Positions 1 through 64,000 of a DNA stretch of 64,000 bases are shown piece by piece. The stretch is from Sulfitobacter sp. SK012 (GTDB taxonomy: Bacteria > Pseudomonadota > Alphaproteobacteria > Rhodobacterales > Rhodobacteraceae). How positions within the stretch are numbered: the stretch's first letter is position 1; each line of letters starts with the position of its first letter. The stretch is from positions 3,286,001-3,350,000 of the forward strand of contig NZ_CP025804.1 of the NCBI RefSeq assembly GCF_003352085.1, read 5' to 3'. A program made the translations under genes and the position numbers. A model generated the notes under the pieces. The model had not been told where the DNA came from. It did not search any database and saw nothing but the letters and a program-made list of their open reading frames with translations.

Positions 1-416
1 GCGGCATCCGCAGTATGCGCAGTCTCCGACCAATCACAGACAGTGCCAGCGGCAATTTCTTGATCTTTCATCTGATGCAATTGGCCGCGCCGTGCCGCTG
101 TTTCATCAAGACAAGACGAGATGACCAGCAAAGGAACGGAATCGCTATAGGCCTGTCCCATAGGGGTCATGATATTGCACAGCCCCGGCCCCGTGATCAC
201 ATAGGCCACGCCCACTTTGCCTGTTGCGCGGGCATAGCCGTCCGCCATAAAGCCTGCACCTTGTTCGTGGCGCGCGAGGACGTGAGTGATACCAGCCTCT
301 TCGATGCCGCGGTACATTTCTTGGTTGTGGACGCCCGGAATGCCAAAAATGACATCGACGCCACGGTCTTTGAGCATGTGGGAAATCTGCGCACCAAGAG
401 GACGGGTTTGAGGCAT
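1..416 (-). CDS. Thiamine-diphosphate-dependent enzyme, N-terminal part (acetolactate synthase/decarboxylase superfamily)
   Basis: Only the first 138 codons lie in the window. The product starts MPQTRPLGAQISHML and shows the N-terminal TPP-binding Pyr domain of the acetolactate synthase family: GVDVIFGIPGVHNQEMY, then HEQGAGFMADGYAR with the conserved Glu that activates thiamine diphosphate, then VITGPGLCN. The family includes acetolactate synthase, sulfoacetaldehyde acetyltransferase and 2-oxoacid decarboxylases such as 5-guanidino-2-oxopentanoate decarboxylase. The substrate cannot be settled without the C-terminal part. The ATG overlaps the trkH stop by one base (TAATG), so the two genes are probably translationally coupled. 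Confidence 0.8.
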   Translation of the reverse strand, partial: MPQTRPLGAQISHMLKDRGVDVIFGIPGVHNQEMYRGIEEAGITHVLARHEQGAGFMADGYARATGKVGVAYVITGPGLCNIMTPMGQAYSDSVPLLVISSCLDETAARRGQLHQMKDQEIAAGTVCDWSETAHTADA

Positions 417-1864
417 TACGCTCTCCAGAATTTGAGGGTGAAGATCACATAGACGGCCATCAGTTCTAGCCTACCTATGAGCATTGAAGCGGTCAGTATC
501 CACTTGGCGGTGTCATTGAGCGATGCAAAATTGCCCGCAGGACCGATAATGTCGCCAAGGCCTGGTCCAATATTGGCCAGCGAAGCAGCCGCCCCCGAAA
601 CGGAGGTGACAAAATCAAGGCCCGTCATGGACAACGCAACAGACACCAGCCCCAGCGTCACGACAAAAAACATGAAGAATGTAATCACCGAGGCCAGAAC
701 ATCAGCGCCCACAGGTTTGCCATCGTAGCGCGGCGTGAAAATACCGTGGGGGGAGCGGATGCGCAAAAGTTGGGTACGAATGGAGGCGAGGAGGAGCTGG
801 TAGCGGAAAATCTTGATCGAGCATGCAGTAGAACCCGCGCAGCCCCCGATCAGACCAATGAAAAAGAACAGCGCGACACAGAACGAGCCCCATTGCATAT
901 AATCCACAGAGGCATAGCCGGTGCCCGAGATGATCGAGGTCACGTTGAAAAGTGCTTCGCGGAAGGATTGTTCCCAATGCTGCGGAAGGACTTGCTGCAG
1001 GGACACAAAGATCATCAAAACCAGCACTGCAATTGTGAAAACAAAGCCGCGCACTTGCCGGTCGCGGTGCAAGGCCAATGGGTTGCCGTTGATCAGCTGA
1101 ACATACCGCACGAATGGAAGGGCGGCGAGAATCATAAACGCGCTTGCGACGTATTCCATCGGACCCGAGAATGTAGCAAATGACGCGTCATAATTCGAAA
1201 ACCCGCCGGTCGATATGGTCGTGAGCGCATGCACGGTGGCATCAAACATATCCATCCCAAGAGACAGATACGTCAGCGCGCAAACAAGCGTGAGCCAGAC
1301 ATAGATAACAGAGATTTGCGTGGCGATTTGCCCCGCGCGTGGGAGAATTTTGCCAAAGGTATCAAACGCTTCAGACTTAAAGATCTGCATGCCGCCAACG
1401 CGGAGTTCCGGCAAAAACACCATGGCGACAACGATGATACCGATGCCACCAAGCCATTGCAGGATGCCGCGCCAGATGAGCAGGCCTTTGGGCAGTTCGT
1501 CGAGACCTGAGAACACGGTGGCCCCAGTGGTCGTCATCCCCGACATCGCTTCGAACACGGCGTCAACGAGACGGGCTTCGGTAGCCCCAAGGATGAAAGG
1601 GAGTGCGCCGAACATCGGCAACATAACCCAAACGGCAGTGGTCAGTAGGAAGGTTTGTTGGATCGACAGCCCTTGTTTGACCCCATTAGCTGAGGCCAGG
1701 GCCATCATGCTGCCACCCAGGATCGTAATCAGGGCGCTCTCGAGGAAAACTGGCCAATGCGAACGGCCTTCGGCCAGATCGACCAGCAACGGAACGATCA
1801 TTGCAAAGCCCAGCACGGCGACCAGCAGGCCGATCACATATCCAACGGGGCGCATGTCCAACAT
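416..1864 (-). CDS. trkH: TrkH family potassium uptake protein
   Basis: This 482-residue inner-membrane protein is the channel-like subunit of a Trk/Ktr-type potassium uptake system. It is almost entirely hydrophobic. The four P-loop selectivity-filter segments are recognisable: TTTGATVF (about 111-118), TTISTGGFS (about 215-223), IISGTGYAS (about 311-319) and ANIGPGLGD (about 430-438). The length is normal for TrkH. The NAD-binding partner TrkA is not in the window. The following gene, a TPP enzyme, overlaps its stop by one base; that pairing does not suggest a shared function. Confidence 0.95.
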   Translation of the reverse strand: MLDMRPVGYVIGLLVAVLGFAMIVPLLVDLAEGRSHWPVFLESALITILGGSMMALASANGVKQGLSIQQTFLLTTAVWVMLPMFGALPFILGATEARLVDAVFEAMSGMTTTGATVFSGLDELPKGLLIWRGILQWLGGIGIIVVAMVFLPELRVGGMQIFKSEAFDTFGKILPRAGQIATQISVIYVWLTLVCALTYLSLGMDMFDATVHALTTISTGGFSNYDASFATFSGPMEYVASAFMILAALPFVRYVQLINGNPLALHRDRQVRGFVFTIAVLVLMIFVSLQQVLPQHWEQSFREALFNVTSIISGTGYASVDYMQWGSFCVALFFFIGLIGGCAGSTACSIKIFRYQLLLASIRTQLLRIRSPHGIFTPRYDGKPVGADVLASVITFFMFFVVTLGLVSVALSMTGLDFVTSVSGAAASLANIGPGLGDIIGPAGNFASLNDTAKWILTASMLIGRLELMAVYVIFTLKFWRA

Positions 1865-2003
1865 TAGCGAAGGGTTGGCCTTGCTTTGGTGTCATGTCAA
1901 GCGGTCACACCGCGCCTGCTTGGTACCTGAGCCAATCATGTGACAACTCAACAGCGGCGCGGTGTGGAATCTATCGCAACATCACCGTGGTATGCGGCAA
2001 GTA

Positions 2004-2246
2004 TCAGTTGATGAAGCCACCGAAAGCATGCCGAACGATGTCGTCACGTTTGATGCCCAAACCGGCAAGTTCTGCGTCGGATTTGGCTTGCAAGCGCTGA
2101 ACAATGCGAACGCGTTCTGCGCCTGTGGAGTTGATCATCATCGCGTGGCTTACTGTGCCAAAGAAGCTCATGATGGACGCGCCCATGTGTTTGGCGGTAT
2201 CGGCGACAGAGGATGTAACTGCGGATGTGGAGTCATGGTAGGTCAT
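2004..2246 (-). CDS. DUF1127 domain-containing small protein
   Basis: An 80-residue protein starting MTYHDSTS. The ATG at 2246 is chosen because AAAGG lies 8 bases upstream. The C-terminal half, LQAKSDAELAGLGIKRDDI, is the Arg/Lys-containing DUF1127 (YjiS-like) segment. In other alphaproteobacteria small DUF1127 proteins affect phosphate or carbon metabolism and RNA turnover, but the role of this longer form is unknown. It is transcribed alone, 138 bases downstream of folE2, in a gap that has room for its own promoter. Confidence 0.8.
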   Translation of the reverse strand: MTYHDSTSAVTSSVADTAKHMGASIMSFFGTVSHAMMINSTGAERVRIVQRLQAKSDAELAGLGIKRDDIVRHAFGGFIN

Positions 2247-2384
2247 TGTAATACCTTTGGAATTTCTTGTTGTGGGGTTTCTCTCCCCTGCCACCAAGAT
2301 AGGGGCTGCTGCGCCGCAGCAAAACCCCCATATATGCATAGCCGCTGCCCGCGCCTTGCAAGTATCACCCGCTAAGCGGTGGGA

Positions 2385-3479
2385 TTACCCAACGTGAAAG
2401 AGGGTATTAAACAGCTTGGGATCAAAGCTGGCTTGAGCGAAAGTCGGCCCTTCGGTCAAGACAGACACCGCATCATGGCTGTGCAGGCTTTCTTGATGGC
2501 TTGCGATGACCCGGAAATCGCTGATGCGTTCATCGGTCTGTAGCTGCTGGCAAAACAAACGCGCGGCATCTTCGACAAATATTGGGTTTGCGGCATTGAG
2601 TTCCGCAAAAGCCTGTTCGTCTTCGCGCTTGACCATAACTTGGGTCTCAGTGGGGACGGCCCGGCGACAGGCGTTGATCAGATCCTCAAACCATAGACAA
2701 TTGTCGCAGTCCTCCATCAGCACGGAAACCCGCGCGACAGAGCGTTGGGAATGCGGCGTGGCCAGTTGGTTGCGGGTGGCACGGGCGTGCTCGGACAATT
2801 CCAACGAGCACGGACAGGTGCTGGAATAGACATAATCGAGGTGGATGATTTTCTGGCGCAAGCCATTGCTCTCCACCAGCTCAAGAGCGACGTCATAATA
2901 CTGGTAGCCCGAGAGGCCAGAGCGCAGGCTTTCGATCTTCATCGGGAACGAAAAGCGCATTTGGATACGGGCGTCGATGCTTTCGAGATCAGCTTTGTAA
3001 TCGTCGAGCGCTGCTTCGATCACCTCAAAGCTAAATGTCGCCTCGGCATGTTTGTAAAAGCTGCGCATGATACGCGACATGTTGATACCTTTTTTGTCGG
3101 CCTCAAGGCTGACGGTACCGGTCACGGAAGTCTCAAGTGTCAGATCATCGCCATCTAGCGAATGAAAGCGGATCGGCAGCCGGAAGTTCGAGATGCCAAC
3201 ATGCTGGATTTGCTGGCGCGCGCCCCGGATCAAACTGGCCGGGCCGTTCTGCAGATCGGGCAGCGTTGCCATGTAATTAGGGCCTGCGACGAAACCTTCT
3301 GGGTAGTTTCGGTCAAACTGGGGGTAGCCGTCAGCGCCGCCAAGGACGCGTGCGACAGTGGGATCAAGGGCTGCAATATCGCCGGAGCTGGCCGTGCTGG
3401 CCCAAGCGCGCAGAGTATTGAGCGCCGCTTCGGCGGCGTCGCGGTCGGGTGTCTCAGAAATTGGTGCTGCAATGTTCAT
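2385..3479 (-). CDS. folE2: GTP cyclohydrolase FolE2 (type IB)
   Basis: FolE2 converts GTP to 7,8-dihydroneopterin triphosphate, the first step of tetrahydrofolate synthesis and also of queuosine-type pathways. This 364-residue product shows the type IB signatures: SSTCPCS around 220-226 with the active-site Cys, and HSQRSVAR near 243. The ATG at 3479 is preceded by a GGGGG Shine-Dalgarno run. In many bacteria FolE2 replaces zinc-dependent FolE when zinc is scarce and is repressed by Zur. A strong 21-base imperfect palindrome (3535-3555) lies just upstream and could be such an operator, which is an inference. The gene follows metZ by 74 bases on the same strand. Confidence 0.95.
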   Translation of the reverse strand: MNIAAPISETPDRDAAEAALNTLRAWASTASSGDIAALDPTVARVLGGADGYPQFDRNYPEGFVAGPNYMATLPDLQNGPASLIRGARQQIQHVGISNFRLPIRFHSLDGDDLTLETSVTGTVSLEADKKGINMSRIMRSFYKHAEATFSFEVIEAALDDYKADLESIDARIQMRFSFPMKIESLRSGLSGYQYYDVALELVESNGLRQKIIHLDYVYSSTCPCSLELSEHARATRNQLATPHSQRSVARVSVLMEDCDNCLWFEDLINACRRAVPTETQVMVKREDEQAFAELNAANPIFVEDAARLFCQQLQTDERISDFRVIASHQESLHSHDAVSVLTEGPTFAQASFDPKLFNTLFHVG

Positions 3480-3534
3480 GGTCAGGCCCCCCTTTGGACG
3501 TTTGCCTAATGTAATGTAGGGGGCCATGTTTTCC

Positions 3535-3555
3535 AACTATTATGACATTATTGTT
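3535..3555. promoter_or_regulatory. Imperfect palindrome upstream of folE2, candidate operator
   Basis: The 21-base sequence AACTATTATGACATTATTGTT reads AAC.AT.ATG.CAT.AT.GTT: every paired position matches except the A/T spacers. It lies 56-76 bases upstream of the folE2 start and touches the metZ stop. Its symmetry and AT-rich core resemble operators of the Fur/Zur family, and folE2 is a common Zur target. The assignment to Zur is inference. Confidence 0.4.
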
Positions 3556-4738
3556 AGCGGGCCCTCTCGAGCGCTTGTTTGACATCCGCAAGCAAGTCGT
3601 CGGCATCCTCAAGCCCCACAGAGATACGGATCAGCCCGTCCGTGATGCCAAGCGTGTCTTTCTGATCTTGTGGCAAGCGCTGATGAGTCGTCGTTGCGGG
3701 ATGGGTCAGGATCGTTTTTGCGTCGCCCAAATTGTTCGAAATCAGACCGACTTCGATCGCATTCAAGAACGCAAAAGCCGCTGTTTTCCCGCCCTTTACG
3801 TCAAGGGATAGGACCGTACCCCCTGCCCCCATCTGGCGCTGAGTCAGAGCGTGCTGGGGGTGGTTGGGCAAGCCGGGATAAAGCACGGCGTTTAGACCCG
3901 CGTGCCCCTCGAGAGCTTCGGCGATCGTCAGTGTTGTGGCGGTTTGCGCACGAACACGCAGGCTCATGGTCTCTAAGCCTTTGAGCATGATCCACGCAGT
4001 GAAAGGGCTCATCGAGCCGCCGGTATGTTTCATGTAAGGCTCGACCGTGCCCCGGATGAAGTCGCGGGTGCCAAGGATCACCCCTCCCAAAGCGCGGCCT
4101 TGACCGTCAATATGTTTGGTGGCCGAGTAAATCACTACATCTGCGCCCTGTTCGATGGCACGTGAGTAAACCGGCGTGGCAAAGACGTTATCGACAACAA
4201 CAAGTGCGCCATGGGCATGCGCGAGCTTGGAGACGCCTTCGATATCAACCACCTGCAAAGTGGGATTCGAAACGGATTCAAAGAACACCGCGTCGGTGTC
4301 TGGCGTGATGGCATCCGCCCAAGCGCCCAAATCGGTCCCATCCACAAAGGTCACGTTAACGCCGAAGCGGGTCAAAAAATCTTCGAGCACATATAGGCAG
4401 GACCCAAAAAGCGCGCGCGCCGCCACAACCCTGTCGCCAGCTTTAAGCATAGCGGTCAGCGCTCCGGACACTGCGGCCATGCCGGAGGCTGTGGCAAAGG
4501 CGTCTTCGGCCCCCTCAAGTGCTGCAATGCGCTCTTCGAACATGGCGATGGTTGGGTTGCCATAGCGGGCGTAAATGAATTCGTCTGGTCCGCTCTCTAG
4601 AAACCGGGCTTCGGCGTGTTCGGCGCTGTCATAGACAAAGCCCTGTGTGAGAAAAATGGCCTCGCTGACTTCGCCGTATTGGCTTCTGCGCGTGCCTGCA
4701 TGCACGGCCTTGGTGCGTGGGTGCCACTTGTCGCTCAT
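3554..4738 (-). CDS. metZ: O-succinylhomoserine sulfhydrylase
   Basis: A 394-residue PLP enzyme of the Cys/Met metabolism family that makes homocysteine directly from an O-acylhomoserine and sulfide in methionine synthesis. The PLP lysine is in SATKHIDGQGR (about residue 208) and the ring-binding Asp in VVVDN (about 183). RYGNPT and ASGMAAVSGAL are also typical. The N-terminus WHPRTKAVHAGTRRSQYGE matches MetZ better than MetB or MetC. The ATG at 4738 has GAGAGG 7 bases upstream. The leader carries a SAM-II-type aptamer and an intrinsic terminator, so the gene is probably switched off by S-adenosylmethionine. Confidence 0.93.
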   Translation of the reverse strand: MSDKWHPRTKAVHAGTRRSQYGEVSEAIFLTQGFVYDSAEHAEARFLESGPDEFIYARYGNPTIAMFEERIAALEGAEDAFATASGMAAVSGALTAMLKAGDRVVAARALFGSCLYVLEDFLTRFGVNVTFVDGTDLGAWADAITPDTDAVFFESVSNPTLQVVDIEGVSKLAHAHGALVVVDNVFATPVYSRAIEQGADVVIYSATKHIDGQGRALGGVILGTRDFIRGTVEPYMKHTGGSMSPFTAWIMLKGLETMSLRVRAQTATTLTIAEALEGHAGLNAVLYPGLPNHPQHALTQRQMGAGGTVLSLDVKGGKTAAFAFLNAIEVGLISNNLGDAKTILTHPATTTHQRLPQDQKDTLGITDGLIRISVGLEDADDLLADVKQALERAR

Positions 4739-4777
4739 ATCGTATCCTCTCCAGCCGCGCGGCTCTGCGCGCGACAC

Positions 4778-4812
4778 AAAAAAACCCCAGACGCGGTCAA
4801 GCGAAAGGGGGT
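4778..4812 (-). terminator. Intrinsic terminator in the metZ leader (attenuator)
   Basis: On the minus strand ACCCC (4812-4808) can pair with GGGGT (4788-4784), with an inner CGC/GCG helix, followed directly by seven U. It lies between the aptamer and the metZ ribosome binding site, so it would stop leader transcripts. A competing pairing is visible: GGTCA at the aptamer 3' edge (4826-4822) with TGACC inside the terminator loop (4799-4795). That could act as an antiterminator when SAM is low. Confidence 0.65.
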
Positions 4813-4824
4813 CCTTCATCCTGA

Positions 4825-4890
4825 CCTTTTAGCAGTTTTGGCAGGTCTTACCCAACCGTGGCCCGCAATCCGGTAACAAATCGCCACATG
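4825..4890 (-). ncRNA. SAM-II riboswitch aptamer upstream of metZ
   Basis: Read on the minus strand, a P1 helix GTGGC (4887-4883) / GCCAC (4862-4858) encloses GATTTGTTACCGGATTGCGG. After a linker comes GCTAAAAGG (4833-4825). This order of P1 strand, GAUUUG, CCG.AUUGC, P1 strand and 3' GCUAAAAGG is the conserved core of the SAM-II (metA-motif) aptamer, a compact pseudoknot found in alphaproteobacteria before methionine genes. A terminator follows 13 bases downstream, pointing to control by attenuation. I recognised it by eye and did not run a covariance search. Confidence 0.8.
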
Positions 4891-5034
4891 CCTTTGGGTA
4901 GTGGATGGCTGTTGCAAGGTCAAGCGGGTGGATGTGAGATTGGGCGGCGGAACGCGGATGTAACAAATTATTCATCGCGGTGCCCTAGGCTCGGGACACA
5001 ACTTGATCACATAATTTTGAAAAGAGGATCGGCC

Positions 5035-5979
5035 ATGCCGCTGCTCCGGGTCAACGCAACCGCGTCTGGCATTGAGGTCCATCATGCCACGCACAGCCCT
5101 GCAGGGATTGGGGTGACTGCTGCGTTTGGGCGAATGGCACGCACCAAGGGGCCAGCGGTGATTATGGTTCACGGTTATCGGCATACGCCATTGGAACCAG
5201 CCCATTGTCCTCATGGCAGAATTTTTCGAGCCGCGCATTGGCCCGCTGAGCTGAAGTTGCTGGGGGACGCGGGTTTGGGGGTGGCCTTTGGCTGGCATGC
5301 GCGCGGCCCGCTGCGTCAGGTGCATACCGAAGCCGTGGCACGCGGCGCGGAGGTGGCGTCGCTTGTCCGTCTGCTGCGCAAACAATCACCCGGCCGGCCT
5401 GTCCACATCATAGCCCATTCGCTGGGTGCCACTGTTGCGCTGTCGGCGTTGCATCATTTGAAATCGAGTATGCTGGATCGGATGGTGTTGCTTTCAGGAG
5501 CGAGCCATCACTGTTTGGCACAAGCGGCTTTGGCGACCCCAGCTGGCCGAAGCTGCGACGTATTGAACCTGACCAGCCGTGAAAATGATCTTTTTGATTT
5601 TCTGTTTGAACGGCTGATCCCTGGCGACAGGGCTATTGGTCAGGGCATTGATGCGCCACGGGCGTTGACTGTTCAGATTGATTGCGCGTCAACGCTTGCT
5701 GCACTTGTTGGGCTTGGCTTTAATCTTGGCCCAACTTCGCGCCTGATCTGCCACCGGTCCGCCTACGCGCGCCCCGGCGTGATGGATTTGAACGCCGCGG
5801 CTCTTGGTCTGACTGGCGCGTTGTCTTTCGGCCAGCTACGCGCCGCGCTGCCCAAGCAATCTGACCGCCGATGGTCACGACTGATACCAAATTCGCCACT
5901 CCCCCTTGCCGCTGCCCTGAAAACGCGCATCATGCGCCAACATCGCAGCAAAGGTCCTGATCATGAGCACGCCTATTGA
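5035..5979 (+). CDS. Alpha/beta hydrolase-fold protein of unknown substrate
   Basis: A 314-residue protein starting MPLLRVNATASG. The ATG at 5035 has GAGG 7 bases upstream. It shows an oxyanion-type VIMVHGYRHTP near residue 45 and a nucleophile elbow HIIAHSLGATVAL with the catalytic Ser, as in esterases and lipases of the alpha/beta hydrolase superfamily. There is no signal peptide, so it is probably cytoplasmic. The C-terminus overlaps the next gene, a GST, by 17 bases in another frame, so the two are co-transcribed. The substrate cannot be told from sequence. Confidence 0.75.
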   Translation: MPLLRVNATASGIEVHHATHSPAGIGVTAAFGRMARTKGPAVIMVHGYRHTPLEPAHCPHGRIFRAAHWPAELKLLGDAGLGVAFGWHARGPLRQVHTEAVARGAEVASLVRLLRKQSPGRPVHIIAHSLGATVALSALHHLKSSMLDRMVLLSGASHHCLAQAALATPAGRSCDVLNLTSRENDLFDFLFERLIPGDRAIGQGIDAPRALTVQIDCASTLAALVGLGFNLGPTSRLICHRSAYARPGVMDLNAAALGLTGALSFGQLRAALPKQSDRRWSRLIPNSPLPLAAALKTRIMRQHRSKGPDHEHAY

Positions 5980-6664
5980 CCACTATTTCTGGCCTACGCC
6001 GAATGGTTGGAAAACCTCTATCTGTCTCGAAGAGATGGCGTTGCCTTACACAACTCATCTGATCAACATTTCTCAGGGTGACCAATTTGCGCCTGCATTC
6101 CTAGAGATTTCACCTAACAACCGGATGCCCGCGATCACAGATCATGATGGGCCTGATGGCGCGCCGATTTCAATCTTTGAGAGCGGTGCGATCCTGCAAT
6201 ATCTTGCGCGTAAGACGGGCCAGTTTGGCGGCAATACCGAACGTGAACGCATCGCGGTGGATCAGTGGCTGATGTGGCAAATGGGTGGCCTTGGCCCGAT
6301 GGCTGGTCAGGCGCATCATTTCCTCAAATATGCGCCTGTGATGGATCCACCCAACGACCTGCCCTATGCCAAGGACCGTTACCGCAAGGAGGTTGCGCGG
6401 CTTTATGGCGTGCTGGACAAGCAGTTGTTAAACCACGAGTTTGTCGCAGGTGACTTTGTTTCGATTGCAGATTTCTCGATCTGGGGTTGGGCTTCTTTAT
6501 GGGAAGGTCAGCAACAGACACTTGATGACAAACCCAATATGGCGCGTTGGTTAGACCTTATGGCCGCCCGTCCCGGCGTTCAAAAAGGCCGGGCGCTGCA
6601 TGCCGAAAAACGCAGTGATATTGCAAAGGATAAAAGCGGGCACAGCACTCTGTTCAAGCGCTAA
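5963..6664 (+). CDS. Glutathione S-transferase family protein (YfcG/YghU-like)
   Basis: A 233-residue GST with an N-terminal thioredoxin-like half (TPNGWKTSICLEEMALPY; ISPNNRMPAITD with the cis-Pro; SIFESGAILQYLA for gamma-glutamyl binding) and an all-helical C-terminal half. The TPNGWK start and NNRMPAI resemble the Nu-class YfcG/YghU proteins, which have disulfide-bond reductase activity with glutathione. AAAGG lies 8 bases before the ATG. It overlaps the upstream hydrolase gene by 17 bases and runs convergent with yciB, with only a 47-base gap. Confidence 0.88.
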   Translation: MSTPIDHYFWPTPNGWKTSICLEEMALPYTTHLINISQGDQFAPAFLEISPNNRMPAITDHDGPDGAPISIFESGAILQYLARKTGQFGGNTERERIAVDQWLMWQMGGLGPMAGQAHHFLKYAPVMDPPNDLPYAKDRYRKEVARLYGVLDKQLLNHEFVAGDFVSIADFSIWGWASLWEGQQQTLDDKPNMARWLDLMAARPGVQKGRALHAEKRSDIAKDKSGHSTLFKR

Positions 6665-6711
6665 GCCCTTAATCTATCTTGATAAAGCCGAAGAAGCTGA
6701 GACAGCCACCC

Positions 6712-7317
6712 CTACTCGGCTTCGTCTTCTAGGCTGTAGGTTTGGAACATCCGCGACTGCGATATGAAAAACACGAACATCGCAATCGTGAGGCCAAAGG
6801 TCTTGAAATACACCCATGTTTCTGTGGAAAAGCTGCGCCAGATCACCTCGTTCGCGATCGCGAGCCCGAAGAAGAAATACATCAGCCGCTTTGTCAGGAT
6901 CATCCAGCCTGCGTCCTGCAGCGGCATCATTTCTTCCATCACGTAGCGCAGGTAGGATTTGCCGCGCAGGAGCCCAATGCCGAGGATGCCGCCAAACAGC
7001 AAATAGATCATCGTGGGTTTGATTTTAAAGAACCGCTCGTCGTTCAGCCAAACAGACAGCCCACCGAACACAACCACCAGCACCAGCGTCGCCACTTGCA
7101 TCTTGGACAGTTTGCCGGTCAGCGCCCAAAGCGCGCAGGTCGAGGCGATCAACAGTGGGATAAACGCAGCTGTAACCACAATAAAACCAGCGTATTCAGT
7201 TTCCCCGAAGGTGAACATCTGATCCTTAAGACGGATGTAGGCCACGAAAAACACCAACACCGGGCCCATTTCCAGCACCAGTTTCAAGATCGGGTTGATC
7301 TCACGTCCTTTGTCCAC
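6712..7317 (-). CDS. yciB: Inner membrane-spanning septation-related protein YciB/IspZ
   Basis: A 201-residue integral membrane protein with about five or six hydrophobic helices. It has the YciB signatures: KLVLEMGPVLVFFVAY at the N-terminus and IWRSFSTETWVYFKTFGL near the C-terminus. YciB homologues help keep the cell envelope intact and affect septation. The start is a GTG at 7317 (VDKGREINP) with TAGGAG 8 bases upstream, just inside the stop region of the EamA gene. It is the last gene of a ftsY-EamA-yciB operon. A much longer reading frame upstream is only an overlap with the EamA gene. Confidence 0.92.
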   Translation of the reverse strand: MDKGREINPILKLVLEMGPVLVFFVAYIRLKDQMFTFGETEYAGFIVVTAAFIPLLIASTCALWALTGKLSKMQVATLVLVVVFGGLSVWLNDERFFKIKPTMIYLLFGGILGIGLLRGKSYLRYVMEEMMPLQDAGWMILTKRLMYFFFGLAIANEVIWRSFSTETWVYFKTFGLTIAMFVFFISQSRMFQTYSLEDEAE

Positions 7318-7328
7318 GCTGCGCACTC

Positions 7329-8231
7329 CTAGCCGCCCATCTCTACAATTACCGCCCCGACTGCGATCAGCGCCATCAGCGCGATGCGGCGAGGGCCGAC
7401 CGTCTCTTTCAGCACCAGCCAACCGATAAGGGCGGCAAAGACCGTCGAGGTTTCTCTCAGTACCGCCGCTTCGCCTACCTTGTCGAGGCGGGTGGCCAAC
7501 ATAATCGAACCAAAGCTCAGGAAGGCGACAAAGCCGCCAATAACGCCGCGCTGCATCAAGGGGCCCAGGTCCGGTGGGTTTTCCATTCGGCACCATCTGC
7601 GCGCGGCAATGAAGGGCATGGCGATCCCGTCGATCATGAAAAACCACGCCAGAAAAGTGAATGGATTGGCCGTCGCGCGGATGCCGTAGGCGTCATACGT
7701 GGTGTAGAGTGCCACAAAAATCCCAGTCAAAACCGCCAGCCCCAGTGCTGCGTTCAACGTATCGCGCGCCGCGGTGAGATAGATAAGGTTATAGACGGCG
7801 AGGCCGAAAATACCCGCTACCAGCACTGCTACACCAAGCCATTGGGTGGCGGTGAAAACCTCATCAAAGATGAAATAGGCCCCTACCACAGTGAAAAGCG
7901 GCCCGGTGCCGCGCACGACGGGATAGACAACCGTATAGGCCCCTTTGGTATAGGCCCAGCCTTGGAGCAGTTTGTAGATCATGTGGATCACCCACACAGC
8001 GCCAAAGATTGGCCACATATGCGGTTCGGGCCAAGGCACAACAAAGAGGGCAAAGGGGGCGGCCATGGCGCAATAAGAAGCGTCAATCGCGCCGCGTGTC
8101 AGCCAAGGATCGTGCCGGCCCTTTTGCAGCGCACCAAAGACCGCATGCAGAAATGCCGCCATAAGAGCGAGGGCCAACGCGGCCTGATGCCCCGTTTCGG
8201 TCCCCTCAATGCTGATCAACCACTCGGTCAT
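7329..8231 (-). CDS. DMT family transporter (EamA domains)
   Basis: A 300-residue membrane protein with about ten hydrophobic helices in two EamA-like repeats, ending in a conserved second-repeat pattern (LRETSTVFAALIGWLVLKET). Drug/metabolite transporters of this type export amino acids or other small metabolites, and the substrate here is unknown. It sits 14 bases downstream of ftsY and 11 bases upstream of the yciB start, so all three genes are probably one transcript, an arrangement common in Rhodobacteraceae. Confidence 0.88.
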   Translation of the reverse strand: MTEWLISIEGTETGHQAALALALMAAFLHAVFGALQKGRHDPWLTRGAIDASYCAMAAPFALFVVPWPEPHMWPIFGAVWVIHMIYKLLQGWAYTKGAYTVVYPVVRGTGPLFTVVGAYFIFDEVFTATQWLGVAVLVAGIFGLAVYNLIYLTAARDTLNAALGLAVLTGIFVALYTTYDAYGIRATANPFTFLAWFFMIDGIAMPFIAARRWCRMENPPDLGPLMQRGVIGGFVAFLSFGSIMLATRLDKVGEAAVLRETSTVFAALIGWLVLKETVGPRRIALMALIAVGAVIVEMGG

Positions 8232-8245
8232 GCAACCAGTCGCAT

Positions 8246-9646
<1,401 letters not shown>

Positions 9647-9725
9647 GGGGCGCAATCTCCGGCGTAGGGTTTAACCTGATCTAACCGCTTGATGCCTTGG
9701 ATGGAAGAGCACGGCCCAGATTGAC

Positions 9726-10643
9726 ATGAGGCCCGGGACACAGCACCAAAGCCAGATGCGTTGGGGTATAATCATATGTCTGTTTTTCTGGGCAAGTTTT
9801 GCGGGGGCCGAACCGCCCCAACGGCAGTGCAGCAGCGACAAATGGGGCCATGTCCATTGCATACGGTCGCAGCATTTTGTGTTTGACACCTGCAGCGCAA
9901 TCGAAGTTTTTGCCGATCGGCACGGGCTGAATCGCGATTTCTTTGCTCGGCTGATTTGGCAAGAAAGTAGATTTGATCCCAATGCCTTAAGCCCAGCGAA
10001 CGCGCGCGGCATTGCGCAGTTCATTCCCTCAACGGCCCAATTGCGCGGATTGCGTGATCCCTACAACCCTGCAGACGCGCTGGAACATTCTGCGCAGTAT
10101 CTGGCGGAAATGGTGGACCGCTTTGGCAATGAAGGGATGGCCGCGATTGGGTACAATGGCGGTGAGCGACGTGCGTCAGGGTTTTTGAAGGGCAAAGGTC
10201 TGGCGCGTGAAACCTTCAATTACGTGCCGATCATCACGGGCCTACCGGCAAAGACATGGCGCGATGCGCCCCCCAAAAATCACGACATGCGGCTGTCCAA
10301 GAAAACCAGTTTCTACCGAGCCTGTGCTGATATGGCCGTAAGCCGCCGTTTGTCGCCGCTGAAACGCCCGAAGCCGCCCGTCGTTGACGCCAAACCATGG
10401 GGTGTGCGCTTGGGGTTTGGGACGTCAAAAAAAGCTGCGCGTGCCAAGGTTTTGAGTGCAACGCAATCGTGTCAAAGCGCCATCCAAAAAGAGCGCATCT
10501 ATATGATTTACAACACAAACCGTGTTGCAGGACGCAAAGGGTTCTATATGGCGCAGATGGGCCGAGACACCCGTAAGGGCGCGCAGAAGCTGTGCAGCCA
10601 ATTGCGTGCCAAGGGCTGCACCTGTTTGGTGATCAAGAACTAG
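9726..10643 (+). CDS. Lytic transglycosylase domain protein with SPOR-like C-terminus
   Basis: A 305-residue exported protein. The N-terminus has a signal sequence (RWGIIICLFFWASFAGAEPP). The SLT/lysozyme-like domain follows: LIWQESRFDPNALSPANARG with the catalytic Glu (about residue 80), then GIAQFIPSTA and AAIGYNGG. Such enzymes cleave the MurNAc-GlcNAc bond of peptidoglycan with formation of anhydroMurNAc. The last 70 residues, rich in Cys and Gly and ending LCSQLRAKGCTCLVIK, resemble a SPOR peptidoglycan-binding fold. An internal ATG at 9756 would give a tidier signal peptide and may be the true start. It converges on the NuoE/F-like gene with a 17-base gap. Confidence 0.82.
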   Translation: MRPGTQHQSQMRWGIIICLFFWASFAGAEPPQRQCSSDKWGHVHCIRSQHFVFDTCSAIEVFADRHGLNRDFFARLIWQESRFDPNALSPANARGIAQFIPSTAQLRGLRDPYNPADALEHSAQYLAEMVDRFGNEGMAAIGYNGGERRASGFLKGKGLARETFNYVPIITGLPAKTWRDAPPKNHDMRLSKKTSFYRACADMAVSRRLSPLKRPKPPVVDAKPWGVRLGFGTSKKAARAKVLSATQSCQSAIQKERIYMIYNTNRVAGRKGFYMAQMGRDTRKGAQKLCSQLRAKGCTCLVIKN

Positions 10644-10660
10644 GGCTCGCGGTCCTGAGG

Positions 10661-12361
10661 CTACACCTCGTCGGGGAAATGCTTCATCGTCAACAGGATC
10701 GGGTTTGGTGCCGCCTGTCCCAGACCGCAGATTGAGGCATCAACCATCGCGGTCGACAGCTCCGTAAGCAGAGCCTGATCCCATTTTTCCGCCTGCATCA
10801 GCTTAACCGCCTTTTCGCAGCCAACCCGGCAAGGTGTACACTGACCACAGCTTTCATCCTCAAAGAACCGCAGCATGTTCAGCGCCGCATCGCGGGCGCG
10901 GTCCTGATCAGACAACACAACAACGGCCGCAGATCCGATAAAGCTGCCATGCGGTTGCAACGTGTCAAAATCGAGCGGGATGTCGTTCATCGAGGCAGGT
11001 AACAAGCCCGAAGACGGCCCACCCGGTTGATACGCCTTGAACACATGGCCCTCTGCCATGCCGCCAGATGCGGCGATGATGTCAGTGATCGTGGAGCCAG
11101 CGGGCAATTCGTAGACGCCCGGTTTTGCAACGCGCCCCGAAACGGAATAGCTGCGCAGACCCACACGCCCGTTATGCGTGACCGATGACATGATCTGTGG
11201 CCCCTCGCGCAAAATCCGCGTGACCCAGTGCAAGGTTTCGACATTGTGGACAAGAGTCGGGCGGTTGAATATTCCAACCTGCGCGACAAAAGGCGGGCGG
11301 TGACGGGGCAAGCCGCGCTTGCCTTCGATGGACTCGATCATGGCCGATTCTTCACCGCAGATATACGCCCCAGCGCCGCGCCGCAGATCGATAAATCCCT
11401 CGGCAACAAGGCCTGCCGTTTCCAGCGCCTTGATCTCGCGCCGCATAATCTCAAGCACAGCCGGATATTCATCGCGCATGTAGATAAAGCAGGTTTCCGC
11501 TTCGACAGCCCAGGCAGCAATCAGCATCCCCTCAAGAAACAGATGCGGCGTGCGCTCAAGATGGAACCGGTCTTTGAAGGTGCCGGGCTCCCCTTCATCT
11601 CCGTTGACCGCAAGATAGCGCGGCCCCGGTTCGGCGCGCACAAACCGCAGTTTCTTGCCTGCTGGAAACCCAGCGCCGCCCAAGCCGCGCAATCCGGCAT
11701 CGAGCACCTTTTCAAGTTCGGCCTCCCAGTCACCCCTGTTGCGAAGGTCTTCTAGTTTGCCATAGCCCCCCTCCGCACGGTACGCCGCAAAGGTCTGGTA
11801 GTCAGGCACATGCGCATGGGTATCGTCCGCCGCGATGGCTGCATGCACCTTTTCAGGTGTAGCATGGTCGATATGGTTGTGGCCAAGTTCCAGCACCGGG
11901 GCCGTATCACAGCGCCCCATGCAAGGCGCGCGCACAATGCGCACCTCGGAGGCGTCGAGCCCGTCTTCTAGGGCAGATTTGAGCGCCTGTGCTCCAGCCA
12001 ATTCGCATGAGAGCGAATCGCAGACACGGATTGTCAGCGCGGGGGGCGGTGTTTCGCCTTCTTTGACCACGTCAAAATGCGCGTAGAAGGTAGCAACTTC
12101 ATAAACTTCGGCCATGCTCATGCGCATTTCTTCGGCTAACGCGCGCAGGTGAGCGGCAGAAAGATGGCCGTATTCGTCCTGAATAAGGTGCAAATGTTCG
12201 ATCAGCAGGTCGCGGCGGCGCGGCTTGTCGCCCAAAAGCGCACGCACCTCATCCCAAGGGCCATCTTCAAGTTGGCGACCTTTGGTGTGGTGCCGGCCCT
12301 TGCCTTTGCCGGATTTCCAGACACCGTTACCGTCTTGTTTTTTGTGATCATCAAGTGCCAT
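10661..12361 (-). CDS. Fused NuoE/NuoF-type NAD-dependent oxidoreductase subunit (formate dehydrogenase beta-like)
   Basis: A 566-residue fusion. Residues 35-190 are a NuoE-like thioredoxin fold with four Cys for a [2Fe-2S] cluster (C114, C119, C147, C151). The rest is NuoF-like, with GLRGLGGAGFPAGKK for FMN, NGDEGEPGTFKDR and GAYICGEESAMI for NAD/FMN binding, and ESCGQCTPCRVGCEKAV plus ICGLG for a [4Fe-4S] cluster. Fusions of this shape are the diaphorase subunit of soluble NAD-dependent formate dehydrogenases and some hydrogenases. No catalytic molybdenum subunit or fdhD lies beside it here. The ATG at 12361 begins the conserved part. Confidence 0.87.
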   Translation of the reverse strand: MALDDHKKQDGNGVWKSGKGKGRHHTKGRQLEDGPWDEVRALLGDKPRRRDLLIEHLHLIQDEYGHLSAAHLRALAEEMRMSMAEVYEVATFYAHFDVVKEGETPPPALTIRVCDSLSCELAGAQALKSALEDGLDASEVRIVRAPCMGRCDTAPVLELGHNHIDHATPEKVHAAIAADDTHAHVPDYQTFAAYRAEGGYGKLEDLRNRGDWEAELEKVLDAGLRGLGGAGFPAGKKLRFVRAEPGPRYLAVNGDEGEPGTFKDRFHLERTPHLFLEGMLIAAWAVEAETCFIYMRDEYPAVLEIMRREIKALETAGLVAEGFIDLRRGAGAYICGEESAMIESIEGKRGLPRHRPPFVAQVGIFNRPTLVHNVETLHWVTRILREGPQIMSSVTHNGRVGLRSYSVSGRVAKPGVYELPAGSTITDIIAASGGMAEGHVFKAYQPGGPSSGLLPASMNDIPLDFDTLQPHGSFIGSAAVVVLSDQDRARDAALNMLRFFEDESCGQCTPCRVGCEKAVKLMQAEKWDQALLTELSTAMVDASICGLGQAAPNPILLTMKHFPDEV

Positions 12362-12531
12362 GTCAGTCTCCAGTGCCGCGATTACGCGCAGTCTAGCAAA
12401 GCACGAATGCGCCGGGAGATCAAAAAACGACCGATGAGTGCAGCTTTGCGTTTTTCGTTTGCGTGCAGGGCTTGGCCGATAGGGCAAAGGGGGGTCTGGT
12501 GGTGCGCGCAGACATCTGGCAATCTTGGGGC

Positions 12532-12927
12532 ATGAAAGTAATTTTGTTGATCTTGTGGGCCATGATGCCCCTGCCCGCCACCGCGCAATCGACCATGAGT
12601 GCGGCAGAATTTGATGCCTACACCCAAGGCAAAACCCTGTTTTACGGCACCCGCAGCGCGCCTTATGGGGCAGAGGTTTATTTGCCCAATCGCCGTGTGC
12701 GCTGGTCGTTCTTGGATGGCAAATGCAAAGAAGGCGAATGGTACGAGGACGCTGGCCTGATTTGCTTTGTCTACGAGGACAATCCAGAGCCACAATGCTG
12801 GAGCTTCGAGGAGGGCAATGGCGGGCTGATCGCGCAGTTTGAGAACGACCCGGAAGCGATTGCACTTTATGAGGTTGAGGACCGCGGCGAAGAGATGTTG
12901 TGCCTCGGGCCAGAGATCGGCGTTTGA
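12532..12927 (+). CDS. Small exported protein of unknown function
   Basis: A 131-residue protein with a clear signal peptide, MKVILLILWAMMPLPATAQS, and a mature part rich in acidic and aromatic residues with four Cys (KCKEGEW, LICFVYED, QCWSFEEG, MLCLGPE). Two Cys pairs suggest disulfides in the periplasm. The ATG at 12532 follows a weak TTGGGG site. It lies between the divergent NuoE/F-like gene and the convergent xseA gene. I do not recognise the family beyond a roseobacter-type hypothetical. Confidence 0.7.
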   Translation: MKVILLILWAMMPLPATAQSTMSAAEFDAYTQGKTLFYGTRSAPYGAEVYLPNRRVRWSFLDGKCKEGEWYEDAGLICFVYEDNPEPQCWSFEEGNGGLIAQFENDPEAIALYEVEDRGEEMLCLGPEIGV

Positions 12928-12934
12928 AACGGCC

Positions 12935-14494
12935 TTAAAACAGCGATCCTTGATCTTTTGGCGGGGTTGTTGGTGCTTTGCGCGCAGGGGCTTGCTTGCC
13001 GCCAACCGCGACTATGCCATCTGCGAACTGTATCTCCAGCGTTTCAGCTTTCTTCGCAGCCTTGGCCGACGTCAGCACCGCCCCCTCGCTGCGCACAACC
13101 GCAAATCCACGCTCCAACGTCGCTTCATAGCCCAGTGTGACGCGCAAGCGCTCAGCTGCATCAATGCGCTGACGCCAGGCGTTTGTTTGGCGCTGACCTG
13201 CATCAGACAAGCGGCGCACAGTGCGGGTAAGTGTGTCGGTCAAACGGGCCTGTTCTTGGGTTAGCGCTTCGGGCCGCAGATTGCGGACACGGCTCGCGAG
13301 GCCTTCGCGCTTTGCCGCAACTGAGCGTAGCAATGCGGGGGCCAAACGTTCCGACAACGTTTCCAACCGGCGGCGATCATTAGACAGGCTGCGACGAAGA
13401 GCCGCCGGGCGTAGCGCCCCTGCCAGATCTGCCAGCCTGATTTTATGCTGCTGAACCCCTGCAATCAGGGCAGGGCCCAACCGTTCGCCGGCCCGGTCAA
13501 GCCGTTGCCGCGGTCCGTCCAGCAGGCTGTCCACCCGAGGTAAGGCACGCGCCATATCCCGCAAACGCTGGTCACGACGGCTTAGGCCCTGGCTCACGCT
13601 TAGGCTCATCCGCGCTGATTGCGCATCAAGCCACGCGGCAAGCTCATGTCGGACCGGCACGGCAAGTTCGGCGGCGGCCGTAGGCGTCGGTGCGCGTTTG
13701 TCCGAAACAAAGTCGATCAACGTCGTATCAGTTTCGTGACCCACCGCTGAGATCAGCGGGATTTGACTAGCCGCGACTGCGCGGGCCACAATTTCTTCGT
13801 TAAAGCCCCATAAGTCTTCAACCGACCCGCCGCCCCTTGCGACAATCAAAAGATCTGGGCGTGGCAAAGCGCCACCCGGGGTCAGAGCATTAAAGCCAGC
13901 GATGGCGCGGGCAACTTCGGGCGCGCATTTTGCCCCCTGAACAGCAACCGGCCAAATCAGAACTTTGCGCGGAAAACGGTCGCGCAGGCGGTGCAAAATA
14001 TCGCGGATCACAGCCCCAGATGGCGAAGTCACCACGCCGATCACCTCAGGCAGATAAGGGATGGGGCGTTTTAGCGCCGCGTCAAAGAGACCTTCGGCAG
14101 AAAGCGCTGCTTTGCGCTTTTCCAACAAGGCCATCAACGCGCCCATGCCGGCAGGTTTGATATCTTCGATCACGATCTGGTATTTCGACTGACCGCCAAA
14201 TGTCGTGATGCGGCCCGTGGCGATCACCTCAATCCCCTCTTCGGGTTGGGTATCGAGCCGGGCAGAGACGCCCTTCCAGATCACGCCGGAAATGACCGAA
14301 CTGTCATCCTTGAGGTCCAGATAAATATGGCCCGAACGCGGACGGCTGACACGGCCGACTTCGCCACGAATGCGGACATGGCCAAATTCGCCCTCGATCA
14401 CGCGTTTGATCGCGCCAGACAGCTCGGTAACGGTAAATTCAGGGCTGTTGGCCCCCTTTGGTCCATCATCGGGCGTATCGTCGAGCAGGTCCAT
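12935..14494 (-). CDS. xseA: Exodeoxyribonuclease VII large subunit
   Basis: A 519-residue protein with an N-terminal OB fold (FTVTELSGAIKRVIEGEFG; GEVGRVSRPRSGHIYLDLKD), the catalytic middle domain (VVTSPSGAVIRDILHRLRDRFPR; IARGGGSVEDLWGFN; SAVGHETDTTLIDFV) and a long Arg-rich coiled region. XseA and XseB degrade single-stranded DNA from either end. The xseB gene is not in the window. It is divergent from purD with a 72-base gap and converges on the small exported gene. Confidence 0.96.
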   Translation of the reverse strand: MDLLDDTPDDGPKGANSPEFTVTELSGAIKRVIEGEFGHVRIRGEVGRVSRPRSGHIYLDLKDDSSVISGVIWKGVSARLDTQPEEGIEVIATGRITTFGGQSKYQIVIEDIKPAGMGALMALLEKRKAALSAEGLFDAALKRPIPYLPEVIGVVTSPSGAVIRDILHRLRDRFPRKVLIWPVAVQGAKCAPEVARAIAGFNALTPGGALPRPDLLIVARGGGSVEDLWGFNEEIVARAVAASQIPLISAVGHETDTTLIDFVSDKRAPTPTAAAELAVPVRHELAAWLDAQSARMSLSVSQGLSRRDQRLRDMARALPRVDSLLDGPRQRLDRAGERLGPALIAGVQQHKIRLADLAGALRPAALRRSLSNDRRRLETLSERLAPALLRSVAAKREGLASRVRNLRPEALTQEQARLTDTLTRTVRRLSDAGQRQTNAWRQRIDAAERLRVTLGYEATLERGFAVVRSEGAVLTSAKAAKKAETLEIQFADGIVAVGGKQAPARKAPTTPPKDQGSLF

Positions 14495-14566
14495 GTGGCG
14501 CGTCCTTGTGCATCGGGTCGTGCCAGCTTAGAACGCGGCGCATGCAAGGCCAAGGGAGTGTCGCAC

Positions 14567-15832
14567 ATGAATATCCTGATCCTAGGTGGCGGTGGGCGTG
14601 AACACAGCCTTGCGTGGGCCATAATGCAGAACCCCAAATGCGATAAGCTGATCGTGGCCCCAGGCAATGCCGGGATTGCCGCTATCGCCGATTGTGCTGA
14701 CCTCGATATTCTCGATGGTGGCGCAGTGGCCGTATTTGCTGAGGAAAACAGCATAGATTTTGTGGTGATCGGACCTGAGGCACCACTTGCAGCGGGTGTG
14801 GCGGATCGGTTGCGCGATGCGGGGATGTTGGTGTTTGGACCTTCAAAAGCAGCGGCGGCACTTGAGGCATCAAAAGCGTTTACCAAAGAAATTTGTGACG
14901 CGGCCAACGCGCCCACAGCAGCTTATGGTCATTTTACCGATGCAGCGGCCGCGCGGGCCTATGTCCAAGCCCAAGGTGCGCCGATTGTGGTCAAGGCCGA
15001 CGGCCTCGCGGCAGGCAAAGGCGTGATTATTGCGCAAACTGTTGCTGAGGCTGAGGCCGCAATTGACGACATGTTTGGTGGCAGTTTTGGTGCTGCGGGT
15101 GCGGAGGTCGTGATCGAAGAGTTCATGACCGGTGAAGAGGCATCCTTCTTTGTGCTTTGCGACGGCAAGACGGTTTTGCCCATCGGCACTGCCCAAGATC
15201 ACAAGCGGGTCGGCGACGGAGATACCGGACCAAATACGGGCGGCATGGGTGCGTATTCCCCTGCCCCGGTATTGAGCGACGCCGTAGCCGAACGCGCATT
15301 GGCCGAGATTATCCGCCCAACCATGGCCGAAATGACCCGGCGCGGGATGCCCTATCAAGGGGTGCTCTATGCGGGGCTGATGATAGAAGACGGCGCGCCA
15401 CGACTGGTTGAATATAATGTGCGCTTTGGCGATCCGGAGTGTCAGGTTTTGATGATGCGGCTTGGGGCGCAAGTGCTCGATTTGCTACTCGCCGCCGCTG
15501 AAGAACGTCTGGCCGAAGCGCAGGTGAACTGGGCTGACGATCATGCGCTTTCGGTTGTACTCGCGGCGCGGGGCTATCCCGGAGCGTATGAAAAAGGAAC
15601 GGTTATACGCGGGCTCGATGCCGTCACTGAAGACAGCAGCAACGTTGTATTTCACGCGGGAACGGCCCTGCGCGACGGCGCAATTGTCGCGACGGGAGGT
15701 CGTGTTTTGAATGTGACGGCGCGTGGCGCGAATTTGGTGGGGGCGCGGGAACAAGCTTACGGTGTTGTCGATGCCATCGACTGGCCAGATGGGTTTTGCA
15801 GGCGTGACATCGGCTGGCGGGCTCTGGACTAA
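14567..15832 (+). CDS. purD: Phosphoribosylamine-glycine ligase (GAR synthetase)
   Basis: A 421-residue ATP-grasp enzyme joining phosphoribosylamine and glycine in purine synthesis. Signatures are MNILILGGGGREHSLAW at the N-terminus, VVIGPEAPLAAGVADRL, IVVKADGLAAGKGV (ATP binding) and VEYNVRFGDPECQVLM (metal and ATP site). The ATG at 14567 has AAGGGAG 6 bases upstream. The frame stays open for about 320 bases further up, but that part is antisense to xseA and is not coding. It is divergent from xseA and convergent with the FG-GAP protein gene. Confidence 0.97.
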   Translation: MNILILGGGGREHSLAWAIMQNPKCDKLIVAPGNAGIAAIADCADLDILDGGAVAVFAEENSIDFVVIGPEAPLAAGVADRLRDAGMLVFGPSKAAAALEASKAFTKEICDAANAPTAAYGHFTDAAAARAYVQAQGAPIVVKADGLAAGKGVIIAQTVAEAEAAIDDMFGGSFGAAGAEVVIEEFMTGEEASFFVLCDGKTVLPIGTAQDHKRVGDGDTGPNTGGMGAYSPAPVLSDAVAERALAEIIRPTMAEMTRRGMPYQGVLYAGLMIEDGAPRLVEYNVRFGDPECQVLMMRLGAQVLDLLLAAAEERLAEAQVNWADDHALSVVLAARGYPGAYEKGTVIRGLDAVTEDSSNVVFHAGTALRDGAIVATGGRVLNVTARGANLVGAREQAYGVVDAIDWPDGFCRRDIGWRALD

Positions 15833-15869
15833 ACTCACGTCGAGCTAATTGGCGACAAAGCGCCTGACG

Positions 15870-16639
15870 TTACTTGCAGGCGAGTGCTTGCGTGAGGCTG
15901 TTTTGGTTCTTGATGGCCCCGATATCGCGCGCCGCAGTAGATTTACCATCAAAGGTTACAGATATCATGCGCTGCCAATCTGAACTGGCCACGATCATTT
16001 CTGGCACACTGCCACAAGTCCGGATCCCACCCTCGATCGCATGAGCGCCAAAGCGGTGATTTGTAAGGCCACCTAGACTTGCAACCTCAGTCAACGCGCC
16101 GTCGATGTAACGCCAGATGCGTAGGGTTTTCGCCAAATGGGGCCGGTCGATATAGGCGATCTCGACATGACCATCACCGTCCAGATCGGCTGCTCCAATA
16201 GGGGCGAGCCAGCGGAACCGTCGACCAATATAAGGTGTCGCCGCAATCAGGCCGCCCCCGTTATAGATCGCGAGGCGCGCGCCTTCGTTCTGGTGGCTCT
16301 CAATCGTAAGGGCCTCGTCGCGGCCGTCCCCATCTATGTCAACAAGGCGAGGCTCGATGTCCTCAAAAACGCGGGCACTGGGTAATCGAATGGTAAAGAC
16401 TGACCCCGAAGATCCATAGCTTAGTTCAAGCGCACCAAACTCGGTCTCGTCGCCCAACGCACCGTGCGGATAACGTGTGGTCGGCTCAGTATAGCGTGCG
16501 GAACTCAACGGCTCAGTCTGCCACAGCTCGGCAGAAATAGCTGGCCCCTGAAACGCAAGCACCGCGCACAACGTTAGCTGCGCGCGGCGAATAGAACGGG
16601 GCAGCATGCCTGTCAGCAGACGCCGCGCCCCCGTCCGCA

Positions 16640-16640
<1 letters not shown>
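15870..16640 (-). CDS. Exported FG-GAP/VCBS-repeat protein
   Basis: A 256-residue protein with an N-terminal signal sequence (TLCAVLAFQGPAISAE) and two calcium-binding FG-GAP/VCBS-type loops, PRLVDIDGDGRDEALTI and AADLDGDGHVEIAYID. These repeats normally build beta-propeller surface or periplasmic proteins. The function is unknown. The start codon overlaps the ferredoxin stop by one base (TAATG), so it is co-translated with that gene, although a redox link between an exported propeller and a cytoplasmic ferredoxin is not obvious. Confidence 0.8.
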
Positions 16641-17068
<428 letters not shown>

Positions 17069-17133
17069 CTAGGCAGGGCCGCACAAACCCGTTAGGTTGC
17101 CCCGTAACAGAACAGACCCAAAGGCATTGGGCT

Positions 17134-17664
17134 ATGATTGAGGCGACAAAATTGCGGATATTTGGCGGATTGGCGTTGCTCATCATGTTGGGGGCATGTG
17201 ATCCGAGTGCTGTGGATGCACCCGAAACACAAACCGGCAATGGGTTGGCCCCTCCCGGTGCACCGCCGGGCAGTTGTTGGGGTAAGATCAATACCCCCGC
17301 CGTCGTGGAAACGGTCACTGAGAACATTCTGGTGACCCCGGCAAAGACCAACCCCGATGGTACCATCGGCACGCTTCCCGTCTACAAATCAGAAAATCGG
17401 CAGCAAATCGTCACACCGCGGCAAGACCGTTGGTTCGAAACACCCTGCCCGCCCTCACTAACTGTTGAATTTGTCTCATCGCTGCAACGCGCACTAATCG
17501 CGCGGGGGCTGTATACGGGACCAATCAATGGATCGATGGACCAAGCAACGCGCGAGGCAGTGCGCCGGCTTCAAGTTGCCGATGGTTTGCCGAGCGATGT
17601 TTTGTCAACCGAGACGGCGAGAAAACTAGGTTTGGTCTCAGCGCCGCGCGCGCCTGCGGGCTAG
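17134..17664 (+). CDS. Peptidoglycan-binding domain lipoprotein
   Basis: A 176-residue lipoprotein. The signal sequence ends in the lipobox LLIMLGAC (Cys about residue 22), so the mature protein is lipid-anchored. The C-terminal 70 residues form a PG_binding_1 fold: FVSSLQRALIARGLYTGPING followed by REAVRRLQVADGL. It probably ties an envelope component to the cell wall; the exact role is unknown. The ATG at 17134 is preceded by AAAGG. It converges on the degP-like gene, with a strong shared hairpin between them. Confidence 0.85.
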   Translation: MIEATKLRIFGGLALLIMLGACDPSAVDAPETQTGNGLAPPGAPPGSCWGKINTPAVVETVTENILVTPAKTNPDGTIGTLPVYKSENRQQIVTPRQDRWFETPCPPSLTVEFVSSLQRALIARGLYTGPINGSMDQATREAVRRLQVADGLPSDVLSTETARKLGLVSAPRAPAG

Positions 17665-17678
17665 AAGATCACAAAAAA

Positions 17679-17702
17679 GGGGCGCTCCTATTGGAGCGCC
17701 CC
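17679..17702. terminator. Intrinsic terminator between the lipoprotein gene and degP
   Basis: A perfect 10-bp stem GGGGCGCTCC / GGAGCGCCCC with a TATT loop. On the minus strand the hairpin is followed directly by TTTTTT, so it terminates the degP-like transcript. In the plus direction it is followed by a looser T-containing stretch and may also end the lipoprotein transcript. Confidence 0.9.
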
Positions 17703-17729
17703 GATGTTTCTCAATTTTGACGGGCCTCG

Positions 17730-19211
17730 TTACTCGGCTAACGACAAAGCCACAAACCGCGGATCACCAGCTCTGCGTACCAACAACAACAGTGACTTGC
17801 GCCCTGCGTCCTTGGCCGCCTGCACACGTTCCTCAAGGTTCGCGATAGTTGCGATCTTTTGCTGGCCTGCTTCGGTGATGATATCACCCGCACGCAGGCC
17901 CTTCTCAAACGCCTCAGATGCTTCATCCACCTCTTGGACGGCGAGGCCTGTCATGCCTTCGTCCGCACCCAATGCTTCGCGAAGCGCGTCGGTCAATGGG
18001 GTCAGGGTAAGGCCCATCATCGATTTTACCTCGGGTTCGGCCTCTGGCGTTTCCTCGACCGCAGGTGTTTCTTCAGCACCATCGGCGTCTTCGCGGCGTC
18101 CCAATACGACTTTGATGGTTTGGCTTTTGCCTTCCCGCAAAACGGTAACGCGCACGCCGGCCCCAACAGGGCTGTTGCCAACCTGGCGGACAAGCCCCCG
18201 CGTGTCAGCGACATCTACGCCATCAAAGGACATGATCACATCCCCTGTCAGCAGACCCGCATCTTTGGCAGGGCCATCAGGCACGTCTGTGATTAGCGCG
18301 CCGGTTGCAGCGTCTAGGCCCATCGCATCGGCCACGTCTTGTGTCACGTCTTGGATGCGTACGCCCAACCAACCGCGGCGGGTTTCGCCGAATTCCTTAA
18401 GCTGATCGACCACACGTGTGACCACGTTGGCAGCCATAGAAAAGCCGATCCCGATTGAGCCGCCGTTGGGCGACAAGATCGCAGTATTCACGCCGATCAC
18501 CTGACCGTCCATGTTGAAAAGTGGCCCGCCCGAGTTGCCCCGGTTGATTGCCGCATCGGTCTGAATGTAGTCGTCATAGGTGCCTGAAAGCGCACGGTTG
18601 CGAGCTGAAACGATGCCAGCGGATACCGAAAAGCCTTGCCCCAGCGGATTACCCATCGCGATGACCCAATCGCCAACACGCGACGCGTCGCTGTCGCCAA
18701 AGCTAACAAAGGGCAGCGGTGTGGTCGCTTCAACCTTCAAAAGTGCAATATCTGTATTGGGGTCGGTGCCGATGACAGTCGCCTTCAGCTCTTCGCCCGA
18801 GAAAAATTCGATGATGATCTCATCCGCGCCCTCGATGACGTGGTTGTTGGTGACGACATAGCCGTCCTCAGAGATTACAAAGCCAGAACCCAACGCGGAA
18901 GACCGGCGCGGTGCCGGTGTTCCTTCGTCATCGCGGTTGCGGTCTTGGAATTCGCGAAAGAAATCCTCAAACGGGGAGCCTTCGGGCACAATGCCGCGTG
19001 GGCCTGTGCGCCCTTCAACAAGGGTCGAAGTCGTTATATTGACCACCGAAGGGCTGATTTTTTCGGCCAATGGTGCAAGGCTTTCAGGCTTGGCAAGCGC
19101 CGCAACCGTCTGGAGGGCAACCATGGCCAACACCAGCAATCCGATAAGGGCTGCCCTCATCGCGGGGGTGAAGGGGGTTTGTTTCGACCTGGTTACCGCT
19201 TTGGGCTGCAT
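17730..19211 (-). CDS. degP: DegP/HtrA-type periplasmic serine protease (Do family)
   Basis: A 493-residue protein with an N-terminal membrane or signal segment (about 19-40), a trypsin-like domain and two PDZ domains. The catalytic triad is visible: His in TNNHVIEG (about 124), Asp in NTDIALLKV (about 154) and Ser in RGNSGGPLF (about 227). It degrades or refolds damaged envelope proteins. The ATG at 19211 has AGGAGA upstream. In related genomes this gene follows hflK-hflC directly. Here an aminotransferase gene on the other strand separates them. Confidence 0.94.
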   Translation of the reverse strand: MQPKAVTRSKQTPFTPAMRAALIGLLVLAMVALQTVAALAKPESLAPLAEKISPSVVNITTSTLVEGRTGPRGIVPEGSPFEDFFREFQDRNRDDEGTPAPRRSSALGSGFVISEDGYVVTNNHVIEGADEIIIEFFSGEELKATVIGTDPNTDIALLKVEATTPLPFVSFGDSDASRVGDWVIAMGNPLGQGFSVSAGIVSARNRALSGTYDDYIQTDAAINRGNSGGPLFNMDGQVIGVNTAILSPNGGSIGIGFSMAANVVTRVVDQLKEFGETRRGWLGVRIQDVTQDVADAMGLDAATGALITDVPDGPAKDAGLLTGDVIMSFDGVDVADTRGLVRQVGNSPVGAGVRVTVLREGKSQTIKVVLGRREDADGAEETPAVEETPEAEPEVKSMMGLTLTPLTDALREALGADEGMTGLAVQEVDEASEAFEKGLRAGDIITEAGQQKIATIANLEERVQAAKDAGRKSLLLLVRRAGDPRFVALSLAE

Positions 19212-19468
19212 TCATCGTCTCCTGATACCTTTTGGTTGCAAACACCTGCGTACAACCACTTGCGCCGGCCAACTGGACCGGCGACCGCTTGGCACAGACT
19301 GCAGTCTGCGCGCACAAGCCGCAATATCAAAGATGCATCTTTGCGTTGGCTTTTCAACTGATGGTGACGGGTCTGTGATCAGAAGGGCTGCGCACGGCTT
19401 GCAACGTTACAGATCAAAGCATAGCGTTTAGATCGCAATTGGCCGCCCCCGAAACAGGAATTTTTCGA

Positions 19469-20821
19469 ATGAGCACCCCCAGTCACGTCCTTCACCGTAG
19501 CATGACCAGCCCCCTGCCCCAGATTGTCGCGGGCGACGGGCCGTACCTTATCGATGATACCGGCAAGCGCTACTTGGATGCGTGCGGTGGGGCGGCAGTG
19601 TCGTCTTTGGGGCACGACAACCAAGCCGTGCGCGACGCGATCTGTGCACAGGTCAATACGCTGGCCTTTGCGCATACAGGGCTTTTCACGAACCCCTGGG
19701 CGGAAAAACTGGCCACTTATCTGGTAGAGCGTGCTCCAAAGGGCACTGGCCAAGGCCGGGTGATGTATCTGGGCAGCGGGTCCGAGGCGATGGAGGCTGC
19801 CTTAAAACTCGCGCGTCAATACCATGTGGAGCGCGGCGATACCAAGCGTGCCAAAATAATTGCACGCAAACCCAGCTATCATGGCAACACCCTTGCCGCA
19901 CTGGCCGTCGGTGGCCATGACGGACGCCGCGCACCCTTTGCACCGCTGCTGATTGACGTGGAACATATCGATGCAACTTACGCCTATCGGCTACAGCACG
20001 ATGATGAGAGCGACGTGGATTTTGGCCTAAGAATGGCCCAGCAGCTTGAAGACCGGATTTTGGCGTTGGGGCCTGACGCCGTCGCGGCGTTTGTCGCGGA
20101 GCCCGTGGTGGGCGCGTCTTTGGGCACGCAAACGGCTCCGGAAGGGTACTTCAAACGCATCCGCGAGATTTGCGACACGCACGGCGTGCTATATATTGCA
20201 GATGAAGTGATGTGCGGGATGGGCCGAACCGGCAGCCTGTTTGCGCTTGAGCAAGAGGGCATTCACGCTGACATCACCACCATCGCCAAGGGGCTTGGCG
20301 CAGGATATCAGCCGATCGCCGCTGTGATGGCCTCTGAAAAAGTTGTAGAGGCAATCACATCCGGCAGCGGCAAGCTTTGGAATGGGCATACGTATATGTC
20401 CCACGCTGTCGCGACCGCTGGCGCGTTAGCCGTGATGCAAGAAATTGAGGGCCGCGATTTGCTGAGTGCGGTAAAGCGGTTGGGCAAACAGCTTGAAGAA
20501 CGTTTGCGTGAAAAGCTTGGCCAGCATCCACATGTGGGCGACATTCGCGGACGTGGTCTGTTTTGGTCGGTCGAAGTCGTGACGGAACGAGATGGTAAAA
20601 CACCCTTTGATCCCAAGCTTGGGCTGGCGGGCAAGATCCTCGCCGCGACGTTGGAGGACGGGGTGATTTGTTACCCGGCCCAAGGATGTGCGGACGGTGT
20701 GCGCGGCGATCATGTGCTACTTGCGCCTTGCTTTACCTCCACATCCGAAGAGATCGACCTGATCGTTGATGTGCTCGCCCGCGCGATTGATGCCGAAACG
20801 ACAAAGGCTGCTTGTGGCTAG
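19469..20821 (+). CDS. Class III PLP-dependent aminotransferase, substrate unknown
   Basis: A 450-residue fold-type I aminotransferase of class III. It shows YLDACGGAAVSSLGHDN at the N-terminus, SGSEAMEAALKLARQYH (phosphate binding), LYIADEVMCGMGRTG (ring-binding Asp) and ITTIAKGLGAGYQPIAA with the PLP lysine. Members transfer amino groups from omega-amino acids, diamines or beta-alanine to pyruvate or oxoglutarate; the substrate cannot be fixed from sequence. The ATG at 19469 has AGGAA 9 bases upstream. It lies alone on the plus strand between two minus-strand envelope-protease genes. Confidence 0.9.
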   Translation: MSTPSHVLHRSMTSPLPQIVAGDGPYLIDDTGKRYLDACGGAAVSSLGHDNQAVRDAICAQVNTLAFAHTGLFTNPWAEKLATYLVERAPKGTGQGRVMYLGSGSEAMEAALKLARQYHVERGDTKRAKIIARKPSYHGNTLAALAVGGHDGRRAPFAPLLIDVEHIDATYAYRLQHDDESDVDFGLRMAQQLEDRILALGPDAVAAFVAEPVVGASLGTQTAPEGYFKRIREICDTHGVLYIADEVMCGMGRTGSLFALEQEGIHADITTIAKGLGAGYQPIAAVMASEKVVEAITSGSGKLWNGHTYMSHAVATAGALAVMQEIEGRDLLSAVKRLGKQLEERLREKLGQHPHVGDIRGRGLFWSVEVVTERDGKTPFDPKLGLAGKILAATLEDGVICYPAQGCADGVRGDHVLLAPCFTSTSEEIDLIVDVLARAIDAETTKAACG

Positions 20822-20947
20822 AGGCGGAGAGTTACGGAGCGGAGGCCAGCGCAATTTTTGCGGGCGGCTCAAAACTTTTGGCCATTTCGGCCCGCGCAAT
20901 GTGTTGAACAGATCCTTGCGGTGTTTCACTGATCTTGCAAAGCAAAA

Positions 20948-20971
20948 GGGGCCGTCCTGTCGGACCGCCCC
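20948..20971. terminator. Terminator hairpin between the aminotransferase gene and hflC
   Basis: GGGGCCGTCC / GGACCGCCCC, a 10-bp stem with one mismatch and a TGTC loop. It is flanked by TTTTGC on the minus strand and CTATTTAATTT on the plus strand. It lies between two convergent genes and probably serves both. Confidence 0.75.
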
Positions 20972-20999
20972 TATTTAATTTCGCAATGACTTAAGCCGC

Positions 21000-21899
21000 T
21001 TAGCGGGTTTCGCCTTCTTCCGAGCGACGGCCCTGATCGGACCGCAAGTAGTTGAAGAATTCACTGTCTGGCGACAGAACCATGGTGGAGTTCTCCCCTT
21101 TCAGGGATGCCTCATAGGCGCTGAGCGAACGGTAGAATTCAAAGAACTCCGCATCCTTGGAATAGGCCTTCGCAAAGACGCGGTTGCGCTCTGCATCGGC
21201 TTCACCTTCGATGATGCGCGCATCGCGACGGGCTTCTGACAGGATTTCTTCGTAGGTCCGGTCAGCAAGGGCTGTAACACGCTGCGCCGCTTCACGGCCC
21301 CGCGCACGTTCGTCCGTTGCTTCACGTTCACGCTCAGCAATCATCCGCTGCAAGGTTGCGTCAAAGTTTTGCTCTGGCAGGTTGGTTTGGCGCAAGCGCA
21401 CATCCACTACAGCCAATCCAAGCGCATCAGCGCGACTGTCGGACCGCACACGGATCTGGTCCATCAACGCAGAGCGTTCAGGCGACAAGATCGTGTTGGA
21501 AGTTACACCCTGCGAACCCAAAACGGCGCGGATTTGAGATTCGAGAATACCCGAAAGTTCAGCTTCCGCGCGGGCCTCGCCACTTGCACCAATCGCTTGG
21601 CGATACTGCACCACATCGTCGATGCGGTAGAGCACAAATGCGTCAATCTCCAGACGGCGATCATCGGCAGGCGTAACTTCGATCAGAGGCGTTTCCAGCG
21701 ACAAAATCCGGTCTTCAAAGCTGACCAATTCGTCAAGCACCGGGATCTTAAACCCGATGCCCGGCTCAACCCGAACCTGTTTGATTTGACCAAACCGCAG
21801 CACGAGAACTTTTTCACGTTCGTCCACCACGAAAATAGACGATAGGATCGCCGCCACAACGATGACGGCAATTGGGATCAGATAACTTGTTTTACGCAT
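21000..21899 (-). CDS. hflC: HflC, modulator of the FtsH protease
   Basis: A 299-residue membrane-anchored SPFH/band 7 protein with one N-terminal transmembrane helix (YLIPIAVIVVAAILSSIFVV) and a periplasmic body with a long charged coiled region (EREREATDERARGREAA). With HflK it forms a cage around FtsH and modulates membrane-protein quality control. Its ATG overlaps the hflK stop by one base (TAATG), so the pair is translated in fixed ratio. Confidence 0.96.
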   Translation of the reverse strand: MRKTSYLIPIAVIVVAAILSSIFVVDEREKVLVLRFGQIKQVRVEPGIGFKIPVLDELVSFEDRILSLETPLIEVTPADDRRLEIDAFVLYRIDDVVQYRQAIGASGEARAEAELSGILESQIRAVLGSQGVTSNTILSPERSALMDQIRVRSDSRADALGLAVVDVRLRQTNLPEQNFDATLQRMIAEREREATDERARGREAAQRVTALADRTYEEILSEARRDARIIEGEADAERNRVFAKAYSKDAEFFEFYRSLSAYEASLKGENSTMVLSPDSEFFNYLRSDQGRRSEEGETR

Positions 21900-23119
21900 T
21901 AGTTCGATCCTCCGCTGCGACGCAGCTCATTCAGTGGCAAGTACGGTACGACGCCCTGACCACCTCCATCTTTTTGGGACTCAAGGATAATTTTATCCAC
22001 GTTACCAAAGACTTTCTCCATCGTTTCTAGATAAAGGCGCTTGCGCGTTACATCAGGGGCCGCCTGATATTCGGTCAGAACGGCCTCAAATTGGCTTGCT
22101 TCACCAATCGCGCCGTTCACTTCACGGGCACGATAACCTTCGGCAGCTTCTAGCAGCGTAGCACTTTCACCACGCGCTTCGGCCGTTTTCCGGTTGGCAT
22201 AAGCATCGGCCTGACGCTCAAGCCGGTCACGTTCCTGTTCAGCAGCCTGAACGTCACGGAACGCATCGACAACGGATACAGTCTTGGTAACCCCCTTGGC
22301 GTCCGTTACGTTGACCGTCCGGCTTGGCGGATCCACCTTGTTGACGTTCACACGCAGCACGTTGATGCCAGAGTTGCGGTTGTCGAGCGTTTGCTGGATG
22401 AGATCGTTGACTTGTTCCTCAACCAATCCACGGTCGCGGTTCAAAATCGGAGCGAGTTCGGATTGTGCAATGACTTCGCGCATCGCAGATTCAGAAATCG
22501 CCCGGACTGCCGCTTCGGGGTCGCGCAGTTCGAATTTGAAATCTTTGGCGTCCTTGATGTTCCATACAACTTGGAAGTCGATGTCCACGATGTTTTCATC
22601 CGTGGTCAGCATCAAACCGTCATTGTCGCCACCAGAGCGCCGCACACCCAACTCTTCGGTGCGGTTGGTGGTAACGTCAAAAACTTCGGCAGTCACAACA
22701 GGCCAAGGCGCAAAGTTCAGACCCTCGGTGCCAACGCTGCTGAATTTACCCAAGAAAAGCTCAATCGACTGCTGTTCAGGACGCACCGTGTAAAAACTGG
22801 CGACCCCCCAAACCACTACCGCCGCAACTGCGGCTAGACCAATCGTGCCTCGAGTCAGCGCAGGGCCGCCGCTGCCACCAGTTCCGCCGCCGCCGCCGTT
22901 GGTTCGATCGCCGCCACCACGTCCGCCCATCAGGACGCGCAGTTGTTCTTGGCCGCGTTTTACCAACTCGTCGATCTCAGGGATCGGGGGTTTATCACCG
23001 CCACCGCGACCCGGAGGCTTGGGCGGGCCACCATTGCCGCGCTGCTTGTCGCCGCCGTCGCCGCCACCATTCCCAGAATTTCCGCCACCGCCCCAAGGAC
23101 CGCCCGTGTTCCCAGCCAT
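21899..23119 (-). CDS. hflK: HflK, modulator of the FtsH protease
   Basis: A 406-residue protein with a Gly/Pro-rich cytoplasmic N-terminus (GGPWGGGGNSGNGGGDGGDK), one transmembrane helix (GTIGLAAVAAVVVWGVASFY) and an SPFH domain. HflK partners with HflC in the FtsH-associated complex. The ATG at 23119 has GAGGAG 9 bases upstream. A second in-frame ATG two codons earlier (23125) lies only 3 bases from that site. It is 71 bases downstream of gor in an apparent rpiA-gor-hflK-hflC transcription unit. Confidence 0.95.
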   Translation of the reverse strand: MAGNTGGPWGGGGNSGNGGGDGGDKQRGNGGPPKPPGRGGGDKPPIPEIDELVKRGQEQLRVLMGGRGGGDRTNGGGGGTGGSGGPALTRGTIGLAAVAAVVVWGVASFYTVRPEQQSIELFLGKFSSVGTEGLNFAPWPVVTAEVFDVTTNRTEELGVRRSGGDNDGLMLTTDENIVDIDFQVVWNIKDAKDFKFELRDPEAAVRAISESAMREVIAQSELAPILNRDRGLVEEQVNDLIQQTLDNRNSGINVLRVNVNKVDPPSRTVNVTDAKGVTKTVSVVDAFRDVQAAEQERDRLERQADAYANRKTAEARGESATLLEAAEGYRAREVNGAIGEASQFEAVLTEYQAAPDVTRKRLYLETMEKVFGNVDKIILESQKDGGGQGVVPYLPLNELRRSGGSN

Positions 23120-23190
23120 ATTCATTCTCTCCTCATGGCGTGCCTTTTGGCCGCCCATTAGTGTCTAAGTGTGGCCTTTTTGGCCGAAAT

Positions 23191-24558
23191 TCAAGCGCTT
23201 CGTACCGGCTTGGCCATGGTGACCATTTCTTCGGACATTGTGGGATGCACAGCGCAAGTTGCATCGAACTGCTCTTTTGTAGCACCCATCTTGACCGCGA
23301 TGCCCGCCATTTGGATCATTTCACCTGCTTGTGGTGCGACGATATGACAGCCCAGCACGGTCCGTGTTTCTTGGCAAACGATCAGCTTCATCATCACCCG
23401 ATCTGGCCGGCCAGCAAATGCCGTCTGCATCGGTCGGAAGGACGAGCAATAGACTTCGATCGGCCCCTTTTCAGCAGCCTCTTCTTCGGTCATGCCGACA
23501 GTTCCCATTTCAGGCTGTGTAAACACTGCGGACGGGATCAAATCGTGATCCACCGGCGTGGGCTCGCCACCAAAAACGGTTTTGGTAAAGGCCATCGCTT
23601 CGCGGATCGCCACCGGGGTCAGATTTACGCGGTCGGTCACATCACCGATGGCGTAGATCGAAGGCACCGCAGACTGGCTATATTCATCAACTTCAATCGC
23701 CCCGTTGCGCGCCAATTTCACGCCCAGCGCTTCGAGCCCCAAATCCGTGCTGTTGGGTTTGCGACCCGTAGCAAAGAACACCTGATCGAAGGTGCGTTCC
23801 TGACCATGCGAAGATTTGATCCAAATGCCTGCGTCTTGCTTTTCCATCTCAAGCACGTTGGCGCCGGAATGCATATCAATGCCGCGCGCACGCATGGCTT
23901 CGGCAACCAAGCCGCGGGCCTCGTCATCAAACCCGTTCAAGATTTGGGCACCGCGGAAGTACAGCGATACCTCGACCCCAAGGCCATGCAGAATGCAGGC
24001 GAATTCACAGGCGATATAACCACCCCCAATGATCAGCATCGACTTAGGCAGTTTATCTAGGTGAAAGATGTCGTCTGAGACGATGCCTTGATCGGCATTC
24101 TCAACGCCGAGCCGGATAGGGTGGCCACCGGTGGCGATTAGGATGTGCTTGGCAGTTTTGGTCTCACCGGTAGAAAGCGCAACCGTGTGTGCGTCCTGAA
24201 TTGTCGCACGAGCATCAAATTTATCTACGCCAGATCCGTCAAGCAAGCTGCGATAGACACCTTCGAGACGGTCAAGCTCTGCGTTCATCTTGCCCGAGAA
24301 ATTATCCCAATCAAATGCACCATCCTCGACGCTCCACCCGTAGCTGCGCGCGTCTTCGAAACTGTCGCGGTAGGTTGAGGCAAAGACCATCAGCTTTTTT
24401 GGCACACAGCCGCGGATCACACAGGTTCCCCCGTAGCGGTCCTGCTCGGCCAGGCCGACCTTGGCACCATAAGTACCGGCTGCGACCCGTGCGGCACGCA
24501 CGCCACCTGATCCGCCGCCGATCACAAAGAGATCATAGTCAAAGCTCTGTTCGCTCAT
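23191..24558 (-). CDS. gor: Glutathione-disulfide reductase
   Basis: A 455-residue FAD/NADPH flavoprotein that keeps glutathione reduced in the cytoplasm. It shows FVIGGGSGGVRAAR (FAD), the redox pair GGTCVIRGCVPKK (C46/C51), the NADPH-side GGGYIACEFACIL, and the C-terminal HPTMSEEMV carrying the partner His-Glu. VRG-type spacing and overall length fit glutathione reductase rather than lipoamide dehydrogenase. It follows rpiA by 104 bases on the same strand. Confidence 0.94.
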   Translation of the reverse strand: MSEQSFDYDLFVIGGGSGGVRAARVAAGTYGAKVGLAEQDRYGGTCVIRGCVPKKLMVFASTYRDSFEDARSYGWSVEDGAFDWDNFSGKMNAELDRLEGVYRSLLDGSGVDKFDARATIQDAHTVALSTGETKTAKHILIATGGHPIRLGVENADQGIVSDDIFHLDKLPKSMLIIGGGYIACEFACILHGLGVEVSLYFRGAQILNGFDDEARGLVAEAMRARGIDMHSGANVLEMEKQDAGIWIKSSHGQERTFDQVFFATGRKPNSTDLGLEALGVKLARNGAIEVDEYSQSAVPSIYAIGDVTDRVNLTPVAIREAMAFTKTVFGGEPTPVDHDLIPSAVFTQPEMGTVGMTEEEAAEKGPIEVYCSSFRPMQTAFAGRPDRVMMKLIVCQETRTVLGCHIVAPQAGEMIQMAGIAVKMGATKEQFDATCAVHPTMSEEMVTMAKPVRSA

Positions 24559-24662
24559 GGAAATATCTTACCCCTGGGTTCTTAGTGCGGCAGGTATAAG
24601 AGTGCAGCTGCGAGATTGCCAGTCAAGGAGGCCTTTATTTGCCGAAGTCCTGTCGGTTGCTG

Positions 24663-25451
24663 TCAGTCGCTGAGATCGGCAAAAAGATTGTCACTTTCAA
24701 CAAAATCAAGGCGTTCTGAGGCAACTGTGCCTTCGTTGATGTCGCGCACGTCCACACGCCCATCCCCAAAGCCGATCACAACCACGTCACAGATATCGAT
24801 GAACAGCCCGTTTTCCACCACGCCCGGCATCTGATTGAGCACCAGCGCCAATTGCCGTGCGTTCCCAATGCGGTTGAGATGCAGATCAAGGATGTGGTTG
24901 CCTTCGTCGGTGATGAAGGGCACCTGCCCGTTCATCCGCAAGGTCGAACTGCGGCCCAATACATCCATCGAGATCAGCGTTTCTTCGACCAATGCTTGGG
25001 TGGTTTGCCAGCCGAAAGGGATCACTTCGACCGGCAACGGGAACGCACCCAGCGTTTCAACTTCTTTGCCGACATCCGCAATGACGATCATCTGATCGCT
25101 GGCAGTCGCCACGATTTTTTCTTGGAGCAACGCACCGCCGCCGCCCTTGATGAGGTTGAGATCGCCGTCAAATTCATCCGCGCCGTCGATGGTAATATCC
25201 AACCATTTTGCCTCGTCCAGCGAGATAACTTCGATGCCGACATCACGCGCCAGTTCTGCGGTGCGGGTTGAGGTTGGCACCCCTTTGATGCGCAGCCCAT
25301 CAGCGCGCACCATTTCGCCAAGGCAGCGCACCAGCCAAGCGGCAGTCGATCCGGTCCCCAATCCTACACGCATCCCGTCTTCGACGAATTGCGCAGCGCG
25401 CTTTGCAGCAACGAATTTGGCTTTGTCGATGGGCGAAAGTTCTCCGGACAT
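24663..25451 (-). CDS. rpiA: Ribose-5-phosphate isomerase A
   Basis: A 262-residue cytoplasmic enzyme interconverting ribose 5-phosphate and ribulose 5-phosphate in the pentose phosphate pathway. Motifs: VGLGTGSTAAW (phosphate loop), TIDGADEFDGDLNLIKGGGGALLQEK (active site) and TDEGNHILDL. The ATG at 25451 gives the standard MSGELSPIDKAKF start; an open extension upstream has no conserved content. It is the first gene of the rpiA-gor-hflKC series. Confidence 0.97.
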   Translation of the reverse strand: MSGELSPIDKAKFVAAKRAAQFVEDGMRVGLGTGSTAAWLVRCLGEMVRADGLRIKGVPTSTRTAELARDVGIEVISLDEAKWLDITIDGADEFDGDLNLIKGGGGALLQEKIVATASDQMIVIADVGKEVETLGAFPLPVEVIPFGWQTTQALVEETLISMDVLGRSSTLRMNGQVPFITDEGNHILDLHLNRIGNARQLALVLNQMPGVVENGLFIDICDVVVIGFGDGRVDVRDINEGTVASERLDFVESDNLFADLSD

Positions 25452-25678
25452 GGGCGGCAGCTCCGTAAATATTGGGTCACTTGACCTTATAGGGGCAATG
25501 CGTGCGCGGCGCGAGGGGTCAATGGGCGGTTTTTGTCTCGAAGTCCTCATAAGTGCTGGGTTGTTCGGTGCAGGATCCAACGCAAGCATAACAGCACTAT
25601 TTGGCTAAACTATCAGTGGCCAATTACAGCACCTTGGGTCATTCGTTTGGACAACACTAGGAACAGGCTCCGCGCCAG

Positions 25679-26571
25679 ATGGCCGATGTTTCTGACCACC
25701 TGACTGATTGGCTGCTTTAGCAGGCATTGAGCAATGACGCACTGTCGGTCAGCTTAAAACCTTAACGGATCGCGTGCTCGAGGGCGGCGTACCCGTTGCG
25801 CGTATCAGTATGGGTCGGTCATTGCGGCATCCCGTCATTGGATTGATCGACATGCAATGGGATCGTGACAGCGGACTGGTCTTGACCCAACAGGTGCCGC
25901 GCCACATGATCCGCTCAGATTTGAATATGAACAGTCCATTTGCTGATCTGATCACCGGTAAATGCACTGAAGTCCACGCTGACCTCACCGATCCCAAAGA
26001 TGTTGCCCGTTATCCTATCTTTGCTGATCTGGCCGCCCAGGGGGTCACGGGCTACATCGCGCTGTGCCGAAACTTTGGCAAAAGCCATGAACTCTATTCA
26101 CATTTTGCAGGCGACTTCCGCGGTTCATCGGTGTCTCTTGCGACAATTCGGTTTAGTGGGTTTTCTGATGCAGACAATGAAGGGTTGGCCCGTCTGGTCA
26201 CCCCACTTTGCACTTGCGCTCGAGTGGACAACGATCGGTTTTTGGTATCGGAAATTCTTGAAACATATCTGGGACGCATTTCAAGCAAGCAGCTTGTTTT
26301 GCTCGACATCGCCTTTGGTGTGGCGCTGCACGTGGAATCCGTCATTTGATGCAATGTCGGGACGGCCAAGCGACTGGACTTTATGGCAACCGGCCCTGCC
26401 GCCGCGGTTGCAGCGCGTGTTGAAAGCATGACCCGCAAGCTAGAGACTCCGTTGCTTGCCACTCAAGATTTTGCCGAACATTGTTCCGAGGCGGGGCAGG
26501 TTCAGGCCCCCACCACCTTGGCGGGTTTTGCTGATCAGATCACGTTGATCAGCTATCCTCACAAAAGCTGA
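25679..26571 (+). pseudogene. Decayed adenylate/guanylate cyclase gene
   Basis: Three pieces match the roseobacter adenylate cyclase layout. The N-terminus MADVSDHLTDWLL starts at 25679 and is cut by TAG at 25718 before QALSNDALSV. A frame change near 25750 is needed to continue as QLKTLTDRVLEGGVPVAR. The sensory part runs to ILETYLGR. Then almost the whole catalytic domain is missing: the next recognisable text is FGVALHVESVI, a TGA at 26347, and CNVGTAKRLDFMATGPAAAVAARVE to the end. At least one nonsense change, one frameshift, one large deletion and a second stop are visible, so no cyclase can be made. Confidence 0.8.
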
Positions 26572-26651
26572 AGGGTCCGCTTGTCCGTTTCCCTGCATGG
26601 TTTGTCGTTTTACAGCCCGCCATAGGCCGCAATCTGTCCTAGAGACGCCAC

Positions 26652-27338
26652 ATGAGCTATATCCTGCATTACGCCCCAGATAACGCCTCGTTGATTGTGC
26701 GCATGGCGCTTGAGCACATCGGGCAACCCTACACCACACAGTTGGTGGACCGTGCCGCGGGCGCGCAGGGCAGTGCGTCGTATTTGCGACTGAACCCCCA
26801 TGGGTTGATCCCTGTGCTTGAGACACCTCAGGGGCCTATATTTGAAACCGGTGCAATCTTGTTGTGGTTGGCCGACACGCATGGCGGGCTCGGGCCGGGG
26901 CCCGCGCATCCCGACCGTGCAGCCTTCCTGAAATGGCTTTTCTTCACCGCGAATACTCTGCACCCCTCTATGCGGATGCTGTTTTACCCCAATAAATACA
27001 TTGGGGATGATGTTGCGCAGCAAGATGCCTTGCGTAGCGTTCAGAGAACTTTGCTCCGCAAACACTTTGCGCAGCTTGACCAGATGGCAGACGTGCATTG
27101 GATCGACGGATCAGCATTGGCGTTTTATTTGGGCGGCTGCCTGCGCTGGTGCGCCATCTACCCCGCGAACACTGACCGCAGCTGGTTCACCCTTGCGGAC
27201 ACACCGCGGCTTGCCGCATTATGCGCCAAGCTCGACACCCTTCCCTGTACTGCCGCGACGATTGCGGCTGAGGGTTTGGGGCCTACACCATTCACCAACC
27301 CCATTCATGCCAATCCCCCCGAAGGAAGTGCGACCTGA
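26652..27338 (+). CDS. Glutathione S-transferase family protein
   Basis: A 228-residue protein with a thioredoxin-like GST N-terminus: VRMALEHIGQPYTTQLVD, LNPHGLIPVLETPQGPIFETGAILLWLAD with the cis-Pro and the Glu-Thr/Ser that bind glutathione. The C-terminal half is helical and less conserved. It is probably a detoxification or thiol-transfer enzyme; the substrate is unknown. The stop overlaps the sdaA start by one base (TGATG), so it is translationally coupled to L-serine deaminase. Confidence 0.82.
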   Translation: MSYILHYAPDNASLIVRMALEHIGQPYTTQLVDRAAGAQGSASYLRLNPHGLIPVLETPQGPIFETGAILLWLADTHGGLGPGPAHPDRAAFLKWLFFTANTLHPSMRMLFYPNKYIGDDVAQQDALRSVQRTLLRKHFAQLDQMADVHWIDGSALAFYLGGCLRWCAIYPANTDRSWFTLADTPRLAALCAKLDTLPCTAATIAAEGLGPTPFTNPIHANPPEGSAT

Positions 27339-28711
27339 TGTTCCTTTCAGTTTTCGATATGTTCAAGGTGGGCATCGGCCCATCATCGTCTCACACGATG
27401 GGCCCAATGGTTGCCGCCGAACGGTTTCTTGCCAAGATGCGGGCTTCGCCTTTCCAGTTTGTGGGGTTGCGCGCTTCGCTCCATGGCTCGCTGGCGTTTA
27501 CAGGTGTGGGCCATGCCACGGACCGCGCGACCATCCTTGGCCTCGCTGGGTTCACCCCAAAGAATTACGACGTCGAGAAAGCCGAAGCAGCGCTGAAAGA
27601 AATTTCGCAGACTAGGTTGATCACGGTCGACGGTTTGGAGCCGCTCAAATTCGATCCAAAGGTGGATTTAATCTTTGATTATGACACCCACCTTGAGGGT
27701 CATGCCAATGGTATGATGTTGATGGCCACCGATGCCCAAGGCGATGTGACGCTGCGCGAAGTCTATTATTCCATCGGTGGTGGTTTTGTCGTGACCGAAG
27801 ACGAGTTGGCCGCCGGCAAAGACAGCGACGAAGGGGCACCGGTCCCTTACCCGTTCAAATCTGCCGCTGAGATGCTTGAAATGGCACAAGCCTCAGGCAA
27901 GAGCATTGCAGGTATGAAACGCGCCAACGAGGAATCGCGTGGCGGTGCTGAAAATCTGGCAAAAGGGTCCAAGCGGCTTTGGCAGGTGATGAACGATTGC
28001 ATCAACCGAGGGCTTGAGACAGACGGCGTCCTTCCCGGCGGGTTGTACGTAAAGCGCCGCGCCAAGGGCATTCACGAGGCGCTCCTTGCCGAGCGCGGAA
28101 TGAACCAGCAGGCACCCCATACAATCAATGACTGGATGAGCGCCTATGCCATGGCGGTAAACGAGGAAAACGCGGCGGGCGGTCAAGTGGTAACGGCCCC
28201 GACCAATGGGGCGGCGGGCGTCATGCCTGCGACTTTGCGCTATTATCTTGATCATGTGCCCGGTGCTTCTGAAAGCCATATCGAGGATTTCTTGCTTACG
28301 GCGGCCGCCATTGGCGGGTTGGTAAAGTTTAATGCGTCCATTTCAGGTGCCGAGGCGGGATGTCAGGCCGAAGTCGGGTCAGCAGCCGCGATGTCTGCTG
28401 CAGGACTGTGCGCTGTGATGGGCGGCACGCCGGAGCAGATCGAGAACGCAGCCGAAATCGCATTGGAGCATCATCTGGGCATGACGTGTGATCCCGTTAA
28501 GGGGCTTGTGCAAGTGCCGTGCATCGAACGAAACGGGCTTGGTGCGATCAAGGCAGTTTCAGCGGCCAGTCTTGCGTTGCGCGGCGACGGATCTCATCTG
28601 GTGCCGTTGGATGCCTGTATCGAAACCATGCGTCAAACCGGCATCGACATGAGCGATAAGTACAAGGAAACCTCGCTCGGTGGGTTGGCGGTGAACGTCC
28701 CCAACTGCTGA
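27338..28711 (+). CDS. sdaA: L-serine ammonia-lyase (serine deaminase)
   Basis: A 457-residue one-chain L-serine dehydratase, iron-sulfur type, which deaminates L-serine to pyruvate and ammonia. The N-terminal beta domain has FDMFKVGIGPSSSHTMGPM. The alpha domain has SGAEAGCQAEVGSAAAMSA and GMTCDPVKGLVQVPCIERN, carrying the Cys that bind the [4Fe-4S] cluster. The length fits the fused alpha-beta form. It is coupled to the upstream GST gene and followed by a stem-loop (28733-28769). Confidence 0.96.
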   Translation: MFLSVFDMFKVGIGPSSSHTMGPMVAAERFLAKMRASPFQFVGLRASLHGSLAFTGVGHATDRATILGLAGFTPKNYDVEKAEAALKEISQTRLITVDGLEPLKFDPKVDLIFDYDTHLEGHANGMMLMATDAQGDVTLREVYYSIGGGFVVTEDELAAGKDSDEGAPVPYPFKSAAEMLEMAQASGKSIAGMKRANEESRGGAENLAKGSKRLWQVMNDCINRGLETDGVLPGGLYVKRRAKGIHEALLAERGMNQQAPHTINDWMSAYAMAVNEENAAGGQVVTAPTNGAAGVMPATLRYYLDHVPGASESHIEDFLLTAAAIGGLVKFNASISGAEAGCQAEVGSAAAMSAAGLCAVMGGTPEQIENAAEIALEHHLGMTCDPVKGLVQVPCIERNGLGAIKAVSAASLALRGDGSHLVPLDACIETMRQTGIDMSDKYKETSLGGLAVNVPNC

Positions 28712-28732
28712 TTGGCGAAACACGCAAAAGGT

Positions 28733-28769
28733 GCGTAGGTTGCGAAGGCAGCACTCGCGCAACCTACGC
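28733..28769 (+). terminator. Stem-loop after sdaA, possible terminator
   Basis: A perfect 12-bp inverted repeat GCGTAGGTTGCG / CGCAACCTACGC with a 13-base loop. It is followed by TTGCATTTATT, so the T-run is weak. It sits 21 bases after the sdaA stop and before the next gene on the same strand. Confidence 0.5.
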
Positions 28770-28805
28770 TTGCATTTATTCTCGGCGCATCCTAGCTTTT
28801 CTGTA

Positions 28806-29801
28806 ATGAACACTGACCGCCCGATCCTTGGCATCCTTTTAATGCTCGGTTTTTGCATCCTCGCGCCTGTCGGGGACGCTGTGGCAAAGCTATTGGGGCA
28901 ATCTGTCCCCTTGGGCGAAGTGGTTTTCATCCGATTTGCGGTTCAGGTGCTGATTCTCATTCCGATTATTTATGTCAGTGGCCGAAAATGGCGGATGCGG
29001 GGGCGCGTGCTTCGACTGACGCTCTTGCGCACGGTGCTTCATATCGTCGGGATCGCGGCGATGTTCACGGCCTTGCGGTACTTGCCGCTCGCGGATGCAG
29101 TGGCGATCGTCTTTGTCATGCCGTTCATCATGCTGCTGCTCGGAAAATATGTGTTGTCCGAGGAGGTTGGCATCCGCCGTCTTGCCGCCTGTACCGTCGG
29201 GTTTATTGGGACGCTCTTGGTTGTCCAGCCAAGCTTTTCCGAAGTTGGCTGGCCGGCCCTGTTGCCTGTATTCGTCGCGGTTAATTTGTCTTTCTTCATG
29301 CTGATTACCCGTCAGATTGCAAAAGAAACCGACCCAATCGGCCTACAGGCAGTTAGCGGGGCAATGGCCATCGCGATGATGTTGCCGATCCTGTGGATTG
29401 GCGCATCGTTTGACATCACTGTGCAGAACATAGCGCGCATTCAGAGTTTTGACTGGGGCCTGCTGCTGGCCATTGGGGTATTGGGGACGTTGGCCCATCT
29501 GCTGATGACATGGTCACTGCGCTTTGCGCCATCCGCCACGCTAGCACCAATGCAATATCTTGAGATCCCTTTTGCCACGCTTTTGGGTTTCGTGATCTTT
29601 CAGGACCTGCCTAACACCATGGCGTCGTTGGGCATTGCGATCACAATGGCCGCCGGCATTTATGTGGTCATGCGCGAACGGGCCACCGCGATGCTTGCGA
29701 AGCACTCAAGGACAACGCCTGTACAGCGGCCGCCAGTAGCGAACGTGGCGCGATCAGCAACATACCCGGTGCGTCCATCCACAACGCAACCTCTCCGGTA
29801 G
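28806..29801 (+). CDS. DMT family transporter (EamA domains)
   Basis: A 331-residue membrane protein with about ten hydrophobic helices in two EamA repeats (for example PILGILLMLGFCILAPVGDA and SATLAPMQYLEIPFATLLGF). It is a probable exporter of a small metabolite; the substrate is unknown. The start at 28806 gives a compact N-terminus. After the last helix (IAITMAAGIYVVMRER) a 40-residue Pro/Arg/Thr-rich tail runs antisense through the conserved 3' end of the thiamine diphosphokinase gene, so the tail may be a read-through extension. Confidence 0.87.
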   Translation: MNTDRPILGILLMLGFCILAPVGDAVAKLLGQSVPLGEVVFIRFAVQVLILIPIIYVSGRKWRMRGRVLRLTLLRTVLHIVGIAAMFTALRYLPLADAVAIVFVMPFIMLLLGKYVLSEEVGIRRLAACTVGFIGTLLVVQPSFSEVGWPALLPVFVAVNLSFFMLITRQIAKETDPIGLQAVSGAMAIAMMLPILWIGASFDITVQNIARIQSFDWGLLLAIGVLGTLAHLLMTWSLRFAPSATLAPMQYLEIPFATLLGFVIFQDLPNTMASLGIAITMAAGIYVVMRERATAMLAKHSRTTPVQRPPVANVARSATYPVRPSTTQPLR

Positions 29802-30363
29802 CGCGGTTTGACGTCCCGCTGGTTTTTGCAGGATCAAAGGCCAACCCATCAATCGGCCATTCAAGCCCCGAACTGCGCCCTGTAACTGGCAGTAATGGAA
29901 ACAGAGAGATCACATCACCCGCCTGCGTTGGGAGGGTAATATGGCGTGGAGCCAGCATTACGATTTCATTCTCACCAAGCAGAATACAAGGCTGATCCTG
30001 CCGGACAAGCAATGTGTGAAAACTGGCCAGTTGGTGATCAATGCGCAGCCCTGTGAAACCGACCGCCACAACCAAAGGTGTGGTCACACTTCTTAGAGCT
30101 TTGTCAAAATCGGTTGAGTTTTGTTCAGGGATTTTGTGAAATCTATCGCTCGGGATCTGCGCGATTGCATCATCTGGGGCACTGTCCATATCGCCGATAA
30201 CAGCCGCAGGCATAACGCCCGCCTCGAGCGCTAGAACCAATCCACCATCGACTGCGACGCAAGTTGGTGCCATGCTGAGCGCGTGTGTGAGGTCTTCCAC
30301 ACTGGCAGATCCGCCTCCGACCAGCGTGATTGGACCAAATTCGTGAACAATACTTTGAAACAT
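29668..30363 (-). CDS. Thiamine diphosphokinase
   Basis: A 231-residue enzyme that transfers pyrophosphate from ATP to thiamine to make thiamine diphosphate. The family motifs are present: VAVDGGLVLALEAG, VIGDMDSAPDD (metal-binding Asp), NSTDFDKALRS, GFTGLRIDHQLAS, and a C-terminal SNRATGEVALW for thiamine binding. It is the bacterial Thi80/YloS-type kinase rather than ThiL. The 3' end overlaps the convergent DMT gene by 134 bases, and its conserved thiamine-site segment lies inside that overlap. Confidence 0.9.
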   Translation of the reverse strand: MFQSIVHEFGPITLVGGGSASVEDLTHALSMAPTCVAVDGGLVLALEAGVMPAAVIGDMDSAPDDAIAQIPSDRFHKIPEQNSTDFDKALRSVTTPLVVAVGFTGLRIDHQLASFHTLLVRQDQPCILLGENEIVMLAPRHITLPTQAGDVISLFPLLPVTGRSSGLEWPIDGLAFDPAKTSGTSNRATGEVALWMDAPGMLLIAPRSLLAAAVQALSLSASQASRWPVRA

Positions 30364-30501
30364 CCGTGTTTAATGCCTTTATTAGAAACAGATCACAATG
30401 TCGCCACGAAATGATACGCCCAGAGGCACAAATTCGGACCGCTTTCGACTTGCGGCCCATGGTAAACCGTTGACTGCAAAAGCGCAGAGGACGAGCATCC
30501 G

Positions 30502-32775
30502 ATGATGAATAACAATAAGATTCTTACAGTCTCCTATGGCACCTTTTCGTGCACCCTGGAAGGTTTCGACGATTCCTTTGGGACGATGAAAGCCATTGCG
30601 GAGTATTTTCGCGATCTCGCCTCCGATGATCGGTATTTTGGCGCTGAGCCGCCGCAGCCTGATGCAGAGATGTTGGCACGGATCGCTCAAAAAGAGGTCT
30701 CTCGCCGGGTTGAAGCCCGCGAGCATGAGGGCAAGATCGTCCTGAGTGCGCATGAAGAGACCAAAGCGAAGGCGCCAGCCCCGCAACACGTATTGCCTGC
30801 GGTTGCGGCCACCGCTGCTGTTGCCGAAACGGATGTAGCCGCGGATGACACTTCAAACGAAGTCGCCGCTGAAACCGTCGCAGTTCCATCCGTGGAGCCT
30901 GTGGTTGCCCAAGCACCTGACGTGGTCGCCGATGTGGCACCTGTCGAAGAGGCAGAGGACGCAGTGGATCACGCCACGCTTGGCGCGCTGCTTGATGCCG
31001 ATACGCATGAAGAAGAAGAAGCCACCGTTGTGGTAGAAGAAGTAGAGACGTTCACTGCTGAGGTCGCTGTTGATGCGGTCGCCGTCGAAACCATCGAGAC
31101 TGTTGAAGCAGGTGCTGACATCGATGTTGCAGAAATCGACATCGTGCCCAGCCTGCCTGACACAGATGTTGAAGCGTTCTTTGCTGATAGCCCCGCCCCT
31201 CAAGACGCAATTGCTGAAGACATGGAAGTTGCGGAGCCGCAAGGTGCCGTTGGCGATACTATTGCCGACAAACTCAAGCGTATCCGTGCCGTTGTTTCCC
31301 AGCACCGTGATACGGACGAGGAGCCCGACTATACCGAAGACGAACATGCTGAAAACGATTTTGTGGCTTTGGATCAACCGATTACCGACTTTGATGAAGA
31401 TGATGTTGCCGCGACGCTGGATGCTGAGTTTGAAGCCGCACCTGATGGTGTGATGGCCGAAACCCTGCGCGACATCGAAGATGCGCTTGATGCAGACGAT
31501 GCAAATGAAGCAGTAGAAGTTGAGGATGACCCGGCGCAAGACACCGCCGAGGATATGGATGTCGACAGCGAAGAAGACGACATCGATGCAATTCTCAAAC
31601 GTCTTGACCGCGGTGCTGAGGCTGATGCCCAAGAAGACGAGATTTTGGGCGCTATCGGCGCGGATGATGCGGATGATGCGGATGAGGCCGAAGATGATAT
31701 CTCTGCCTTGATGGCCGCAAACAATAGCGATGACGCGGACCCACAGGATAACATCTTTGAAGCCGAAGACGTGATTGACGCCGACGCGACGGCCCCTCAA
31801 GCACGCGTTCTCAAAATCAAACGCGCCGAGCTTGAAGCCGCCATTCAACGCGGTGAGCTGGAAGAATACGAAGACGATGGCGATATGGCTGCCGCAAATT
31901 CAAGCCTCAGCGACCAGGACGAGCAAGAGCTCTCTCGCGAGCTGGCAGAGCTTGAAGCAGAGCTGGATGGCTCTGGTCACACACTCAGCGACGACGAGGA
32001 TGGCGGCACGGACACAGGGCTCGGCTTGGACGATTTGCCCGAGATGACCGAGGACGATGCGGCCGCAACGGCGCGCCACGTGCGCCCTGCTCTGCCGGAG
32101 ATCGATGGCGACCAAGACGCCGACCTTTCGCGCCTTATGGCTGAAACTGACAGCCAGATGGACGAGCCAGAGAGCGCCACGCGCCGCGATGCCTTTGCCC
32201 ATTTGCGCGCTGCTGTTGCAGCCAAGAAAGCAGATGATGTTGCCGGATCAGGCGCAGACGATGGTGCAGATGAGAATGAAGCCTACCGCGAAGACCTTGC
32301 GTCTGTTGTGCGGCCACGTCGTCCGGTCAGCAACCCTGACGGCCGCAAAGCCCGCCCCAGTGACGCACGCCCAGCGCCTTTGAAATTGGTGGCAGAACAA
32401 CGCATTGACATAGGTGCACCTAGCGATGCCGGCCCCGTACGTCCCCGCCGCGTGGCCGCAATGACGGAGACATCCACAGTTGTTGATGATGGCAGCTTTG
32501 CCGATTTCGCCTCAGAGATGGGCGCAACCAAGCTGCCGGATTTGTTGGAAGCGGCAGCCGCTTACATGTCCTTTGTTGAAGGGCGCCCACAATTCTCGCG
32601 GCCACAACTGATGACAAAGGTCCGTCAAGTCGAGCGCGAAGATTTCAGCCGCGAAGACGGGCTGCGTTCATTCGGCAAACTGCTGCGTGACGGTAAAATT
32701 GAAAAGATCAAAGGGGGCCGGTTTAAGGTCTCTGAACAGATCGGCTTTAAGCCTGACGCCCGCGCTGCTGGCTAA
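30502..32775 (+). CDS. Large acidic, mostly disordered protein of unknown function
   Basis: A 757-residue protein with a short ordered N-terminus (about 1-75: KILTVSYGTFSCTLEGFDDS, MKAIAEYFRDLASDDRYFGA) and an ordered C-terminus (about 670-745: LPDLLEAAAAYMSFVEGRPQF, SREDGLRSFGKLLRDGKIEK). Between them lie some 550 residues dominated by Glu, Asp, Ala and Val with a few helical charged blocks. There is no signal peptide or membrane helix. The N-terminal block looks like a small cytoplasmic interaction domain and the C-terminal one like a winged-helix-sized module. I recognise it only as a conserved roseobacter hypothetical. A strong intrinsic terminator follows. Confidence 0.85.
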   Translation: MMNNNKILTVSYGTFSCTLEGFDDSFGTMKAIAEYFRDLASDDRYFGAEPPQPDAEMLARIAQKEVSRRVEAREHEGKIVLSAHEETKAKAPAPQHVLPAVAATAAVAETDVAADDTSNEVAAETVAVPSVEPVVAQAPDVVADVAPVEEAEDAVDHATLGALLDADTHEEEEATVVVEEVETFTAEVAVDAVAVETIETVEAGADIDVAEIDIVPSLPDTDVEAFFADSPAPQDAIAEDMEVAEPQGAVGDTIADKLKRIRAVVSQHRDTDEEPDYTEDEHAENDFVALDQPITDFDEDDVAATLDAEFEAAPDGVMAETLRDIEDALDADDANEAVEVEDDPAQDTAEDMDVDSEEDDIDAILKRLDRGAEADAQEDEILGAIGADDADDADEAEDDISALMAANNSDDADPQDNIFEAEDVIDADATAPQARVLKIKRAELEAAIQRGELEEYEDDGDMAAANSSLSDQDEQELSRELAELEAELDGSGHTLSDDEDGGTDTGLGLDDLPEMTEDDAAATARHVRPALPEIDGDQDADLSRLMAETDSQMDEPESATRRDAFAHLRAAVAAKKADDVAGSGADDGADENEAYREDLASVVRPRRPVSNPDGRKARPSDARPAPLKLVAEQRIDIGAPSDAGPVRPRRVAAMTETSTVVDDGSFADFASEMGATKLPDLLEAAAAYMSFVEGRPQFSRPQLMTKVRQVEREDFSREDGLRSFGKLLRDGKIEKIKGGRFKVSEQIGFKPDARAAG

Positions 32776-32797
32776 GGATCTGCCGTTTCGGAAAAAC

Positions 32798-32833
32798 AAA
32801 AGGCGACCTCAGAAATGGGGTCGCCTTTTTTTT
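32798..32833. terminator. Strong intrinsic terminator (bidirectional)
   Basis: AAAAGGCGACC (32798-32808) pairs with GGTCGCCTTTT (32819-32829), loop of 10, with eight T in a row from 32826. On the minus strand the hairpin is followed by TTTTGTTTTT. It ends the acidic-protein transcript and probably also the convergent purA-DUF2842 transcript. Confidence 0.93.
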
Positions 32834-32858
32834 CCTGTGAACACCGGTTTGGCAAGAG

Positions 32859-33086
32859 TTAGTCGCTTTGTTCCGCATCTGGATCAGCTTGACCCACACC
32901 TTTGAAAACAAAGCGTAATGGGATTGCCCAGACCACACCGAGCCCCACATATATCAACAACTCGACCAGAAACGACTGGCGCTGAAACAGTGACACCAAA
33001 ACCACTGCTGCAAGGATATAAAGCGGCAACCCCACCAACAGAACGACCAATGCCCAGCGCCGACGCGCCTTGTAACTTAGTGCCAT
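32859..33086 (-). CDS. DUF2842 domain small membrane protein
   Basis: A 75-residue protein with two transmembrane helices (WALVVLLVGLPLYILAAVVLV and LLIYVGLGVVWAIPLRFVF) joined by a short loop, ending in an acidic tail. This is the DUF2842 family of alphaproteobacteria, function unknown. It lies 46 bases downstream of purA on the same strand and probably shares its transcript. Confidence 0.85.
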   Translation of the reverse strand: MALSYKARRRWALVVLLVGLPLYILAAVVLVSLFQRQSFLVELLIYVGLGVVWAIPLRFVFKGVGQADPDAEQSD

Positions 33087-33132
33087 GATGCGTCCCTCCT
33101 TTGCGCCTTACGTGGTGCCCAGCTTGCTCAGG

Positions 33133-34425
33133 TCAATCCGCAAACGGATCGGTCACCAAAATAGTATCTTCGCGTTCGGGCGACGTGCTCAGCAAAGCAA
33201 CGGGGCAACCGATCAGCTCTTCGACACGGCGCACATATTTGATTGCTTCCGCCGGGAGTTCCGCCCAACTGCGTGCGCCTTCGGTAGATTGGCTCCAGCC
33301 GGGCATTTCCTCATAAACGGGCGTGCACCGCGCTTGCTGATCTGCAGCTGTCGGCAGATAATCAAGCGCTTTCCCGTCAAGCTCGTAGCCCACGCAAATC
33401 TTGAGCGTCTCAAAACCGTCGAGCACGTCGAGTTTGGTAAAAGCGATCCCATTGACGCCGCTGGTCGCACAGGTCTGACGTACAAGAACGGCATCAAACC
33501 AACCGCAGCGTCGCTTGCGCCCGGTTACAGTACCAAATTCATGGCCCCGCTCGCCAAGACGCTGGCCATCCGCATCGTCAAGCTCTGCTGGAAACGGCCC
33601 TTCGCCCACGCGGGTGGTATAGGCTTTTACGATGCCGAGCACAAAATCGATGGAACCAGGGCCAATGCCCGTACCGGTCGCTGCCTGACCTGCAATCACG
33701 TTAGACGAGGTCACAAAGGGATAGGTGCCGAAATCGATGTCCAAGAGCGCGCCTTGAGCGCCTTCAAACAAGATCCGTTTGCCCGCGCGGCGCTTTTCGT
33801 TGAGGACTTTCCAAACCGGGGCTGCATATTCCAGCACTGACGGCGCAATCGCACGTAGATCAGCCAACAGTTTTTCGCGGTCGATAGGCTCAAGCCCCAG
33901 ACCCCGGCGCAGAGCATCATGGTGCACCAAGGCGCGATCCACACGTAGCTCAAGCGTTGCGTCATCGGCCAAATCGGCAACTCGGATGGAACGCCGCCCA
34001 ACTTTGTCTTCGTATGCGGGCCCGATGCCACGCCCTGTCGTGCCAATTTTGGCGACGGAATTTTGTGCCTCACGGGCACGGTCCAGTTCGCCATGAATAG
34101 GTAGGATCAACGGAGTGTTTTCAGCAATCATCAGCGTTTCAGGCGTGATTTCAACACCTTGCCCACGCAAACCTGCGATCTCTTCTTGCAAATGCCATGG
34201 GTCCAGGACAACGCCGTTGCCGATCACCGAAAGCTTGCCACCGCGCACGATGCCAGATGGCAACAAGGATAATTTGAACACCTCGCCATCAATGACAAGC
34301 GTGTGGCCCGCGTTATGTCCGCCTTGAAAACGGGCAATGACATCCGCCCGTTCAGACAGCCAATCGACAATTTTGCCTTTTCCTTCGTCGCCCCACTGTG
34401 CGCCTACGACAACAACATTAGCCAT
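33133..34425 (-). CDS. purA: Adenylosuccinate synthase
   Basis: A 430-residue GTP-dependent enzyme converting IMP and aspartate to adenylosuccinate, the first committed step to AMP. Signatures: [19 protein letters not shown] at the N-terminus with the catalytic Asp, [12 protein letters not shown] with the catalytic His, and [14 protein letters not shown] for IMP binding. The length is normal. DUF2842 follows on the same strand. Confidence 0.98.
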
Positions 34426-34619
34426 GACTGCCCTTTCTCAAATCAAACCCGGCACCGTATAGCCCCGGCTGAACCCGGACGAAACCATGAAATGGGCTAG
34501 ACGGACTTTGAAACGTCAGAAACACCTGTGCCTCGAGGTAATAAATTCAATTTTGGCACTCCATGGACTTTCCCGCGTTCGACGGAGATATTTGGGATCA
34601 ACGGAAAAGGACAAAACAT

Positions 34620-35015
34620 ATGGGCTTTATCCTGCGTTGGCTTTGCGCCTTTTTACTGCTGGCTGCGACGTTCAATCCGACGGAATTCAACTACGTCAAA
34701 TGGGTCCGCGACTATGGCGACATGAACATATCTCTGGCATTGCTTTTGGGGTTGTTGCTGTTGATCGGCTACATCGTTTACCTGCGCGCCACGCTTCGCA
34801 GCATCGGTGGGCTGGGGATGCTCTTGGTGCTGGCATTGGTGTCGGCAGGCCTTTGGGTGTTGTATGATTTTGGTGTGCTCAGGCTCGATAACTCCAACTT
34901 TAATGTATGGTTGGGTTTGACGGCGCTGAGTTTCGTTCTGGGCATTGGGCTCAGCTGGAGCATCGTACGGCGCGCCGTTTCAGGACAAGCAGATGTGGAT
35001 GATTTAGATGCGTAA
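34620..35015 (+). CDS. Small integral membrane protein (DUF6524-like)
   Basis: A 131-residue protein with four hydrophobic helices (for example LRWLCAFLLLAATFNPTEFNY, LALLLGLLLLIGYIVYL, MLLVLALVSAGLWVLYDFGV, LGLTALSFVLGIGLSWSIV) and an acidic C-terminus. The ATG at 34620 has AAGGA 8 bases upstream. The pattern fits the DUF6524 family; the function is unknown. The stop overlaps the next small gene by 8 bases. Confidence 0.75.
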   Translation: MGFILRWLCAFLLLAATFNPTEFNYVKWVRDYGDMNISLALLLGLLLLIGYIVYLRATLRSIGGLGMLLVLALVSAGLWVLYDFGVLRLDNSNFNVWLGLTALSFVLGIGLSWSIVRRAVSGQADVDDLDA

Positions 35016-35220
35016 ACCTGCCCGAACCGAACAAGATTTTACCAAGTTCTACTATACCAAAGTTGGGCTGGGCGAAGGATGTGGCTGCGCGGAGCGCGTG
35101 ATTGACGTGCATGAATTCAACAGGTTGGCCGGCACCTCAAAGCTCAAAGCGCCTCGTTTGCCTAAAAAAGGCGCGCTCAAACGGTTTTTGCAAAAAGCAG
35201 GGCTTTATTCCCGACGCTGA
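35008..35220 (+). CDS. Conserved small basic protein of unknown function
   Basis: A 70-residue, Lys/Arg-rich protein (MRKPARTEQDFTKFYYTKVG) with a CGC motif (GEGCGCAERV) near residue 25 and a basic C-terminus (PKKGALKRFLQKAGLYSRR). There is no signal peptide. It overlaps the upstream membrane-protein gene by 8 bases, so the two are co-translated. The family is not recognised and the function is unknown. Confidence 0.6.
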   Translation: MRKPARTEQDFTKFYYTKVGLGEGCGCAERVIDVHEFNRLAGTSKLKAPRLPKKGALKRFLQKAGLYSRR

Positions 35221-35232
35221 GCCTGCTGTGTA

Positions 35233-35547
35233 TCAGTCGCCTAAATGAACGGGCGCGCCGTGCGGCGTGCGTAAATAGGCGCGTTCCCATGCACTGCGGA
35301 ATTGCTCAACGGCTTGCGGCGTCGCAATATTTGCGTCTGCAAGAAAAGCTTCAAGCGTTTCGAGCCAAGCCGTGAAATAGTCGTCCCCACCATTAAGCTC
35401 TTTTGTCAGACCGTTCTGCGCAAGCGTCGCCCCAAAGCGCGTGGCCCACGTGCTCCAGTCAAAATGACCGGCCTCGTTCAGGTGCACCGTCAGTGCAAAA
35501 ACCTGCGCGTGCCAGGGTGCTTCAAAGACGGGTTCGGGTGTGCTCAT
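35233..35547 (-). CDS. Nitrile hydratase accessory protein (activator)
   Basis: A 104-residue protein of the nitrile hydratase accessory/beta-N-terminal family: PEPVFEAPWHAQVFALTVHLNE, FDWSTWATRFGATLA and DDYFTAWLETLEAFLA. Such proteins help load the metal or oxidise the active-site Cys of the alpha subunit and resemble the N-terminal domain of the beta subunit. Its ATG overlaps the beta-subunit stop by four bases (ATGA), making the third gene of the nthA-nthB-accessory operon. Confidence 0.9.
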   Translation of the reverse strand: MSTPEPVFEAPWHAQVFALTVHLNEAGHFDWSTWATRFGATLAQNGLTKELNGGDDYFTAWLETLEAFLADANIATPQAVEQFRSAWERAYLRTPHGAPVHLGD

Positions 35548-36215
35548 TGCGGCAACAAATAGCTTTGCCACAAGTCCAGAACGACCTCATCGCGGGGGTG
35601 TTCAGGGTGCGCCCACAGCTCAGATGCTTCAAAAACCACAGCATAAAGCGGCTCTGCACCATCGCCAAGACCGTGAGCACTGCTGTCGGGCAATACATGG
35701 TTGCCGTGCACGCGCAGAATGCGACCGCGTGCGCCTGCACCGTACATCGGCAGGCGCGTATGCCCACCATCAACCAACGTATTTTCGGCAATGGCACGGG
35801 TGATCACTGCGTCACCGGGCGCAAATTGCGCAGGCGTTGTGGTTGGCCGATCTGATGGGCCGCCAGCGGCCAGAACAGCCGGAACCTTTGCGGAGGTCAG
35901 CATTTTCTCTGCCAGATCGGTTGCGCCAACAGCACCACCCGACAGTTCCTCGCGGGTCAATACGTCTCGGGCCACCAGCAGATCGGCCAATCCGGCCATC
36001 CATTTTTCGTAATAAGAAAAAGCAGCATAATCTGTAGGGGCAAGGCATTCGCGGGCATGACGCGAGATATCGATGTTCCATTTGCCCAGTGATCCAGACG
36101 CCAGTGTCAGAGCCAAGGCACGCTTGTGCCAGTCCTCGTGAAACACCTCGCCCTCGGCTTCGGGAATTACGGGGCCATCGCCAAACCGACCGCCCATGTC
36201 GTGGACGCGGCTCAT
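35544..36215 (-). CDS. nthB: Nitrile hydratase beta subunit
   Basis: A 223-residue protein starting [16 protein letters not shown], the standard beta-subunit N-terminus. The C-terminal barrel domain carries [28 protein letters not shown] and [14 protein letters not shown]. With the alpha subunit it forms the heterodimer that hydrates nitriles to amides in the cytoplasm. The start at 36215 overlaps the alpha stop by four bases (ATGA). Confidence 0.94.
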
Positions 36216-36829
36216 TGTGCGTTTACCACACCAGTGCCGATCATACTGTCGCGGGTCACAATGTCGGCCAGCGCCTCTTCGCTCCAACCGTCTGTGCCAG
36301 TGGGGCGCATCGGGATCACCAGATATCGCACCTCTGCGGTCGAATCCCAAACACGTACCGCCATATCAGGGCCCAATGCTACGCCGAAATCTGCCAGTAC
36401 TTTGCGCGGCTCACGCACAACGCGGGCGCGGTATGCATCCGATTTGTACCATGTCGGCGGAATGCCCAAAAGTGGCCATGGATAGCAACTGCACAGAGTG
36501 CAAACGACAATATTATGCGTGGTAGGTGTGTTTTCCACCGCGACCATGTGTTCGCCCTGACGTCCGTAAAACCCCAAGTTGGACACGGCTGCGGTAGCGT
36601 CACTCAACAGATGAGCATGGAAATCTGGATCAACCCATGCCTTGGCGACAACGGCGGCACCGTTACGTGGCCCGATTTTGGTCTCGTAGGTGTCGATGAT
36701 CACATCAAGGGCGGCAGGATCAACCAGACCCTTTTGAGTTAGAATCGTCTCCAAAGCCTTGATCCGCAGGGCGGGATCAGGTGGCAACAACGTATGGGGG
36801 TGATCGTGGTCATGGCTATCATGGGGCAT
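36212..36829 (-). CDS. nthA: Nitrile hydratase alpha subunit, cobalt type
   Basis: A 205-residue metal-binding subunit. The active-site loop [15 protein letters not shown] (Cys 110, 113 and 115, Ser 114) has Thr after the first Cys. In this family CTLCSC marks non-corrin cobalt enzymes, whereas CSLCSC marks iron ones. In the mature enzyme two of the Cys become sulfinic and sulfenic acids. The His-rich N-terminus ([12 protein letters not shown]) might help metal acquisition, which is inference. It is divergent from secG, with a 152-base gap that must hold both promoters. Confidence 0.94.
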
Positions 36830-36981
36830 GGCATTATCCTGCGTCGCAACGTGCTGCTTGTCTACCTCTGTTTGGCCGTTAAGTGACACGGCATCGATTG
36901 CCTGCCGCAGAGCCCTTGCCCCCAACGACGAACTTGCCTAGATACCCCAAACACGCAGCGCATAAACAAAGCACGGTACCC

Positions 36982-37341
36982 ATGGAAAACGTCGTTCTGA
37001 TCATCCACATCTTCCTCGCAATCGCGCTGATCGGTGCAGTTTTGCTTCAACGCTCGGAAGGGGGCGGCTTGGGTATGGGTGGCGGTGGTGCTGCATCTGG
37101 CCGGGCACCGGCAACAGCGATGGGCAAAGTGACTTGGGTCCTGGCCGCAGCGTTTATCGTAACGTCGATGTCGCTAACCATCATTGCTGCTCAGAAATCT
37201 GCAGGAAGCTCAGTCCTTGATCGACTGAGTGATACGCCGCCTGCTCAAAATGAGATCACGGCACCAGCGGCACCTGACGGGGACAATCTTCTGCCCCCCG
37301 CCCAAGGCGACAACGCGCCACTCGTCCCGACAGCGGATTAA
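36982..37341 (+). CDS. secG: Preprotein translocase subunit SecG
   Basis: A 119-residue inner-membrane protein with the SecG pattern: two transmembrane helices (NVVLIIHIFLAIALIGAVLL and VTWVLAAAFIVTSMSLTII) flanking LQRSEGGGLGMGGGG. It is an accessory subunit of SecYEG in protein export. The Pro/Ala-rich acidic tail is usual in this group. The ATG at 36982 has only a weak ribosome binding site. pyrG follows downstream, as in related genomes. Confidence 0.94.
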   Translation: MENVVLIIHIFLAIALIGAVLLQRSEGGGLGMGGGGAASGRAPATAMGKVTWVLAAAFIVTSMSLTIIAAQKSAGSSVLDRLSDTPPAQNEITAPAAPDGDNLLPPAQGDNAPLVPTAD

Positions 37342-37377
37342 TTCCGCAACACCAATACCTTGAGGTTTTGCCGATTG

Positions 37378-37396
37378 CCGCAACATCATGTTGCGG
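37378..37396. repeat. Small palindrome between secG and pyrG
   Basis: CCGCAACA / TGTTGCGG, a perfect 8-bp stem with a 3-base loop, 37 bases after secG. There is no T-run on either side, so it is not a standard intrinsic terminator. It could be a factor-assisted terminator or a protein site. Confidence 0.35.
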
Positions 37397-37520
37397 TACG
37401 GCCTTGCCTTACCTACACGAATCCTGTTACCCGTTAGTCCCGTGGTGCTGTAGTTTTTCACAGCACATCTGGGCGGTCTAACGACCCTCAAAAAGACAGT
37501 TCACGGGAGCAATCGCGCAC

Positions 37521-39167
37521 ATGGCACGCTATATTTTCATCACCGGTGGTGTGGTTTCTTCGCTTGGCAAGGGACTGGCTTCGGCGGCCCTTGGGGCGCT
37601 TTTACAAGCACGTGGCTTTTCGGTGCGACTCCGCAAGCTTGATCCCTACCTCAACGTTGATCCCGGCACGATGAGCCCCTTTGAGCATGGCGAAGTCTTT
37701 GTGACAGACGACGGCGCTGAAACGGATCTTGATCTGGGCCATTACGAGCGATTCACTGGCGTTGCCGCGCGCAAGACCGATTCCATCTCTTCGGGTCGGG
37801 TTTATTCCACCGTGCTGGAAAAAGAACGCCGCGGCGATTACCTCGGCAAGACCATTCAGGTGATCCCGCATGTCACCAACGAGATCAAAGATTTCATTGG
37901 TATCGGCGATGACGAAGTTGATTTCATGCTGTGCGAAATTGGCGGCACGGTCGGCGACATCGAAGGTTTACCGTTCTTTGAAGCGATCCGCCAGTTTGCC
38001 CATGACAAGCCACGCGGCCAATGCATCTTCATGCACCTGACGCTCCTGCCCTATCTCGCGGCCAGTGGCGAGCTAAAGACAAAACCCACCCAACACTCCG
38101 TAAAAGAGCTGCAAAGTATTGGCATCGCGCCTGATATTTTGGTGTGCCGGTCTGAGCATCCGATCCCGGAAAAAGAACGCGAAAAGATTGCGCTCTTTTG
38201 TAACGTCCGCAAAGAATCTGTTGTGGCGGCTTACGATCTGGAAACCATTTACGATGCACCGCTCGCCTATCACGCCCAAGGGTTGGATCAGGCGGTTCTG
38301 GACGCCTTTCAAATCTCACCGGCCCCTAAACCAGATCTGTCGGTTTGGCGCGACGTATCGGACCGGGTACATAACCCCGAAGGCCTCGTAAAAGTTGCCA
38401 TTGTTGGCAAATACACCCAACTCGAAGACGCCTATAAATCCATTGCAGAGGCCCTGACCCATGGTGGGATGGCCAACCGCGTCAAAGTTAAAGTTGAGTG
38501 GGTCGACGCAGAGATTTTCGACAAATCCCCTGATCCTGCCCCCCACCTTGCTGGGTTCCATGCGATCCTCGTCCCTGGTGGCTTTGGCGAGCGCGGTACA
38601 GAAGGCAAAATCAAAGCTGCGCAATACGCCCGCGAACACAAGGTGCCTTACTTGGGCATTTGCCTGGGCATGCAAATGGCGGTCATCGAAGCGGCACGTA
38701 ATGTTGCAGGCCTGACCACCGCAGGCTCAGAAGAATTTGATCATGAAGCGGGGAAAAAGCGCTTTGAACCAGTTGTTTACCACCTCAAGGAATGGGTGCA
38801 GGGCAACCACAAAGTTGAGCGCAAGGTCGAGGACGACAAAGGCGGCACCATGCGTCTAGGCGCGTATGACGCGACGCTCAAAGAAGGATCGAGGGTCGCA
38901 GAGATCTACGGCTCCACCTCAATAGACGAACGCCACCGCCACCGTTACGAGGTCGATATCGCCTACCGCACACAGCTCGAAAAGGCCGGTTTGGTGTTTT
39001 CAGGCATGTCACCAGATGGCAAGTTGCCAGAGATCGTGGAATGGTCCGATCACCCTTGGTTTATTGGCGTACAGTTCCACCCCGAGCTTAAATCCAAGCC
39101 ATTTGCCCCGCATCCCCTTTTCAAGGATTTTGTGCGTGCAGCCAAGGAAATGTCCCGACTGGTCTAA
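37521..39167 (+). CDS. pyrG: CTP synthase
   Basis: A 548-residue enzyme that aminates UTP to CTP using glutamine. The N-terminal synthase domain shows [17 protein letters not shown] and [20 protein letters not shown]. The C-terminal class I amidotransferase domain shows YLGICLGMQ (nucleophile Cys) and QFHPEL (His-Glu). The length is normal. The 179-base gap from secG suggests its own promoter. Confidence 0.98.
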
Positions 39168-39254
39168 GCGGTCGTTTGGCCACAGGGGCCGAACATAAAA
39201 AATCGTGTCGCAGCACCGCTGCGCCCGTTGGATCTGACCCAAACGAGGAACCCG

Positions 39255-40037
39255 ATGCTCAGCTACCAGCACAGCTACCACGCCGGAAACCTCGCGGATG
39301 TTCACAAACACAGCCTGCTTGCGTGGATGCTGGCCTATCTGACGCGCAAAGATAAACCGCTCAGCTATCTTGAGACGCATTCGGGCCGCGCGATCTATGA
39401 TTTGATGGATGATGCAGCCGTCAAGACCGGTGAGGCCGCACAGGGCATCAAGCGGGCAAACGGCTGGTTTGACGCTGATCACCCTTATGCTGAGGTGTTG
39501 GCCCAAACCCGCGAAACCTATGGACCAGAGGCATACCCCGGATCACCCAGCATTGCCGCGCAGCTTTTGCGCCCCAGCGACACCTTGCATTTGGCCGAGT
39601 TGCACCCCCAAGAGCACGCCGCCCTTGATCTGGCAATGTCGCCCTATGACGCGAAATGCTACCGCCGGGATGGGTTTGATATGGCCTATGCCGTCTGCCC
39701 GCCAACGCCACGGCGTGGGCTGATGCTGATTGATCCCAGTTATGAAATTAAGACTGATTATGCAGATATGCCGCGCCACATCACGCGGCTGCACCGGGCA
39801 TGGAACGTCGGCATTATAGCGTTGTGGTATCCAATCCTGACGAATGGCGCGCACGAGCCGATGCTGCGTTCCTTGCTAGACAGCAAACTCGAGGCGTTGC
39901 ACCATGAGGTCCGCTTTGCCCCCGCGCGTCCCGGGCACGGGATGGTAGGATCGGGCCTTTTTGTGGTGAATCCACCCTACGGTCTGGACGTTGAGGCAAA
40001 AAGGATCGGCGCGTTTTTTAAACGCCACGCTTTGTAA
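39255..40037 (+). CDS. rlmJ: 23S rRNA (adenine(2030)-N(6))-methyltransferase RlmJ
   Basis: A 260-residue SAM-dependent methyltransferase that modifies A2030 of 23S rRNA. It begins with the conserved MLSYQHSYHAGNLADVHKH, then SYLETHSGRAIYDL. The motif IV region is LMLIDPSYEIKTDYADM, with Ser where the E. coli enzyme has a second Pro (DPPYE). The ATG at 39255 has GAGGAA 6 bases upstream. Confidence 0.93.
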   Translation: MLSYQHSYHAGNLADVHKHSLLAWMLAYLTRKDKPLSYLETHSGRAIYDLMDDAAVKTGEAAQGIKRANGWFDADHPYAEVLAQTRETYGPEAYPGSPSIAAQLLRPSDTLHLAELHPQEHAALDLAMSPYDAKCYRRDGFDMAYAVCPPTPRRGLMLIDPSYEIKTDYADMPRHITRLHRAWNVGIIALWYPILTNGAHEPMLRSLLDSKLEALHHEVRFAPARPGHGMVGSGLFVVNPPYGLDVEAKRIGAFFKRHAL

Positions 40038-40067
40038 GAACGCTTTACCGCCAAGGGAGACCCCGGA

Positions 40068-40361
40068 ATGCCTAAAGGTTACTGGATCGCAAATGTGGAT
40101 GTGCGCGACGCGCAGGTCTACGATAAATACCGCGCAGCCAATGCCAAACCCTTTGCTGAATTTGGCGCAAAGTTTTTGGTGCGTGCAGGGACACAACAGG
40201 TGCGCGAAGGCCAGATGAACGCCCGAACTGTTGTGATCGAATTCCCCAGCTACGCTGACGCGGTGGCCTGCTATGAGAGTGCGAGCTACCAGACGGCAAA
40301 GGAAATCAGGCAAATTGCTGCGGAAGGCAGCTTGATTATTATCGAAGGCTACGATTCGTAA
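40068..40361 (+). CDS. DUF1330 domain protein
   Basis: A 97-residue ferredoxin-like-fold protein starting MPKGYWIANVDVRDAQVYDKY, with the DUF1330 core FLVRAGTQQVREGQ and VVIEFPSYADAVACYESASYQ. These small dimeric alpha/beta-barrel proteins are related to monooxygenase-like domains. The function is unknown. GGGAG lies 8 bases before the ATG. It follows rlmJ by 30 bases and is probably co-transcribed. Confidence 0.88.
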   Translation: MPKGYWIANVDVRDAQVYDKYRAANAKPFAEFGAKFLVRAGTQQVREGQMNARTVVIEFPSYADAVACYESASYQTAKEIRQIAAEGSLIIIEGYDS

Positions 40362-40382
40362 CTTCTGTGTTATGCTGTGTGC

Positions 40383-41033
40383 ATGATCTTTTTGCGCGCA
40401 CTCGCCTTGATGCTAATGCCGCAGGCTGTGTTGGCCTGTGGCGCATCGGTTTGTCTTGTGAACCCCCAAGAATTTGCCCTGCCCGAAATCATCACTTTTG
40501 ACGACACGCCCAGCGGGTCAGGGCCAGGCCGCTTGGTGGATGATGTGCTTGCCCTGCCCGGCGCGCAATTTGGAGAACATTTCGCAGGTCAACAGCTTAG
40601 CCCTAAGGGCGATCATGACACTGTGACGGGTGCCGCATTTGGTCCGCTTATCTTGTTGCCAGGGGCCGATGGGCAAAATCTGTCGGTGGTCCACTTTTAT
40701 GGCAACGCATTGCTCAACGGGTATGGCGCGGCAGGTTATCCAAAGCGCGAAGGCCAAGGCGAAGGCGCGATTGCCGTCTTGTTTGACCGCGACCAATCCG
40801 CGTTTGCCTTTGATTTGCGCGGCGGCGAAGCAGGCACTGCCCATGTTCAATTTCTGCGCCGCGATGGCAGCGTTATTGGTGTGGTACCCATTTCACCCAC
40901 AGGCGAATTCGAGGTCGGATTTGCACGAAATCCGGGAATTGCGGACATTGCGGGCTTTGTTGTGACAAATTCTGACCCGCAAGGCATCGCAATAGACACT
41001 TTACGCTTTGGAAAAATCCCTGATCTAAGCTAG
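40383..41033 (+). CDS. Exported protein of unknown function
   Basis: A 216-residue protein with a signal peptide (MIFLRALALMLMPQAVLACG). The mature protein is beta-rich and Gly-rich, with two N-terminal Cys (CGASVC), and shows LVVDDVLALPGAQFGEHFAG-like text followed by DRDQSAFAFDLRGGEAGTAH. The pattern recalls exported lectin- or PEP-CTERM-like beta-sandwich proteins without a sorting tail. I do not recognise a named family. An in-frame GTG at 40377 is an alternative start. It sits in a run of closely spaced plus-strand genes. Confidence 0.7.
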   Translation: MIFLRALALMLMPQAVLACGASVCLVNPQEFALPEIITFDDTPSGSGPGRLVDDVLALPGAQFGEHFAGQQLSPKGDHDTVTGAAFGPLILLPGADGQNLSVVHFYGNALLNGYGAAGYPKREGQGEGAIAVLFDRDQSAFAFDLRGGEAGTAHVQFLRRDGSVIGVVPISPTGEFEVGFARNPGIADIAGFVVTNSDPQGIAIDTLRFGKIPDLS

Positions 41034-41043
41034 AGGGGATGTT

Positions 41044-41490
41044 ATGTTAGAGCGTCTATTCCCCCGCCGCACCCCGGACCCGAAACCCCTACCCCAGCCA
41101 AATGCGCAGCTCGCACTTGGCGCGCTCTTGGTACGCGTGGCGTTGGCGAACCGAGAATATGTCGTTTCAGAAGTGGCGCAGATTGATCGTATCCTAGCGG
41201 CAACTTTCGACCTGAAGCCTCTGGAGGCTGCAAAACTACGCGCCACTTGCGAAGCACTGGAACGACACGCGCCCGGCACACCAGAATTTGCCGTGATTTT
41301 GCGCGACGAGATCGATTATGCCCACCGCAAAGCCTTGGCGGATGCCATGTGGTCCGTGGCTTTGGCTGACGGTAAGCGTGACGATGCGGAGGAAACGCAG
41401 CTTTTTGCAATTGAAACAGCCCTAGGCTTGAGCGAAGCTGACATCACCTGCGCACGGCAAAAGGCGCTCAGCCGTAAATCGGGTTTGTGA
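41044..41490 (+). CDS. TerB-like protein, first of a tandem pair
   Basis: A 148-residue protein with the TerB helical fold: ALGALLVRVALANREYVVSE, then AMWSVALADGKRDDAEETQLF. TerB-type domains bind metal near the membrane in stress systems, but isolated copies like this one have no proven role. The ATG at 41044 is preceded by AGAGGGG. The next gene, 29 bases on, is a clear paralogue. Confidence 0.82.
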   Translation: MLERLFPRRTPDPKPLPQPNAQLALGALLVRVALANREYVVSEVAQIDRILAATFDLKPLEAAKLRATCEALERHAPGTPEFAVILRDEIDYAHRKALADAMWSVALADGKRDDAEETQLFAIETALGLSEADITCARQKALSRKSGL

Positions 41491-41519
41491 CTTTCATAAA
41501 CAGGACTATATAGCATTTC

Positions 41520-41954
41520 ATGTTTGCAGATTTCCTTAAGCGGCTAACAGAGCCTGCTCCCGCCCCCCTCGCCGATACCGACGCACGTCTAGCGCTGACC
41601 GCGTTGTTGGTGCGAATCGCGCGTGCCGATAATGACTACAGCGCCAACGAAAAGCAGCGCATCGATGACATTATCACCGCACGCTACGGTCTATCTGGTG
41701 CTGAGCGGGACGCCTTGCGCGCGGATGCTGAGGTGCTTGAGGCTGAGGCCCCTGATACCGTCCGTTTCACCCGCGCTGTCAAAGATGCCATACCATATGA
41801 TGCGCGTCTTGGCGTGATTGAGGCGATGTGGAGCGTTGTTTTGGCTGATGGGCAACGTGCTAACGAAGAAGACGCCGTGTTGCGGCTTGTTGCGAACCTT
41901 TTGGGTGTGACCGACATCGACAGCGCACAAGCGCGCCGCCGTATAGAAAGCTGA
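41520..41954 (+). CDS. TerB-like protein, second of a tandem pair
   Basis: A 144-residue protein paralogous to the preceding gene: DARLALTALLVRIARADNDYSA and EAMWSVVLADGQRANEEDAVLRL align with its partner, and both begin with a short Pro-rich linker after a basic amphipathic start. This looks like a local duplication that has since diverged. Acidic residues at the usual TerB metal positions (ADNDYSANE; ADGQRANEED) are more intact here than in the first copy. Function unknown. Confidence 0.82.
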   Translation: MFADFLKRLTEPAPAPLADTDARLALTALLVRIARADNDYSANEKQRIDDIITARYGLSGAERDALRADAEVLEAEAPDTVRFTRAVKDAIPYDARLGVIEAMWSVVLADGQRANEEDAVLRLVANLLGVTDIDSAQARRRIES

Positions 41955-42008
41955 CGTAACGGCACTTTTTTTGGCTGAGTTCAGCGTTGCTAATCGCTGT
42001 CAATTCAA

Positions 42009-42029
42009 GTTGTATACTTTGCGTATCAT
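42009..42029 (+). promoter_or_regulatory. Candidate promoter/operator before the amino acid transporter operon
   Basis: The gap upstream of the ABC transporter ATPase gene holds AGTTGTATACTTTGCGTATCA. It combines a -10-like TATACT (42013-42018) and an imperfect inverted repeat (TGTATAC / GTATCA), the type of site used by GntR-family regulators. A TTGCTA at 41987 could be a -35 box, but the spacing of 20 is long. This is weak evidence. Confidence 0.3.
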
Positions 42030-42045
42030 TTGATGAGCCTTGCCA

Positions 42046-42822
42046 GTGTCAAACAACCCACCCGTTATTGAGATCCGCGACCTGCACAAAGCTTATGGCG
42101 CGTTGGAGGTCCTCAAGGGCGTCAGCGTTAAGGCCCCACGCGGGCATGTGATTTCGCTGATCGGTTCATCGGGTTCTGGAAAATCGACTCTGCTGCGATG
42201 CTGCAACCTGTTAGAAGACAGCCAGCAAGGCGAGCTGCTGTTCGATGGCGAACCGGTGAGTTGGAAGGGTGCAGGCCACAATCGCCGCCCCGCGGATGCA
42301 AAACAGGTGCTGCGCATTCGCACAAACCTGTCGATGGTTTTTCAGCAATTCAATCTCTGGGCTCATATGTCGATTCTACAAAACGTGATGGAAGCCCCGG
42401 TAACCGTGTTGGGCCGTCCCCGCGCCGAAGTAGAAGACGCCGCGCGCGGATATCTCGACAAGGTGGGTATTGGCGATAAATGCGACGTCTATCCGGCACA
42501 ATTGTCCGGCGGGCAACAACAACGTGCTGCGATCGCGCGCGCGCTGTGCATGGAGCCGCAGGCGCTGTTGTTTGACGAACCCACATCGGCACTCGACCCT
42601 GAATTAGAACAAGAAGTGGTCAAGGTGATCAAAAACCTCGCGGCCGAGGGACGCACCATGATGATCGTAACCCACGATATGAAATTGGCCGCAGATGTTT
42701 CGGATCACGTTGTGTTCCTGCATCAAGGTCTTATCGAAGAACAAGGGCCGCCAGAAACGCTGTTTGGCGCACCCAAATCGGAACGACTGCGCGGGTTTCT
42801 CTCTGCAACCCACGCCGCGTAA
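42046..42822 (+). CDS. Polar amino acid ABC transporter ATP-binding protein
   Basis: A 258-residue ATPase with Walker A GSSGSGKST, Q-loop MVFQQFNLWAHM, signature LSGGQQQR, Walker B ALLFDEPTSALDPE and switch His VTHDMK. FNLWAHMSILQNVMEAPV is typical of histidine/arginine/glutamate-type (PAAT) importers. The likely start is the GTG at 42046 (MSNNPPVIEIRDLHKAYG); a TTG two codons earlier (42040) is the alternative. It is the first gene of a cluster with a binding protein, two permeases and gamma-glutamylation enzymes. Confidence 0.93.
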   Translation: MSNNPPVIEIRDLHKAYGALEVLKGVSVKAPRGHVISLIGSSGSGKSTLLRCCNLLEDSQQGELLFDGEPVSWKGAGHNRRPADAKQVLRIRTNLSMVFQQFNLWAHMSILQNVMEAPVTVLGRPRAEVEDAARGYLDKVGIGDKCDVYPAQLSGGQQQRAAIARALCMEPQALLFDEPTSALDPELEQEVVKVIKNLAAEGRTMMIVTHDMKLAADVSDHVVFLHQGLIEEQGPPETLFGAPKSERLRGFLSATHAA

Positions 42823-42852
42823 ATCAAAAACCAAGAACTCGGAGACCATGAT

Positions 42853-43584
42853 ATGAAGAAGCTAATTTTGACGACAGCCGCTCTCGCGCTGACAGCCGGT
42901 ATGGCTTTCGCCGACGGCCACGCTAAAACCATCCGCATGGGAACAGAGGGCGCATACCCTCCCTATAACTTCCTCAACGACGCGGGCGAAGTTGACGGCT
43001 TTGAACGCGAGCTGGGCGATGAGCTGTGCGCCCGCGCCGAACTGACTTGCGAGTGGGTCACCAACGAATGGGATAGCATTATCCCCAACCTCGTTTCCGG
43101 CAACTACGACGTCATCATGGCAGGTATGTCGATCACCGATGAGCGCGACCAAGTCATTGATTTCTCTGACCCATACACCCAACCTGATCCTTCTTCGTTC
43201 CTGGCGCTGTCTGCGGACGCAGATCTGACGACAGGCGTTATCGCAGCGCAAGCAGGTACAATTCAGGCCAGCCAGATTGCGTCCATGGAAGGGGCTACAC
43301 TCGTTGAGTTCGCCACGCCCGAAGAAACCGTCGCGGCTGTTAAGAATGGCGAAGCTGATGCGGTTCTGGCGGATCGCGCCTATCTCGAGCCAATCGCCGA
43401 AGCCGATGGCGATCTGAACCTTGTAGGCGACGATGTCCTTTTGGGCGGCGGTATTGGCCTTGGCGTTCGCGAAAGCGATGCAGAGCTGCGTGAGAAATTC
43501 AACGCCGCCATTCAGTCAATGAAGGCTGACGGCACGCTCAACGTGTTGATTGAAAAGCACCTGCCGGGTTCGGCAACTTTTTGA
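42853..43584 (+). CDS. Amino acid ABC transporter substrate-binding protein
   Basis: A 243-residue periplasmic protein with a signal peptide (MKKLILTTAALALTAGMAFA) and the bacterial type 3 binding-protein fold: IRMGTEGAYPPYNFLND, GFERELGDELC, YDVIMAGMSITDERDQVIDF. It captures a polar amino acid or related amine for the permeases encoded downstream. The ligand cannot be told from sequence; the neighbours suggest an amine or amino acid that enters gamma-glutamylation. Confidence 0.94.
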   Translation: MKKLILTTAALALTAGMAFADGHAKTIRMGTEGAYPPYNFLNDAGEVDGFERELGDELCARAELTCEWVTNEWDSIIPNLVSGNYDVIMAGMSITDERDQVIDFSDPYTQPDPSSFLALSADADLTTGVIAAQAGTIQASQIASMEGATLVEFATPEETVAAVKNGEADAVLADRAYLEPIAEADGDLNLVGDDVLLGGGIGLGVRESDAELREKFNAAIQSMKADGTLNVLIEKHLPGSATF

Positions 43585-43595
43585 TCTAAATACCT

Positions 43596-43622
43596 CTGGG
43601 GAGGGGCCTGCCCTCTCCCCAG
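43596..43622 (+). terminator. Stem-loop between binding-protein and permease genes
   Basis: CTGGGGAGGGG pairs with CCCTCTCCCCAG around a short loop and is followed by ATTTCTAAA. Such stem-loops after binding-protein genes usually cut or stabilise the mRNA, so the binding protein is made in excess over the permeases. Only partial termination is likely because the downstream genes depend on the same promoter. Confidence 0.65.
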
Positions 43623-43743
43623 ATTTCTAAACCAACTGCATTCACCCCCATAAACGAGCGCCGCCATTTTTAGCTACTGCGCCGATCCTTCTCAACTTGA
43701 GGGCCTGACTTGGCTCAGCTGCTACCTGACAACGGGCAAGCAC

Positions 43744-44547
43744 ATGGCGTTCTACTGGGCGGTGCCGTTGGTGTTGTTGCTGTTGGCCATTACGGCCCCT
43801 GTCGCTTTGGGTTTTGGCTTTGCGGGAGCGTCTGCGGCTCGGTCGCAATTTGCTCCTCTGCGCTGGTTGGGCAAGACTTATATCGCGCTGGTGCGCGGCG
43901 TGCCCGACATTGCGTTTTTTCTGTTTTTTGTGATCGCCCTGGATCAGGGTATCGAATACCTGCGCCATAAGGTGAAATGCCCAGACTGGGATCAACCCAT
44001 TCGGCAAGGGAGCGATTTTGTCGTCTGTCAGGTTGCCAAGATGCCATTGGGCACAGACCCACAATGGGTCCACGAGACCTATGGATTTGCGATCGCGGTT
44101 CTGACTTTCTCCATTGTTTTCGGGGCTTTCGCAGCAAATGTTCTGTTTGGAGCAATGCGCGCTGTGCCCCATGCGCAGCTTGAGACCGCCGAAGCCTACG
44201 GCATGAACCCGCGCCAGATTTTCCGCCGCGTCTTGGTGCCACAGATGTGGGTCTACGCACTGCCCGGCCTTGGTAATTTGTGGATGGTGCTGATCAAGGC
44301 CACGCCCCTGCTTTTCTTGCTGGGCATCGAAGATATTGTGTATTGGGCGCGTGAATTGGGTGGCACCAAAACGCCCCGGTTCACCGACTATCCACACCCC
44401 GATTGGCGCATGTGGTATTTTCTGGCGCTGCTGGTGTTTTACCTCATCTTCACTCGCTTTTCTGAGATTGTTTTAGACCGCTTGATGCGGCGTTTGACCC
44501 GCGGTCAGGCCACAACCGGCGGCGAAGCACAAAGGAAAGCGGCATGA
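43744..44547 (+). CDS. Amino acid ABC transporter permease (first)
   Basis: A 267-residue inner-membrane permease with about five helices, VRGVPDIAFFLFFVIALDQG and the EAA loop ETAEAYGMNPRQIFRRVLVPQM that contacts the ATPase. The first ATG is at 43744. However, the frame upstream from 43666 reads IFSYCADPSQLEGLTWLSCY, then LTTGKHM, which looks like authentic coding sequence for this permease type but has no ATG, GTG or TTG. The true start may be ATT at 43666. Its stop overlaps the next permease start by four bases. Confidence 0.9.
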   Translation: MAFYWAVPLVLLLLAITAPVALGFGFAGASAARSQFAPLRWLGKTYIALVRGVPDIAFFLFFVIALDQGIEYLRHKVKCPDWDQPIRQGSDFVVCQVAKMPLGTDPQWVHETYGFAIAVLTFSIVFGAFAANVLFGAMRAVPHAQLETAEAYGMNPRQIFRRVLVPQMWVYALPGLGNLWMVLIKATPLLFLLGIEDIVYWARELGGTKTPRFTDYPHPDWRMWYFLALLVFYLIFTRFSEIVLDRLMRRLTRGQATTGGEAQRKAA

Positions 44548-45350
44548 GCTGCCTCCAAACCATTCAAGACTACGGGCTGCGCTCGGTGGGGTACGGCGAG
44601 CGGCTGCTCCCGAAAGATAACTTTACTCTATGCGAACAATTCACGCTGATTGGGTCCGGCATGATCTGGAACATCTATTTTGGCGTGGTTGCTTTGATGT
44701 TCGGTTTCTTTTTTGCCACGGCCCTTGGTGTGGCCAAAGCCAGTCCGCGTCGGATTATCCGCAAGCCTGCAGAATGGTTCATCTTTGTCTTCCGAGGCTC
44801 GCCGCTGTTTATCCAATTCTTCTTTGGGTATTTCCTGTTTCTGTCGCTAAAATCGCAATTTGCATTCTTTGATCCATTCACAGCTGCATGGCTGGGCGCA
44901 TTGATTGTCCTGTTTTGCAATACATCTGCTTATGCCGCCGAAATCTTCTATGGCGCGCTCCAATCTATCCCAAAAGGCGATGTGGAGGCCGCAGATGCCT
45001 ACGGTCTGACAGGCTGGCCCCGGTTCAAACGGGTGATCTGGCCCACGATGCTGCGCCTTGCATGGCCCGCTTATACCAACGAGTCGATCTTTTTGTTTCA
45101 TGCCACAACGCTGGTGTTCTTTTCCGGCTTTCCGGCATGGCAACAGCGCGGCGATGCGCTTTATTACGCCAGCTATTTTGCCGACAAGACGTTTAACCCC
45201 TTTATCCCCTACCCGATCTTGGCTGGGTATTTCATTTTGCTGACCGTCATCGTGATTGGCATTTTCGGGCTGATTAACCGACGGTTGAGCCGACACCTCC
45301 CCGCAGACCGGCGGCGTAAAATTCGCTTGCGTCCCAATCTGATCAGGTAG
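44544..45350 (+). CDS. Amino acid ABC transporter permease (second)
   Basis: A 268-residue inner-membrane permease. It has FIFVFRGSPLFIQFFFGYFL in the membrane and the EAA loop EAADAYGLTGWPRFKRVIWPTM. It pairs with the preceding permease as the heterodimeric channel of a PAAT importer. The ATG overlaps the preceding stop by four bases (ATGA). A 99-base gap follows before the glutamine-synthetase-like genes. Confidence 0.93.
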   Translation: MSCLQTIQDYGLRSVGYGERLLPKDNFTLCEQFTLIGSGMIWNIYFGVVALMFGFFFATALGVAKASPRRIIRKPAEWFIFVFRGSPLFIQFFFGYFLFLSLKSQFAFFDPFTAAWLGALIVLFCNTSAYAAEIFYGALQSIPKGDVEAADAYGLTGWPRFKRVIWPTMLRLAWPAYTNESIFLFHATTLVFFSGFPAWQQRGDALYYASYFADKTFNPFIPYPILAGYFILLTVIVIGIFGLINRRLSRHLPADRRRKIRLRPNLIR

Positions 45351-45449
45351 TATTTGTGATTTGATCAAATTTTTCCGTGGCGCTGGCCATGGCGATCTGG
45401 GGCACGCTTTGTCCCCCGGCCCTCTGCCAGCCCACCGCTCAGGTGACCT

Positions 45450-46784
45450 ATGCAGAATTGGCTACGTAAACATCCTCAGGTCCGCACCATTCGCGTCGCG
45501 GCCGCTGATCTAAACGGTCAAGCGCGCGGCAAGCGGATCCCGACACGTTTTGCTGACAAAATCGTTGAAGACGGAACGCGCTTTCCAATGTCAGTGCTGA
45601 ACCTCGACATCTGGGGTGAAGATATCGAAGACAGCCCGCTGGTATTCGATTCAGGTGACCGCGACGGTGTTTTGCGCCCCACAGAACGTGGTTTTATGCC
45701 GATGCCTTGGCTGGATGCGCCTACGGCACTTTTGCCGATCTGGATGTTCCATGATGATGGACGCCCCTATGCTGGTGATCCGCGCCATGCGCTGCGGGCT
45801 GTGTTGGACCGTTTCAAGGCGCGCGGGCTAACGCCTGTTTGTGCAGTCGAGCTCGAGTTCTTTTTGATCGACGATTCCGGTCGCAAGCTGCAAGTGCCCG
45901 TCTCGCCGCGTTCTGGCAAACGGCGCAAGGCGGCGGAAACGCTGTCGATCCGGGCGCTGGACCAGTTCGATGAATTCTTTACCGATCTTTATGACGCCTG
46001 CGAAGAGATGGATATTCCGGCCGACACCGCCATTTCCGAAGCCGGTCTGGGCCAGTTTGAGATTAACCTGATGCATTGCGACGACGCACTGCGCGCGGCG
46101 GATGATGCATGGCTTTTCAAGATGCTGGTCAAGGGGCTGGCGCGGCGTCACGGGTTTGCCGCGAGCTTTATGGCCAAACCTTACGAGGATTACTCGGGCT
46201 CGGGCCTGCACACACATTTCTCGGTGCTGGATGAAAACGGTGACAATGTCTTTGACAATGGCGGCGAAGAAGGCACCGATGTGATGCGCCATGCGGTTGC
46301 AGGCTGCCTCTCGGCGATGCCCGGATCAGCGTTGATCTTTGCGCCGCACGCCAACAGCTTTGACCGGATGGTGCCCGGTGCCCACGCGCCAACTGGTGTT
46401 TCATGGGCCTACGAGAACCGCACGTCAGCTATTCGCATCCCTTCGGGCAGTCACAAAGCGCGCCGGATAGAGCACCGCGTATCGGGCGGCGACGTGAACC
46501 CGTATCTGATGCTTTCTGCCGTGCTGGGGGCCGCAATCAACGGCATCGAAGACGCGGTTGAGCCGCCTGCCCCAATCACCGGAAACGCCTATGCCGCAGA
46601 CCTGCCGCAGATCCCGGGTGACTGGAAAACCGCGATTGATACGTTTGAAAAAGACGCTGATATCGCGCGGATTTTTGCGCCTGAGATGGTGCGCAATTTT
46701 GTTCTGACAAAACGGCAAGAGCTGCATTACATGCACGAACTCACCCCCGCAGAGCAGGTCGAAATCTATTTGGACACGGTGTAG
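45450..46784 (+). CDS. Glutamine synthetase family protein (gamma-glutamylpolyamine synthetase-like), first copy
   Basis: A 444-residue ligase of the glutamine synthetase fold. Active-site stretches are VELEFFLID (metal Glu), GLGQFEINLMH, GLHTHFSVLDE (ATP/metal), WAYENRTSAIRIP (glutamate and phosphate binding) and RIEHRVSGGDVNPYL. It lacks the N-terminal features of true GlnA and resembles PuuA-type enzymes that gamma-glutamylate amines. AGGTG precedes the ATG. It forms a tight group with an amidotransferase, a second ligase and an FAD oxidase, suggesting amine breakdown through gamma-glutamyl intermediates. Confidence 0.9.
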   Translation: MQNWLRKHPQVRTIRVAAADLNGQARGKRIPTRFADKIVEDGTRFPMSVLNLDIWGEDIEDSPLVFDSGDRDGVLRPTERGFMPMPWLDAPTALLPIWMFHDDGRPYAGDPRHALRAVLDRFKARGLTPVCAVELEFFLIDDSGRKLQVPVSPRSGKRRKAAETLSIRALDQFDEFFTDLYDACEEMDIPADTAISEAGLGQFEINLMHCDDALRAADDAWLFKMLVKGLARRHGFAASFMAKPYEDYSGSGLHTHFSVLDENGDNVFDNGGEEGTDVMRHAVAGCLSAMPGSALIFAPHANSFDRMVPGAHAPTGVSWAYENRTSAIRIPSGSHKARRIEHRVSGGDVNPYLMLSAVLGAAINGIEDAVEPPAPITGNAYAADLPQIPGDWKTAIDTFEKDADIARIFAPEMVRNFVLTKRQELHYMHELTPAEQVEIYLDTV

Positions 46785-46787
46785 TTT

Positions 46788-47471
46788 ATGAAAATCGGAA
46801 TACTTCAGGCGGGCCACGTACCCGAAGAGCTGGGCCGCAGCATTGGCGATTACACGTCGCTTTATACAAACCTGCTGCAGGGGCATGATTTCGACTATCA
46901 AACTTGGTCCGTTGTTGATGGCGATTTCCCAGATGATGTGGGTCAAGCCGATGGCTGGTTTATCTCGGGCTCCAAACACGGGGCCTATGAAGATCACCCA
47001 TGGATTGCGCCGCTGGAGCAATTTGTTCGCGATGTCTATGCGGATGGGCGGCCGATGATTGGTGTCTGTTTTGGCCACCAGATCATCGCGCAAGCGCTTG
47101 GCGGTAAAGTTGAGAAATTCGATGGGGGCTGGTCCGTTGGCCGTGTCGAATACGACATTGATGGCAAGTCCCTTGCCCTAAATGCCTGGCATCAAGATCA
47201 GGTGACGCGCCTGCCTGAGGATGCCCAAGTCATCGGATCATCAGCGTTTTGCGCCAATGCAGCGCTGACATACGGTGACCGAATTCTGACACTGCAGCCG
47301 CATCCGGAGTTTGGCGCAGATTTCATTGATGGTCTGATTACCGGTCGTGGCAAAGGCGTTGTTCCTGATGATCAGCTTGCCACCGCAAAAACCAACCTGC
47401 CCCTCAGCCTCGATAATGAACAGATCGGGCGGGATATGGGCGCATTCTTCAAGAGGAAAGAGAGGGCCTGA
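46788..47471 (+). CDS. Type 1 glutamine amidotransferase-like hydrolase
   Basis: A 227-residue class I amidotransferase domain with nucleophile Cys in MIGVCFGHQIIAQALGG (C94) and His-Glu in LQPHPEFGADF (H172, E174). The GuaA-like fold stands alone here, without a synthetase domain. Between two gamma-glutamyl ligase-like genes, it could act as a gamma-glutamyl hydrolase, the role PuuD plays in E. coli putrescine breakdown; this is inference. It starts 4 bases after the first ligase and overlaps the second by one base. Confidence 0.88.
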   Translation: MKIGILQAGHVPEELGRSIGDYTSLYTNLLQGHDFDYQTWSVVDGDFPDDVGQADGWFISGSKHGAYEDHPWIAPLEQFVRDVYADGRPMIGVCFGHQIIAQALGGKVEKFDGGWSVGRVEYDIDGKSLALNAWHQDQVTRLPEDAQVIGSSAFCANAALTYGDRILTLQPHPEFGADFIDGLITGRGKGVVPDDQLATAKTNLPLSLDNEQIGRDMGAFFKRKERA

Positions 47472-48829
47472 TGGCCGATTGGAAAGACGACCTGCCCGCT
47501 GCGGCGCGCGAATACCTGATGGACCGCCGGCTCGACGAGGTCGAATGCATCATCCCTGACATCCCCGGCATTGCCCGCGGCAAGGCGGTTCCGGCGACGA
47601 AATTCGCACGGCAAGATTACTTCCACCTGCCCGACAGCATCTTTTACCAGACGATCACAGGTGAATGGGGTGAGGCCGCGGGCGAAGACGGCTTTATCGA
47701 AAAAGACATGATCCTGCGCCCTGATATGTCGACGGCGACGGCGGCCCCTTGGACGGGCGACTGGACCTTGCAGGTTATTCACGACGCGTACGATCGCGAT
47801 GGTAATCCGGTGCCCTACTCGCCGCGCAATGTGCTCAAGCGTGTGGTTGAGCTTTACCGTGCCGAAGGGTGGGAGCCGGTTGTGGCCCCCGAGATGGAGT
47901 TCTTTTTGGTCGCGCGCAATCTCGACCCGGCCCAAGAAATCAAGCCAATGATGGGGCGCTCTGGCCGTCCAGCAGCGGCCCGGCAGTCTTATTCGATGAC
48001 GGCGGTGGACGAATTTGGCCCGGTAATCGACGACATCTATGATTTTGCTGAGGCCCAAGGTTTTGAGATTGATGGCATCACCCAAGAAGGCGGTGCTGGC
48101 CAATTGGAGATCAATCTGTTGCACGGCGATCCGGTAAAATTGGCGGATGAAGTGTTTTATTTCAAACGCCTGATCCGCGAAGCTGCGATGCGGCATGAGT
48201 GCTATGCGACGTTCATGGCCAAGCCGATTGCGTCCGAGCCCGGTAGTGCGATGCACATCCACCATTCGGTTTTGGACGCTGAGACAGGCGCGAATATCTT
48301 CTCTGGCCCGCAAGGCGAAGAGACGGACGCGTTCTATCACTTCATCGCTGGCCTTCAGGATCATATGCCTTCCGCACTTGCGGTCATTGCACCTTACGTC
48401 AACAGCTACCGCCGGTATGTCAAAGATCACGCCGCCCCAATCAACCTTGAATGGGCGCGCGACAACCGCACAACGGGCATTCGTGTGCCCCTGTCTGGGC
48501 CCGAGGCGCGGCGCGTGGAAAACCGTTTGGCTGGGATGGATTGCAACCCATATCTGGGCATCGCGGCAAGCCTTGCGTGTGGTTATTTGGGGCTGATGGC
48601 CCAAAAACAACCCAAACCGGAATTCAAAGGCGATGCCTATCACGGCGAAGGTGACATCCCTCGTGTCATGGGCGAAGCGCTGGAACTGTTTGTCAACGCG
48701 ACCGCTTTGAACGAAGTGTTGGGCCCTGAATTTGCGCGGGTTTATTCCATCGTGAAGGCGGCGGAATATGAAGAGTTCTTGCACGTAATCTCGCCGTGGG
48801 AGCGCGAGCATCTTTTGATGAACGTGTAA
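47471..48829 (+). CDS. Glutamine synthetase family protein (gamma-glutamylpolyamine synthetase-like), second copy
   Basis: A 452-residue paralogue of the ligase two genes upstream. It shows EMEFFLVAR, GAGQLEINLLHGDP, AMHIHHSVLD, LEWARDNRTTGIRVP and RRVENRLAGMDCNPYLG. The two copies differ enough to suggest separate substrates or an obligate pair. Its start overlaps the amidotransferase stop by one base (TGATG). An FAD-dependent oxidase follows after 5 bases. Confidence 0.9.
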   Translation: MADWKDDLPAAAREYLMDRRLDEVECIIPDIPGIARGKAVPATKFARQDYFHLPDSIFYQTITGEWGEAAGEDGFIEKDMILRPDMSTATAAPWTGDWTLQVIHDAYDRDGNPVPYSPRNVLKRVVELYRAEGWEPVVAPEMEFFLVARNLDPAQEIKPMMGRSGRPAAARQSYSMTAVDEFGPVIDDIYDFAEAQGFEIDGITQEGGAGQLEINLLHGDPVKLADEVFYFKRLIREAAMRHECYATFMAKPIASEPGSAMHIHHSVLDAETGANIFSGPQGEETDAFYHFIAGLQDHMPSALAVIAPYVNSYRRYVKDHAAPINLEWARDNRTTGIRVPLSGPEARRVENRLAGMDCNPYLGIAASLACGYLGLMAQKQPKPEFKGDAYHGEGDIPRVMGEALELFVNATALNEVLGPEFARVYSIVKAAEYEEFLHVISPWEREHLLMNV

Positions 48830-48834
48830 GCCAC

Positions 48835-50139
48835 GTGAACCTTCTTTATTCCAATGACCGCGCGGGCCAGTACCCAAAAAGCTGGTACGCTGCGACTGCG
48901 ACACCGCTTGAGAAATTTGCCCCCCTAAAAGGTGCGCAAAAGGCAGATGTTTGCGTCATCGGAGGCGGATATACGGGCCTGTCCACGGCATTGCATTTGG
49001 CGCAAGCGGGGCGTGACGTGGTGCTTTTGGACGCCCAGCGCGTTGGCTTTGGTGCCTCGGGGCGCAATGGCGGGCAACTCGGTAGCGGCCAGCGTGTAGA
49101 ACAAGACTCGCTGGAGCGGATGTTGGGCGCGGATCACGCGGCCAAGCTGTGGAAAATGGGCGAAGAGGCCAAGGCGCTCGTCAAACGGCTGATTGCCGAG
49201 CACGAGATCGATTGCCACCTGAAACCCGGCGTTGCGTGGACCGGATCAACAGATAGTGACGTGCGCGATCTGCACAGCTATGCCGAACACCTGCAGCAAC
49301 GCTACAGCTATGATCAGATCGAAATACTTGATCACGATGCATTGCAGGATGTGTGCCCGTCACCCGATTATCGCGGTGGCGTACTGGATAAAGGTGCCGC
49401 GCACTTGCATCCGTTGAACTTTGCATTGGGTCTGGCGCGGGCCTGCGCTGCAGCGGGCGTGCGTATTCATGAACGCTCACCCGTGCATAATATCGACGAA
49501 GGCACACCCGCGACAGTGCGCACAGATAGCGGCCATGTGGTCGCAGATCATGTCGTGTTGGCGTGCAACGGCTATTTGGGTGGGCTTAACCGCAAGGTTG
49601 CTGGGCGGGTGATGCCGATCAATAATTTCATCGCAGCGACCGAACCTTTGGGCGCGCGTGTGGCTGATGTCTTGCCGCGTGATGTGGCCGTCGCTGACAG
49701 TCGATTTGTGGTGAATTACTTTCGCCTCAGTCACGATGGCCGACTGCTGTTTGGCGGCGGCGAAAGCTATGGCTACCGCTTTCCAAACGACATCGCCGCC
49801 AAAGTTCGCAAACCTATGACAGAGATATTTCCACAGCTGCGGGATGTAAAAATCGACTATGCATGGGGCGGCACTTTGGCCATCACTCTCAAGCGTTTGC
49901 CCTATTTTGCGCGGGTCGCACCAAATATTCTGTCGGCGTCGGGGTATTCGGGGCACGGATTGGGCACGGCGACGCATGCAGGGCAGCTGATGGCGCAGGC
50001 AATTTGCGGTGACGGTGATGGATTTGACACAATGGCGGCAATCCCGACCTCAGCATTTCCCGGCGGCGCTGCGATGCGGACACCGCTTTTGGCTCTTGCG
50101 ATGAGTTGGTACGCGCTGCGCGATCGCTTCGGCGTCTAA
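48835..50139 (+). CDS. FAD-dependent amine oxidoreductase (PuuB/DadA-like)
   Basis: A 434-residue flavoprotein of the DAO/glycine oxidase superfamily. It shows VCVIGGGYTGLSTALHLAQAG (FAD), GFGASGRNGGQLGSGQ and a C-terminal SASGYSGHGLGTATHAGQL. The arrangement with gamma-glutamyl ligases matches gamma-glutamylputrescine oxidase PuuB. The start is a GTG at 48835 (MNLLYSNDRAG), 5 bases after the preceding stop, with only a weak ribosome site, so translational coupling is likely. It ends the cluster, and no aldehyde dehydrogenase (PuuC) follows. Confidence 0.9.
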   Translation: MNLLYSNDRAGQYPKSWYAATATPLEKFAPLKGAQKADVCVIGGGYTGLSTALHLAQAGRDVVLLDAQRVGFGASGRNGGQLGSGQRVEQDSLERMLGADHAAKLWKMGEEAKALVKRLIAEHEIDCHLKPGVAWTGSTDSDVRDLHSYAEHLQQRYSYDQIEILDHDALQDVCPSPDYRGGVLDKGAAHLHPLNFALGLARACAAAGVRIHERSPVHNIDEGTPATVRTDSGHVVADHVVLACNGYLGGLNRKVAGRVMPINNFIAATEPLGARVADVLPRDVAVADSRFVVNYFRLSHDGRLLFGGGESYGYRFPNDIAAKVRKPMTEIFPQLRDVKIDYAWGGTLAITLKRLPYFARVAPNILSASGYSGHGLGTATHAGQLMAQAICGDGDGFDTMAAIPTSAFPGGAAMRTPLLALAMSWYALRDRFGV

Positions 50140-50163
50140 AAAAACACACTGTTGGCGTAAAGA

Positions 50164-50183
50164 AGGGGCCTTGTGAGGCCCCT
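50164..50183. terminator. Hairpin between the oxidoreductase gene and phaR
   Basis: AGGGGCCT / AGGCCCCT, a perfect 8-bp stem with a TGTG loop between two convergent genes. On the minus strand it is followed by TCTTTACG, on the plus strand by ACCCGTTATTT. A modest bidirectional terminator. Confidence 0.6.
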
Positions 50184-50188
50184 ACCCG

Positions 50189-50761
50189 TTATTTCAACTT
50201 TGACAGTTTTTCCTGCAATTCCGCGAGCTGCTTTTTGATCGCGTCCAGATCTTCGCCCTTTTCAGGCTCTGGAGGCGCGTCGTTGCCGGGCTGGGGTGTT
50301 GTCCCGCCTGCCCAGCCGGATCCACCGATACCGCCCGTCATGGCTTTCATCAGCGCTTTTTGCTGCGCTTGCATCACTTCAAAACCGGGCATTTTGGCCA
50401 TCGGGTTCAGAGAGCTGATGTTATCCATCGCGCGCGTTTGGCCATCCCGCAGCATATCAAAAGACGTCTTGAGGAACTCGGGCACTACGCTAACGCCACC
50501 TGTCATGTAGCTGCGCACCAGATCGTTGAGCACATCAACAGGCAACACGCTTTCGCCACGGCTTTCGTGCTCTGCAATGATCTGTAGCAAATATTGTCGT
50601 GTCAGATCGTCGCCAGATTTCAGATCAATGATCTGCACCTCACGACCGTCGCGAATGAACCCTGCGATGTCTTCGAGCGTGACATAATCACTGGTCTCAG
50701 TGTTGTAGAGACGCCGACTGGCGTACCGTTTGATAAGAAGGGGTTTACCGCTGTCCGCCAC
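50189..50761 (-). CDS. phaR: Polyhydroxyalkanoate synthesis repressor PhaR
   Basis: A 190-residue regulator. The N-terminal PHB/PHA accumulation regulator domain is clear: LLIKRYASRRLYNTETSDYV and VTLEDIAGFIRDGREVQIID. The C-terminus is Pro/Glu-rich and ends in a coiled segment. PhaR binds both PHA granules and DNA and represses phasin and its own gene until polymer appears. The start is a GTG at 50761 with AGAGG 8 bases upstream. A perfect CTGC-N3-GCAG box lies 26 bases upstream (50787-50797), consistent with autoregulation. Confidence 0.94.
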   Translation of the reverse strand: MADSGKPLLIKRYASRRLYNTETSDYVTLEDIAGFIRDGREVQIIDLKSGDDLTRQYLLQIIAEHESRGESVLPVDVLNDLVRSYMTGGVSVVPEFLKTSFDMLRDGQTRAMDNISSLNPMAKMPGFEVMQAQQKALMKAMTGGIGGSGWAGGTTPQPGNDAPPEPEKGEDLDAIKKQLAELQEKLSKLK

Positions 50762-50786
50762 GTGAAAGTCCTCTCTGACGTTCTTG

Positions 50787-50797
50787 CTGCAATGCAG
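50787..50797. promoter_or_regulatory. PhaR box upstream of phaR
   Basis: CTGCAATGCAG fits exactly the CTGC-N3-GCAG element bound by PhaR in Paracoccus and Rhodobacter. It lies 26 bases before the phaR GTG, a position suited to autorepression. The family motif is known; binding here is inferred. Confidence 0.65.
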
Positions 50798-50824
50798 CTT
50801 AGACGCGCCTGAAACAAAAAGAAA

Positions 50825-50847
50825 GGGCGAGCTCAAAGAGCCCGCCC
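50825..50847 (-). terminator. Intrinsic terminator after phaP
   Basis: GGGCGAGCTC / GAGCCCGCCC, a 10-bp stem with one mismatch and an AAA loop. On the minus strand it is followed by TTTCTTTTTGTTT. It ends the phasin transcript before phaR. Confidence 0.82.
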
Positions 50848-50890
50848 TAGTCCTGCACCCTGAGGGAGGTAGAGTACAGTTTAGATCGAT

Positions 50891-51334
50891 TTACTTAGAT
50901 GTCGCTTTTTTCGCACCGTTCTGCACGTCGGTAGTTGCTTTGGACATCACGGATGTCGCGTCGTCGGAGATGTCTTTGCCAGCGGCCATCATCAACTCAA
51001 CTGTGTCCATCTGAACTTTTTTCGCGATTTCAGCGAAAGCGGCCATGTGCTCGGCTGCTGTTTCGGCAGAAGCAGAAGCGAAATCGCTCATTGCTTTTGC
51101 GTAATCTGCAGGCTCTTGCTTGGCTTTGGACATGTCTGCCAGCTTTGTCAGAGTCTCTTTGGTCCACTTGGAAGAAATCTCGGTGGACTTCTCAACCGCT
51201 GTCAGGGCAACGCCGGACAGCTTTTCGTTCAAAGAAGCTGTTGTTTTGAACGATGCTTCCATGCCTTTGGTGTCAACTGGGAAAGAACCCATTACGTCTT
51301 TGAGAATTGCCGTCATGTCTGGTGTATTTGTCAT
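50891..51334 (-). CDS. phaP: Phasin (PHA granule surface protein)
   Basis: A 147-residue, mainly helical amphipathic protein without Cys, rich in Ala, Lys and Met (for example ISSKWTKETLTKLADMSKAK and ASAETAAEHMAAFAEIAKK), as expected for a Rhodobacter-type phasin coating polyester granules. The ATG at 51334 has AAAGGA 8 bases upstream. It lies between phaC and phaR on the same strand, with PhaR-type boxes upstream and a strong terminator downstream, which fits high, separately controlled expression. Confidence 0.9.
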   Translation of the reverse strand: MTNTPDMTAILKDVMGSFPVDTKGMEASFKTTASLNEKLSGVALTAVEKSTEISSKWTKETLTKLADMSKAKQEPADYAKAMSDFASASAETAAEHMAAFAEIAKKVQMDTVELMMAAGKDISDDATSVMSKATTDVQNGAKKATSK

Positions 51335-51406
51335 TTTCAATATCCTTTGATGCTTCAGTGCCGGGATCATTCCCGTCGTTTTCGCTTCTGTTAAAAGATA
51401 TAGATG

Positions 51407-51417
51407 CTGCGCTGCGG
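51407..51417. promoter_or_regulatory. Degenerate PhaR box upstream of phaP (proximal)
   Basis: CTGCGCTGCGG, one base off CTGC-N3-GCAG. It is part of ATGCTGCGCTGCGG, which mirrors the distal site on the opposite strand. Confidence 0.5.
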
Positions 51418-51433
51418 CATTTCAAGCTTTATT

Positions 51434-51444
51434 CTGCACTGCAG
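51434..51444. promoter_or_regulatory. PhaR box upstream of phaP (distal)
   Basis: CTGCACTGCAG matches the CTGC-N3-GCAG PhaR element exactly, about 100 bases before the phaP start and after the phaC stop. The start-to-start distance to the proximal site is 27 bases. Confidence 0.65.
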
Positions 51445-51479
51445 CATAAGATTTTCAATCTGTGATTAGGCGTTATTTT

Positions 51480-53285
51480 TCAACCTCTTGCCTTGATCGC
51501 CACGTAGCTTCCCGGTGCATCGGCAAGAATTTTTCGGTCATTGGCACCTGGAATACGTGCGGGAATCATCTTGCCGCCGCGTTTTGACAACCACTTGCCC
51601 CAGCGTGGCCACCACGATCCTTCGTTGAAATCCGCACTTTCCAGCCACTTCTCATGGGTCAGGCCCAGCGTGGGGTTCGTATAGTGGCCATACTTGTGTT
51701 TGGTCGGCGGGTTCACGATGCCTGCGATGTGACCTGATTGGGCCATAATAAACGTCTTGTCCTTGCCGCCCATCTGCTGAACCCCGCGAAGGCAGTCTTT
51801 CCAAGGCGCAATATGATCCGTTTCGCAGGCAATCGCGCACAGCGGAATATCGATGTCCTTAAGTTCTAGGTGGTGTCCCAACAAATCATAGCCGCCATCC
51901 GCCAATTCATTGGCTTGGCACAGGCCGCGCAAATATTGCATCGCCATCTTGGCTGGCAAGTTGGCCCCGTCCCCGTTCCAATACAGCAGATCAAACGCGG
52001 GCGGTGTGTCGCCCAGCATGTAACTCTTGATCGCCGGCCCATAGACCAGATCATTGGACCGCAAAAATGAGAAGGTCCGCGCCATTACAACAGAAGGCAG
52101 CATGCCTTTGTCTTTGGTTTCGGCCTCAATACCGTCAATAAAGTCATTCGTCAGGAAGGGCTGGAATTCACCCTGATCCGAGAAATCAGTGAGGGCGGTA
52201 AAGAAGGTGGCCGATTTGACCGACGTATCGCCGCGTTGCTTGAGCAAGGAGAGCGTCAGCGACAAGGTTGTCCCGGCGATACAATAACCAACCGCATTCA
52301 CCTGCTTTTCGCCGGTGATTTCCTTCACTTCTTCGAAGGCGGTCAGATAGCCCTCTTCAATATACTCTTCCATGCCGACATCGACATAGCTGGGGTCCGG
52401 GTTGATCCAAGACACCATAAACAAGGTGTAGCCCTGATCGACGATCCATTTCACAAGGCTATTTTGCTCCTTGAGATCGAGAATATAGAACTTGTTGATC
52501 CAAGGTGGGAACACCACGATCGGCGTCGCGTGAACCTTTTCAGTGCTCGGCGTGTATTGAATGAGCTCGAACATGCGGTTGCGAAACACGACCTTGCCCG
52601 GTGATGTCGCGATGTTGCGCCCCAGCTCAAACGCACGCTCATCCGCCAGGCGCACGATCATTTCGCCGTCATTGGCCTCCAGATCGCTAATCAGATTTTC
52701 CAGACCTTTGATAAGGCTTTCGCCTTCGGTCTCCACAGCGCGCTCAAGCGCATCGGGGTTGGTGGCGAGGAAATTTGTCGGGCTCATCATGTCGATAATC
52801 TGGCGGCTGAAATATTGCAGGCGCTTTTTCTCGAGCGGGTCCATGTCTTCTACTTCAGATACGGCCTGCTCCAGCGCTTCGGCGTTGATCTGGTATTGCT
52901 GCTTGAGGAAGTTGAAATAGGGGTGCGTTTGCCACAATGGGTTCGCAAAACGACGATCGGTCGGTGTTTGGTCGTCAGGGGCCTCAAGGTTTCCTTTGGC
53001 CAAGGCCTGTTGCGCTTCGACAAAATGGGTGACCGATTTGGTCCAATACCCCAACTGGTGCTCAAAGATCTTGGCGGGGTTTTGCATCGCCTCCTGCCAA
53101 TAGACCTGAGCGGCCTTAGTGAATAATTCTTGATTCGGACCATCCAGCGCGGCCTGATGACCTTTCTTGCTGGCCATCACTTGCGTCAAACGCTCGCGCA
53201 AGGCGTCAACTTTAAGTAGATTTTCAGCCATACGTGACAACGAAGCCTCAGGTAGCTCTTCATTTTCCGTTGTTTTAGTTGTCAT
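51480..53285 (-). CDS. phaC: Class I poly(R)-hydroxyalkanoate synthase
   Basis: A 601-residue enzyme that polymerises (R)-3-hydroxyacyl-CoA into storage polyester. The lipase-like box is AVGYCIAGTT with the catalytic Cys at about 335. The other triad members are Asp in ACETDHIAPW (about 490) and His in QSGHIAGIVNPP (about 519). The length fits the single-subunit class I form for short-chain monomers. It is divergent from phaZ (106-base gap) and followed by phaP. Confidence 0.97.
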   Translation of the reverse strand: MTTKTTENEELPEASLSRMAENLLKVDALRERLTQVMASKKGHQAALDGPNQELFTKAAQVYWQEAMQNPAKIFEHQLGYWTKSVTHFVEAQQALAKGNLEAPDDQTPTDRRFANPLWQTHPYFNFLKQQYQINAEALEQAVSEVEDMDPLEKKRLQYFSRQIIDMMSPTNFLATNPDALERAVETEGESLIKGLENLISDLEANDGEMIVRLADERAFELGRNIATSPGKVVFRNRMFELIQYTPSTEKVHATPIVVFPPWINKFYILDLKEQNSLVKWIVDQGYTLFMVSWINPDPSYVDVGMEEYIEEGYLTAFEEVKEITGEKQVNAVGYCIAGTTLSLTLSLLKQRGDTSVKSATFFTALTDFSDQGEFQPFLTNDFIDGIEAETKDKGMLPSVVMARTFSFLRSNDLVYGPAIKSYMLGDTPPAFDLLYWNGDGANLPAKMAMQYLRGLCQANELADGGYDLLGHHLELKDIDIPLCAIACETDHIAPWKDCLRGVQQMGGKDKTFIMAQSGHIAGIVNPPTKHKYGHYTNPTLGLTHEKWLESADFNEGSWWPRWGKWLSKRGGKMIPARIPGANDRKILADAPGSYVAIKARG

Positions 53286-53391
53286 CTTAACCCTTACCTT
53301 CTATCTTCGCACTTGCAGCATTTCGTCGCCCGGGTCTGGGTGGGGCGCGACGCCGTGCCCAGAAAATGGGCTCACAACAGGAGTACCCCAC

Positions 53392-54681
53392 GTGCGCTAT
53401 ATGGCAACCTACGACCTAATGGAAACGGTACGGAATACGAACCAATGGCTCGGCTCTTCGGCGCTCGCTATGGGATCCTATCCCGCTTTTGCGATGTTTC
53501 CAAACCCTGCGTTGCAATGGATGGCCGCTTGGGGCGAAGTAACGGAACGCACATTCTCGCGTATGTCGATGAAACCGGATTGGAATATCCCGCCTTTTCC
53601 CGCTGCAGACGGCCAAGACCATGTGGTTACAGTCGAAAAAGAGATCGTGCGTGATTTTGGGGATCTGCTGCATTTCCGCGTTGCGGGCCGCACGGCCAAG
53701 AAACGCAAGGTGCTGCTTGTCGCGCCAATGTCGGGCCACTATGCCACGTTGCTGCGCTCGACCGTGATTAGCCTGCTGCCGGATTGCGACCTTTATATTA
53801 CCGACTGGCACAATGCGCGGGACATTCCCGTCAGTGCAGGCAAGTTCGACGTCGAAGATTATACTTTGTATCTAGTAGAATTCATGCGGCATATGGGGCC
53901 AGACACCCATGTGATCGCCGTTTGCCAACCTGCCCCCCTAACGCTGGCCGCGACCGCCTATTTGGCCGAAGAAGATCCCGATGCGCAGCCTCGCTCGCTG
54001 ACGTTGATCGGCGGGCCAGTTGATCCTGACGCCGCACCAACCGATGTCACTGACTTTGGTCACCGCGTCACCATGGGCCAACTAGAGCAATCGATGATCC
54101 AGCGCGTCGGGTTCAAACACGCGGGCGTGGGCCGCAAGGTCTATCCCGGCCTTCTGCAACTTGCGTCATTTGTATCTATGAATGGTGATACGCACAAAAG
54201 CGCATTCAAAGATCAGATCGCGCGCGTGGCGCGTGGCGAAGCGCATGAGCATGACAAGCACAACAAATTTTACGACGAATACCTCTCGGTGATGGACATG
54301 CCGGCGGAATTCTATCTGTCGACAGTGGACCGGATTTTTAAGAACCGTGAAATTGCTAAGAACGAATTCGTCGTTGCGGGCAAACAGGTCGACATGGGCA
54401 AGATCACAACCGTGGCCGTCAAGACCGTCGAAGGGTCGGCGGATGACATTTCGGCACCTGGCCAATGCATCGCGGCGCTTGATCTGTGTACCGGCTTGCC
54501 TGACAGCAAAAAAGCCAGCCACCTCGAAGAAGGTGCCGGACATTACGGCATCTTTGCCGGCAAGAGTTGGCGCAACAATATCCGGCCGCTGGTGTTGGAT
54601 TTCATTGATGCCAATGATGGCGATCCCGTTGAGAAACCAACGAAAGTTCGTAAAGCCCCTAAAAGATCAAAGGCGGCTTAA
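53392..54681 (+). CDS. phaZ: Intracellular polyhydroxyalkanoate depolymerase
   Basis: A 429-residue alpha/beta hydrolase of the cytoplasmic PhaZ type that mobilises native PHA granules. It has VLLVAPMSGHYATLLRSTV, the nucleophile elbow HVIAVCQPAPLTLAA with Cys as nucleophile, and EGAGHYGIFAGKSWR with the catalytic His. The likely start is GTG at 53392 (MRYMATYDLMET), with GGAG 8 bases upstream; the ATG at 53401 lacks that spacing. It is transcribed away from phaC, so synthesis and degradation share a control region. Confidence 0.92.
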   Translation: MRYMATYDLMETVRNTNQWLGSSALAMGSYPAFAMFPNPALQWMAAWGEVTERTFSRMSMKPDWNIPPFPAADGQDHVVTVEKEIVRDFGDLLHFRVAGRTAKKRKVLLVAPMSGHYATLLRSTVISLLPDCDLYITDWHNARDIPVSAGKFDVEDYTLYLVEFMRHMGPDTHVIAVCQPAPLTLAATAYLAEEDPDAQPRSLTLIGGPVDPDAAPTDVTDFGHRVTMGQLEQSMIQRVGFKHAGVGRKVYPGLLQLASFVSMNGDTHKSAFKDQIARVARGEAHEHDKHNKFYDEYLSVMDMPAEFYLSTVDRIFKNREIAKNEFVVAGKQVDMGKITTVAVKTVEGSADDISAPGQCIAALDLCTGLPDSKKASHLEEGAGHYGIFAGKSWRNNIRPLVLDFIDANDGDPVEKPTKVRKAPKRSKAA

Positions 54682-54686
54682 AAACT

Positions 54687-55262
54687 ATGAAACGCGCCTC
54701 TGACATCGCCTTTGCTTGTTCATGTGGTGCGGTGTCGGGGCGTTTGCTTGCGGCCTCGCCACGTGCCGGCACACATCTGGCCTGTCACTGCAAGGATTGC
54801 CGCGCTGCAGAGATTTATGCGGGGCAATCAGACCCCTCGCCCGACCCTGTTGAGATATTCCAAACTACCGCTGATCGGATCAAGATCGACAAAGGCGCTG
54901 AAAATCTCGCGGTGTTTTCCTTTGGTGAAAAAAATCTCCTGCGCTGGCAAGCAAGCTGCTGTGGGGCACCGCTGTGCAACACGTTGCGCAACCCGCGGTT
55001 TTCGTTTGTCGGCGTGAATACTAAACGTCTGGAAAACACCGAAGCGCTAGGGCGGATAGCTGCTGAATCGTTCATGCCGCAATCTGGTGGCGGCACCAAA
55101 CATCGCAACATGGGCCGGTTTGTCTACGGAATGCTAAGTCGGACTGCTGCTGCCGCGCTATCGGGGCGTTGGAAAGACACGCCGTTCTTTGACCCCGCAA
55201 CAAGAGCCCCTGTCGCCACGCCGCGCATTGTCCCACTCGCGGAGCGCAAAGCCCTTCTTTAA
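54687..55262 (+). CDS. GFA-like zinc-binding protein (DUF6151 type)
   Basis: A 191-residue protein with Cys pairs of the glutathione-dependent formaldehyde-activating (GFA) fold: FACSCGAVSG, LACHCKDCRAAEIY and SCCGAPLCNTL, which would bind zinc. The C-terminal half (KHRNMGRFVYGMLSRT) matches the DUF6151 variety rather than true GFA. The function is unproven. It starts 5 bases after phaZ and is probably co-transcribed. Confidence 0.8.
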   Translation: MKRASDIAFACSCGAVSGRLLAASPRAGTHLACHCKDCRAAEIYAGQSDPSPDPVEIFQTTADRIKIDKGAENLAVFSFGEKNLLRWQASCCGAPLCNTLRNPRFSFVGVNTKRLENTEALGRIAAESFMPQSGGGTKHRNMGRFVYGMLSRTAAAALSGRWKDTPFFDPATRAPVATPRIVPLAERKALL

Positions 55263-55266
55263 GCGG

Positions 55267-55977
55267 CTATTGCAATATCAGTGGCATTTGAAGCCATTCG
55301 CGCAGCGCAAATGTGGTCTCGGACGGCTGTTCCAATGTCGGCAAATGCCCACTTTGCTCCATCACGCGCAAGGTCGCGTAGGGGATCAGTTCTGCCATAA
55401 ATTCATGCCGTTTTACCGGACAAAGCGCGTCATGTGCACCACATAAAATAAGGGCGGGCACCTTGCATTTGCGCAACGTTACCTGCTGATCCTTGCGGCG
55501 CTGAAGCGCGCGGGATTGGCGAATAAAAACATCGGGGCCCAATACCTGAGCCATGTCCAAAACCAGATCGAGGACTTCACCACGGTAAGGGCCTGGCGCT
55601 AGGTAGTTCGGTTTCATTTCTTCGCGCATGACCTCCAGCATCCGGCCCGCGCGTGCTTTGACGATCTGCGGCTCGCGGTTGGCCGCTATCACCGGGGTTT
55701 CAGCCAGCGGATTGGTATCCATCAGCGCAATTCGAGTCACACGGTCAGGGGCCCGGCGCAGGATTTCCATCGCAACGATGCCGCCCATGCTAAGCCCAGC
55801 AAGCGCAAAGCGGCGCGGTAATGCGTCCAGCAGGCCAGACGCGATTTCTTCGATCCGGTCGCCGCCCGTTACAGGGGCGACCATCACGGCCGTATCTGCC
55901 GAAAGTTCTGCGATCTGTGGACCAAAAAGCCGCGCGTCACACATCATGCCCGGCAACAAAACCAGTGGTTCTTTCAT
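55267..55977 (-). CDS. Alpha/beta fold hydrolase
   Basis: A 236-residue hydrolase with LVLLPGMMCDARLFGPQ (oxyanion region), nucleophile elbow LAGLSMGGIVAMEI and EQSGHLPTLEQP with the catalytic His; the acid is in LILCGAHDALCP. It resembles the BioH/MenH-type esterases. No signal peptide. The substrate is unknown. It converges on the GFA-like gene with a 4-base gap. Confidence 0.85.
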   Translation of the reverse strand: MKEPLVLLPGMMCDARLFGPQIAELSADTAVMVAPVTGGDRIEEIASGLLDALPRRFALAGLSMGGIVAMEILRRAPDRVTRIALMDTNPLAETPVIAANREPQIVKARAGRMLEVMREEMKPNYLAPGPYRGEVLDLVLDMAQVLGPDVFIRQSRALQRRKDQQVTLRKCKVPALILCGAHDALCPVKRHEFMAELIPYATLRVMEQSGHLPTLEQPSETTFALREWLQMPLILQ

Positions 55978-56051
55978 CGAGGTCTCCTGCCCTGCCTGCG
56001 ACGCGCAGTTTGACCTGCATCCGCCCTGCCCGCAAGCAAATGCGGAGTGGT

Positions 56052-56678
56052 TTAGGGCTGTGAAATGCCGCGCAGGGGCGGAAAGTCGCTGTAGCGTGCA
56101 GATCGGGTGGCCACATCCTCGGAAGGGGCGGCGCCGGTGCGCAATAACAAGCCCTTAGGCGCGATATAGCTGGAGATCGTGCGCAACGGTTCAGGCCGCC
56201 AAACGAGGTTGAACGCCGCCAATTTGGGAAAGAACCACATCTCGGAATAGGGCAGATGGTCATGCACCCACCACGCCAGATCGCGCCAATCGCGGCCTGC
56301 GCCGTATTGATCCGCAAACCATGGGACCACCAGCGACGTGCCCGCAATGGGCGTACCGGGACGGTCCCAGATGTGGCACTCGATGGGATTATCGCTGCTT
56401 GCGCAATTGAGTTTGTTCTCGTTTCCGTAAGTGTTGAGGGCATCTGAGCGGTAGCCCGAACGGACACCAATTCGGCCAAATGTTTCTTCCAGCGGGTCCA
56501 GCAATTGCGTACAAAGCGCGCGACCGTGTTCAATCGCCAAATCAGGATCATCTGGGATGTTCGGGATGCCATGAAACGCCGAGATCTCCGACATCAAGAA
56601 ATCACGCATGTAGAAATGTTTCGACAAACGCACCCGGCCCAGCGTCTCAAGGCTCCACATGCTGGCGGGACGGCGCAT
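56052..56678 (-). CDS. Peptidase M15-like hypothetical protein
   Basis: A 208-residue protein with LSKHFYMRDFLMSEISAFHG, then LEETFGRIGVRSGYRSDALN, and later AWWVHDHLPYSEMWFFP. The GRIGVRSGYRS segment and the following His/Asp-bearing text resemble the zinc carboxypeptidase M15A (D-Ala-D-Ala) fold, but the usual SxHxxG-type metal motif is not intact by eye, so catalysis is doubtful. No signal peptide. Its start overlaps the VOC gene stop by one base (TGATG). Confidence 0.65.
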   Translation of the reverse strand: MRRPASMWSLETLGRVRLSKHFYMRDFLMSEISAFHGIPNIPDDPDLAIEHGRALCTQLLDPLEETFGRIGVRSGYRSDALNTYGNENKLNCASSDNPIECHIWDRPGTPIAGTSLVVPWFADQYGAGRDWRDLAWWVHDHLPYSEMWFFPKLAAFNLVWRPEPLRTISSYIAPKGLLLRTGAAPSEDVATRSARYSDFPPLRGISQP

Positions 56679-57106
56679 CAGCCGTAGCCGTTCCAGCGGA
56701 ATTCGCCATTCGGACCAAGGGTGGAGAATGGATTATGCGCCACTTCCCAGACATGGCCTTCGGGGTCAGAAAAATAGCCAATATGCCCGCCCCAGAAAAC
56801 ATCCGATGCCGGGCGCAAAATTTCCCCTCCCGCAGCTTCGACGCGGTCCATCAGTGCGCCGACTTGTTCTTGGTATGCGACGTTGTGGGAAAATGTTGCG
56901 GCACCGTGCCCCAGTGTTTTGGGGTCTCGGCCCATATCTTCGGCCAATTTATCAAGGGGGTAGAGACCAAGCGCTTGCCCTATCAGGTCAAAGGCAATGA
57001 TCCCGTCGGGTGTCTCAACCCGCCGCCAGCCCAAAGCCTCGTAGAAATCAGCCAGTAACGCGGGATCGCGCGCACCAAGGGTAATCAAACTGATGCGTTG
57101 TTCCAT
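56678..57106 (-). CDS. VOC family protein (glyoxalase/bleomycin-resistance fold)
   Basis: A 142-residue protein with the VOC layout: ISLITLGARDPALLADFYEALGW, FDLIGQALGLYP and GHIGYFSDPEGHVWEVAHNP with the C-terminal metal Glu. VOC proteins bind metal and small molecules, with diverse roles such as glyoxalase or dioxygenase. The substrate is unknown. It is coupled to the downstream gene by a one-base overlap and lies 20 bases after an alpha/beta hydrolase. Confidence 0.88.
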   Translation of the reverse strand: MEQRISLITLGARDPALLADFYEALGWRRVETPDGIIAFDLIGQALGLYPLDKLAEDMGRDPKTLGHGAATFSHNVAYQEQVGALMDRVEAAGGEILRPASDVFWGGHIGYFSDPEGHVWEVAHNPFSTLGPNGEFRWNGYG

Positions 57107-57126
57107 CTTACTTTGCTCCTGTTGGG

Positions 57127-57870
57127 CTATTTCAGCACATCCAATATCGCGGTTTCGATCATAGAGAGATTATCAGCTTCAGAAAACCGATGATCTGCGC
57201 CTTTGATAAGCGTCAGTTGGATATCAGGACCGGTCGCTTGCTCTAGTAGGCGGTTGGCCATTTCGGTGCTAACGGCGGTGTCCGCCGTACCTTGTAAAAG
57301 GCGCGTGGGAAACGGCAGGTTTAATGGTGTACGCAGGACCAGATGCTTGCGCCCGTCCTCAATCATGCGGCGGGTCACAATATAAGGCTCCATGTAATCC
57401 GATGGCAGCTCCACCTTGCCCTGCGCCTCAAGCACAGTCTTTTGCGCCTCAGTTAACCCAGCCCACCAGCCGTCTTCCGTGAAATCAGGCGCGGCGGCGA
57501 TTGTGACAAGCCCAACAAGGCGCTCCGGGCGCGCCTTTGCCAGGAGCAGAGCCTGCCAGCCGCCCATTGACGACCCAACCGCCACAATCGGCCCATCAAT
57601 CAGCGCGTCGACAAGGGCCAGCGTATCTTCGTGCCAATCGCCAATCGCACCTTCATCAAAAATGCCCGATGACTCCCCATGGCCAGAATAATCAAACCGC
57701 AAAAAGCTGCGGCCTTGTGCGCGGGCCCACGCCTCCAGATGCAAAGCCTTGGTGCCAAGCATGTCTGACTTCAACCCTGAAAGGAAAACGATTGTGGGCC
57801 CCTGCCCTGCGCTAAGGCAGTAGGCCAAATTGCGCCCCTGTGGTGTCTCAAAATACGCGGTCTGTGACAT
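57127..57870 (-). CDS. Alpha/beta hydrolase (carboxylesterase type)
   Basis: A 247-residue hydrolase starting MSQTAYFETPQGRNLAY. It has TIVFLSGLKSDMLGTKA, DYSGHGESSGIFDEG, elbow VAVGSSMGGWQALLLA with the nucleophile Ser, and a C-terminal KGADHRFSEADN with the catalytic His. GGAGGG lies 4 bases before the ATG at 57870. It is divergent from the ArsR-SRPBCC gene across a 111-base region with two tandem operator-like elements. Confidence 0.87.
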   Translation of the reverse strand: MSQTAYFETPQGRNLAYCLSAGQGPTIVFLSGLKSDMLGTKALHLEAWARAQGRSFLRFDYSGHGESSGIFDEGAIGDWHEDTLALVDALIDGPIVAVGSSMGGWQALLLAKARPERLVGLVTIAAAPDFTEDGWWAGLTEAQKTVLEAQGKVELPSDYMEPYIVTRRMIEDGRKHLVLRTPLNLPFPTRLLQGTADTAVSTEMANRLLEQATGPDIQLTLIKGADHRFSEADNLSMIETAILDVLK

Positions 57871-57935
57871 CGGGCCCTCCGTTTCAGCGCGATCATGCGC
57901 AAGCTTTGAGCCAAGGGCAAGAGATTCAAAATTAG

Positions 57936-57967
57936 GTGACCCTATTGTCACGTGACTACTTTGTCAC
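57936..57967. promoter_or_regulatory. Two tandem GTGAC-N6-GTCAC operators
   Basis: GTGAC-CCTATT-GTCAC (57936-57951) is followed immediately by GTGAC-TACTTT-GTCAC (57952-57967). Both are perfect 5-bp inverted repeats with 6-base spacers, and the junction forms GTCACGTGAC. They lie in the gap between divergent genes, right upstream of the ArsR-type regulator, and are probably its autoregulatory operator; this is inferred. Confidence 0.7.
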
Positions 57968-57981
57968 GTATAAGCGATTCT

Positions 57982-58740
57982 ATGGACATGATCTTCAAAG
58001 CTCTGGCCGATCCGGCCCGCCGCACCTTGCTGAATGCATTGCACCAGCGCGACGGGCAGAGTTTGCAAGAGCTTACAGAACTGCTCGAAATGACGCGTTT
58101 TGGTGTGATGAAACACCTTGGCGTCCTGATCGAAGCCAGGTTGATCGTGACCCGCAAAGATGGACGGTTCAAATACCATTATCTCAACGCCGTCCCCCTC
58201 CAAGAGGCCATAGACCGCTGGATCGAGCCTTTGCTCGTGCAACCGGCGGCACGCGCAGTGATTTCCCTAAAAACCCAACTTGAAGGAACCACGCCGATGT
58301 CGAAACCTGATTTTATGATGCAAACCTATATTCACTGTACCCAAGACGCCCTTTGGCATGCGCTGACGGATGCGGACGCCAATGCAGCCTATAATTTCGT
58401 TGTCAGTAGTTGCGAACGCGAAGGCAACGCGCTGATCTACAAAACCCCCGACGACAACACGATGTTGATTTGCACCGAGACGCAGCTGACACCCAAGACC
58501 CGCATTGAAAGTACGTTCGAGCCGCATTGGGCAGGCCCCGAAGTGCCGCTTCAAGCCTCGCGGTTTGTCTATATCATCGAGCCACAGGTGGATCATTGCC
58601 TGCTGACACTTGAGCATTACGACCTGCCCGCCGGTCAGGAAGGGATTGCTGATGGTTGGCAAAGGACGCTTGCTGGGCTCAAGACATGGTTAGAGACCGG
58701 CAAAACCGTCAAGTTCTCCTATCCCGCAGCGGAGGCTTGA
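57982..58740 (+). CDS. ArsR-family regulator fused to an SRPBCC domain
   Basis: A 252-residue fusion. Residues 1-95 are an ArsR/SmtB winged helix (MDMIFKALADPARRTLLNAL, LQELTELLEMTRFGVMKHLG, GRFKYHYLNAVPLQEAIDRW). Residues 106-252 are an SRPBCC/AHSA1-like hydrophobic-ligand fold (YIHCTQDALWHALTDADANA, YIIEPQVDHCLLTLEHYD, GWQRTLAGLKTWLETG). No clear metal site of the classic ArsR type is present, so the SRPBCC part may sense an organic ligand. The ATG at 57982 is used; a GTG at 57952 would fall inside the operator. Confidence 0.88.
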   Translation: MDMIFKALADPARRTLLNALHQRDGQSLQELTELLEMTRFGVMKHLGVLIEARLIVTRKDGRFKYHYLNAVPLQEAIDRWIEPLLVQPAARAVISLKTQLEGTTPMSKPDFMMQTYIHCTQDALWHALTDADANAAYNFVVSSCEREGNALIYKTPDDNTMLICTETQLTPKTRIESTFEPHWAGPEVPLQASRFVYIIEPQVDHCLLTLEHYDLPAGQEGIADGWQRTLAGLKTWLETGKTVKFSYPAAEA

Positions 58741-58743
58741 ACT

Positions 58744-59163
58744 ATGACGCCTGCATCTTTCCCAACTGAGCTGGGCGTACTGACATGCCTTGCGCTGCTC
58801 GCGGCCTCGCTTTGGATCCCTTATATCGTTGGGGTCAACTCCGAAACAGCCGCTGGCGACACCTTCCAACGGCCGGGTGATCTGTCGCAAATGCGGCCGT
58901 GGGTGCACCGCGCATATCGGGCGCATTTGAACCTAATCGAACAGCTGCTGCCGTTTGCCATTCTGGTGCTGTTGGTAGACCGCCTCGATGGGTTCAACGC
59001 GCTTACCTATTGGACCAGCATCATTTTCTTCTGGCTGCGGGTGGCACATGCCGCAGGGATGATCAGCGGCTTTGCCCGAATGCCCCTGCGCCCGATGATT
59101 TTTACCGCCGGGTGGGTCTGTTGCCTGATCATGGGTTACGCCGTCTTTGCCGCGCGGTTCTGA
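58744..59163 (+). CDS. MAPEG family membrane protein
   Basis: A 139-residue integral membrane protein with four helices of the MAPEG fold: LGVLTCLALLAASLWIPYIV, RAYRAHLNLIEQLLPFAILV with the conserved Asn/Glu, SIIFFWLRVAHAAGM and WVCCLIMGYAVFAARF. MAPEG proteins include microsomal glutathione transferases and eicosanoid enzymes; bacterial copies of this type have no proven substrate. It starts 3 bases after the ArsR-SRPBCC gene, so it is in the same operon and probably under that regulator. Confidence 0.88.
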   Translation: MTPASFPTELGVLTCLALLAASLWIPYIVGVNSETAAGDTFQRPGDLSQMRPWVHRAYRAHLNLIEQLLPFAILVLLVDRLDGFNALTYWTSIIFFWLRVAHAAGMISGFARMPLRPMIFTAGWVCCLIMGYAVFAARF

Positions 59164-59172
59164 ATGCATTGG

Positions 59173-59200
59173 CCAGAGGCGGACATCATGCCGCCTCTGG
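59173..59200 (+). terminator. Stem-loop after the MAPEG gene
   Basis: CCAGAGGCGG / CCGCCTCTGG, a perfect 10-bp stem with an 8-base loop, but no T-run on the plus strand. It probably blocks read-through toward thrS or protects the mRNA end. Confidence 0.5.
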
Positions 59201-59330
59201 CAACACTGGACATACGATCGGCTGAGGACCCCGTGAGGTCTTGACGCGCACGCCGCCCCCGGTCAAAAGGGCGCCACATAACCCGCAACCGGGCGTCTCG
59301 TAGGCGCCAAACTGACGAGGAGCGCCAAAC

Positions 59331-61277
59331 ATGGCCCAGATTTCTCTCACCCTTCCCGATGGCAACGCGCGCAGCTATGAGGCTGGCATTTCTGCTGGCG
59401 AAGTTGCTGCCGATATCTCAACTTCACTTGGGAAAAAGGCTATTTCTGCCACCGTAAACGGTGCGCATGTCGATCTAGCTTGGCCGATTGGCGCAGATGC
59501 CGACATCGCGATCCACACCATGGCAGACGAAGTTCAAGCCAATGAGTTGGTGCGTCATGACCTTGCGCATATTATGGCCCGCGCCGTGCAAGAAATCTGG
59601 CCCAACACCAAAGTCACCATCGGCCCTGTGATCAAAGACGGCTGGTACTACGATTTTGATCGGGCAGAATCTTTCACTCCCGAGGATCTTGGCACCATCG
59701 AAAAGAAGATGAAGGAGATCATCAATAAACGTGATCTCGTTCGTACCGAAGTTTGGGACCGTCCCCGCGCGATCAAGCATTACGAAGATCTGGGCGAACC
59801 CTACAAGGTTGAGCTGATTGAGAGCATTCCGGGCGACGAGCCGCTGCGCATGTATTGGCATGGCGACTGGCAAGATTTGTGCCGTGGCCCGCATTTGCAA
59901 CATACTGGCCAAGTGCCGGGCGACGCGTTCAAACTCATGTCGATCGCCGGGGCCTACTGGCGCGGCGACAGCGACCGGGCCATGCTGCAGCGCATCTATG
60001 GCGTCGCCTTCACCGGTAAGGAAAAACTTCGCGCGCATCTGAACATGCTGGAGGAAGCCGCCAAACGCGACCACCGCAAGCTCGGCCGCGAGATGGACTT
60101 GTTCCACATGCAAGAAGAGGCCCCCGGCCAGATATTTTGGCATCCAAACGGTTGGAGTATCTATACCCAGCTGCAGGATTTCATGCGCCGCAAACAGCGC
60201 GCAGGCGGCTATGTCGAGGTGAACACCCCGCAGGTCGTGGACCGCAAACTATGGGAAGCATCAGGCCACTGGGAAAAGTACCAGGAGCACATGTTTATCG
60301 TCGAAGTCGACGAAGAGCACGCCCGTGAAAAGGCTGTAAATGCACTGAAACCGATGAACTGCCCGTGCCACGTACAGATTTTCAATCAAGGTATGAAATC
60401 TTATCGTGACCTGCCGCTGCGCATGGCCGAATTTGGGTCGTGCAACCGGTATGAGCCGTCGGGTGCCCTGCACGGCATCATGCGGGTGCGCGGTTTTACC
60501 CAAGACGATGGGCACATTTTTTGTACTGAGGATCAGATCGAAGAAGAAACCGCGACTTACATTGAGTTCCTGTCGGGCATCTACAAAGACCTCGGCTTTG
60601 AGAATTTCAAAGTAAAGTTCTCTGATCGCCCGGACATGCGTTCAGGATCAGACGAAGTATGGGACAAGGCTGAAACAGCCCTGCTGAGCGCCACCCGCAA
60701 AGCCGGGATTGAGCCCGAGATGAACCCTGGTGAAGGTGCCTTTTATGGCCCCAAGTTGGAGTTTGTGTTGACCGATGCGATCGGTCGCGACTGGCAATGC
60801 GGCACCCACCAGGTGGATTTCGTGCTGCCAGAACGGCTGGACGCGACCTATGTCGGTCAAGACGGTGGCAAGCACCGGCCTGTGATGCTGCACCGCGCAA
60901 CTTTGGGCTCCTTTGAGCGTTTCATCGGCATCTTGATCGAAGAGCATGCCGGTAAATTGCCGTTCTGGCTGGCGCCGCGGCAAGTTGTTGTGGCCTCTAT
61001 CACTTCGGATGCTGACGCTTATGTCGCTGAGGTGGTGGCCACCTTGCAAGCCGCTGGCGTGCGTGTCGAAGCCGATATCCGCAACGAAAAGATCAACTAT
61101 AAGGTCCGTGAACATTCGGTTGGCAAAGTGCCCATGATCCTAGCGGTTGGCGGGCGCGAAGTTGAAGAGCGTACTGTGTCTGTGCGTCGTCTTGGGGAAA
61201 AGCAAACCTCCGTGCAGCCCCTAAGCGCTGTAACAGAAGCGCTTCGTGTCGAAGCGACACCGCCCGATCTTCTGTAA
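59331..61277 (+). CDS. thrS: Threonyl-tRNA synthetase
   Basis: A 648-residue class II synthetase. The N-terminal TGS domain ([19 protein letters not shown]) and editing region ([20 protein letters not shown]) precede the catalytic core: [44 protein letters not shown] and [16 protein letters not shown]. The C-terminal anticodon-binding domain ends [14 protein letters not shown]. The start at 59331 gives the usual N-terminus. A long hairpin follows about 40 bases after the stop. Confidence 0.98.
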
Positions 61278-61317
61278 CATTTCGCGAGGTGCGCGCGATT
61301 TTCGCGCATATTGTTTC

Positions 61318-61364
61318 AAAAATGGCCCCACTTGCCTATGTGATCGCGGGTGGGGTGCCATTTT
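61318..61364 (+). terminator. Hairpin after thrS, probable terminator
   Basis: AAAATGG-CCCCAC (61319-61331) pairs with GTGGGG-TG-CCATTTT (61350-61364), giving a 13-bp stem with a two-base bulge. The 3' arm ends in TTTT. It separates thrS from the bufferin operon. Confidence 0.65.
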
Positions 61365-61479
61365 GCTCACAAATTTCTAACAGGTATGTGACACACCCGC
61401 TCGTGAATGGTATTGATTTCCGCACTGGTCTACCTTGAGGCCATCGCAATTGAAGTCTCTGGATTTGAAGGGAAACACT

Positions 61480-61785
61480 ATGTCCAACTCGATGAAAACA
61501 CTCGCAATTGCAGGGGCCGTTGCCGCTGCGTTGACGGCACAGACAACCACAACCGCCCAAGCTGCGGCAAAAGAAAAATGCTACGGTATTTCATTGGCTG
61601 GTGCCAATGATTGCGCCGCGGGCCCCGGCACAACCTGCGCCGGTACATCGGTGACAGATTATCAGGGCAACGCTTGGACACTCGTGGATGCAGGCACATG
61701 CGCCGACATCGATTTGCCCGCAATGGCAGACGGCACAGCACGTGAAGGCGCACTTGAAGCACTTGAGCGCGATCTTCCTGCATAA
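61480..61785 (+). CDS. bufA1: Bufferin-type RiPP precursor (DUF2282, BufA1-like)
   Basis: A 101-residue precursor with a Sec-type signal (about 1-30, [16 protein letters not shown]) and a mature part with four Cys: [25 protein letters not shown] and DAGTCADID (C34, C45, C53, C74). This is the DUF2282 family, the bufferin precursors, in which a DUF692/MNIO enzyme is known to convert certain Cys into thiooxazole rings so the exported peptide can bind copper. AAGGGAA precedes the ATG at 61480. The next three genes encode the expected maturation and membrane partners. A 10-bp stem-loop follows before bufB. Confidence 0.9.
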
Positions 61786-61792
61786 ATCATTT

Positions 61793-61822
61793 GGAGTGCG
61801 GGTGGCTCGCTGCCCGCACTCC
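61793..61822 (+). terminator. Stem-loop between bufA1 and bufB
   Basis: GGAGTGCGGG / CCCGCACTCC, a perfect 10-bp stem with a 10-base loop, followed by TCTTTG. It lies 8 bases after the bufA1 stop and 32 before bufB. It probably cuts or stabilises the transcript so that the precursor is made in excess over its maturation enzymes. Confidence 0.72.
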
Positions 61823-61853
61823 TCTTTGAACGTAAGCACCAAAAGGCCCGAAT

Positions 61854-62717
61854 ATGCGCGACAAATTCCCGCAAGTTGGCAGCCTGCCCGATGCCCCCGG
61901 GGTGGGTTATAAGCCCCAACACTTTCAAGATATTATCGATGCGCCCGGCCCCGTAGAATGGGTCGAAGTCCATGCCGAAAACTACATGGGTGATGGTGGA
62001 CGCCCCCTTGCGCAGCTTCGCGCACTGTCTGAACGCTTTGCTCTGTCGATCCACGGCGTTGGCCTGTCGATCGGTGGCGAAGGCCCGCTGGATACAGATC
62101 ATCTTGCCCGGCTAAAGCACCTAAATGACTGGGCGCAACCCGCTGCTTTTTCAGAGCATTTGGCATGGTCGACCCACGGCGCGGAGTTCCTAAATGATCT
62201 TTTGCCCCTGCACTACACGCCTAAAACTCTAGGGCGCGTCGCTGATCACATTGCCCAAGTCCAAGACACATTGGGGCGGCAGATGCTGCTGGAAAACCCC
62301 TCAAGCTATCTCGCCTTCGCCGAGTCAACGTTGTCTGAAACCGATTTCTTAGCTGAGCTGACCCAGAAAACCTCCTGTGGTCTTTTGCTGGATGTGAACA
62401 ATGTCTTCATTTCATCCACAAATCTGGGTCTCAGCCCGCAAGCCTATATCGATGCCTTCCCGCTCGACGCTGTCGGAGAGATCCATGTCGGTGGTCACGA
62501 CGAAGATGCCGACGATAATGGTGCCCTGCTGCTGATCGACAGCCATAATATGCCGGTCGTCGATCCTGTTTGGTCACTTTTGGCGTATACATTGGCGAAA
62601 ACCGGCCCCAAGCCGGTCCTGGTAGAATGGGACAATGACGTCCCTGATTGGTCAACTCTGCGCACTGAAACGGAGCGCGCTGCCGAAACCCTCAAGACCC
62701 TTGTTCTCGCAGCATGA
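61854..62717 (+). CDS. bufB: MNIO family maturation enzyme (DUF692), BufB-like
   Basis: A 287-residue TIM-barrel-type multinuclear non-heme iron oxidase: [67 protein letters not shown] and [10 protein letters not shown] carry the His, Asp, Glu and Asn that bind iron. In bufferin systems this enzyme modifies Cys of the precursor peptide. It lies downstream of the DUF2282 gene and overlaps the next gene by four bases (ATGA). Confidence 0.93.
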
Positions 62718-63469
62718 CGGTCAGCCAGGCCCATTTTCGCACTGCTCTGTTGGATGCAAATCAACCCGTTCCGGCGGGCCTGATTAACCCTGATGGCGCC
62801 CCTGCAGGGCGGCGTTACGATGTTTACCGCAACAACGTAACCGTCTCCCTGATAGAGGCACTTCGGACCGCCTTTCCCCTGATACTCAAGCTGCTGGGCG
62901 GCCAGAACTTTGACAATCTCGCGCCGCTTTTTGTGCGGGCACACCCACCCCAGTCACCCTTAATGATGTTTTATGGTACTGAGTTTCCTGAATTCCTCGA
63001 AGGGTTTAAACCTTTGGCGCATATCGGATATCTTGGTGATGTTGCCCGTTTGGATCTGGCATTACGCGCCTCTTATCACGCGGCCGATGCCAATGCGTTT
63101 GACGCAAGCCTGCTTCAGGGCAACCCCGAAGACGTTCTAAAATTGCACCTGAAACTGGCACCCGCCACTCGAGTTTTACGCTCACCTTGGCCGCTCTATG
63201 ACATCTGGCGTTTCAATACGATTTCAGGCGCGCCAAAGCCCCAAGCTGTGGCACAAGACGTTCTTGTAACCCGGCCAAAATTCGACCCCACTCCCATTTT
63301 GCTGCCCCCAGGTGCCGCAGATTGGCTTGATCATTTGGCATCAGGGCAGGATTTTGGTGGCGCGCACGACTCTACTGTGCAGACATGGCCAGAATTTGAT
63401 CTTGGTGCTGCTCTAACTGTCGCTCTCGAGGGCCAAGCCCTAATGTTACGTCCTTGGAAGGAAAAATAA
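62714..63469 (+). CDS. bufC: DUF2063 domain maturation partner, BufC-like
   Basis: A 251-residue protein with the DUF2063 N-terminal part: [54 protein letters not shown], then [21 protein letters not shown]. Old annotations call it a putative DNA-binding domain. In MNIO systems it acts instead as the substrate-recognition partner of the DUF692 enzyme. Four-base overlap with bufB and one-base overlap with the next gene indicate tight coupling. Confidence 0.92.
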
Positions 63470-64000
63470 TGACTGCACTGATGACCCTCTACCGTGCAAT
63501 TGCGGACCGTCTTGATCGAAGCGATTGGCTCCTGCCAACCTTAGCGCGGTTAATCTTTGCGGGCGTGTTGCTGATGTATTTTTGGGTCTCTGGCTTGACA
63601 AAATTGGGCGATGGCATTGGTGGTATATTCACCCCATCAACAGGTGCCTACGCTCAGATCCTCCCCCGACTTCTAGAGAGCGTCGGTTATGATACGGACC
63701 AGCTTCCGGGTTTTTATACCGTGTTTGTCTTGCTGGGCACTTGGGCCGAATTCATCTTGCCTGCCCTCATCGTTTTGGGCCTGTTCACACGGCTTGCTGC
63801 GTTGGGGATGATAGGCTTCGTTACGTTGCAGTCGCTGACGGATCTTTATGGCCACGGCAGCTTGGGCGATCCCAAAGTGTTTGGCGCTTGGTTTGATCGC
63901 TTTCCAGATTCAATCATCATGGACCAGCGGGCGCTCTGGGTGTTCTTGCTGCTTGTCTTGGTAATGAAAGGCGCAGGCCCGCTTTCCTTTGACAATGCTC
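63469..64000 (+). CDS. bufD: DoxX family membrane protein, BufD-like (cut by window end)
   Basis: The first 177 codons are present and the stop lies beyond the window. The protein has four to five hydrophobic helices typical of DoxX (LARLIFAGVLLMYFWVSGLT, FYTVFVLLGTWAEFILPALI, LGLFTRLAALGMIGFVTLQS, LWVFLLLVLVMKGAGP). DoxX proteins accompany bufferin genes and may serve redox or metal handling in the membrane. The ATG overlaps the bufC stop by one base. Confidence 0.88.
   Translation, partial: MTALMTLYRAIADRLDRSDWLLPTLARLIFAGVLLMYFWVSGLTKLGDGIGGIFTPSTGAYAQILPRLLESVGYDTDQLPGFYTVFVLLGTWAEFILPALIVLGLFTRLAALGMIGFVTLQSLTDLYGHGSLGDPKVFGAWFDRFPDSIIMDQRALWVFLLLVLVMKGAGPLSFDNA

Follow-up and report, generated by a model that had tools for sequence, protein, structure and literature searches.

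Bufferins were reportedly first described in a PNAS paper. Among the peptides made by MNIOs, they are described as constituting the largest families; an MNIO and its partner make thiooxazoles, and the peptide is exported and binds copper (PMC12452194). In that account, DUF2282 is equated with Buf1, and the core of the gene cluster consists of precursor, MNIO, DUF2063 and DoxX; the central cysteines of Buf1 carry the modification, the outer two are joined in a disulfide, and those Buf1 bufferins that have been characterised bind copper and aid growth when copper is in excess (PMC12452194). The SigF regulon of Caulobacter, which includes a DUF2282 operon, is reported to be induced by copper, and inactivation of sigF to severely impair growth with copper (PMC8224329). 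SigF/NrsF is the sole specific Buf1 control system that we met in the literature. DUF692 RiPP clusters have also been reported in Sulfitobacter, with transcription of the gene in marine biofilms (PMC11278168), in Phaeobacter (PMC11595833) and in Paracoccus (PMC8273931); the portions of these three accounts that were available contain no bufferin reading.

We analysed such an operon in Sulfitobacter sp. SK012, at the end of a 64,000-nucleotide stretch of DNA, hereafter the window (Table 1). The initial annotation had described a complete-looking operon in which a DUF2282 precursor is followed by a DUF692 MNIO, a DUF2063 partner and a DoxX protein. Profile searches bore out this order and placed all four above their Pfam cut-offs; the DoxX score, computed on the in-window part, is only slightly above its threshold. 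The overlaps proposed among the last three genes agree with the coordinates, with four bases between bufB and bufC (62714-62717) and one between bufC and doxX (63469). As to completeness, doxX is intact in the genome, where it encodes 182 aa plus a stop (L002 4470-5018), whereas the window itself cuts it 17 bases before its end. Because the scores of bufA, bufB and bufC are far above curated cut-offs and the genes follow one another on one strand, the arrangement is not a product of chance. DUF2282, MNIO and DUF2063 each gave one match in the whole genome (E <= 0.001).

Table 1. Features of the SK012 bufferin locus (window coordinates).
Feature	Position	Strand	Description
thrS	59331-61277		Upstream of bufA; thrS model 654.4 bits
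Terminator-like hairpin 3' of thrS	61289-61309	+	7-pair stem followed by ATTGTTTC; consensus scan
Double-dyad element, proposed operator	61378-61410	+	TAAC-N6-GTGA-CA-CAC-N6-GTGA-N-T-N-G; 33 bases, 0 mismatches
Weak -35-like TGGTAT	61408-61413	+	Overlaps right end of element; 17 bases before -10
Possible -10 TACCTT (TAnnnT type)	61431-61436	+	Putative; read from the letters
bufA	61480-61785	+	Buf1 precursor, 101 aa; DUF2282 80.4 bits (Pfam cut-off 22.4)
bufB	61854-62717	+	MNIO (DUF692) maturase, 287 aa; PF05114 MbnB_TglH_ChrH 335.8 bits (cut-off 25)
bufC	62714-63469	+	DUF2063 partner, 251 aa; PF09836 84.8 bits (cut-off 27.2)
doxX	63469-64000 (in window)	+	DoxX membrane protein; PF07681 29.0 bits (cut-off 23.6)

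A consensus scan called four terminator-like sites in 61200-61900, compared with 0.8 expected, and the hairpin 3' of thrS would separate bufA as its own transcription unit. Downstream of doxX lies a convergent ArsC/Spx-like gene that scores under its models' cut-offs. At four other loci (L116, L185, L197 and L272), a membrane-protein-like frame of 119-122 aa occupies the minus strand downstream of doxX, and in L116 and L197 this frame adjoins an arsC-like gene; in SK012, doxX meets the arsC-like gene directly.

BufB scored 361.2 bits against the NCBIfam model NF050167, 'MNIO family bufferin maturase' (MNIO_BufB; cut-off 310), and remained below the other MNIO models, namely HvfB (229 bits, cut-off 360), ApyH (96.7, cut-off 400), MbnB (52.4, cut-off 325) and ChrH (40.6, cut-off 600). 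Since BufB exceeds the NF050167 cut-off, this is by sequence a Buf1 bufferin operon, and with the Buf1 (DUF2282) core present the bufferin-type reading of the initial annotation was upheld; by the domain features tested, the operon is a Buf1 member. BufC and DoxX both missed the corresponding Hvf equivalogs (HvfC, 34 bits, cut-off 142; HvfX, 26.8 bits, cut-off 80). In an alignment of 15 BufB sequences from Rhodobacterales, Rhizobiales and Caulobacterales, H67, H102, E147, D180, H211, H215, D229, H231 and E258 were invariant; His, Asp and Glu residues of this type are the usual iron binders of the MNIO family. Alignments A1-A3 comprised 23, 25 and 14 loci, hand-picked from 27. Relatives of BufB with solved structures include 3bww and 8hci (both DUF692; we take the latter to be TglH) and MbnB entries such as 7dz9. 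No relative of BufC was found among solved structures with either the single sequence or a 24-sequence profile, and no hit of BufA was better than an E of 0.27.

The four cysteines of BufA had been correctly recognised and numbered (C34, C45, C53 and C74), and they are invariant in 46/46 family precursors and in 26/26 aligned precursors from a wider set. By eye, residues 1 to about 28 resemble a signal peptide, with a charged start, an Ala-rich hydrophobic run and an AQA motif. Modification had been expected on all four cysteines; published Buf1 work points to the central pair, and because the outer cysteines of Buf1 pair as a disulfide, the expected targets here are C45 and C53, not all four. 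We propose that BufA would be synthesised with a Sec-type signal peptide and that BufB, an iron enzyme, would act with BufC in the cytoplasm to convert C45 and C53 to thiooxazoles. After export, a C34-C74 disulfide would close and the mature peptide would bind surplus copper in the periplasm; DoxX belongs to the core of the operon. The chemistry, export and copper binding suggested here are carried over from published Buf1 work, and copper protection in Sulfitobacter sp. SK012 would follow by the same analogy. It is also conceivable that the chief task of this bufferin is another metal or redox stress and not copper, given that the Caulobacter SigF regulon responds to chromate and cadmium too (PMC3511200, PMC8224329) and that the control element described below differs from SigF promoters; yet copper is what the characterised Buf1 bufferins bind, and they favour growth when it is in excess (PMC12452194), and we regard a chief role other than copper as unlikely.

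All 58 genus genomes sampled contain an MNIO gene, and 140 of 198 genomes taken from across the family have DUF2282. The closest named locus, among the best 80 of 483 named loci, was that of Sulfitobacter sp. CW3, with a BufB identity of 82%. The attraction that the initial annotation saw in a "roseobacter version" was overstated, as the operon is common in the family and DUF692 clusters had been reported previously. thrS lies upstream in all 30 genus loci with this operon type, SK012 included, and a thrS match was found in the fetched stretch of 101/112 family loci with a BufB identity of at least 62%, compared with 0/23 below 62%. This synteny across genus and family suggests that the operon is probably old and was inherited in place. 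One sampled genus genome, G005 (84% complete), has only a distant MNIO, with 41% identity to BufB, and its 3.8-kb locus (L005) contains no bufA match beside that gene.

What is new here is the control region, where the loci compared carry a strongly conserved element, absent from the initial annotation, that appears unlike the one described for such operons. No description of such an element was found in titles and abstract openings among the listed matches of the bufferin, MNIO, DUF2282 and NrsF literature. When the thrS-bufA gaps of 46 loci were aligned, 45 contained a gap-free block located 59 to 102 bases upstream of the start codon; in SK012, the element sits 69 bp before bufA. The pattern of this block, TnAC-N6-GTGA-nn-CAC-N6-GTGA-n-T-n-G, has 16 fixed bases and consists of two dyads, TnAC-N6-GTGA and nCAC-N6-GTGA, 15 bases apart. 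At no more than one mismatch, the 58 genus genomes gave 58 matches; 57 precede the MNIO match by 466-589 nt, and one lies elsewhere, in a genome (G030) that has the usual copy as well. The element precedes the operon in 57/58 of these genomes at this threshold, the sole genome without it being G005, and a reversed control pattern gave no match in any of the 58. The SK012 genome has no second site at up to three mismatches to a stricter genus pattern, and within the window the element is the only match at up to three mismatches, with 0.29 expected.

Among the 80 named loci, which are the best 80 of 483 and overlap with our other sample sets, the element was found at no more than one mismatch in 73, at two in 4 (77 at two or fewer) and at three or four in 3. 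Across the family, it was present at no more than two mismatches in 89 of the 112 loci with a BufB identity of at least 62%, a line that was set post hoc. The other 24 family loci, one of which (G186) yielded no BufB match, gave 0/24 at up to four mismatches, their best matches having five or more, about the level of shuffles that preserve base composition only. The 16-base pattern was drawn after 46 loci (30 genus, 16 family) had been seen; among 119 later family loci, 95 have a BufB identity of at least 62%, of which 74 match at no more than two mismatches and 80 at no more than four. In the 23 of the 112 loci that lack the element at this two-mismatch threshold, 7 have three or four mismatches, 4 carry NrsF and 12 are unexplained, including one (G113) with a sigma relative in its locus; 19 of the 23 are without NrsF above the cut-off. 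Some of the misses resemble spacing variants by eye and were not scored as matches.

In most loci, thrS is the gene immediately upstream, and TnAC and CGTGA recall loose -35 and -10 parts, so that the element might belong to thrS, or be a variant ECF promoter, and not be an operator of bufA. However, it is located beyond the terminator-like hairpin of thrS, and of the 11 loci (BufB identity at least 62%) with no thrS match in the fetched stretch, the element is retained at no more than two mismatches in 4 and at three or four in 3, and is absent from 4. Furthermore, TnAC and CGTGA are separated by 20 nt, and conservation of the middle GTGAnnCAC almost equals that of the ends, which is unlike a promoter spacer. 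We consider both of these origins quite improbable. Instead, we infer that a putative regulator binds the element and controls the bufferin operon almost alone; within the genus, this protein would have hardly any further sites of the same form. It could be an activator or a repressor, and copper may be the signal to which the proposed operator responds. Boxes of the CueR, CsoR, CopR, Pho, FNR and LysR types were compared with the element informally, by eye. In two Boseongicola loci without a thrS match (L185 and L207), a 170-aa frame with a signal-like start lies on the minus strand, about 1.1 to 0.65 kb before bufB, divergent to bufA and facing the same element.

Transcription would start from a promoter adjoining the element at 61378-61410, to which the putative regulator would bind. 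The consensus scan gave no sigma-70 call for the bufA strand; a TA-containing block at the distance of the possible -10 from the element recurs in the alignments. The putative regulator would be unlinked to the operon and would act at a promoter of the housekeeping type, with the possible -10 at a conserved distance. A direct ECF promoter, tried as a candidate for the element itself, was rejected on account of the spacing and the conserved spacer. Neither a sigma nor an NrsF relative lies beside the operon in 128 of 129 loci, a count that excludes 16 SigF-type loci and five plasmid loci (L210-L212, L214 and L215); the exception is L072. By eye, no recurrent regulator gene near bufA was seen in the open reading frame lists of 15 loci and of 10 thrS-less or aberrant loci, two of which (L095 and L207) are identical in sequence. 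A regulator-like HTH protein of 241 aa is encoded in L121 on the plus strand, about 2.1 to 1.3 kb before bufB, between thrS and bufA; it is the sole such case in these lists and a possible lead to the regulator.

We then compared the element with SigF/NrsF control. NrsF had no match in the SK012 genome, the 13-kb SK012 locus contains neither a sigma nor an NrsF relative, and the SigF-type string GTAAC-N15..18-CG[AT] was absent within 200 nt of bufA from all 30 genus loci, SK012 included. By contrast, the second family set, with BufB identities below 62%, is of the SigF type. In the fetched stretches of its first 13 loci, a sigma relative was found in 10 and an NrsF relative in 7, and the string, which resembles the Caulobacter SigF site GTAACC-N16-CGAA (PMC3511200), occurred within 200 nt of bufA in 9/13 (shuffles 0.2). 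Scoring covered 136 of the 140 DUF2282 family genomes, G154 having no upstream sequence and G013 (which has the element), G158 and G251 being left out. In these, the element (at no more than two mismatches) and NrsF above the cut-off were found together at 1 locus, the element only at 88, NrsF only at 21 and neither at 26, a near-exclusion with a Fisher p of 9e-11 when shared ancestry is ignored; G185 was counted as NrsF-negative because its match is below the cut-off and has two stops. Put differently, NrsF was present in the genomes of 1/89 element loci versus 21/47 element-less loci. The same comparison with the SigF-type string gave 2 loci with both, 87 with the element only, 18 with the string only and 29 with neither (Fisher p 4e-8, again ignoring shared ancestry). 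Five thrS-matched loci belong to genomes with NrsF, and four of them (G067, G191, G231 and G248) have a SigF-type string instead of the element, while the fifth (G211) has kept the element (p 0.002, shared ancestry ignored); in G067 and G248, the sigma and NrsF relatives are inside the same fetched locus.

Of the 80 named loci, 77 of which carry the element, 14 have the SigF-type string no more than 250 nt from bufA (shuffles 2.4) and 8 have it within 200 nt. In 12 of the 14, the string precedes the element, several times at the thrS end; in the other 2, it is no more than 30 nt from the start codon. Avoidance of NrsF is thus clear, and that of the promoter string less strict. A single dyad, [TA]CAC-N6-GTG[AT], was present up to 200 nt upstream of bufA in 10/13 SigF-type loci (shuffles 0.1), 28/30 genus loci and 26/63 other family loci; the stricter TCAC-N6/7-GTGA was found over the same range in 5/13, 0/30 and 8/63, respectively. 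The occurrence of the single dyad in both operon types suggests that part of the element may be common to them.

Our overall explanation, a Buf1 bufferin for copper under element-based and not SigF/NrsF control, is in our judgement likely to be correct, and the same joint judgement covers its further point that most thrS-linked operons of the family would be transcribed independently of SigF/NrsF, unlike that of Caulobacter. A further-reaching scenario is offered only tentatively, as one that we think somewhat less likely to be true than false: in roseobacters, an undescribed metal-sensing transcription factor acting on the double dyad, with the bufferin operon as its one clear target, would have replaced SigF/NrsF, the modules having been swapped repeatedly at the thrS-linked locus. 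An element with a near-private target would provide a handle on how roseobacters switch bufferins and a bait for the regulator.

That the operon instead yields an antimicrobial, bacteriocin-like RiPP, as genome mining in Sulfitobacter and Paracoccus supposes in its antiSMASH labels and discussion (PMC11278168, PMC8273931), a view also favoured by the transcription of DUF692 genes in marine biofilms (PMC11278168) and by a Pseudomonas DUF2282-DUF692-DUF2063-DoxX cluster (Pep1) reported as the cluster correlating most strongly with Streptomyces scabies suppression (PMC8719888), is very improbable, because BufB exceeds the bufferin equivalog cut-off, the four-gene core matches that of bufferins (PMC12452194), no dedicated exporter or immunity gene is found among the four genes, and conservation behind thrS in genus and family is unlike that of a strain-specific weapon.

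Bufferin-type genes also occur on plasmids. MNIO matches in 355 plasmid records included 73 from Escherichia and 18 from Klebsiella, with 60 and 17, respectively, for DUF2282. One E. coli stretch (L213) carries the complete four-gene set; its annotation shows a TetR-type gene immediately before it and lists no sigma or NrsF. Bufferin operons of the sigma/NrsF type were found on Paracoccus, rhizobial and Asticcacaulis plasmids (L126, L127, L210, L211, L212 and L214); that of L211 adjoins plastocyanin-like and cytochrome c genes. Among seven plasmid loci, the single dyad TCAC-N6-GTG[AT] lies just upstream of bufA in L128, L212 and L215, directly before a SigF-type site in the latter two, and was not seen there in L126, L127, L210 and L214. 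Tandem DUF2282 precursor genes at one locus were observed in L211 (4341-4936) and also in G064 and G156.

Among the known systems, the captophorins fontiphorin and oxazolin share with SK012 an MNIO and a DUF2063-type partner, and are reported as 5-thiooxazole peptides tied to copper, with a mass change of -4 Da per thiooxazole given for fontiphorin; their precursors contain repeated EGKCG motifs (PMC13097082), whereas SK012 BufA is a DUF2282 protein with four spaced cysteines. The DUF692 RiPP clusters reported in Sulfitobacter (PMC11278168) probably represent the operon family of SK012, as judged by genus group. They are discussed as possible antimicrobials, and the available part of that account gives no control element (PMC11278168); our reading suggests that they are more likely metal-buffering. 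The GIG operon of Cupriavidus metallidurans and Legionella comprises the same four families and has a metal-responsive promoter (PMC5413113). Its hosts are Beta- and Gammaproteobacteria, and the Legionella copy is reported on an integrative conjugative element, whereas the SK012 operon is located on the main contig, syntenic behind thrS. The Caulobacter operon CC3254-CC3257 has the four families in the same order as SK012, DUF2282-DUF692-DUF2063-DoxX, and adjoins sigF/nrsF, with SigF control reported through GTAACC-N16-CGAA (PMC3511200); in SK012, the double-dyad element is found instead.
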